Source: Patescibacteria group bacterium
GTDB taxonomy: Bacteria; Patescibacteriota; Saccharimonadia; Saccharimonadales; Saccharimonadaceae
Assembly: GCA_030916565.1 (NCBI GenBank)
Contig: JAUPWL010000006.1
Span: forward strand, 1 to 33,488
Direction: 5' to 3'
DNA: 33,488 nucleotides
The first letter of the stretch is position 1. Every line of letters starts with the position of its first letter. The notes under the pieces are model-generated. The model was given only the letters and a program-made list of their open reading frames with translations. It made no database searches and was not told where the DNA came from. Both the position numbers and the translations under genes were made by a program. This document shows positions 1 through 33,488 of this stretch, piece by piece.

Positions 1-995
1 TCCTGGAATTCGTCGACCATAATGTAATGATATTTTTCTTGCAAATCATAGCGTAGATCGTTTTGTGTTTCGATGGCTTTGACTACCTGGAGAATCATAT
101 CGTTAAAATCATACAGTTCGGCGTTCTGCATCTGATTAAGATATTCAAAATAAACGATGTTCAGCGCGCGTAGTTTGCGGAGTTGTTTGCGGGCTTTCAT
201 GACGATGTTTTTTGCCGAATCTTTTTCGACCAACTGGTCTTTCCATTCGGTTAACGGCTTTGTTTTACCGATCACATTCGCCTCTTCGACAGCATCTTCG
301 AGGGTACTCGTCAGGAGTTTGATGAACGTTGAAAAGTTTTCGAGCGGTTTTGGCTCGTCGATGTCCCGTAATTTTTCGAGGAGTGCTGCGAACCGTTCAA
401 TAGCCGCCTTGCTGCGCATGCCGTCACCAATGGCATCTACGATGAGCGGTTCAACTTTTTCAACGGTGGATTCAGTCGCATTCAATAGTAGGCGGAATTG
501 TTCGTCGGTCAGACCGGCACCTTTAATGTCACCAATGGCAGAAATAATACTTTTGATCGATGTATACTCACCGTTCATTTTGGCTTTTAGCGGATCGTCA
601 TACGGTAATGTATCCAGGATTTCGGCGACAATGCGCAGCTGTGCTAATTCATCGGCTGGGCGGAATGACGCACCACTATAAAAATACTCAGGGTACTGAT
701 TCATGATGTCAGTACCAAATGAATGGAACGTCATCACTGGCACTTTGTAGGCGTCGCGACCAATAATCTCACGCAGACGCTTTTTCATTGCAATGACGCC
801 TGCATCGGTGAATGTCAGACACAATATATTCTCTGGCAATTCGTCGGTCTGTTTGAGAATGTTTGCAACCCGCATGCTGAGTAGTTCGGTCTTGCCGGTG
901 CCTGGTCCGGCAACAACCATGACAGGTCCGTCGATAGTGTCGACAGCCCTCCGCTGAGCATCATTCAGCTTTTGATAGCGCGCGTGAAAATCCAT
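1..995 (-). CDS. UvrD/PcrA-family ATP-dependent DNA helicase (N-terminal part; continues beyond the window start)
   Basis: Manual minus-strand translation starts MDFHARYQKLNDAQRRAVDTIDGPVMVVAGPGTGKTELLSMRVANILKQ (Walker A GPGTGKTE, UvrD Q motif) and ends near ...YHYIMVDEFQ (DEFQ box). Not in the ORF track because it is open at the edge. Confidence 0.93.
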   Translation of the reverse strand, partial: MDFHARYQKLNDAQRRAVDTIDGPVMVVAGPGTGKTELLSMRVANILKQTDELPENILCLTFTDAGVIAMKKRLREIIGRDAYKVPVMTFHSFGTDIMNQYPEYFYSGASFRPADELAQLRIVAEILDTLPYDDPLKAKMNGEYTSIKSIISAIGDIKGAGLTDEQFRLLLNATESTVEKVEPLIVDAIGDGMRSKAAIERFAALLEKLRDIDEPKPLENFSTFIKLLTSTLEDAVEEANVIGKTKPLTEWKDQLVEKDSAKNIVMKARKQLRKLRALNIVYFEYLNQMQNAELYDFNDMILQVVKAIETQNDLRYDLQEKYHYIMVDEFQ

Positions 996-1034
996 TATCA
1001 TCTAGTATAGCGCGCAAAGTGACAAAACGGACTA

Positions 1035-2111
1035 TCAAGCCGCGTTATTGCGAATGTGGTGCTGGTCAATGAGTGTTCGTAGTGCTGGACCGCTGATTTT
1101 TCGGTGTTCAGGGCTCGTATGGAGTACTTTCGCTACCGCTCCTTGGCGTTCAGTGACTTCGTTGAAATACTGTTTGCTGATGCAAGACCCATGGCCGCCA
1201 CCATCGCGTACATCTACGTTCATATTCGGGTGGTTTGCAAAGATGGTTGGCCATTTATCGGCATAGCACATTGCATCACCACGCTGTACAACGATATCGC
1301 CGACTGCGTCTTTGGCTGTGCTTTTTGCTACTGCTCGTTCAATGTTGCTACCGCCGAGAGCGAGCCCTTCTTTTACCTGCTGGATCAATCCGCGGACTGA
1401 GAGGAAATCGAATACATCTACCATTTCTAGAAGTTCCGTCTTGCTGAGTCCCAGGTGTTGTGCCGTGCGGGCTTCGTTACGAACGAGTGTGTAGAGATTT
1501 TTCGGTGAAAACATTTTGACGGTGTCCTTTGTCGTTGGTACGCATGGCACCATTGAATCGCTGTGAACAACGTTCTTGCCGTACTTACCAGCGCGCAGTT
1601 GCAATAGGAGCGCCAGCATACCGCCACGAGATGTGCCCATGGTAGTCATATTGTCCTGATCGTAACCGAGCACTGCAGCGTAAAACGCATGGATGGCCAA
1701 CATGTCATCGGTCGTTTTGTGCAGATTGTTAAATCGATTCAGGTTCTGTTGCACACCGACAATAATTGACGGACGACGGTGTTCTAACGCCAACATGTCA
1801 TGGCGCTGTCTGTAGTATTTGCCGTTTTTTGTTGTCCACGCGGTGCCTTCGAGGACGACCATATCAGACCCGGCAAATCGTTTATTGGCAGGGTCCATTT
1901 CTCGCTGTTTGGTTGGTTCAATCGTGTTGTAGCCAACAATATAGCGTAGGCCGTTTGTCATTTCGACGAGATCTGTCCTATAGATCAGATCAAGGTTTTC
2001 TAGTCTGTCATCAACATCGAGGGTTTTTACAATCCTGTTCACATCGTTGGGAAAGTCGCGTACCTTTGCTGGTTCAGGTGAAGAATGTTGATATGATTCC
2101 AGATTTGCCAC
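1035..2111 (-). CDS. alpha/beta-hydrolase-like conserved hypothetical protein
   Basis: 372-aa ORF; motif MTTMGTSRGGMLALLLQ resembles a GxSxGG nucleophile elbow. The track start (TTG, 2153) overlaps a TATACT -10; GTG at 2111 has an AGGAG SD. Confidence 0.55.
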   Translation of the reverse strand: MANLESYQHSSPEPAKVRDFPNDVNRIVKTLDVDDRLENLDLIYRTDLVEMTNGLRYIVGYNTIEPTKQREMDPANKRFAGSDMVVLEGTAWTTKNGKYYRQRHDMLALEHRRPSIIVGVQQNLNRFNNLHKTTDDMLAIHAFYAAVLGYDQDNMTTMGTSRGGMLALLLQLRAGKYGKNVVHSDSMVPCVPTTKDTVKMFSPKNLYTLVRNEARTAQHLGLSKTELLEMVDVFDFLSVRGLIQQVKEGLALGGSNIERAVAKSTAKDAVGDIVVQRGDAMCYADKWPTIFANHPNMNVDVRDGGGHGSCISKQYFNEVTERQGAVAKVLHTSPEHRKISGPALRTLIDQHHIRNNAA

Positions 2112-2202
2112 CGTTTGATCTCCTAGTAAGTTGTACAGAGTATACTGCTGCAATTTTCAAAAGTAAAGTGACATTGGGATAAATGGTATACTGTACCTAC
2201 CT

Positions 2203-2691
2203 ATGATAGATACAATATTCGATGATTTTGCCATGGAACGGCTGATAAAAGACCGTTTTGGATTGCATATCGAAGTCGAAAATATCATTGCTGGTCATAT
2301 TCCTGTCAGCCATACAGTATCGGCAGCGGTGTTTCTGACAGACAAAAAACATCTCTATGCCTACATTGCTGCGCAGTCTAGTTTGACACTAGGTGACGTC
2401 AAAAAATTTGTCCGACAGATGGGGCTAAAGGCCGAAACATATGTTCCGCCTAAGGGTCACCCAAATTATTTCGATGACATTGCTCGACAGAAGTTCAATG
2501 CGGTCTTTCCGGGGCGTATCCAAGTATCGTCTGACGATTTGATCTATTACCGAACCCTTGTTCCCTACAACCCGGCGCTTGTGCAGATTAGCGAGATTCC
2601 ATCTGGTGAAATCCGCCAATTTGATACAGACGCACACGGCAACTGGCGTGTTGCCGCGCGATTCGCCTATCGTCGTATTCGGACCAGCTAG
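2203..2691 (+). CDS. hypothetical protein, possibly YbaK/aminoacyl-tRNA deacylase-like (weak)
   Basis: 162-aa ORF in its own intergenic context. Loose YbaK-like pattern (AYIAAQSSLTLGDVKKFVRQMG...); family not certain. Confidence 0.55.
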   Translation: MIDTIFDDFAMERLIKDRFGLHIEVENIIAGHIPVSHTVSAAVFLTDKKHLYAYIAAQSSLTLGDVKKFVRQMGLKAETYVPPKGHPNYFDDIARQKFNAVFPGRIQVSSDDLIYYRTLVPYNPALVQISEIPSGEIRQFDTDAHGNWRVAARFAYRRIRTS

Positions 2692-2933
2692 AGGTCGTTT
2701 GTAACGCTATCGAGGTCGGTAGTATCAACGTCGTCTAACGAAACAGTATCAAGTGTCTTGTCGACTGTCTCAAGGTCTTTTTTTGACTCAACCTTCACTG
2801 GCTGAGCATCGGAAGTTTTGTCTGCTTTTGGTGCGAGGAAATTCGAGTAAACCATATAGCCGACTCCGCCGATGAGGCCTACAACAACGACAACCAATAC
2901 ACCTTCTACGAGAGAAAATCCGCGCTCTTTCAT
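2688..2933 (-). CDS. small type IV pilin-like protein (prepilin N-terminus)
   Basis: MKERG^FSLVEGVLVVVVVGLIGGVGYMVY: class III signal/prepilin peptidase motif (G^FxxxE) plus hydrophobic stretch, then a short acidic tail. Confidence 0.7.
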   Translation of the reverse strand: MKERGFSLVEGVLVVVVVGLIGGVGYMVYSNFLAPKADKTSDAQPVKVESKKDLETVDKTLDTVSLDDVDTTDLDSVTNDL

Positions 2934-3622
2934 GATGCTGTTCCTTCACTTACTTTAGTGGTTTCGGCTGCAGTCTTCACTGCTTTGACAAGTGCCTTTA
3001 CGGCGTCGCGGTATGCTTTGACTGCGTCGATGCTGGCAGATCGTTTTTCTTTAAAATCTGCGATGTCAGCACGGGGCTGTTCGCCGTCACAGTTGACTGG
3101 CGGAACCGCTGTTTGTGCAGATGTCGCTGATTGAGCGACAGATTTTGCCGCGTTGACTTGTGCGACAAGGTCGTCATAGTTCGCGACGCTCAGTTCCTTC
3201 TTTGTGTAGAATGCCTGGACGGCATCTGACACTTTGGTAATGCGGTCGAATGCGTTTTGGCGTCGATTGTTCATCGCTGTCATAACGCGTGTAATCGTAT
3301 TGATGCGGTTTTCGCAGAGTTTCTTTTTGTTCGCATCAAGTCGCTCGCGTAGATCTTCCTTTTTTTGTTCGCTTGATTGTTCGCGGGCAGCTTCACGTTC
3401 TTTAGCCTGTTCTTGCAACTTGCTACGGAGTTCTGTTTCGAGTTTATTAACTTTCCTTGCCTCTGCAGAAGGTCGTGGCGATGCCGATGGACTTTCACTG
3501 GTCGTTGCGACATCTTCGTCGTGACCGGAGTGCTTGCCTTCATGGGCACTAGCGATAGATGGCGTCACCAGTAGCATCACTGCCGCACTGGCGATAATTG
3601 TTCGTTTGAGCGTTTGTTTCAT
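2930..3622 (-). CDS. secreted coiled-coil hypothetical protein
   Basis: Sec-type signal peptide MKQTLKRTIIASAAVMLLVTPSIASAHE followed by a charged helical region; overlaps the downstream pilin-like ORF by 4 nt (ATGA). Confidence 0.7.
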   Translation of the reverse strand: MKQTLKRTIIASAAVMLLVTPSIASAHEGKHSGHDEDVATTSESPSASPRPSAEARKVNKLETELRSKLQEQAKEREAAREQSSEQKKEDLRERLDANKKKLCENRINTITRVMTAMNNRRQNAFDRITKVSDAVQAFYTKKELSVANYDDLVAQVNAAKSVAQSATSAQTAVPPVNCDGEQPRADIADFKEKRSASIDAVKAYRDAVKALVKAVKTAAETTKVSEGTAS

Positions 3623-3680
3623 GACGAATAATTCCTTATGCTTATGTGCCTATACTATACAAAATAAGCAGGCAAAGTAA

Positions 3681-3708
3681 CACCCCCACACTAGAGTGCG
3701 GGGGTGTT
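3681..3708 (-). terminator. Rho-independent-type terminator downstream of the methyltransferase gene
   Basis: cacccccacact-agagtgcgggggtg hairpin; the single mismatch becomes a G:U pair on the minus-strand RNA. Confidence 0.6.
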
Positions 3709-3790
3709 TGCCCGTAATGCGAGCGGAAGCTTATTCAACTATGCGACGTAGACGTTATGCATATTGAGGAGATGATAACAAAATCGGTGG

Positions 3791-5092
3791 TTATTTTGCA
3801 TCGAGGATAACGAGATGTTCGATATGTGGCGTGCGTGGGAAGAAATTATAGCCAATATGGTGACGAATGCCATATTGTTCAGCCATTCTGGCAACATCAC
3901 GCGCCTGGGTCACTGGGTTACAGCTGAGGTAGATAATACGCTTTGGTCGTGATTCAATGAGTTTCTCGACAACTTTTTCGTGCAATCCGGCCCGCGGCGG
4001 GTCAACAATGATCGTTGCGTCGGCGCTAATGTAATCAAGGGCGTTTTCACTGGCGGCGAGGATAGCCTTTGCCCCCGTTTTGCCGAGTTCTTCAATATTT
4101 TGTTCCATTTCGCGGACAGCATGTTCATTCAGTTCGACCAGTGTGACATTGTCGCCACCAATCGTCAGACCGATGGAGCCAACGCCACTATAGAGATCGA
4201 CGACTGGTTTGTCTGGTTTGACCCATTGCTGCATTTCGGTGAGTGCCTGTTCGTACACTGGTATATTAATCTGGAAAAACCCTTCGGTAGCATAGCGAAA
4301 CGGTACATCCAGAATAGTGTCGGTGAGTATGCGATCGCTGCTAGCGGCGAGGCGTTCGGTAATGACACTGGCTGGTGATTTGGGGTTAGAATAAATGATC
4401 TCAGCACAGATAACCTCTGGTGCGACGGCTTTTTCTAGTACGGCATTCGCATCAAAATCTTGGTCTTTGACATATAACTGCCAGGCGATTTCACCGCTGT
4501 CGTTACTGCGGATCAATAGTGTTTTTAATGATCGCCCATCAACGCCCAGATCACGGAGCGTCTGGAGAGCGAATTTGGCTGCGTTATTGATAGCTGGACT
4601 TGCGAGACTCGTATCCTGAACGGTGATTTTACCGTGCGTCCCTCGACGGAAAAATGCCAAATCTAGCTCTTCTCTTTCAGTGTCGTACCAAAAGCTATAT
4701 TCAACTTTGTTGCGGTATTCATATTGTCTGCCATCGCTCCATACGTTAATTGGTTCGGGCAGGACGATGTCATGTAGCTCGAACGCTTCTTCGATGAGGG
4801 CCGCTTTGTAATGGTTTTCTGATGCAAAATCCATGATTTGCCATGGGCTGGTTGACAGATAGCTGTCAGGATCGCGCGGAGCAACGCGCGCCGACGATGC
4901 TTCAATGACCTCTGTTACGACGCCCTCGACATAGCTCGATTTCTTTTTGGTGAGTTGGACGACGACCCTTTCACCTGGGAGACCGCCCCAGACGAGGCAT
5001 TTTTTGCCATCATCGAGGGTACCGATCGTCTGACCGCCACCGATAATTCGTTCGAGTGTTAACTCAACTTGTGGTAAAGGTTTTTTTGCCAT
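3791..5092 (-). CDS. class I SAM-dependent RNA m5U methyltransferase (TrmA/RlmC/RlmD family, RumA-like)
   Basis: TRAM-like N-terminus, VDLYSGVGSIGL SAM motif, VDPPRAGLHEKVVE and YLSCNPVTQARD catalytic motifs. Confidence 0.93.
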   Translation of the reverse strand: MAKKPLPQVELTLERIIGGGQTIGTLDDGKKCLVWGGLPGERVVVQLTKKKSSYVEGVVTEVIEASSARVAPRDPDSYLSTSPWQIMDFASENHYKAALIEEAFELHDIVLPEPINVWSDGRQYEYRNKVEYSFWYDTEREELDLAFFRRGTHGKITVQDTSLASPAINNAAKFALQTLRDLGVDGRSLKTLLIRSNDSGEIAWQLYVKDQDFDANAVLEKAVAPEVICAEIIYSNPKSPASVITERLAASSDRILTDTILDVPFRYATEGFFQINIPVYEQALTEMQQWVKPDKPVVDLYSGVGSIGLTIGGDNVTLVELNEHAVREMEQNIEELGKTGAKAILAASENALDYISADATIIVDPPRAGLHEKVVEKLIESRPKRIIYLSCNPVTQARDVARMAEQYGIRHHIGYNFFPRTPHIEHLVILDAK

Positions 5093-5099
5093 TTACCCT

Positions 5100-5105
5100 A
5101 TTATA
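5100..5105 (-). promoter_or_regulatory. -10 box of the methyltransferase gene, 7 nt from the ATG (putative leaderless start)
   Basis: Minus strand reads TATAAT-AGGGTAA-ATG; no SD possible. Confidence 0.6.
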
Positions 5106-5128
5106 GCGTAACTAATATTAACAGAGTA

Positions 5129-5157
5129 TTGACAATAATGCTAAACTATGATAGTAT
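5129..5157 (+). promoter_or_regulatory. sigma70-like promoter for the 5156-7519 gene
   Basis: TTGACA (5129-5134), 17-nt spacer, TAGTAT (5152-5157). The track's TTG start at 5129 coincides with the -35 box. Confidence 0.6.
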
Positions 5158-7519
5158 GAAAAATAGTATGGTAATGAAAAACTCATCTACCACTGTCGAA
5201 GAATTCAACCCATCCAAAGACAACTCTCAAGGCGGGTTTGCTGAAGTACACAATAACAGTAGTGCAGAGCTATTCGATATATCTGACTATATGGTTGCCG
5301 CTATCCGTGGCGAAGAACTCCCTCGATCTGCCGAAACGGCTGCCGACACAACAACTACCGGGATAGGCAAAGTAGCCGTCGCTGGAATGATGGGTTGGAG
5401 TAAGCTGATCGACCGTCGCGCTCGCAAAGAGGAAAAATTACAAAAACGTTTAGAAAAATTTGAAGTTACTGATGAAGATTCGCGTTGGACAAAAACCAAG
5501 AAGTTTCTTGGCCGTCGTGCCGTATTAGCAGGTTTTGCTGCGACATCCGTGACTGGACTGGTTGCCGCAATGGCAACAACTCGTGGTATTGAACTCGGCG
5601 CTGTACTGGCGTCGGACAATATTAATATGCTGCCTGTGACGTATGAGTTCAGTAATATTATTATTGCTGGTGGCGCCGGTCAGGGTGACCCTACTGGTGT
5701 TATTGGCGAGATGCAGACTAAAGGTTTACATGATGGATTTAATATCGAAGGTGTTTATTACCCTGCTCAGATCGGTCCTGTCGTTGGTCAAGAGACCATG
5801 TACAATTCAGGTGTGATTGGTGCGAACGAGATGTATGCTAAGGCAATTGATGATCTTAATGCCGGTCGTCCAACAGAACTCATTGGATATTCGGAGGGAT
5901 CATATGTTGCACTCCACACGGCCAACCGGATTATTGCCGAAAACGGCGGCGTGAAACCCGATAACTTGTCGGTAACAATTATAGGCTCTCCTTATGCGCA
6001 AGGCGGTATTTTGGGAAGTAACAACCCATTTGCCAAAACCGCAGGTCCTATTTTGGATATGATGGGTATTCCAAAGGGTGAAACAGTGCCCCCAGGAACA
6101 CATATTGTGTACTATGACACTGATTTTTGGGCGAACAGTGGTAACCAAGTACCTACAACGATGTTGCGTCAGTTGATTGAGTTAGCCGCCGGCGGTCATG
6201 CGATTCCAGATCCTAATGACTCATGTTATACATTTACCGACAGTGACGGTGTGATCCATACTGTGTATAGTCGTAACGATGTTATTTTGCAGGCACTCAT
6301 GGATAGTACTGGTTTGTACGTTGCCGACACCGCATCTGCTAACCGCGCAATTAACGACCTCTTCCCTCTTGATGGCAGTGGGCCAAATGTTGCGCAATTC
6401 AAAGAAGATCTTATTACAACACTCAATCATCAGGGTGACCCAGTCAGTCTGTTTATGGCGCAGTTTGTCCGTAACTTACCGCCAGAGTACACCAAACTGG
6501 GTCAGGTATCTATGGACTCATTCAATACTATCGCCGAAGGCGCCGCCCGTGTTGGATCGGGTGACGTAATCGGTGGTATGCAGCAAATTATGGCCGGCAT
6601 CACCGCCTTTATGAATACGCTGCAAGAAATCGCCCCTCGTACAAACGCGAGCGTCGGCGCTCAAAACACCCAAGCGCAGGTGACGCAACTGCTCAGCAGT
6701 AATATTACTGGTCTTGTACAACAGATAACCGGACGCAACTTTAGTACGCAAATCAATGGATTTATTAATCTTTCTCAGGCGGGCGTTAGCGGTAATGTGA
6801 CAATTGGCGTCAACTCTGACGTTGCAAACCAGTTCCTGAACATCGTCAGTAACCATGTTTCAACGACCGACGGAACTGTTACAAATAGCCGCAATCTACA
6901 ATTTGAATTGAACGGTCTCGTGAACGATACACTGAACAACAAATCGCCACTTGGTGGTCTGACTGTCCATACAGAGGGTTCAGTATCGACATTATTTACT
7001 CCACCGTCTGGTCCACGTCCCCTGCACGATATCTTGAATAACATGTTCCCTGATGCACCGAATAATAATTCTGTACCCGAAGGTATCACTCCGCCACCAG
7101 CGGCGACTGTTCCTGTGACACCTGAAATATCGACACCTGCAGTGACCGTTCCGACGTATAATGCGCCTGCACCTGTACCGGTTGCCCCAGCCCCAGCGCC
7201 AATCGAAGCGCCAACGCCACCACCATTTAAGGAATCTGCACCTGCGCCGGCACCTGTCGTTGAAGCCCCTGCCCCAGCTCCGGCTCCAATTGAAGCCCTC
7301 GCCCCAGCTCCAGCGCCTGCTCCAATCCCTGCACCCGCGCCTGCGCCAAATCCCCTTTCAAATATCGTGACGAGGATTTTTAGCGCTCCAGAAGCCTCAG
7401 CGCCTGCTCCAATCCCCGCACCCACTCCGGCTCCCGCGCCTATCCGCGTACCGGTTCTTCCGATAACGCCTATCCCTGCGCCGACATCAGCCGCTTCTGC
7501 CAATCCATTTGCAAAATAA
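5156..7519 (+). CDS. membrane-anchored/exported PE-PPE-like alpha/beta-hydrolase domain protein with long Pro/Ala-rich C-terminus
   Basis: RRAVLAGFAATSVTGLVAAMA export/TM segment; GGAGQGDPTG...VYYPAQIGPV...ELIGYSEGSYVALHTANRI...VTIIGSPYAQGGI resembles the PE-PPE (cutinase-like) domain with GxSxG nucleophile; C-terminal AP/PAP repeats. Start may be 5156, 5168 or 5174. Confidence 0.7.
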   Translation: MKNSMVMKNSSTTVEEFNPSKDNSQGGFAEVHNNSSAELFDISDYMVAAIRGEELPRSAETAADTTTTGIGKVAVAGMMGWSKLIDRRARKEEKLQKRLEKFEVTDEDSRWTKTKKFLGRRAVLAGFAATSVTGLVAAMATTRGIELGAVLASDNINMLPVTYEFSNIIIAGGAGQGDPTGVIGEMQTKGLHDGFNIEGVYYPAQIGPVVGQETMYNSGVIGANEMYAKAIDDLNAGRPTELIGYSEGSYVALHTANRIIAENGGVKPDNLSVTIIGSPYAQGGILGSNNPFAKTAGPILDMMGIPKGETVPPGTHIVYYDTDFWANSGNQVPTTMLRQLIELAAGGHAIPDPNDSCYTFTDSDGVIHTVYSRNDVILQALMDSTGLYVADTASANRAINDLFPLDGSGPNVAQFKEDLITTLNHQGDPVSLFMAQFVRNLPPEYTKLGQVSMDSFNTIAEGAARVGSGDVIGGMQQIMAGITAFMNTLQEIAPRTNASVGAQNTQAQVTQLLSSNITGLVQQITGRNFSTQINGFINLSQAGVSGNVTIGVNSDVANQFLNIVSNHVSTTDGTVTNSRNLQFELNGLVNDTLNNKSPLGGLTVHTEGSVSTLFTPPSGPRPLHDILNNMFPDAPNNNSVPEGITPPPAATVPVTPEISTPAVTVPTYNAPAPVPVAPAPAPIEAPTPPPFKESAPAPAPVVEAPAPAPAPIEALAPAPAPAPIPAPAPAPNPLSNIVTRIFSAPEASAPAPIPAPTPAPAPIRVPVLPITPIPAPTSAASANPFAK
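7161..7500 (+). repeat. low-complexity Pro/Ala (APAPAPxP) coding repeat region
   Basis: Repeated gcgcctgctcca/gccccagctccg units encoding APAPAPIPAPAPAP. Confidence 0.85.
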
Positions 7520-7569
7520 TCTTTCGCTCTCGTCCAGCTATACACTGCGCCAAAGCGCCGAAATAGTCG

Positions 7570-7599
7570 AAATCCACCCCTGTTATGGGTGGATTTTTG
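7570..7599 (+). terminator. Rho-independent terminator after the PE-PPE-like gene
   Basis: aaatccaccc-ctgttat-gggtggatttttg: 10-bp stem plus T-run. Confidence 0.8.
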
Positions 7600-7878
7600 T
7601 TGGGAGAAAATCACTATACTTTCTATAAAGTTTCAACATGTTGTAGCATAAGCTTCAATACTGTTGTATAAAAAACATACTACGCAAAACCTACTATGCC
7701 ATATCTGTTGCAAAGCACCAGCTTATTACTTATTGAGAATCTGCTTTCATATCTGTAAAAACACCCCCTTACCTCCGTTCTTAGCTGTGAGATATTTTAC
7801 GTTGACTTATATCATGGGTTTGATGTAATCTCACCGCACAACTTATAACATGAGTGGGAAAGATAGGGGTTTTACATT

Positions 7879-8985
7879 ATGCCAAAAGCAAAAATAGCGT
7901 CTGGCGAGAGTATCGTTAAGAGCGAACGCAGGACTAATTTGCTGCCACGAGCAGTTGTTGTTGGTCTGGGCGGCTTTGCTGCAACAATCACGTTTGGTGC
8001 TGGTGTCGGTCATGCGGATACCAATATTTATGTCGGTGGATGCGGCGACAAGAACAGTCAATATCCTGTTGACCGCGCTATTCAAGACGGTCGTTACAAT
8101 TTCAACGCGAACAACATTCAGATTAACTACCCTGCCTCAATGGCACCAATCTGTGATGACGGTTTCGGAACAAAAACAGGTGTATCGATTGCTGACGGTG
8201 GTCAGAAAGTCGTAGATGCTTACTACGCTAACAGCTGGGACAAAGTGAACGTCGAAGGCTTCTCGATTGGCGCTGGTGTTGTTGACTGGGCTGCCATGAA
8301 GCTTGCTGCTGATCACGGTGGACAGCTTCCGAGAAATGTAAACATGGTTGCAATCGGTGATGGTTGGAATCCTGTTGGTATTCAGAATCATCCGTTTGCA
8401 CCACTAATTTCACCAATCACTAAGGGTATACTTGATATTCCAACAACTCATGATTTGCATCCAGTAGCGGGTGTGACTCAAGTTATTGACGCAGGTGACC
8501 CATATGCGACTATGAACGTTGCGCCACTAAACTTAGGTGAGCAGATCACGAAGTTCGCACGTGTCGGTCAGGACCACCGTATCCCGAACATTGGTAATGA
8601 GCCATATACGGAAGTTCAGCGTGATGGCGTGAACTATCAGATATACGGTAACGATCGCAACAGCGCAATCAACCAGGCAATCCAAGAAGTTGGTGTTGAT
8701 CCAGGTCCAATTGGCACACCATTCTTTAATGTGATTGCTCCACAGGATGATCCGGCAAACGTATTGAACCCACCTGCGCCACTTCCACAGAGTGGTCCAG
8801 TTGTTCCAGATTTAAACATTGTTGGTCCTGCGCCTCGTGATGTGTTTGAAAACATATTGCCATATAATGACAATACTGTTGACGTTGTACCACCACGCTC
8901 GACAGTGCCGAGTTTCTTTGGTGAGCAGCCATGCTTTGCCCCAGATGGTTCACAGTACTTCACTCCTGGCGACGCTCCTTGCTAG
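7879..8985 (+). CDS. second exported PE-PPE-like domain protein (tandem paralog, short)
   Basis: Signal peptide LLPRAVVVGLGGFAATITFGAGVGHAD; KVNVEGFSIGAGVVDWAAMKLAADHGGQLPRNVNMVAIGDGWNPVGIQNHPFAPLISP aligns by eye with the upstream protein's IGYSEGSYVALHTANRIIAENGGVKPDNLSVTIIGSPYAQGG...NNPFA; Cys pairs consistent with an extracytoplasmic location. Confidence 0.7.
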   Translation: MPKAKIASGESIVKSERRTNLLPRAVVVGLGGFAATITFGAGVGHADTNIYVGGCGDKNSQYPVDRAIQDGRYNFNANNIQINYPASMAPICDDGFGTKTGVSIADGGQKVVDAYYANSWDKVNVEGFSIGAGVVDWAAMKLAADHGGQLPRNVNMVAIGDGWNPVGIQNHPFAPLISPITKGILDIPTTHDLHPVAGVTQVIDAGDPYATMNVAPLNLGEQITKFARVGQDHRIPNIGNEPYTEVQRDGVNYQIYGNDRNSAINQAIQEVGVDPGPIGTPFFNVIAPQDDPANVLNPPAPLPQSGPVVPDLNIVGPAPRDVFENILPYNDNTVDVVPPRSTVPSFFGEQPCFAPDGSQYFTPGDAPC

Positions 8986-9063
8986 TCTGCGATTAATGTA
9001 ACATACACTCACATCTGATATATGCGCCAGCCAGGATTCAGCAGGCATGGTATCATAGAGCTA

Positions 9064-11043
9064 ATGGTTCTATCTGATATCCCAGCCGACGAAAAGCTTT
9101 CCAAAGCCGACCCATGGCTGGCGCCATATCATCAGAAATTACAGCAGCGATTGACGCACGTGGGGGCGTACGCCAAAAGGATACTTGGTGATTCATCAGT
9201 TGATGAATTCGCATTAGGGTATCTCCATTTCGGACTGCACAGGACAAAAACTGGCTGGGTGTACCGTGATTGGGTGCCAGCAGCGACAAAAATATTCATT
9301 ACTGGCGAATTTTCGGGTTGGGAGGATGATCCGAAATTTCAATTACAGCCAGGTGATGATGGACAGTGGACCGTGACGCTACCGCTCGATGCGTTGCAAC
9401 ACGGCGATCACTATAAACTTCATATGTATTGGGACGGTGGTGATGATTACCGCGTTCCAGCCTGGGCGACCTATGTCGTCCAAGATGCTGACACTAAACT
9501 ATTCGATGCTGTTGTATGGGATCCAAAACATCCGTATAAATGGCACGACACCAAATTCAAACCAACAAATGAACCGCCGCTGATATATGAGGCTCATATC
9601 GGCATGAGTGGTGAAAAGGCTGGAGTCAGCACCTACGCAGAATTTATTACGGAAGTCATCCCGCGGGTCAAAGCTGCTGGGTATAACACTGTTCAATTAA
9701 TGGCGATCGCCGAACACCCCTATTACGGTAGCTTTGGCTACCACGTGTCGAGCTTTTTTGCTCCTAGCTCGCGCTTTGGCTCGCCGGATGATTTACGGGC
9801 GCTGATTGATGCCGCACATGCTGCCGGTTTGCGCGTCATCATAGATTTGGTCCATTCGCATGCAGTCAAAAACGAAAATGAAGGCATCAGTCGCTATGAT
9901 GGTACATTGTCGCAATTTTTCCATAAAGGTAATCGTGGTAATCACGAGCAATGGGATTCACGTGTATTTGATTATGGCAAACCTGGTGTTGCCCATTTTT
10001 TGTTGTCGAACTGTCGCTATTGGTTGGACGAATTTCACGTCGATGGCTATAGGTTCGATGGTATTACTAGCATGCTCTATACACATCATGGTATGGGTCG
10101 AGCTTTCGATCATTATGATGCGTATTTCGAACACGTTGATGACGACGCACTCGCCTATTTGACGCTTGCGAATCAGTTAATTCATCAGGTCCGACCGTCT
10201 GCAATCACGATTGCGGAAGATATGAGTGGTATGCCTGGTGTTGCCTTGCCCGTGCAGGATGGCGGCATTGGGTTCGATTACCGATTGAGTATGGGCGTGC
10301 CCGATCTGTGGATCAAATATATCAAAGAAGTTCCTGATGAACAGTGGAACATGTCGCAACTGTTCCATGAATTGGTGCAGCATCGCCCCGAAGAACACAT
10401 GATCAGTTATGCAGAAAGCCACGACCAAGCATTAGTTGGTGACAAGACATTGATATTCAGGCTAGCCGACAAAGCTATGTATGATTCGATGAGCAAAACG
10501 GATGAAAGTCTGGTAGTTGATCGCGCATTGGCCCTGCACAAAATGATTCGCCTGCTGACTGCTAGTTTGCACAGCGGCGGGTATCTGAATTTCATGGGCA
10601 ATGAATTCGGACATCCGGAATGGATTGATTTCCCGCGCGAAGGTAACGAATGGTCGTACCAGTATGCCAGGCGTCAATGGAGCCTGCGTGATAATAAAGA
10701 TCTGAAATACCACTACCTCGCCGATTTCGACAAGGTCATGGTCAAACTAGTTAAGATGCTCAAAAAGGCTCCGGAACACGTTACGACGAATGACGGTGAT
10801 CATGTGATTGCGTTCATGCGCGACAAATTCTTGTTCGTATTTAATTTTCATCCAGATCAATCGTTTACGGATTACGGGATATCCGTCCCGGACGGGGATT
10901 ATACAATCGTCATGAGTTCGGATAGTACGTCATTTGGCGGATTCGGCCGCATTGATACCGGCATGTCCTATCCTACTAGCGACGGTCAGGTGAAATTATA
11001 TCTTCCTGCTCGAACGGCAGTCGTACTGAGTTACATTCGTTAA
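9064..11043 (+). CDS. glgB: 1,4-alpha-glucan branching enzyme (GH13)
   Basis: GH13 core: LRVIIDLVHSHA, VDGYRFDGITSMLY, SITIAEDMSG-type region, ISYAESHDQALVG, NFMGNEFGHPEWIDFPREGN. ATG 9064 lies 7 nt after TATCAT. Confidence 0.95.
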   Translation: MVLSDIPADEKLSKADPWLAPYHQKLQQRLTHVGAYAKRILGDSSVDEFALGYLHFGLHRTKTGWVYRDWVPAATKIFITGEFSGWEDDPKFQLQPGDDGQWTVTLPLDALQHGDHYKLHMYWDGGDDYRVPAWATYVVQDADTKLFDAVVWDPKHPYKWHDTKFKPTNEPPLIYEAHIGMSGEKAGVSTYAEFITEVIPRVKAAGYNTVQLMAIAEHPYYGSFGYHVSSFFAPSSRFGSPDDLRALIDAAHAAGLRVIIDLVHSHAVKNENEGISRYDGTLSQFFHKGNRGNHEQWDSRVFDYGKPGVAHFLLSNCRYWLDEFHVDGYRFDGITSMLYTHHGMGRAFDHYDAYFEHVDDDALAYLTLANQLIHQVRPSAITIAEDMSGMPGVALPVQDGGIGFDYRLSMGVPDLWIKYIKEVPDEQWNMSQLFHELVQHRPEEHMISYAESHDQALVGDKTLIFRLADKAMYDSMSKTDESLVVDRALALHKMIRLLTASLHSGGYLNFMGNEFGHPEWIDFPREGNEWSYQYARRQWSLRDNKDLKYHYLADFDKVMVKLVKMLKKAPEHVTTNDGDHVIAFMRDKFLFVFNFHPDQSFTDYGISVPDGDYTIVMSSDSTSFGGFGRIDTGMSYPTSDGQVKLYLPARTAVVLSYIR

Positions 11044-11072
11044 ATAAAATTTGTGATGGTACAATGAATCAT

Positions 11073-11981
11073 ATGAAAATAGCTATCTCGGGCCTGGGGC
11101 GCATGGGCGGACAAATCGCGCGCAAATTACATGAAAACGGACATACTGTTGTGGCACACAACCGCAGCCCAGAAAAAGTCGACGAAGCCAAAACATACGG
11201 TGTAATTCCTGCGTATTCAGACCAAGAAGTGATTGATGCATTTGGTGGTGACCCTGTTGTGTTATGGATTATGCTGCCTGCAGAAGTCATCGACAGCAAG
11301 ATTGATGAATGGCTGCAAATATTGCCAAAAGGCAGCATTATTATCGATGGTGGCAATAGCGATTATCGTGGTGATGCCGCACGTGCAGAACGTGTGAATG
11401 CCGCTGGTAGCACGCTGCTCGACATCGGTACGAGTGGCGGTGTATGGGGTCTGCAAAACGGTTTCTCGATGATGGTCGGCGGCGATCAGTCATCCTACGA
11501 CGCTGTCGTACCGGCACTCGATACACTGGCACAACCACGCGGTGGTCATCAATTCTTTGGTACCAACGGCACTGGTCATTTTGTCAAAATGGTTCATAAC
11601 GCGATTGAATACGGCATGATGCAATCACTCGCCGAGGGATACCGCGTGCTCAAAGAAGGTCCATATCCTGATTTGGATTTGGCAGCCGCCGGAGATATTT
11701 GGCAACAATCAAGTGTCGTGACGAGTTGGTTGAATGATCTGACGCGACAAGCGCTCCACGAAAACCCGAATATGGATGGCATTAGTGGTGTTGTTGCCGA
11801 ATCGGGCGAAGCACGTTGGACGTTGGAAACCACCAAAGAATTGGGTATTCCAATGCCTGCAATTCAAGCATCATTTGATGTGCGTCTCGCATCACAGCAG
11901 GGACAGGTCGACTTTTCGACGAAATTGCTGGCTGCAATGCGCAATAAATTTGGCGGCCATAATATTGACGGCAAGCAATAG
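11073..11981 (+). CDS. 6-phosphogluconate dehydrogenase, decarboxylating (short-type)
   Basis: MKIAISGLGRMGGQIARKL (Rossmann), IIDGGNSDYRGDAARAE, DIGTSGGVWGLQNGFSMMVGG, GTGHFVKMVHNAIEYGMMQSLAEGY. ATG 11073 lies 7 nt after TACAAT. Confidence 0.93.
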   Translation: MKIAISGLGRMGGQIARKLHENGHTVVAHNRSPEKVDEAKTYGVIPAYSDQEVIDAFGGDPVVLWIMLPAEVIDSKIDEWLQILPKGSIIIDGGNSDYRGDAARAERVNAAGSTLLDIGTSGGVWGLQNGFSMMVGGDQSSYDAVVPALDTLAQPRGGHQFFGTNGTGHFVKMVHNAIEYGMMQSLAEGYRVLKEGPYPDLDLAAAGDIWQQSSVVTSWLNDLTRQALHENPNMDGISGVVAESGEARWTLETTKELGIPMPAIQASFDVRLASQQGQVDFSTKLLAAMRNKFGGHNIDGKQ

Positions 11982-11993
11982 CGAGCGAGGTTA

Positions 11994-12659
11994 CTATTCG
12001 TTGTTTTCCGTACGTTGAGTCAGTTGTCGTTGCTGCGCACGATGATGCATCATCGCTTCACTCAGTGCTAGATCGAACTGGTTCGGGTCAACCGTGAAGG
12101 TGCCGATTGTGACGCTCATATGATAGAGTTTTTGTCCGATGGTGTGTTTGTCGGCGGCGTTGTCGGCGGCCAGGATTTCGTTGAATATCTGCGTACGATA
12201 ACCGGGTTCGTTCTCTTCGATGTTTTCCATAACTAAACGGCGAGAAATGACCGAAAAGAGTTTTTGGATTTTATTTTCCGTGTGATTATCAGGTACCTTG
12301 TCGATGACCGGCCCAGATAGCAGTAATTGCTCTAGTCGCGCGCGTGTTTCTTCACTCTTTTGTTTTGGATGCCAGCTATAGAGTGGATACTCATAACGAA
12401 TAGGCTGTGCGATATTGCTGTAGACGTAATGATGAATATCACTATCGTTCGCATCCTGTACGAATAGTTCGTAGGTGCGGTAGTTACTATCGTCGATCGC
12501 GAGTAGGCTGAGTTTTGCCCCGTCGTTATTGACCCATGTTGAGGATGTATTGCCAGATCGCAGGATAATCTCATGCGAAAGCTGCCGTATGTCATAACGG
12601 GGCTGGTTTACCTCGGTGGCTAGTTGGTCAATAATTTCTGATCTGCCTGGAATATGCAT
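11994..12659 (-). CDS. hypothetical protein
   Basis: 221-aa ORF filling the gap between the convergent dehydrogenase gene and the upstream GT2 gene. Confidence 0.65.
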   Translation of the reverse strand: MHIPGRSEIIDQLATEVNQPRYDIRQLSHEIILRSGNTSSTWVNNDGAKLSLLAIDDSNYRTYELFVQDANDSDIHHYVYSNIAQPIRYEYPLYSWHPKQKSEETRARLEQLLLSGPVIDKVPDNHTENKIQKLFSVISRRLVMENIEENEPGYRTQIFNEILAADNAADKHTIGQKLYHMSVTIGTFTVDPNQFDLALSEAMMHHRAQQRQLTQRTENNE

Positions 12660-12791
12660 TACGTCACTTGTGAATTAGTAGATGTATTATCTCAGTAGTA
12701 TGTTGATTTAGCAATGGTGGTATTACATACCAAACACACAATTACGAACGATTAAGTGCATTATCTCTTTTTGTTTGATATGAGACCTATA

Positions 12792-14399
12792 TTATGGTGC
12801 GAGTGTACGATAGTTTCGCAGAATCCTGAGAATGAATCGTGCCATTGATACCGTTGATCCAACGGTCAGGATTGTGACCGTGTACCATAGGTACGTCAGG
12901 ATATTTGCCATTGTGTCGTCAGGCAGCACGCGGTTCGCGATAAACAATGCAATTGTCGGTAATGTAATTGCGGAGAGGATTAGCATCCAGCTTGAAATCG
13001 CAGTTGTGCGCTGAGCTGATTCGGCACGTTGCTGATTGCCCCAACCGTCTCGGCGAACATTTGCGATGGTCACCAATGCCGAGTCCAGCCATACGGCGAG
13101 TGTACGAATATAGTAGATCTCGCCAGGGATAAAGAAGAACGATCGGATGACTTCACGGAACGTACGGTTCGGGATTTTGGTCGTCACCAGTACGGACTGA
13201 ATAATAGACAGTGCTACAGGAATGAACCAGATTGGATGGAAATCGAATTTGTTTAATGCGAAACTCGCAATCAGCACAACTGAGAACAATACACGTAGTG
13301 CGAGGTTCCAGCCGAGTGCAAGTTGATCAACCCATCGACGTCGGTCAACCCATGGCTGAAAGTCGCGGATCATGTCATCAAAGTGACCATCCTGCCATTT
13401 ACGTCGTTGACGTTGCCATGCATGTGCAGTGTACATTAGACCAGTCCAGGCACGCGCCTTGGTGCTCGTTGCAGTCGAGTAGCCTAGTTTTTGTAGTGTT
13501 CGTGTCAATTCAGCATCTTCGACCAGGGATTCCTGGTCCCATGGGGCGCCACCATCGGTTACCTGCGCTGCTTCGCGCAAAGCTTTGGCACGGAACAATG
13601 TCGCCTGGCCACCGAGAATGTCTGACTTGTTGCCGCGTAGCTGGTGTTTGATACCAGTCACGGCGAACTCATGACGTTGACCTTGGATCAGAGATAGTGA
13701 TTTGCCACGCATATTTTTCTTCGAAGGAATCTTGAATGAATAACGAGCCATAACGCCAGCTGCTTTCACGCGACGAATCAAGTCTGCTTCGAGATAATGG
13801 ACCATGTCTTTGTCGGCTTCGATATCGGCATCGACACCTAGGATGAAATCGAAATCACCCATTTGTACATAGCGCCAATACATCCAGTTCAATGCGTTCA
13901 CTTTTGAACCCTTTGACGAACCGTCATCATTACGCCCGTTCAGAGATTCTGGTCGTTCAACGATCAGCTGATCACGGAATTCACGAATCAACGGAAGTAG
14001 TTTTTCGTAGGCAATATCTGATTCACCAGGGCCGTTAATAACAACGACGATTTGGTCAATCTGACGAGTTTGCATTAGCAAGCTAATGACGGTTTTGTCG
14101 ATCTCGTCCTCTTTTTCAAATGTAGGAACGATTGCGAGAATACGCGCATAGTTAGTATCGCCAATTGTTTCGTTCTTGATTTTTTCCAATCGTGCCTTTA
14201 CGGACTTATCGACTGGCTGATTTTTCTTCGTAAGATTCTGTGAACGTTTCGAACGAGTCAAAGGTTCGACAATACCGCCGTGACGAACTTGTACGGGAAT
14301 TTCGGTACCAAATTTATGCTCACGGAGGACACGATCAATTTCTTCAAGTACTTCTTGAGAACGTCGTTCTTTGGGTTTCATCATAGTATACCCACTCAT
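12792..14399 (-). CDS. family 2 glycosyltransferase, membrane-associated (cellulose/hyaluronan synthase-like architecture)
   Basis: YARILAIVPTFEKEDEIDKTVISLLMQT...IDQIVVVINGPGE, DFILGVDADIEADKDMV, DQESLVEDAELTRTLQKLG, QRQRRKWQDG (Q/RxxRW-like) and several C-terminal TM helices. Confidence 0.88.
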   Translation of the reverse strand: MSGYTMMKPKERRSQEVLEEIDRVLREHKFGTEIPVQVRHGGIVEPLTRSKRSQNLTKKNQPVDKSVKARLEKIKNETIGDTNYARILAIVPTFEKEDEIDKTVISLLMQTRQIDQIVVVINGPGESDIAYEKLLPLIREFRDQLIVERPESLNGRNDDGSSKGSKVNALNWMYWRYVQMGDFDFILGVDADIEADKDMVHYLEADLIRRVKAAGVMARYSFKIPSKKNMRGKSLSLIQGQRHEFAVTGIKHQLRGNKSDILGGQATLFRAKALREAAQVTDGGAPWDQESLVEDAELTRTLQKLGYSTATSTKARAWTGLMYTAHAWQRQRRKWQDGHFDDMIRDFQPWVDRRRWVDQLALGWNLALRVLFSVVLIASFALNKFDFHPIWFIPVALSIIQSVLVTTKIPNRTFREVIRSFFFIPGEIYYIRTLAVWLDSALVTIANVRRDGWGNQQRAESAQRTTAISSWMLILSAITLPTIALFIANRVLPDDTMANILTYLWYTVTILTVGSTVSMARFILRILRNYRTLAP

Positions 14400-14487
14400 A
14401 TATCAATTAACTCCTTATCACTGCTCTCTTGAACTGCATTTATCCGGACTATCCGTGCGTAAATACATATTTAATGTTTATGATTTA

Positions 14488-14516
14488 AATATAGCATAAA
14501 CTTGATAAAATGTCAA
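14488..14516 (-). promoter_or_regulatory. sigma70-like promoter of the GT2 gene
   Basis: Minus strand TTGACA, 17-nt spacer, TATATT; roughly 90-nt leader with AAGGAG SD before ATG 14399. Confidence 0.65.
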
Positions 14517-14592
14517 TGCTTATATATAACTAGTATTGAGGTGGGATAAGCCCAATCTTGATGACGAGATTCTAGAATGTGGGATTTTATGT

Positions 14593-14598
14593 TATACT
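14593..14598 (+). promoter_or_regulatory. -10 element (TATACT) of the tRNA-Gln locus
   Basis: TATACT 13 nt upstream of the first TGGGATG tRNA 5' end; the -35 is poor. Confidence 0.45.
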
Positions 14599-14611
14599 AT
14601 TCTTTGTATTT

Positions 14612-14662
14612 TGGGATGTCGCCAAGTGGTAAGGCACCAGGTTTTGGTCCTGGCATTCGGGG
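14612..14662 (+). pseudogene. 5' partial tRNA-Gln (51 nt, identical to 14801-14851)
   Basis: tgggatgtcgccaagtggtaaggcaccaggttttggtcctggcattcgggg: acceptor 5' strand, D arm and anticodon arm intact; diverges in the T stem. Confidence 0.85.
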
Positions 14663-14773
14663 TGAGAAGTGCCTGCGGCACTTCGCAAGGGAACTTTTCA
14701 GATTTGGAACTTGTTTCAAGTATGAAAATTCCGGGGTCGCGGAACGTGACTCGAATCCGTTATAGTATTAACA

Positions 14774-14892
14774 GTTCAGCATTCTTCTCTTGGCTCACAT
14801 TGGGATGTCGCCAAGTGGTAAGGCACCAGGTTTTGGTCCTGGCATTCGGGGGTTCGAATCCCTCCATCCCAGCCAAGAGAAGCATGCTGAAC
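14774..14892. repeat. 22-bp inverted repeat flanking the intact tRNA-Gln
   Basis: Left gttcagcattcttctcttggct (14774-14795); right agccaagagaagcatgctgaac (14871-14892); 21/22 complementary. The right arm includes the tRNA's last acceptor base, discriminator and CCA. Confidence 0.9.
14801..14875 (+). tRNA. tRNA-Gln (anticodon TTG), CCA encoded
   Basis: TGGGATG/CATCCCA acceptor stem, GCC..GGC D arm, CCAGG-TTTTGGT-CCTGG anticodon arm (TTG), GGGGG-TTCGAAT-CCCTC T arm, discriminator G plus CCA. Confidence 0.95.
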
Positions 14893-14897
14893 ACCGT

Positions 14898-14917
14898 AAT
14901 CCCTCCATCCCAGCCAA
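14898..14917 (+). pseudogene. 3' partial tRNA-Gln copy (T-arm 3' side, acceptor, CCA)
   Basis: aatccctccatcccagccaa, identical to 14857-14876. Confidence 0.85.
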
Positions 14918-14918
14918 A

Positions 14919-14947
14919 AAAAATCGAGTCCGTAGGACTCGATTTTT
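14919..14947 (+). terminator. Rho-independent terminator after the tRNA locus (possibly bidirectional)
   Basis: aaaaatcgagtcc-gta-ggactcgattttt: perfect 13-bp stem with T-run. Confidence 0.9.
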
Positions 14948-14961
14948 CGTTTGTGCGATGA

Positions 14962-15642
14962 TTATGCACTCACTGTAGGTTCTTGTTCCGTCTTCGGTTT
15001 ACGCTCGAAAAAGCTTTTAACAGCACCGGCCATTGCGGCGGTGCCTAGTGCAGCGATAGTAACACCTGCGACTTTCGGTTCCTCTAGTAGTTCAGGTGCG
15101 GCATTGGCGCCAATATAGGCGGCAGGAACTAACGCAATTCCGCGTGCATAGCGGAGCGCGTTTTTTGGCGAGACTTTTCCGGCGAATTTTTTCGCACCGG
15201 CGAACACCGCGACGGCGGCTGTGGCAGATGCAAGTGTGACCGTTTCAGCAGATAACAATCCTGTCTGAGTTGCAGATATCAGGATGCCCGATTCGGTGCC
15301 TTCAAATGCGGCGAATCCAGCACCAATGACGATTGGCAGACGCGATTCGAGTTTTTCCATAGATTTCTGAGGCGGTTTGGTACGTAGGTTGTGCCACATG
15401 ACGGTCCCACCGATAGCCAGTGCGGGCAGGAATCCAACGCCACCATCGCCGATATATTGGTCGATGGCTTCTAGCGCACTTTCGCCAACCGTATGACCCA
15501 GTGCGACACCTGCGGCGGTTGCGCCCAGTCCTAATGCGATTAATTTGCGAGACCGATCCTTTTCTGCGGTGGATAGACCACCAGTGACTAGTCCTGCTTC
15601 GATGCCCTCTTGAATCCCTACTATACTGCCAATTGCACTCAT
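14962..15642 (-). CDS. multi-pass membrane protein with two internal EGxExG repeats
   Basis: 226 aa; GIQEGIEAGLVTGGLS and FAAFEGTESGILISATQTG in successive hydrophobic segments. Confidence 0.65.
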   Translation of the reverse strand: MSAIGSIVGIQEGIEAGLVTGGLSTAEKDRSRKLIALGLGATAAGVALGHTVGESALEAIDQYIGDGGVGFLPALAIGGTVMWHNLRTKPPQKSMEKLESRLPIVIGAGFAAFEGTESGILISATQTGLLSAETVTLASATAAVAVFAGAKKFAGKVSPKNALRYARGIALVPAAYIGANAAPELLEEPKVAGVTIAALGTAAMAGAVKSFFERKPKTEQEPTVSA

Positions 15643-15699
15643 ATATCCGTACCTTTATCGTTAGTAGTGTAATAACATATTACCACAGGTAATACAAAA

Positions 15700-16539
15700 T
15701 TACTGATCGTCACGGACACTATAGCGCCATTTGGAGCCAATTAGTCTGAATGCTCGATCTGTTACGGCGTATGTATCGATTGGTTTGTAACTATTTTTGT
15801 TTGTTTTTGTCCGGTGCGTGGTTACCGCCTCGGTAATTGTCTCCTGTTTTGCAGGGCTGTCGTTCTCTCTACTTTTCTCAAGGACTTCTGCTTCAATAGA
15901 TTTGATGTGCGCAATATGCTCATCGGCCGCAACAAGCGCCGATAGTTCGTCTAGTGTTGCTGTATTATTCTCCATAGCAAAACGACTGAGGACATAGCTA
16001 CCCACCAAATTCTCAAATCGATAATCAACAATCGATTCTAATATCTCCCCAGATTCTTTGGGCGCGGCACGTGAAAGAATGTCGAGCGCATGCCATGTCT
16101 CCATTTCGAGCTCTTTTTTATTCAAGTCTTTCTTTTTGCCCATGGCGTCGTAGACTCCCAGTGGTGAATTTTTCGTTCCATCGTTCGTGACGACATAGCG
16201 GACCAGCGGCCGATCTGCCGGTAGCTCATCGATATGATGTTCGAGCGAAAAGATAAAAGTCGGCTGTCCCCATACGCCGAATGTGACAACCACCTCAGCC
16301 TTGTAATAGTGCCCATCGGTTTTTTCGGGCCATATTGCTACCTTGTTGTTCGGATTTCGCGTCAATGCTTCACCGGATTTTTCTAATATGGCATTTGTGA
16401 TCCGCACAAATCGTGTCTCGGGAGCGATACTCTCGTAATAGTTTGGTCGTTTTGTTTGTTCGTAAAACTCGCCCACTATATTTCCTAGTGAGATTACTAT
16501 AGTCCCGTTTCTTGCCATTAGCAAGATGATTTTGGACAT
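15700..16539 (-). CDS. hypothetical protein
   Basis: Intact ORF; MSKIILLMARNG start at 16539 is preferred because the longer track start runs into the terminator hairpin at 16562-16589. Confidence 0.6.
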   Translation of the reverse strand: MSKIILLMARNGTIVISLGNIVGEFYEQTKRPNYYESIAPETRFVRITNAILEKSGEALTRNPNNKVAIWPEKTDGHYYKAEVVVTFGVWGQPTFIFSLEHHIDELPADRPLVRYVVTNDGTKNSPLGVYDAMGKKKDLNKKELEMETWHALDILSRAAPKESGEILESIVDYRFENLVGSYVLSRFAMENNTATLDELSALVAADEHIAHIKSIEAEVLEKSRENDSPAKQETITEAVTTHRTKTNKNSYKPIDTYAVTDRAFRLIGSKWRYSVRDDQ

Positions 16540-16561
16540 GGTGCGAAAACTGTCATAAAAC

Positions 16562-16589
16562 AGCATCTCCGCCGATTGGCGGAGATGCT
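16562..16589 (-). terminator. Rho-independent-type terminator after greA
   Basis: agcatctccgcc-gatt-ggcggagatgct perfect 12-bp stem, followed on the minus strand by gtttta. Confidence 0.8.
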
Positions 16590-16611
16590 ATGGTGGAGGA
16601 ATGGTTGTGTT

Positions 16612-17088
16612 TTAAGAAATGTTTATCAAGCGTAGTTCGGTTTTGCCGCCGCCCCAATTGACAGTGTCTTTGAGTGATTTGCCCAGCAGATTCTGACCGA
16701 GTGGGCTCTTGAAACTAATACGTCCATCGCTTGGGTTTGCTTCGACTGAATTAACGATTGTGTAGACGTATTTGCGTCCACTTTTGTCGATTAACTCAAC
16801 GACTGACCCGATCGTAACAGCAAGTGATTCAAGTTTGCTCTGTTTTGGATATGGCTTTGCATGTATCAGCAGTTCGCGCTTTTCATCGAGTTCTGATTCG
16901 ATTGCATCAAGCTGTGCGAGCTTTTCGATACGTGCATAACGTTCGTCGTGGTTGTCTGTTTTGTCCTGCTCGTGCAGTTCAACGATTGTCTTGTGTCGGT
17001 CTCGTTCTAGCTGTGTGACAGCCTTCTTGAGTTCTTTGATACCTTTTTTGCTTAAGTAAATTGTTTCGGTGGTTTCCATTTCTGTCAT
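16612..17088 (-). CDS. greA: transcription elongation factor GreA
   Basis: IYLSKKGIKELKKAVTQLERDR...ARIEKLAQLDAIESELDEKRELL...ISFKSPLGQNLLGKSLKDTV: GreA N- and C-terminal pattern; AAGGAGG SD. Confidence 0.9.
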   Translation of the reverse strand: MTEMETTETIYLSKKGIKELKKAVTQLERDRHKTIVELHEQDKTDNHDERYARIEKLAQLDAIESELDEKRELLIHAKPYPKQSKLESLAVTIGSVVELIDKSGRKYVYTIVNSVEANPSDGRISFKSPLGQNLLGKSLKDTVNWGGGKTELRLINIS

Positions 17089-17184
17089 CCCTCCTTAGTT
17101 GCTATTTGTACCGACTTTTTGGGCCGGTTATGTTGTCTAGTTTATACAGCCTAGCTTAGAAAACAGTGAATTATTTAACATTCT

Positions 17185-17865
17185 TTACTTTTTGTAATTT
17201 ATCAGTTTTCCGTCCTTTAATTGGTACGTATGATCGGTCTTTCCTGCTATCTCTAAATCATGCGTAACCACGATAATTGTGGTGTCATGGCTGCGTGATA
17301 AATCATGTAGTAATTTAAATATCGTTTTGCCTGTTTCGGTGTCCAAATTGCCCGTTGGTTCGTCAGCCAATATGAATGACGGTCGATTGGCCAGCGCCCG
17401 AGCGATGCTGATGCGCTGCTGTTGACCACCCGATAATTTACCTGGGCGGCGTTGGGCCTGATCTTCGTCAATGCCAACCGATGCCAGAAGTTTGAGCGCC
17501 TCATCGTGTCGCTGCTGCGATGGAACGCCGCCGAATTCGAGTGCTAACATGACGTTTTCGGCCGCCGTTAGGTTGGGGATGAGATTATATTGCTGGAATA
17601 CGAATCCGATTTTTTTTGATCGATAGGCCGTTTGCGCACTTCCTGAGAGGCGCGTGATGTCCTGGCCATCTACGACGATTTCCCCTTTCGTTGGTTGGTC
17701 GAGCGCACCCAGCTGGCTGAGCAGCGTTGATTTACCGCTACCCGATTTACCAATAATACTGATGAACTGACCTGTTTTGACGCTAAAGTTGATGTCGTTC
17801 AACGCATGGACGTCGCCGCCAGGCGCCTGGAATGTTTTTGTGAGTCCTGTTACTTCAATTGACAT
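17185..17865 (-). CDS. ABC transporter ATP-binding protein (MacB/LolD-type)
   Basis: MSIEVTGLTKTF..., GKSGSGKSTLLSQLGALDQPT, LSGGQQQRISIARAL, ILADEPTGNLD. Confidence 0.95.
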   Translation of the reverse strand: MSIEVTGLTKTFQAPGGDVHALNDINFSVKTGQFISIIGKSGSGKSTLLSQLGALDQPTKGEIVVDGQDITRLSGSAQTAYRSKKIGFVFQQYNLIPNLTAAENVMLALEFGGVPSQQRHDEALKLLASVGIDEDQAQRRPGKLSGGQQQRISIARALANRPSFILADEPTGNLDTETGKTIFKLLHDLSRSHDTTIIVVTHDLEIAGKTDHTYQLKDGKLINYKK

Positions 17866-17867
17866 GG

Positions 17868-19235
17868 CTACTCTACTCCTCTTAATACTTCTGCGGGTCG
17901 AATGCGAGCGATGAACCACGCTGGTAGCGCACTGCCGATAATAGCAATGACAAACGTCAATCCTATACCCGATGCGATCGTGGCGGGTGTGACGCTGCTC
18001 GTGATAGCTTGCAGGCCACGTTGTGCAGTGCCGCCGAATTGTCCAACTGGTCCTCGGAAACCTCCACCAGGACCACTAGGTCGCGTCACGGATGATGTGC
18101 TGTTTGACTGTGCGTCGACCAAACCTTTGGTAATTGATCCACTGACTGCGACGCCCAGTCCGAGACCGATAACACCACCAATCACGGTGAGTGTCAGTGC
18201 TTCGGTCATGAATTGTGTTATGACCTTGATGTTGGTGCCGCCAATGGCTTTGATAACACCGATTTCACGTTTGCGCTCACGAACAATCATTGTCATTGTC
18301 AGCAGAACAATGACAGCTGATGCAATTGTTGCGCCAACGACGCCGCTGGTTGCCAGGTTGCTGATACTTGCGAGTGTTGTCACGCTCGTTTGGGCGCGTT
18401 CTTGTTCGCTAGTAATGTCGACAGTGCTGCCGAGTGATGATTTGAGGCTGCTGACAACTGTCGCGACATTGTCGCTACTGTCGGCATTGACCACGAGCGA
18501 TGTCACTGCGCCTGTCTGATCGGTTAATTTTTGGAGCGTTGCTAGCGGGACGATCATGCCGCTGTCTTGGAATCTATTATCGGTTTTGAATATACCTTTG
18601 ACGGTGAACGTCTGGCCATATGCAGTAAATGTACTACCTACTTTGAGATTATTCTTGGTTGCCAGATCCGTTCCGACAAGTGCCTGGTTATCGTTTGCGT
18701 GACCGTCGATCGTTATACCCGGACTAATGGTTAGTGTTCCGCCGTTTGGTGCGACGCTATTTGCATCAGTTGTGCCGGTGACGGTTGTCCGCGGTGTCGG
18801 CAGTGTGCGGGATGAACCCGATGACGATTCCATGCCTGCGGGTGGCATCGGCATGTCGCTCGAACCCTCGAATCGCTGCGCACGCATACCGAACGATCCC
18901 AATTCTAACGATGGGGTCAGATTGGTGTCAGTTGTGCCTAGTTGGTCGGTTAATGTACTGACCGTGCTGGCAACATGTGTTGTTTTGCTGACGGTTGCTA
19001 CCTGAGCTGCAGTCAATGGATCACCGCCTCCGGCGAACCCATTAATACCGGCCGGACGAACAGTGATGCCAGTTGCTGCTGTTTGTTTGACCTGGTTAAT
19101 TTTTGTTTCAACACCTGCTTTGGCAGCAAGCATCGCGACGATCAGCCCGATGCTTATTGCCAACATGATCACAATTGCTCCTGCGCGTAGTGGGCTACGT
19201 ACTGCGCCGCGCATGCCGCGTGTGATGACGTTCAT
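17868..19235 (-). CDS. ABC transporter permease (MacB/FtsX-like)
   Basis: N-terminal TM, large extracytoplasmic MacB_PCD-like region, three C-terminal TMs with RERKREIGVIKAIGGTN. Confidence 0.93.
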   Translation of the reverse strand: MNVITRGMRGAVRSPLRAGAIVIMLAISIGLIVAMLAAKAGVETKINQVKQTAATGITVRPAGINGFAGGGDPLTAAQVATVSKTTHVASTVSTLTDQLGTTDTNLTPSLELGSFGMRAQRFEGSSDMPMPPAGMESSSGSSRTLPTPRTTVTGTTDANSVAPNGGTLTISPGITIDGHANDNQALVGTDLATKNNLKVGSTFTAYGQTFTVKGIFKTDNRFQDSGMIVPLATLQKLTDQTGAVTSLVVNADSSDNVATVVSSLKSSLGSTVDITSEQERAQTSVTTLASISNLATSGVVGATIASAVIVLLTMTMIVRERKREIGVIKAIGGTNIKVITQFMTEALTLTVIGGVIGLGLGVAVSGSITKGLVDAQSNSTSSVTRPSGPGGGFRGPVGQFGGTAQRGLQAITSSVTPATIASGIGLTFVIAIIGSALPAWFIARIRPAEVLRGVE

Positions 19236-19295
19236 AGTTTTCTCCTATTATGTTTGCTAACGGAGTAACTATAGAACTGATAACTGATATTTGTC

Positions 19296-20294
19296 TTAGC
19301 TTTTGCGAAATAGCGGCAAAACGACGCGAAAAGTTGTTTCACCTTTTGTGCTCGATACTTGTAATTCGCCACGATGGAGTTCAACGATTTCTTTGGCGAG
19401 TGACAGACCTAGACCCGCTCCGCCTTTGCTGCGTGATTCATCGGCACGATAGAAGCGATCGAATATTCGTGGTAATTTATTGGCAGGAATACCGGCGCCG
19501 CCATTGCTGATTGAAAAACGTGCTTGTTTGCCATGGACGCTGATGCTTGCTGTGATTCTCGATTTGGCTGGACTGTATTTCAGTGCGTTATCAACAAGGA
19601 TAGTGAACAGCTCTTCGATGCTCGCCTGGTTGGCGCGGATGTAGGTTGAACTTTTGGGCAGGGTCAATTTTATACGCTCAGCGTTTTTGTCGTAGCGCTG
19701 GACGACTTCTTCGGCGACAGTATTGGCGTCAACCTTTCCAAAATCCAGGCTACTGTAATCCATGCGCGATAGCTGCAATAAAGTAGTTGAAAGTGTTGTT
19801 AGCCGATCGACTTCTTCCAGGTTGCTTTGGAGGATCTCATGCATTTCCGTTTTGGATATTTTGGGGTCGCTGAGAGCAAGCTCTAGTTCGGCCTTCATCG
19901 CTGCCAGTGGTGTCCGCAGTTCATGACTGGCATCACTCGTGAATCGTGACTGTGCTTCGTGCGCTTGTTCCAATTGGTGGAGTGTTCGACGAGCCAGCAG
20001 ATAACTGAGTGCACCACCACCCAACAGAATTAACAGGTTCACATATGCAAGCGTGAACATAATATTACGGTCGGCGGTTGATCGCTGTCCATCGCGAAAC
20101 GCAGAAAACAGTCGATGATTCGGCGATGTATACGGTGCCATGTCGGGCTGCTCGAACCGCTCTTGGAATTCGCCAAGCCTGCTACTCAGCTCATCAGAAG
20201 TTACTTTGTAGATGGCAGCACTAAATAACAGACTGATACTCATCAGAATCAGCAGATACCAGGCGGTTAATTTGAGTGTTGCCGAGTGAAACAT
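19296..20294 (-). CDS. sensor histidine kinase
   Basis: Two TMs, SRFTSDASHELRTPLAAMKAELE H-box, DNALKYSP N-box, GGAGLGLSLAKEIVELH G-box. Confidence 0.95.
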   Translation of the reverse strand: MFHSATLKLTAWYLLILMSISLLFSAAIYKVTSDELSSRLGEFQERFEQPDMAPYTSPNHRLFSAFRDGQRSTADRNIMFTLAYVNLLILLGGGALSYLLARRTLHQLEQAHEAQSRFTSDASHELRTPLAAMKAELELALSDPKISKTEMHEILQSNLEEVDRLTTLSTTLLQLSRMDYSSLDFGKVDANTVAEEVVQRYDKNAERIKLTLPKSSTYIRANQASIEELFTILVDNALKYSPAKSRITASISVHGKQARFSISNGGAGIPANKLPRIFDRFYRADESRSKGGAGLGLSLAKEIVELHRGELQVSSTKGETTFRVVLPLFRKS

Positions 20295-20348
20295 AATCTT
20301 AGTGTAAGTGTAATGCCTTATAATACCCTGAGTGCTACAGGGATCAGG

Positions 20349-21020
20349 CTAGGCTTCGATTTTGTATCCAAAACCACGGACGGTTTTGATGAGTTGTTTG
20401 TCGAATGGTTCGTCGACTTTAGCACGGAGGTATTTTACGTAGACTTCGACCGTGTTTAGTAGGATGTCTGCGTCGTAATCCCAAACATGGGCAACGATCG
20501 TTTCTTTGCTGGATGGACGTCCCTGGTTGCGCAGCAAATATTCGAGCAACGCAAATTCTTTGCTTGTTAGATTGATTTCTTTGCCACCACGCGTGACGCG
20601 GAATGTTGTTGTGTCGAGTTCGAGGTCGTCGGCCTTGAGTACCGTTCCTTGTTGTTCAGGTGGACGGCGTAGGAGTGCACGAACACGCGCCAATAGTTCG
20701 GCGAGTGCAAATGGTTTGACGAGATAATCGTCGGCGCCGCTGTCCAGACCGCGAGTTTTGTCTGCGGTAGTGCCGAGGGCAGTTAGCAGTAATACTGGTG
20801 TGTGAATCTTGGCTTCGCGCATACCGGTCACGATGCCGATGCCGTCGTGACTACCGGGAATCATACGGTCAATAATCGCCACATCGTATGGTTCTGTTGT
20901 TGCCATAGCGAAACCTTCATCGCCATCATAGGCGACGTCTACGGCGTAATTTTCTTGCTCTAGTGCTCGTGCGACAGCTCGTGCTATTTTGTGCTCATCT
21001 TCAACAACTAGTATTCTCAT
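20349..21020 (-). CDS. OmpR-family response regulator
   Basis: MRILVVEDEHKIARAVARALEQE, AIIDRMIP, DDYLVKPFALAELLARVRALLRR, winged-helix C-terminus ending TVRGFGYKIEA. Confidence 0.96.
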   Translation of the reverse strand: MRILVVEDEHKIARAVARALEQENYAVDVAYDGDEGFAMATTEPYDVAIIDRMIPGSHDGIGIVTGMREAKIHTPVLLLTALGTTADKTRGLDSGADDYLVKPFALAELLARVRALLRRPPEQQGTVLKADDLELDTTTFRVTRGGKEINLTSKEFALLEYLLRNQGRPSSKETIVAHVWDYDADILLNTVEVYVKYLRAKVDEPFDKQLIKTVRGFGYKIEA

Positions 21021-21096
21021 ATTTATATGATACTCCCGTTAGCTTATAAAAAGCTGTTAGAAAGCCCACTCTCAGTACTGTTCAACAGATGAGAGA

Positions 21097-21435
21097 TTAG
21101 GCGTTATTTGGCTGTAGTTTCGGGTATTTGCTGCTCCATTCCTGCATAGACTGCAGAACTGGCAAAAGGTCACTGCCTTTTTCTGTCAGCTTGTATACGC
21201 TGCGTGTACCTTCGTCGGTTTGCACTTTGCGTATGATACCTTCGGATTCCAATTGCTCTAATCGCGAGCAAAGGGTGCGAGGGTTAATACCCCCGACAAG
21301 ATCCTGCATTTGGCAAAACCGGACAGATTCTTCGTTGATGAATGCACGCAACAATAATGGCGTCCACTTGTTGCCAAGTATCGCCGTCGCACTATCCACA
21401 CAACCGATTGTTCCATGGGCGATTTTCATATCCAT
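21097..21435 (-). CDS. HxlR-family transcriptional regulator
   Basis: MDMKIAHGTIGCVDSATAILGNKWTPLLLRAF...GGINPRTLCSRLEQLESEGIIRKV: HxlR wHTH pattern. Confidence 0.88.
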   Translation of the reverse strand: MDMKIAHGTIGCVDSATAILGNKWTPLLLRAFINEESVRFCQMQDLVGGINPRTLCSRLEQLESEGIIRKVQTDEGTRSVYKLTEKGSDLLPVLQSMQEWSSKYPKLQPNNA

Positions 21436-21465
21436 TACTATACATCTGAAAGTGTTATTTAGCAA

Positions 21466-22518
21466 TTATTGCACGCGCAATTTTGCTGTCGTGTTAAACG
21501 TAAACGCCGGCATGCGTTTAATGTTCAAACGTGAGTTGATGCGGTACGAAACATACTGGGTGGAATCGTCGTCAAATGGCATTGATGCTACCAGTCGGAA
21601 TCGTCCAGAATCGACATCTACCCCTACGCCATTAATGCGTCCGACAATTGGGACTTTTGGATTGACACGGTAGGTCAACGTATCGCCGTCATCGTCTTCG
21701 TATTCAGCATAGGTCGCGCCACTGATTTCGTAAAGGATTTCTTTTTTGATATCCAGGGCACGATTGACGTATTCATTCAGTGAATCACGGACGTCGTCAT
21801 CAACGAATAGCGCGATCGCCTTTTTCATATTAATTTTACCCAGGTTGCGGATAGATTCGGTTAGTGACTCGCTGTTGTAGAGTGCTTCATCGATGTTGTA
21901 CATCAGATCATCGCTCAGATAATGGTCTAAAAGTTCGTAGTTGATTTCTTTAGGCGGGAATTGCAGTTCGGCGCTGGCACTTCCATCGATTGGGAGGTAT
22001 AGCTGACTGGTTTTGTAGATACCGCCTGCTTCTGTCGTTCGAACGATTGGTTCAATTTGCGTCAGGACGCCGTGGTAGATGCTGAATTTGCGGTCGCTCT
22101 CTGGGTCGTACAGCGCATAGTAGCCCAGTGACGTTGCGATACGCTGTTCGACTGGTGTCCATTCCTCGACTAACGCTTCTTTCGAAATAGATTTAGGGTC
22201 ATCCTCGATTAAACGGTGGTTGAGGCTGCGTGATTTGACGAGTCCGGTGACGATAACATCGGCGTTCATATGATTGCAGTGTTGATCCAGGCGCGAGATT
22301 GTTTTAGCAACGGTGCCGCTGACCTCGTCGGAATCTTCTTCACCGGCCTCCATGGATTCAAAATATTCGTTCAGGAAATCTTCGGCTATTCGTGCCTCTT
22401 GATGTGCGTCCTCAATAGGATTATGTGGTTTTGCCAGCGCAGCAGCCAGAGCTGCTTCGACGTTTTTCGCGTCGATGTCGTTGTCGCTATTATCTTGGGG
22501 CGGCAAAATCTCACTCAT
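21466..22518 (-). CDS. hypothetical protein, acidic N-terminus
   Basis: 350-aa uninterrupted ORF; no recognised family. Confidence 0.7.
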   Translation of the reverse strand: MSEILPPQDNSDNDIDAKNVEAALAAALAKPHNPIEDAHQEARIAEDFLNEYFESMEAGEEDSDEVSGTVAKTISRLDQHCNHMNADVIVTGLVKSRSLNHRLIEDDPKSISKEALVEEWTPVEQRIATSLGYYALYDPESDRKFSIYHGVLTQIEPIVRTTEAGGIYKTSQLYLPIDGSASAELQFPPKEINYELLDHYLSDDLMYNIDEALYNSESLTESIRNLGKINMKKAIALFVDDDVRDSLNEYVNRALDIKKEILYEISGATYAEYEDDDGDTLTYRVNPKVPIVGRINGVGVDVDSGRFRLVASMPFDDDSTQYVSYRINSRLNIKRMPAFTFNTTAKLRVQ

Positions 22519-22583
22519 AGTGGGCTAATAGTATACTCCTCGACACTTTTTTGCAATAGGGGTCGTCATCTGACGATTGTAGT

Positions 22584-22612
22584 TTGACCAATATTACGCT
22601 ATAGTTTATAAT
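22584..22612 (+). promoter_or_regulatory. near-consensus sigma70 promoter
   Basis: TTGACC, 17-nt spacer, TATAAT, upstream of the 22652 ORF. Confidence 0.75.
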
Positions 22613-22651
22613 AAAATATATTCATATATAACTACGAAGGGAATATGAATA

Positions 22652-22939
22652 ATGTCGTTATCAGCGGTAAAAGACATTGGCCGCGCCGTCGTTGACACGT
22701 GTGTCAACAGTGGGGCCAAGATCGCTATCGCGGCGTCGAATGTGGTTGATCACATCATCGCATCACGACCGATCCACCGACTGAAAGTTAGTCGGCGGCA
22801 TCTCAAGCACAGGCTATTCGGTCTGACACCACCGCGCCCGCACACTATTTATATTTATATGTTGCGTCTATTCAAAAACTACCCTCGAGAGACCACTTTC
22901 GCCGTGTTGGGTATAACACGGCTTGCGTTACGCCTTTAG
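22652..22939 (+). CDS. small basic hypothetical protein (95 aa)
   Basis: ORF with GAAGGGA SD-like sequence and a strong promoter; its 3' end overlaps an inverted repeat. Confidence 0.5.
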   Translation: MSLSAVKDIGRAVVDTCVNSGAKIAIAASNVVDHIIASRPIHRLKVSRRHLKHRLFGLTPPRPHTIYIYMLRLFKNYPRETTFAVLGITRLALRL

Positions 22940-22969
22940 TCTCTCTTGGGTAGTTTTTGAATGTGCAAC
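22861..22969. repeat. long imperfect inverted repeat enclosing a nested hairpin
   Basis: gttgc..attcaaaaactaccc.tc.gagagac (22861-22893) versus gtctctc.tt.gggtagtttttgaat..gcaac (22939-22969); inner hairpin ccgtgtt-gggtat-aacacgg (22902-22921). Confidence 0.85.
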
Positions 22970-22977
22970 GATTCTTT

Positions 22978-23223
22978 CTAGTTGATGCCAACCAATGTCC
23001 ATGTACCGCCGCGGTTGTCGCTGCGCAAGTGGAATGTTCGGAACCCATCGCTCATAGCGAGGATCTGTAAAAATTGGTTACCCTTTTTGACGGTTGTACG
23101 CAGTCCGCCACCAATAAAGTCGATATGGCGACCTTGGTATTCCATCGTGCGTGGAATCGCGCGGAGGTCGCGGCCGAATCCCATGCTGAGTATTGTTACA
23201 GGTACGTTGATTTGAGTAGTCAT
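22978..23223 (-). CDS. small hypothetical protein (81 aa)
   Basis: MTTQINVPVTILSMGFGRD... with AAGGAA SD-like sequence upstream. Confidence 0.55.
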   Translation of the reverse strand: MTTQINVPVTILSMGFGRDLRAIPRTMEYQGRHIDFIGGGLRTTVKKGNQFLQILAMSDGFRTFHLRSDNRGGTWTLVGIN

Positions 23224-23539
23224 TTCCTTATTCCCCTTTTGGATAAAAATCATTTGAAATTAGTGAAAAACCGGCAGTGGCCAGTTGCGGATTTTATTGG
23301 GGAACTACATTGGCTGACAGATTCTACCGCTTGATCTGTTGTAACGCTTTTGTAGTTAGTGAACCGTTTGGTAACGGCGATTGTATATAAAGTCTGCGGG
23401 TGGAAAGATGAGAAACCTCACCAGTACTCGCATGACTATCATTATTATGCTCCCGCCTATCGGGGCTGGTCAATACCGCTTGTACTTTTTACAACCCGTC
23501 TCATTTATTACCTCTGTTAATTGTGGTATGATACGGTGA

Positions 23540-24751
23540 ATGACAAAGCCGCTTGAATTTACTATTCACCACCGCCTGGACGGCGCATTGGCACGGACCG
23601 GTACAATCACGACGCCGCACGGGACGATCGAGACTCCGGCGTTTATTCCTGTTGCCACGCGGGCGGCAATGCGTGGTATTACAACCGAACAGCTGACGAG
23701 CACTGGCGCGCAGGCGGCACTGGTCAACGCCTATCATTTATATTTGCGTCCCGGTCACGAGTTGATAGACCGTGCGGGCGGTATCCATACGTTTATGAAC
23801 TGGCAGGGTCCGACGTTTAGCGATAGCGGTGGATTCCAGGTGATGTCACTCGGCGTTGGGTTTAAAAAAGTCGTCGACATGACTGGTGATCGTGCCGAAA
23901 ATGTGACCAAGAAAAAGGACAAACTGGCTTGGATCGACGACGACGGCGTGCGGTTCAAATCGCACCTGGACGGGTCGATGCATACATTCACACCCGAACT
24001 ATCGATGCAGATTCAACACGGTATTGGTGCTGATATCACGTTTGCATTTGACGAACTGACAACATTGCACCATGATTATTACTATCAAATCGAATCGCTC
24101 GACAAACGCACGCATCCGTGGGCAGAGCGTAGTCTGGCAGAGCACAAACGTCTGAACGCTGAACGGTCCCATCGCCCTCCGCAGGCGCTGTTCGGTGTTA
24201 TTCAGGGTGCCGATCACGAAGATCTTCGTCGCAAGAGTGCCAAGTTCCTCGGGTCCATGGATTTTGACGGATTTGGTTTGGGTGGCGCACTGCGCAAAGA
24301 AAACATTGGTGAGATTGTCCGATGGATGAACGAGGAACTGCCAGACGATAAACCACGTCATATGTTGGGCATCAGCGAACCAGATGATATTTTCGCCTGC
24401 ATCGAAAACGGCGCCGATACGTTTGATTGCGTATCCCCTGCCCGTGTGGCGCGCAACGGTGCACTCTATACGCGTTATGGCCGAGTCAATGTCACGCGGT
24501 CGCAGTACAAAGATGACTTTACGCCGTTTGATGCTGACTGTGATTGTTATACTTGCCAACATTACACGTCGGCCTATTTGCACCATTTGTTCAATGCCGA
24601 TGAACTATTGTCCAAGACTCTCTCAACAATTCACAACGAACGGTTTATCGTGCGTCTGGTCGACGATATTCGTGCGTCGATTGCTGACGGAACATTTTTT
24701 GCATTTAAACAGCGATTTTTGGCTGATTATTATTCTAAAAAACAAGCATAA
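23540..24751 (+). CDS. tgt: queuine/preQ1 tRNA-ribosyltransferase
   Basis: TPAFIPVATRAAMRGIT, NAYHLYLRPG, FSDSGGFQVMSLG, FGVIQGADHEDLRRKSA, CDCYTCQHYTSAYLHHLF zinc motif. Confidence 0.96.
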   Translation: MTKPLEFTIHHRLDGALARTGTITTPHGTIETPAFIPVATRAAMRGITTEQLTSTGAQAALVNAYHLYLRPGHELIDRAGGIHTFMNWQGPTFSDSGGFQVMSLGVGFKKVVDMTGDRAENVTKKKDKLAWIDDDGVRFKSHLDGSMHTFTPELSMQIQHGIGADITFAFDELTTLHHDYYYQIESLDKRTHPWAERSLAEHKRLNAERSHRPPQALFGVIQGADHEDLRRKSAKFLGSMDFDGFGLGGALRKENIGEIVRWMNEELPDDKPRHMLGISEPDDIFACIENGADTFDCVSPARVARNGALYTRYGRVNVTRSQYKDDFTPFDADCDCYTCQHYTSAYLHHLFNADELLSKTLSTIHNERFIVRLVDDIRASIADGTFFAFKQRFLADYYSKKQA

Positions 24752-24772
24752 GCATATGATATAATGAGTCGT

Positions 24773-25096
24773 ATGAATACGATTCTTTTGACGACGCATA
24801 TTATAGCAATGGTTGCATCGATGGCATTGATGCTTGGTGCAGTTATCTGGGCGTTACGTGGCCATACCGGCGCAGTACGCATGGCAACGGTCGGTATGAT
24901 GGCAACTGCTGTCGGTACAGTGTCAGGTGCTATATTGCTGTTCTACGCACCATTGCTCATCCAGTGTGTGGAATTGACTGTCTATCTGGCAGGAACGATC
25001 GCCCTGTATACGTTTGGATTCGGCAGCGGATTTGCTGACAACGCACGTTTGGTTCGCCGTCCGCAAACTGTTGATGCTTATGATGATATGGTATAA
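24773..25096 (+). CDS. small multi-pass membrane protein
   Basis: MNTILLTTHIIAMVASMALMLGAVIWAL...; ATG 24773 lies 7 nt after an extended -10 TGATATAAT. Confidence 0.65.
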   Translation: MNTILLTTHIIAMVASMALMLGAVIWALRGHTGAVRMATVGMMATAVGTVSGAILLFYAPLLIQCVELTVYLAGTIALYTFGFGSGFADNARLVRRPQTVDAYDDMV

Positions 25097-25106
25097 TTCT
25101 TAAGAA

Positions 25107-26222
25107 ATGAGAACACGAATTGACATCGAAACGCAGACGTTTGTCCGGTTTTGGTTGGTCGTTATCGGTTTTGCTTTGGCGGCGTTGGCAATCTATAGCG
25201 CCCGTGACGCACTGGTGATTCTTGGTGTCGCTTTCTTTTTGGCACTGGCATTGAACAAACCCGTCAGTACGCTCGCGAAATATCTGCCCGGCAAGAGCCG
25301 CGTCGGTGGCACTGCCATCGCATTTATTATCGTCGTTGCATTACTCGGCGGCTTTTTGCTACTCGTCGTTCCGCCTGTCGTTGAACAAACAGCCAAAGTG
25401 GCCGGATCGGTTCCTGCACTTGTCGATCAGGCACAGACGCAGTGGCACGGACTGTCGAATTTGGCAGAACGCTATAGGCTAGAGACACAGTTCAATCAAG
25501 CACTCGATTCGATCAAGAGCCACGCGACCGATTGGGCGACGAACTGGGCAAGCAATATCGGTGCTGGTGTTGTCGGCAGTGTTGGATCGGTATTCGGATT
25601 CTTTACCGCGGCATTTTTGACACTTGTGCTGTCATTCTTGATGTTGATCGAAGCACCGCGCGTATTGAAATTCATCTGGGGTGCCTATAGTGACGAAGAC
25701 ACAATGCACTACCACAAAAAACTCGCATCGCGTATGTATAATGTCGTGACTGGGTATGTCACCGGCCAGCTGACTGTGTCGGCGATTGATGGTTTCTTTG
25801 CCGGAGTCACTGTATTTATCCTTAGCTGGATATTCAATATCCCGCACAACTTGGCGCTGCCTGCTGCAGTTCTTTGTTTCTTGTTATCACTTATCCCAAT
25901 GTTCGGTGCTACGATCGCTGGTGTGATTGTTGCTATCCTGCTGGCGTTTAATGATGTCACGGCCGCCCTGGTATTCGGCGTTTACTTTGTCATTTACCAG
26001 CAGATCGAAAATAACTTTATTTCACCGACCGTTCAATCGAAAACGGTTGAACTGTCTGCGCTAGCGGTACTTGCTTCTGTTACGATTGGACTTTACCTGT
26101 TTGGTATCGTTGGTGGTATTATCTCGATTCCTATCGCCGGATGCGTAAAAGTTCTGGTCGAAGATTACCTGGAACGCAAGAAACAACGCCATGCTCGACA
26201 CCACGCTGTCGAAAAGATTTAG
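25107..26222 (+). CDS. AI-2E family transporter/permease
   Basis: 371-aa protein of the family formerly called UPF0118: PxxEQTAKVAGSVPALVDQAQTQW, C-terminal SLIPMFGATIAGVIVAILLAF, SPTVQSKTVELSALAVLASVTIGLYLFGIVGGIISIPIAG. Confidence 0.92.
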   Translation: MRTRIDIETQTFVRFWLVVIGFALAALAIYSARDALVILGVAFFLALALNKPVSTLAKYLPGKSRVGGTAIAFIIVVALLGGFLLLVVPPVVEQTAKVAGSVPALVDQAQTQWHGLSNLAERYRLETQFNQALDSIKSHATDWATNWASNIGAGVVGSVGSVFGFFTAAFLTLVLSFLMLIEAPRVLKFIWGAYSDEDTMHYHKKLASRMYNVVTGYVTGQLTVSAIDGFFAGVTVFILSWIFNIPHNLALPAAVLCFLLSLIPMFGATIAGVIVAILLAFNDVTAALVFGVYFVIYQQIENNFISPTVQSKTVELSALAVLASVTIGLYLFGIVGGIISIPIAGCVKVLVEDYLERKKQRHARHHAVEKI

Positions 26223-26243
26223 CATCACTTGCTGATTATGCAG

Positions 26244-26268
26244 ACACCCCTGTCGTTGACAGGGGTGT
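26244..26268 (+). terminator. Rho-independent terminator after the AI-2E gene
   Basis: acacccctgtc-gtt-gacaggggtgtttcg. Confidence 0.8.
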
Positions 26269-26288
26269 TTCGCTGTTGAGTTGTAGGG

Positions 26289-26501
26289 TTAGATGAGCAT
26301 CAGCTGTGTGTTGACGCGACCGTAGGTGTCCTGATCGACGTAGTCCATCAGTTTGAATGCACTGCTGTCGGTCTGACGAGCGATCAGCTCGTCCTTGACG
26401 AAATACGTCATCCAAACATTGGCCTGGGCGGTCCAACCCTCGGGGGTGGTCAACCATTCCTCGTGCGTGACGAAATCGTCCTGGCTGTTATTATCAGCCA
26501 T
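26289..26501 (-). CDS. small acidic hypothetical protein (70 aa)
   Basis: MADNNSQDDFVTHEEWLTTPEGW...; AAGGAG SD; promoter at 26539-26567. Confidence 0.65.
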   Translation of the reverse strand: MADNNSQDDFVTHEEWLTTPEGWTAQANVWMTYFVKDELIARQTDSSAFKLMDYVDQDTYGRVNTQLMLI

Positions 26502-26538
26502 CGAGTTTCTCCTTGTCTCTCAATGTGCGAATATAAAT

Positions 26539-26567
26539 ATTATAGCACAAACGTTATAAATATGCAA
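26539..26567 (-). promoter_or_regulatory. sigma70-like promoter
   Basis: Minus strand TTGCAT, 17 nt, TATAAT (extended TGC) for the 70-aa gene. Confidence 0.7.
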
Positions 26568-26583
26568 TATCTCTAGATAGAAA

Positions 26584-26610
26584 CAACCCCGGCCTGAATG
26601 GCCGGGGTTG
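26584..26610 (-). terminator. terminator hairpin after the 45-aa ORF
   Basis: caaccccggcc-tgaat-ggccggggttg perfect 11-bp stem. Confidence 0.75.
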
Positions 26611-26631
26611 TAAGGTTCGTCGACGCTTGAT

Positions 26632-26769
26632 CTAGCCGCAGCCGATCCAAACGCCTGATTTTCTGAGCTCATTGCGCCGCTGCCAGATCTGTTGCTGCTC
26701 CTGTTCAGGGGTTAGCTTGACGCGGTGATGGGGGTGAATGATTCGCCCAAATAGTTGCGATAACGACAT
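26632..26769 (-). CDS. 45-aa small protein (not in supplied ORF track)
   Basis: MSLSQLFGRIIHPHHRVKLTPEQEQQQIWQRRNELRKSGVWIGCG*; AGGAG SD upstream, consensus promoter at 26847-26875, terminator downstream. Confidence 0.6.
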   Translation of the reverse strand: MSLSQLFGRIIHPHHRVKLTPEQEQQQIWQRRNELRKSGVWIGCG

Positions 26770-26846
26770 GATGACTCCTGCGGTCAAATAGTCGGGTTTG
26801 GGGTACGATAACGCCGCAGTCTCACATTGAGGTTACGGTGAATACC

Positions 26847-26875
26847 ATTATACAACCATAAGTACAATTAGTCAA
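26847..26875 (-). promoter_or_regulatory. near-consensus sigma70 promoter
   Basis: Minus strand TTGACT, 17 nt, TATAAT. Confidence 0.75.
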
Positions 26876-26910
26876 TATCTAACAGCCGAAACTAAGGTAA
26901 GCCCCAGGTG

Positions 26911-28266
26911 TTATTGATGCGCCCAGATTGTGCCACTTGGGGTGTCGCGAACGGCAATACCCTGTTTGGCCAGTAGATCGCGAAGCTCGTCTGATTTCGC
27001 CCAATCTTTGTTGGTACGTGCCTGCTCGCGTTCGCTGATCAATGATTTTTGTTCATCGGTAATATCGTCACGATGAAGTGTGATACCTAGTAAATCGCGG
27101 ATTTCGTCGAGTAGTTTATGTAGTCCGGTTGGTTGCTCGGTGCCTAATAGCTCGTCTATCTTTGCAACGGCGCCTGGAGTATCGAGGTCGTTTTGTAATA
27201 GTTCTAACAGGCCACTGTCGACGCTTCCCTTACCTGCGCCTTGCCATCGCAAATCACCGGCAGCGCGCCAGTTGTTCAGGCGGTTTTGCGCCGCTTCGAG
27301 AATCTCCCAGGTGAAGTTACCCTCGGTCCGGTAGTGCTTGCTTAACACGACTAATTTGAATGCGTCGAGATCGAAGCCTTTGTCTTTGATATCCTGCAAT
27401 GTATAGATATTGCCCAGGCTCTTGCTCATCTTAGTTCCGTCGACTTTGATGTGGTTTGCGTGCAGCCAGACGTTGCTGAACTGTTTGCCAGTGACGGCCT
27501 CAGTCTGCGCAATCTCGTTGGTGTGATGAACAGGTATATGGTCGATTCCGCCAGTGTGTATGTCAATCTGATCACCCAGGATTTCGCGGGCCATGACGCT
27601 ACATTCCAAGTGCCATCCTGGGAAACCTTTGCCCCATGGGCTATCCCACTCCATGTCACGCTTTTCATCGGGGTGGCTGAATTTCCAGACGGCAAAATCA
27701 GTTGGGTTCTTTTTGCCGGTGTCGGCAACACGAGCACCAAACTGCAGGCCGTCGATATCCAGACGTGCCAGTTTGCCATAATCGCTCAGTTTGCTGGTAT
27801 CGAAATAGACGCCATCGTCGATGACGTACGTAAAGCCTTTGTCCTCGAGTTCCTGTACGAACGCAATCTGCTGCGGGATGTATTCGGTCGCACGTGGCAT
27901 ATGGTCGGGACGGACGAGCCCGAGTTGGTTGTAGGCTTCATCGTCGGCAATCTGGATGTATTTTTCAGCAACCTGCCATGCGGTGATGCCTTCTTTGATC
28001 GCGCCTTTGAGCATCTTGTCTTCGCCAGCATCTTCGTCACTGGTCAGGTGTCCTACGTCGGTAATGTTCTGGACGCGAGTGACGTCATAGCCACTGGCGC
28101 GCAACGAACGGACCAGGACGTCCCAATAGATGTAACTGACCCAGTTGCCGATGTGTGGTTGGCTATAGACTGTCAGGCCGCACGTGTACAAACTGACCTT
28201 ATTGCCATCGAGTGGCTTTAGCTCATCGGTACTACGTGTCAGTGTGTTATGTAGCTTGGTCGTCAT
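26911..28266 (-). CDS. cysS: cysteinyl-tRNA synthetase
   Basis: VSLYTCGLTVYSQPHIGN, GWHLECSVMAREILG, DIHTGGIDHIPVHHTNEIAQTEA, MSKSLGN (KMSKS). Confidence 0.97.
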   Translation of the reverse strand: MTTKLHNTLTRSTDELKPLDGNKVSLYTCGLTVYSQPHIGNWVSYIYWDVLVRSLRASGYDVTRVQNITDVGHLTSDEDAGEDKMLKGAIKEGITAWQVAEKYIQIADDEAYNQLGLVRPDHMPRATEYIPQQIAFVQELEDKGFTYVIDDGVYFDTSKLSDYGKLARLDIDGLQFGARVADTGKKNPTDFAVWKFSHPDEKRDMEWDSPWGKGFPGWHLECSVMAREILGDQIDIHTGGIDHIPVHHTNEIAQTEAVTGKQFSNVWLHANHIKVDGTKMSKSLGNIYTLQDIKDKGFDLDAFKLVVLSKHYRTEGNFTWEILEAAQNRLNNWRAAGDLRWQGAGKGSVDSGLLELLQNDLDTPGAVAKIDELLGTEQPTGLHKLLDEIRDLLGITLHRDDITDEQKSLISEREQARTNKDWAKSDELRDLLAKQGIAVRDTPSGTIWAHQ

Positions 28267-29239
28267 GGTTTTGTAGAGCCTTGTCGGTTGCCTCGATTAG
28301 TTCTCTTACTATTTTGTCATATTCTTCGTACACGCGGAATCCGGCGGCGTATTGGTGGCCACCTCCGCCGAAGTACCCAGCAATCATTTCAGATACTGGT
28401 AGGTTCGATCGTAGTTTACCGGTCAGTTTGCCATCTGGGTATGTTTTGATTGCGACGCCGACTTCGACGCCTTCAACCAGACGCATCTCGTCCAGCACTA
28501 ACATGCTGGGGTTGTATTGATCGCTGTATTTCTGGATATCGTCCCATGGGACATGGACCAGTGCCAGCCTGCCGCCCAGGAAATATTCAATCCGGCCGAT
28601 TAATTGACCTTTGTATTCCAGTATTTCTGGTGATTTTTTCATGAATTCACGGCGTCGTTCTTCGATGGTTGAGTTGCTGGCACCAAGTGCAGCTAATTTG
28701 CCAACGACTTCGTAGGTGCGCGGCGTGACGCCCTGTGTTGTCAGCCCCAGACTGTCGCTCATGATGGCAACCATCATATCTTCGGCCGCTTGTGCACTGA
28801 TTGGCCAGTCGTTGGCGCTGGCGAGACCATAGATAACCTCACCGGTCGCCACGGCGTCGTCAGACAATATTGTGTGTTCAAACGACAGGTTTGAAGCGGT
28901 CGTGTGATGATCGATGACCAGGACGGGGTGCGTTTCGAGAAAATGACGCACGCCGCGTGTTTCGAGGACCTTTGTAATTAACACGTCTGCGGCTGTATCG
29001 ACGATAATCGCCAGGTCGGCTGACGTGTCAAAATCCGACACAACGCGATCCCAACCGATAATATAACGAAGGTATTTAGGGATTTCGACAGGACAATACA
29101 ACACGACGTCTTTGTCCATGTCGCCCAGTATTTCTTCTAACGCAACAGAACTACCAACACTATCACCATCAGGGTTTTCGGCCTGGATGACAATGATTTT
29201 TTTTGCTTTGTTAATTAAATCTTTTGCTGTTTCGTACAT
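28247..29239 (-). CDS. DHH/DHHA1 phosphoesterase (NrnA/oligoribonuclease-like)
   Basis: ENPDGDSVGSSVAL, IVDTAADV, VLVIDHHTT (DHH), C-terminal GGGGHQYAAGFRV. Confidence 0.93.
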   Translation of the reverse strand: MYETAKDLINKAKKIIVIQAENPDGDSVGSSVALEEILGDMDKDVVLYCPVEIPKYLRYIIGWDRVVSDFDTSADLAIIVDTAADVLITKVLETRGVRHFLETHPVLVIDHHTTASNLSFEHTILSDDAVATGEVIYGLASANDWPISAQAAEDMMVAIMSDSLGLTTQGVTPRTYEVVGKLAALGASNSTIEERRREFMKKSPEILEYKGQLIGRIEYFLGGRLALVHVPWDDIQKYSDQYNPSMLVLDEMRLVEGVEVGVAIKTYPDGKLTGKLRSNLPVSEMIAGYFGGGGHQYAAGFRVYEEYDKIVRELIEATDKALQNHDDQAT

Positions 29240-29413
29240 TGCTTCTATTGTATCAGAGGCATAGGATTACGGCCTATTGATTATTGTAAGACAAAGTGTA
29301 ACAAAAGGTTATTTTGTGGTTAACGAATCGTCCATTAAATCTTTAATGCAGTTTTAATGATTACGAATCATAGTTCTTGTGGATACTATGGGGACTATCT
29401 ACTCTATGTGCAA

Positions 29414-29442
29414 TTGACAGATATATATAAAAGTACTATAAT
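29414..29442 (+). promoter_or_regulatory. perfect-consensus sigma70 promoter
   Basis: TTGACA (29414-29419), 17-nt spacer, TATAAT (29437-29442). Confidence 0.85.
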
Positions 29443-29453
29443 AAAAATATAAG

Positions 29454-29512
29454 CCTCGTACATCCGTCCTGGCTCGTACCGCTCAGACAGAATGTCTGAC
29501 ATGATATCGAGG
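29454..29512 (+). promoter_or_regulatory. structured 5' leader sequestering the SD of the 29519 gene
   Basis: CCTCG (29454-29458) can pair with CGAGG (29508-29512, contains the SD); internal perfect hairpin tcagaca-gaa-tgtctga (29483-29499). Confidence 0.45.
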
Positions 29513-29518
29513 AATGTT

Positions 29519-29779
29519 ATGCGCGCAATTGTTGCATTATTTGTGATGATAGTGAGGCCGATTCTCGGAATCGCCCTTCTCATGCTGTCGTGCTTTGCTA
29601 TTCTGAACTGTACTCTCACTGCCAAAGATGTTCTTTGGTCGTTGACTGTCGGTGCAGGAGTGTTCGTCGTTATTGAAGGACTTGGCGTGTTGATGACGGG
29701 GTGGTATTCACTTCGACATGGCCCCATACCCGAAGGTGCCTCGCGTGAGCCAATCGATGAATTCGACGTATTCCGCTAA
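29519..29779 (+). CDS. small membrane protein (86 aa)
   Basis: MRAIVALFVMIVRPILGIALLMLSCFAIL... two hydrophobic segments; GAGG SD 6 nt upstream. Confidence 0.65.
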   Translation: MRAIVALFVMIVRPILGIALLMLSCFAILNCTLTAKDVLWSLTVGAGVFVVIEGLGVLMTGWYSLRHGPIPEGASREPIDEFDVFR

Positions 29780-29791
29780 TCACCATTCATG

Positions 29792-29814
29792 CCCCCGTTT
29801 AATGCGGGGGTTTT
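29792..29814 (+). terminator. Rho-independent terminator
   Basis: cccccg-tttaatg-cgggggtttt. Confidence 0.75.
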
Positions 29815-29817
29815 GAT

Positions 29818-29846
29818 TTGTATTTTTTATTCTAATATGTTATAAT
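29818..29846 (+). promoter_or_regulatory. sigma70-like promoter
   Basis: TTGTAT, 17 nt, TATAAT, starting 4 nt after the preceding terminator. Confidence 0.6.
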
Positions 29847-29890
29847 TTTTTAATTAACAATCACTGTTGTTGACGAACCTTAGGAGAAGT

Positions 29891-30277
29891 ATGTGGCCTT
29901 ATTGGGGCTTTGAGACGATCGCTCAGCGCAGCGAAGCCTTCGTTCACTGGTGCGCAGTCATCAGTGCAGCCATTTTTGCTCTCAATGTCATATTTGTCGT
30001 TCTGCTTGGTGTTCGGTACAGCAACCAGCGCAAACGCAGCAATGAATTCATGGGTTCGGCGGACTATATGTTCTGGTTCCCGCTCACACTCACCCTGGCA
30101 GTGCTCGTTGGTGTTCCATTGGGTGGCATCATCGGATGGTATTTCGGGTCGTTTGTCGGTATGATTTTGTCCCATTTTGGTATTCTTCTGGTATGTGTCG
30201 GCACGCTGATGCGTATTGTCAAAGAGAATACTCGTCGTCGTCGACGGCCTGCTGCATACACTCGATCAGGCGTATAA
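29891..30277 (+). CDS. small membrane protein (128 aa)
   Basis: MWPYWGFETIAQRSEAFVHWCAVISAAIFALNVIFVVLLGVRY... about 3 TMs; AGGAG SD before ATG 29891. Confidence 0.65.
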   Translation: MWPYWGFETIAQRSEAFVHWCAVISAAIFALNVIFVVLLGVRYSNQRKRSNEFMGSADYMFWFPLTLTLAVLVGVPLGGIIGWYFGSFVGMILSHFGILLVCVGTLMRIVKENTRRRRRPAAYTRSGV

Positions 30278-30313
30278 CAACATACGTACAACCGTTCACT
30301 CATCGTTGTGAAC

Positions 30314-30343
30314 GAAAAGCCCTCGTGAAAACGGGGGCTTTTC
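30314..30343 (+). terminator. Rho-independent terminator
   Basis: gaaaagccctcgt-gaaa-acgggggcttttc. Confidence 0.75.
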
Positions 30344-30958
30344 TTATAATATTCGTCGGCCTTCGAGGGCATGTGACAGTGTGATTTGGTCGGCGTATTC
30401 TAGGTCGACACCGACAGGGATACCGCGGGCCAGGCGCGTCATTTTGACCTCGATAGCAGCGTCATTGATGTGACGTTGTAGGAACAGTGCCGTTGATTCG
30501 CCTTCAACACTCGCGTTGGTGGCGATAATCAGTTCGACGACTTTGTCGTTTTTGATACGTTCCATCAGTTCGGGGATATGTAGTTGTTCTGGGCCGATGC
30601 CATCGATAGGGCTAATCGCACCACCGAGTACATGGTAGGTGCCATGGTATTGACCAGTTCGTTCGAGCGCGACGATATCCAGCGGCTCTTCGACAACGGC
30701 AATGGTCGTCTTGTCGCGCGATGGGTCGCTATACAGTGGCGATATGTCCTGTGACGCATCAATTAATGCAAACGTCACCGGGCATGATTTGACGCCATCG
30801 TGAAGCTTGTGGATGCTGGTGGCTAGTTTGTCCGCAACGTTTGGTTTGGCGCGCAGCAAATAATACGCATAGCGTTCTGCGGTGCGTGCGCCAACGCCCG
30901 GCAATCTGCCGAGATCTTCGATGACGTCCACTAATGCTTTGGGCAACAGATCACTCAT
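30344..30958 (-). CDS. recR: recombination mediator RecR
   Basis: LPKALVDVIEDLGRLPGVGARTAERYAYYLL, TOPRIM VVEEPLDIVALERTGQYHGTYHVLGGAISPIDGIGPEQL, GIPVGVDLEYADQITLSHALEGRR. Confidence 0.97.
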   Translation of the reverse strand: MSDLLPKALVDVIEDLGRLPGVGARTAERYAYYLLRAKPNVADKLATSIHKLHDGVKSCPVTFALIDASQDISPLYSDPSRDKTTIAVVEEPLDIVALERTGQYHGTYHVLGGAISPIDGIGPEQLHIPELMERIKNDKVVELIIATNASVEGESTALFLQRHINDAAIEVKMTRLARGIPVGVDLEYADQITLSHALEGRRIL

Positions 30959-31005
30959 GGTATCTATCTACCAGTTACTTCCCCATCCTTATATTTGAAC
31001 AATTA

Positions 31006-31308
31006 TTACAGACCGAGGTTGCCGAGTCCGCCCATGAGAGGCTTCATCTTTTCAGCGGCAATTTCTTGCGCTTTTTGCATACCATCACGGATAGCAACTT
31101 CGATGTTGTTTTCGAGGTCTTCGATATCATCGAGGTCGACGTAATCAGGGTTGATCTTTACCTTTTCAACCTTTAGCTCACCATTGATAGTGATTTCAAC
31201 GGCTGGATCATCGTCTTCGCCACCAGCAACAACGACAACTTTTTGCGCCTTGAGCTCTTTCTGAGCTTTGCGTAAATCGTTTAACATTTTCATTTGGTCA
31301 AAAGCCAT
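31006..31308 (-). CDS. YbaB/EbfC-family nucleoid-associated protein
   Basis: MAFDQMKMLNDLRKAQKELKAQK...VEITINGELKVEKVKINPDYVDLDDIEDLENNIEVAIRDGMQKAQEIAAEKMKPLMGGLGNLGL; upstream of recR as is common. Confidence 0.92.
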   Translation of the reverse strand: MAFDQMKMLNDLRKAQKELKAQKVVVVAGGEDDDPAVEITINGELKVEKVKINPDYVDLDDIEDLENNIEVAIRDGMQKAQEIAAEKMKPLMGGLGNLGL

Positions 31309-31352
31309 ATTAGAATCTCCTCTTCGTTTGAGTATATAATACTATATTTTGC

Positions 31353-32801
31353 CTACTTATTATAGATATAGAACCGGTCGCTATCCTTGCTGACATCTGT
31401 TGTGATAATCTCGCTGATTTGCGCGTATTGGCTATATATATGGGCAGCTCTGGTGGCTGCAAATACTCCTCCGCCGGTTGGTGCCTGCGTCAGGATGATT
31501 GGAGGAGTTTTGTGATCATAGCGTGTGAGTGCAATGTAAAACGGTAGTTCATCGCGCGTCACAACCAGTCGAGGAATGTTCTGCGTATTAACGTGTTTGT
31601 TATAGAGCGTGACGTCGTTGTTAAAACTCGACGCCGTTTCTGGATCATAGCGATAACCATCAAAATAGCGGTTGGTGCCGGTAACAACGAGACCAGCTAC
31701 CAGAATCGTCAGAGGGACGATGCCGACAAATCGTGCGTAAGGGTTGCGCGGGAACATGCCATACCATTCACGCAGCAAATAGCCCAATCCGCTAGCGAGG
31801 AGCAGCAGTAGCGGTACAAATGTGACGCTGGTATAAACAGGATTCATCAGGAGGATTGGGAACAGTAATAGTAACCATGCCGTCAGCGTATAACTCCGCG
31901 CTGTATAACGGATAGCAAATAGTTGCCAGACACCGATCAGAATCAAGGCAATCGATCCTAGACCTAGAACGGGGGTCATCAATACATCACTTTGTGGTGA
32001 GATAAAGTTCAGGTATTGCTGGACGAGAATCTTGAGATTCATCCATAGATCTGGTGGCCATACCGACGGTGCTCCTAGCAGCTGTAGCGCTAGTTTTGGT
32101 TCGATAATTACCAAATAACCGAGTGGTGCAATAATAACCAGGCTCATGGCGGTGAGCGTAATCAGGTGTGACCGTGGCATACGTTTAAGCACATAGCGAA
32201 CGTGTGGGTGCAAAATACCAGCGCTAAAGATCGCCAGAACAAGATAGATGCTCAGGGGTGTGTAGAGACTCAGCGGCATCACGACAAAGAACAGTACTTT
32301 CCAGAACCGTTTGTGGCGTGGTGACGTTGTAATCATCGTTGTTGCCAGCAGTAACCATACTGACCAGAGGATATAGGTGATATTGGCCGATCCTGACTGG
32401 GCGACGTACAGGAACTGTCCGGTCGTAATCATGATGACCGTCGCGAGGATTGCGATGTTGGGGCGGAACCAGCGGCGGAGTAACAATACAGCCCCGACAC
32501 CGGCGACAAACGCACAGATCAGCGCAGGCAGTTTAAATGCAAAGATACTTGGTCCAAATAATTCCATGCTCGCTCGCTGGACAACGGCAAACGGTAGGTT
32601 TGGGATGGCCAGTGACGAGGGGTTTTCTCGGTCTAACGACGCTGTTTGGACAAACGATGTCATCTCGCCCTTGCTCAGTCCGCCGGGGACATACAAACCG
32701 GCAATCGCCAGGAGCGCTACGAATAGGAGGACGGTCAAACCATAGCCGATTTGATAACGGTATTTATAAGTGAAAAAGTCAGACAGCTGTAACTTTGCCA
32801 T
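31353..32801 (-). CDS. multi-pass membrane glycosyltransferase-like protein (ArnT/PMT, GT39-like)
   Basis: About 10 TMs; GLSKGEMTSFVQTASLDRENPSSLAIPNLPFAVVQRASMELFGPSIFAFKLPALICAFVAGVGAVLLLRRWF fits the PMT_2/ArnT N-terminal pattern. Start at MAKLQ, 7 nt after TGCTATAAT. Confidence 0.75.
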   Translation of the reverse strand: MAKLQLSDFFTYKYRYQIGYGLTVLLFVALLAIAGLYVPGGLSKGEMTSFVQTASLDRENPSSLAIPNLPFAVVQRASMELFGPSIFAFKLPALICAFVAGVGAVLLLRRWFRPNIAILATVIMITTGQFLYVAQSGSANITYILWSVWLLLATTMITTSPRHKRFWKVLFFVVMPLSLYTPLSIYLVLAIFSAGILHPHVRYVLKRMPRSHLITLTAMSLVIIAPLGYLVIIEPKLALQLLGAPSVWPPDLWMNLKILVQQYLNFISPQSDVLMTPVLGLGSIALILIGVWQLFAIRYTARSYTLTAWLLLLFPILLMNPVYTSVTFVPLLLLLASGLGYLLREWYGMFPRNPYARFVGIVPLTILVAGLVVTGTNRYFDGYRYDPETASSFNNDVTLYNKHVNTQNIPRLVVTRDELPFYIALTRYDHKTPPIILTQAPTGGGVFAATRAAHIYSQYAQISEIITTDVSKDSDRFYIYNK

Positions 32802-32856
32802 TTGCATCATTATAGCAAACAACACAGGTGTAAAATACTGGCAAATACCTCAGATA

Positions 32857-32885
32857 TTGCATAAATATCATGTTTATGCTATAAT
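32857..32885 (+). promoter_or_regulatory. sigma70-like promoter
   Basis: TTGCAT, 17 nt, TATAAT (extended TGC), upstream of the 32959 ORF. Confidence 0.7.
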
Positions 32886-32958
32886 ATTTATTACACATAT
32901 TCTGTTATGAGTATGAGTTCTGTGGCAACCCCACATGATTAATAGACAGGAGAATCAC

Positions 32959-33282
32959 GTGTACGGTCTGAATCAGGGCGTTCTACACGAAGTTCTGATG
33001 ACTACCGAAGGCTCTATCGCCGAGGTGTGTCACAATCAGGGAACGTCGTGCTACGGCTTCGTCAATGATCTCGCATGTGTCATCGTCAGTTATGTTCTGA
33101 CCGGCACCGTGCAAACCAGGGATCGGTTCAACCCAATGCATGCCGAGACTTTCACCGATGATAACGTCCGGCGAGCAACGGCAACCATCGTGCAGTACCT
33201 GCGTCCTATGTGCAACAAGCGTAAGCGCGCTTCGCGTCTCGCTCGCATCTCGACGTACGTCAATCAATCCCAAGTGGCGTAA
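32959..33282 (+). CDS. hypothetical protein (107 aa; GTG start)
   Basis: AGGAG SD precedes GTG TAC GGT; MYGLNQGVLHEVLMTTEGSIAEVCHNQGTSCYGF... Confidence 0.55.
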   Translation: MYGLNQGVLHEVLMTTEGSIAEVCHNQGTSCYGFVNDLACVIVSYVLTGTVQTRDRFNPMHAETFTDDNVRRATATIVQYLRPMCNKRKRASRLARISTYVNQSQVA

Positions 33283-33371
33283 CTGCCACGGCCGAGACAG
33301 ATTCTCTTGTCTCGTGCCCAAAGTTATCAAACAGTTGATGATTTTGGATACGAAACAATAATGATTTTATC

Positions 33372-33442
33372 GAGCCTCAAGGCTCTTGCTGTTCTTTGAC
33401 TTGCCAAAGAACCAAATCAACTTCTTTTGTGACCAAAAGAAG
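33372..33442. repeat. cluster of three short inverted repeats
   Basis: gagcct-ca-aggctc (33372-33385); gttctttg-acttgc-caaagaac (33391-33412); cttcttttg-tgac-caaaagaag (33421-33442). Confidence 0.7.
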
Positions 33443-33488
33443 GAAAAGTCCCGGGGCGGCTTCAAATCGCCGTGACGTCTATTGTCTG

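What the first reader, a model, noticed from the sequence alone, without database searches (positions are those of the whole stretch)
5156..8985. Tandem exported PE-PPE-like hydrolases in a predicted Saccharibacterium: candidate host-envelope effectors
Both proteins show an export signal and a shared segment (IGYSEGSYVAL...NLSVTIIGSPYAQGG...NNPFA versus VEGFSIGAGVVDW...NVNMVAIGDGWNPVGIQNHPFA) resembling the PE-PPE serine-hydrolase domain known mainly from mycobacteria. Established knowledge: cultivated Saccharibacteria are epibionts of Actinobacteria, some mycolate-bearing. A PE-PPE-like enzyme in such an epibiont could be host-derived and act on host lipids or glycolipids.
Basis: partly seen in the sequence, partly recalled or inferred. 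Interest (0 to 1): 0.75.

Follow-up and report, generated by a model that had tools for sequence, protein, structure and literature searches.

The report
Exported PE-PPE hydrolases in a Saccharibacterium
An ultra-small bacterium of the Saccharibacteria carries neighbouring genes for two exported enzymes of a lipid-ester-cutting family known mainly from mycobacteria and their relatives, and its genome also encodes enzymes of the two families known to digest that kind of cell wall, so the pair may help it feed on or breach waxy-walled host bacteria.

Summary
Both genes (P1, 5156-7519; P2, 7879-8985) encode proteins with an export signal or membrane anchor and a divergent PE-PPE domain (PF08237): P2 scores 31.4 bits and the P1 ectodomain 38.6, against a cut-off of 21. 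The Ser-Asp-His triad is present in both and invariant in the 13 sequences of their branch aligned here. The organism is a Saccharibacterium: MAG HKST-UBA63 has the same gene order and an 82% identical P2.

The genome holds two more PE-PPE proteins of ordinary mycobacterial type, plus GH183 and GH172 arabinan-degrading enzymes, the pair described in the mycolata parasite Ca. Mycosynbacter amalyticus. All 7 GH183-bearing genomes among 295 in the family also match the P1/P2 profile.

The 'host-derived' idea must be split. P1/P2 form a Saccharibacteria-only branch, and P1 sits between trmA and glgB in four genera, so it looks old and vertically kept. The paralogues elsewhere in the genome interleave with Mycobacteriales and look acquired.

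Best reading: membrane-anchored (P1) and secreted (P2) serine esterases or acyltransferases acting on the lipid layer of mycolate-bearing hosts. Catalytic class is well supported; substrate and role are inferred. Structure models were poor (pLDDT 45) and no activity is shown.

The parts
5156..7519 (+). P1: 787-aa membrane-anchored PE-PPE-type hydrolase (about 120-aa N-terminal region, TM 122-140, catalytic domain about 160-385, helical region, Pro/Ala-rich tail)
5519..5575 (+). P1 single hydrophobic segment (residues 122-140), predicted membrane anchor
   Evidence: Kyte-Doolittle maximum 1.82
5636..6334 (+). P1 PE-PPE-type catalytic domain used for profile A3 and the tree
5891..5893 (+). P1 predicted nucleophile Ser246 in GYSEG
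   Evidence: invariant column
6122..6124 (+). P1 predicted triad Asp323
   Evidence: invariant column
6197..6199 (+). P1 predicted triad His348
   Evidence: invariant column
7184..7423 (+). P1 Pro/Ala-rich stretch near the C-terminus (65% P+A over 80 aa from residue 677)
   Evidence: tails of varying richness in relatives
7570..7596 (+). 10-bp hairpin (AAATCCACCC-CTGTTAT-GGGTGGATTT) between P1 and P2, probable transcription terminator, suggesting separate transcripts
   Evidence: read from sequence; not listed by the scan
7879..8985 (+). P2: 368-aa exported PE-PPE-type hydrolase with signal-peptide-like N-terminus
8263..8265 (+). P2 predicted nucleophile Ser129 in GFSIG
8497..8499 (+). P2 predicted triad Asp207
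8575..8577 (+). P2 predicted triad His233
3791..5092 (-). RNA uracil-5 methyltransferase with TRAM domain (trmA/rumA-like); conserved left neighbour of P1
9022..11043 (+). glgB-like branching enzyme; conserved right neighbour
11064..11981 (+). 6-phosphogluconate dehydrogenase (gnd); conserved neighbour

Best explanation
P1 and P2 are catalytically intact alpha/beta serine hydrolases of a divergent, Saccharibacteria-specific branch of the PE-PPE domain family. P1 is held in the parasite's membrane by one N-terminal anchor with its catalytic domain outside; P2 is secreted. I think they attack ester bonds in the outer lipid layer (trehalose mycolates, mycolyl-arabinogalactan or other acylated glycolipids) of a mycolate-bearing actinobacterial host. 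They would work beside the GH183 and GH172 arabinan-degrading enzymes of the same genome, to open the host envelope locally and/or release acyl chains for uptake. Shown: domain, triad, relatives, genome context. Inferred: export route, host type, substrate, role.
For: PF08237 over the curated cut-off for both. Profile-profile match of the P1/P2 family to actinobacterial/phage PE-PPE proteins over 220 columns, E=6e-15, probability 98. Ser, Asp and His invariant in the 13-sequence family alignment whose other members are only 22-35% identical to P1; P2 under purifying selection (pN 0.106 against pS 0.685). Genome G000 has two further canonical PE-PPE proteins (E 2.8e-51 and 9.2e-37), one 36% identical to a Mycobacterium riyadhense PE-PPE protein. 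G000 encodes GH183 (E 1.7e-61) and GH172 (1e-35), the families reported in the Gordonia parasite Ca. M. amalyticus (PMC10115798). GH183 occurs in 7 of 295 family genomes and all 7 also match the P1/P2 profile (naive Fisher p 2e-9, but one genus supplies 6 of the 7). In a phylum-wide sample PE-PPE matches occur in 5 of 384 genomes, all in this taxonomic family.
Against: No activity, substrate or localisation data. The host of this organism is unknown. AlphaFold models are poor (mean pLDDT 45). P1/P2 match mainly the first 60% of the Pfam model (4-140 and 4-123 of 228), so substrate specificity may differ from that of mycobacterial members. Genomes G384, G387, G388 and G389 have P1 but no GH183.
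Confidence: 0.6

Rival explanations
1. Lipid-salvage enzymes: the hydrolases release fatty acids from host or environmental lipids (phospholipids, triacylglycerol, general esters) for a parasite that cannot make its own. They are not specifically aimed at mycolates.
For: Generic serine-hydrolase chemistry; the top fold matches are general esterases and thioesterases. Saccharibacterial bins lack phospholipid synthesis (PMC12592800). Some P1-bearing genomes lack GH183.
Against: The family is PE-PPE, which is centred on mycolate-bearing Actinobacteria and their phages (PMC3037379). It is not detected in most genera of the same Saccharibacterial family, which presumably share the lipid need.
Confidence: 0.25
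2. Envelope maintenance of the parasite itself: the enzymes are acyltransferases that decorate the Saccharibacterium's own surface with acyl groups taken from the host, much as the PE-PPE proteins Chp1/Chp2 act in Mycobacterium tuberculosis glycolipid synthesis (from my own knowledge).
For: P1 is membrane-anchored and kept at one chromosomal place in four genera, which suits a housekeeping role. The PE-PPE relatives of known function include acyltransferases (own knowledge).
Against: Great sequence divergence with tandem paralogues (three copies in G391) and additional canonical copies looks more like an interaction trait; absent in related genera.
Confidence: 0.12
3. Inactive or binding role: the domain works as an adhesin, with the long Pro/Ala tail as a stalk, and catalysis is not needed.
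For: Long low-complexity tails in P1 relatives; rapid divergence outside the motif positions.
Against: All three triad residues are invariant in the 13-sequence alignment and complete in 37 of 39 rows of the wider one (one Asp to Glu, one truncated row).
Confidence: 0.03

Closest known systems
PE-PPE domain proteins (PF08237) of Mycobacteriales, in particular stand-alone forms such as Rv1184c and Rv3822
   Same: Domain model, GxSxG/S motif, Ser-Asp-His order, alpha/beta-hydrolase secondary structure, export; profile-profile E=6e-15
   Different: No PE or PPE N-terminal domain; match covers mostly the first 60% of the model; long Pro/Ala tail and cytoplasmic N-terminal region in P1; separate branch in the tree; from Saccharibacteria, not Actinobacteria
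Cutinase family (PF01083), including mycobacterial cutinase-like proteins (PDB 3aja and 5w95; 5w95 is Rv3802c from my own knowledge)
   Same: Same fold class; the best PDB profile hit is 5w95 at E=0.011
   Different: P1 below the Cutinase cut-off (15.0 against 25.9 bits); P2 no hit
Phage lysin B (mycolylarabinogalactan esterase)
   Same: Serine hydrolase acting on the same proposed layer; the only phage matches to P1 are Gordonia lysin B proteins
   Different: That match is not significant (E 0.7-0.9); lysin B acts from inside at phage exit
GH183/GH172 arabinan-degrading pair of Ca. Mycosynbacter amalyticus (PMC10115798)
   Same: Same proposed purpose (attack on the mycolata envelope); both families present in this genome
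   Different: Act on arabinan, not on lipid esters; not homologous

Membership tests
PE-PPE domain (PF08237) | Score over the curated cut-off of 21 bits | tested here: met
   P2 31.4 bits; P1 ectodomain 38.6 bits; full-length P1 missed by hmmscan
PE-PPE domain (PF08237) | Pentapeptide GxSxG/S (PMC3037379) | tested here: met
   P1 GYSEG at residues 244-248, P2 GFSIG at 127-131
PE-PPE domain (PF08237) | Conserved Ser, Asp, His triad in that order (PMC3037379) | tested here: met
   S246/D323/H348 and S129/D207/H233 align with canonical members; invariant in A3
PE-PPE domain (PF08237) | Serine alpha/beta-hydrolase fold | tested here: inconclusive
   pLDDT 45; strand-helix order fits and Foldseek's best matches are alpha/beta hydrolases (P2: 29 at E<=0.001; P1: none, with arginases also listed)
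PE-PPE domain (PF08237) | Full-length domain match (228 positions) | tested here: inconclusive
   HMM match stops at 140 (P1) and 123 (P2); hhalign to actinobacterial members covers 220 columns
PE/PPE protein families | N-terminal PE or PPE domain | tested here: not met
   No Pfam hit in the P1 N-terminal region or elsewhere in P2
Cutinase (PF01083) | Score over the curated cut-off of 25.9 bits | tested here: not met
   P1 15.0 bits; P2 none
Phage lysin B | Significant similarity to lysin B | tested here: not met
   P1: E 0.7-0.9; P2 not tested against phages
PE-PPE domain (PF08237) | Esterase/acyltransferase activity | not testable with these tools
   needs purified protein
Host-derived (recent transfer from Actinobacteria) | Window proteins nest inside actinobacterial PE-PPE sequences | tested here: not met
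   P1/P2 branch separate, 98/99 support; limited to 4 plasmid and 2 phage comparators

The most novel reading that the evidence does not exclude
P1/P2 define a Saccharibacteria-specific class of surface-tethered and secreted mycomembrane esterases. With GH183/GH172 it would make up a layer-by-layer kit by which an ultra-small parasite opens a mycolate-bearing host, and its presence would predict host type from the genome.
Probability: 0.35. Interest if true: 0.85.

Novelty: new variant of a known kind. Interest (0 to 1): 0.64.

Why it matters
How Saccharibacteria get through or feed on the waxy outer layer of mycolata is open; PMC12592800 cites a report that host mutations in mycolic-acid synthesis give resistance to Ca. 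Mycosynbacter amalyticus. A conserved, exported lipid-ester hydrolase family found with arabinan-degrading enzymes gives named genes and catalytic residues to test. It could help predict host type from uncultured genomes and might yield enzymes against the mycobacterial envelope. No paper in the searched open library links PE-PPE with Saccharibacteria or Patescibacteria.

Tried and rejected
1) Direct PDB search with P1, P2 and the C20 paralogue: no meaningful hit; the profile gave only 5w95 at E=0.011.
2) Relatives of P1 in viral contigs: none.
3) P1 and P2 against plasmids by tblastn: no match at E<=1.
4) AlphaFold with 4 sequences: pLDDT 45, so the models are used only as weak support; only window and the search for related loci sequences were allowed, which kept the alignment shallow.
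5) The many weak PF08237 hits in genus g3 (about 0.7 Mb genomes) come, in those examined, from cutinase-like proteins with a domain that reads like von Willebrand factor A, not members of this branch (tree).
6) Contamination by host DNA: rejected. P1/P2 lie between conserved Saccharibacterial genes in four genera, some canonical PE-PPE genes of the genus lie on contigs that appear to hold ribosomal-protein genes (read from sequence), and GC of the loci is ordinary.
9) Rose et al. 2025 (PMC11880426) is not held; known only through its citation.

Full report
Observation. P1 (5156-7519, 787 aa) has a charged N-terminal region, one hydrophobic segment at residues 122-140, a domain at about 160-385, a predicted helical region and a Pro/Ala-rich tail (65% P+A over 80 residues). 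P2 (7879-8985, 368 aa) has a signal-peptide-like start. They share about 230 aa at 28% identity, E=3e-11. A 10-bp hairpin at 7570-7596 suggests separate transcripts, so 'tandem' is right but 'operon' is not shown.

Family. P2 passes the PF08237 cut-off (31.4 against 21 bits) and so does the P1 ectodomain (38.6 bits). Full-length P1 is missed by hmmscan, probably through its biased tail, but the six-frame genome search finds it. The family profile A3 (13 sequences from 9 genomes) aligns with six actinobacterial/phage PE-PPE proteins over 220 columns at E=6e-15. PMC3037379 defines the domain by GxSxG/S, a Ser-Asp-His triad and an alpha/beta-hydrolase fold. Motif and triad are met: S246/D323/H348 in P1 and S129/D207/H233 in P2. 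The three columns are invariant in A3 and complete in 37 of 39 rows of the wider alignment, the exceptions being one Asp to Glu and one truncated row. The fold is only weakly supported: models have pLDDT 45, the strand-helix order fits, and Foldseek's best matches are alpha/beta hydrolases for P2 (29 at E<=0.001) and thioesterases for P1 (none at E<=0.001, with arginases also listed). P2 against its 82% identical orthologue shows pN 0.106 and pS 0.685, so it is under purifying selection.

Organism and distribution. The relative found in the titled collection is Candidatus Saccharibacteria bacterium HKST-UBA63; its contig length of 11,035 equals that of G385:C97, so G385 is very probably that genome. 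PF08237 is found in 9 of 10 genomes of the genus; the tenth, G389, has a P1 relative. In a phylum-wide sample of 384 genomes only 5 match at E<=1e-5, all in this taxonomic family. The A3 profile matches 20 of 295 family genomes, the weakest hits being canonical or cutinase-like proteins.

Genomic place. P1 stands between a trmA-like gene and glgB (then gnd) in the genus. The same order, with a few extra genes inserted in some, is seen in G200 and G453 (g7), G415 (g341) and G437 (g363), three other genera. In nine genomes of nine further genera the neighbourhood of the trmA homologue has no such gene and no glgB next to it, with one insignificant profile hit. In G391 three related genes stand in tandem. 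This points to an old, vertically kept gene with local duplication.

Phylogeny. With four cutinase-like proteins as outgroup, P1/P2/P3 and two proteins of other genera form one branch (98/99). The canonical branch (98/96) mixes the genus's other PE-PPE proteins with Mycobacteriales and mycobacteriophage proteins. Holding all Saccharibacterial PE-PPE together is rejected (p-AU 1.4e-6), as is holding the genus's canonical copies together (0.017). Caveats: few actinobacterial rows, long branches, and groups named after seeing the tree. So the host-derived idea fits the canonical copies (C20, C53 and others) better than P1/P2.

Host. G000 has GH183 and GH172. These D-arabinan-degrading families are reported in mycobacteria or other mycolata, and in the Gordonia parasite Ca. 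Mycosynbacter amalyticus, where the GH183 is a predicted surface lipoprotein (PMC10115798). GH183 occurs in 7 of 295 family genomes and all 7 match A3, but G390's match is weak (4e-5, to a canonical copy) and six of the seven share one genus, so the naive Fisher p of 2e-9 overstates independence. G200 (single contig, 1,081,308 bases) has a GH183 with a lipobox-like LSSC, GH172 and a P1 at the trmA-glgB place; it may be Ca. M. amalyticus, which I could not confirm.

Mechanism. Most likely the enzymes cut or transfer acyl esters in the outer lipid layer of a mycolate-bearing host, P1 tethered to the parasite and P2 released. Steps shown: sequence family, triad, conservation, genomic company. Steps inferred: export, host, substrate, role. 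Rivals: general lipid salvage, acylation of the parasite's own surface, a non-catalytic role.

Verdict. A real and, in the library searched, unreported divergent branch of PE-PPE hydrolases in Saccharibacteria: a new variant of a known kind, with good testability.

Noticed in passing
G000:C20:10362-11012 (L001, L085) and G000:C53:1558-2232 (L002, L086): Two further PE-PPE proteins of canonical mycobacterial type in the same genome, E 2.8e-51 and 9.2e-37; they interleave with Mycobacteriales in the tree.
   Followed up: yes
G000:C13:14008-14904 (L051, L087) and G000:C5:18581-19246 (L116): GH183 (DUF4185) and GH172 (DUF2961) arabinan-degrading enzymes in the window's genome, the pair known from Ca. 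Mycosynbacter amalyticus.
   Followed up: partly
L006, L007, L008, L033-L049 (mostly genus g3): A widespread exported protein with a cutinase-like domain (GYSQG) followed by a domain that reads like von Willebrand factor A (DSTGSM...) in the small-genome genus g3; it cross-hits PF08237. Function unknown here.
   Followed up: partly
L078:4783-9974: Three P1/P2-type genes in tandem in genome G391, a local expansion.
   Followed up: partly
L095 (NC_051623.1 gene 90) and related RefSeq phage records: Mycobacteriophage proteins similar to PE-PPE hydrolases are labelled 'DNA binding protein' in RefSeq but 'hydrolase' or 'esterase' in GenBank originals, likely a misannotation.
   Followed up: no
L091:6947-9909 (G385:C90): Genes that look like a phytoene-desaturase-type oxidoreductase and a prenyltransferase-like membrane protein on the same contig as a canonical PE-PPE gene (read from sequence only).
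   Followed up: no
window 7570-7596: Strong hairpin followed by T-rich sequence between P1 and P2, missed by the terminator scan.
   Followed up: no
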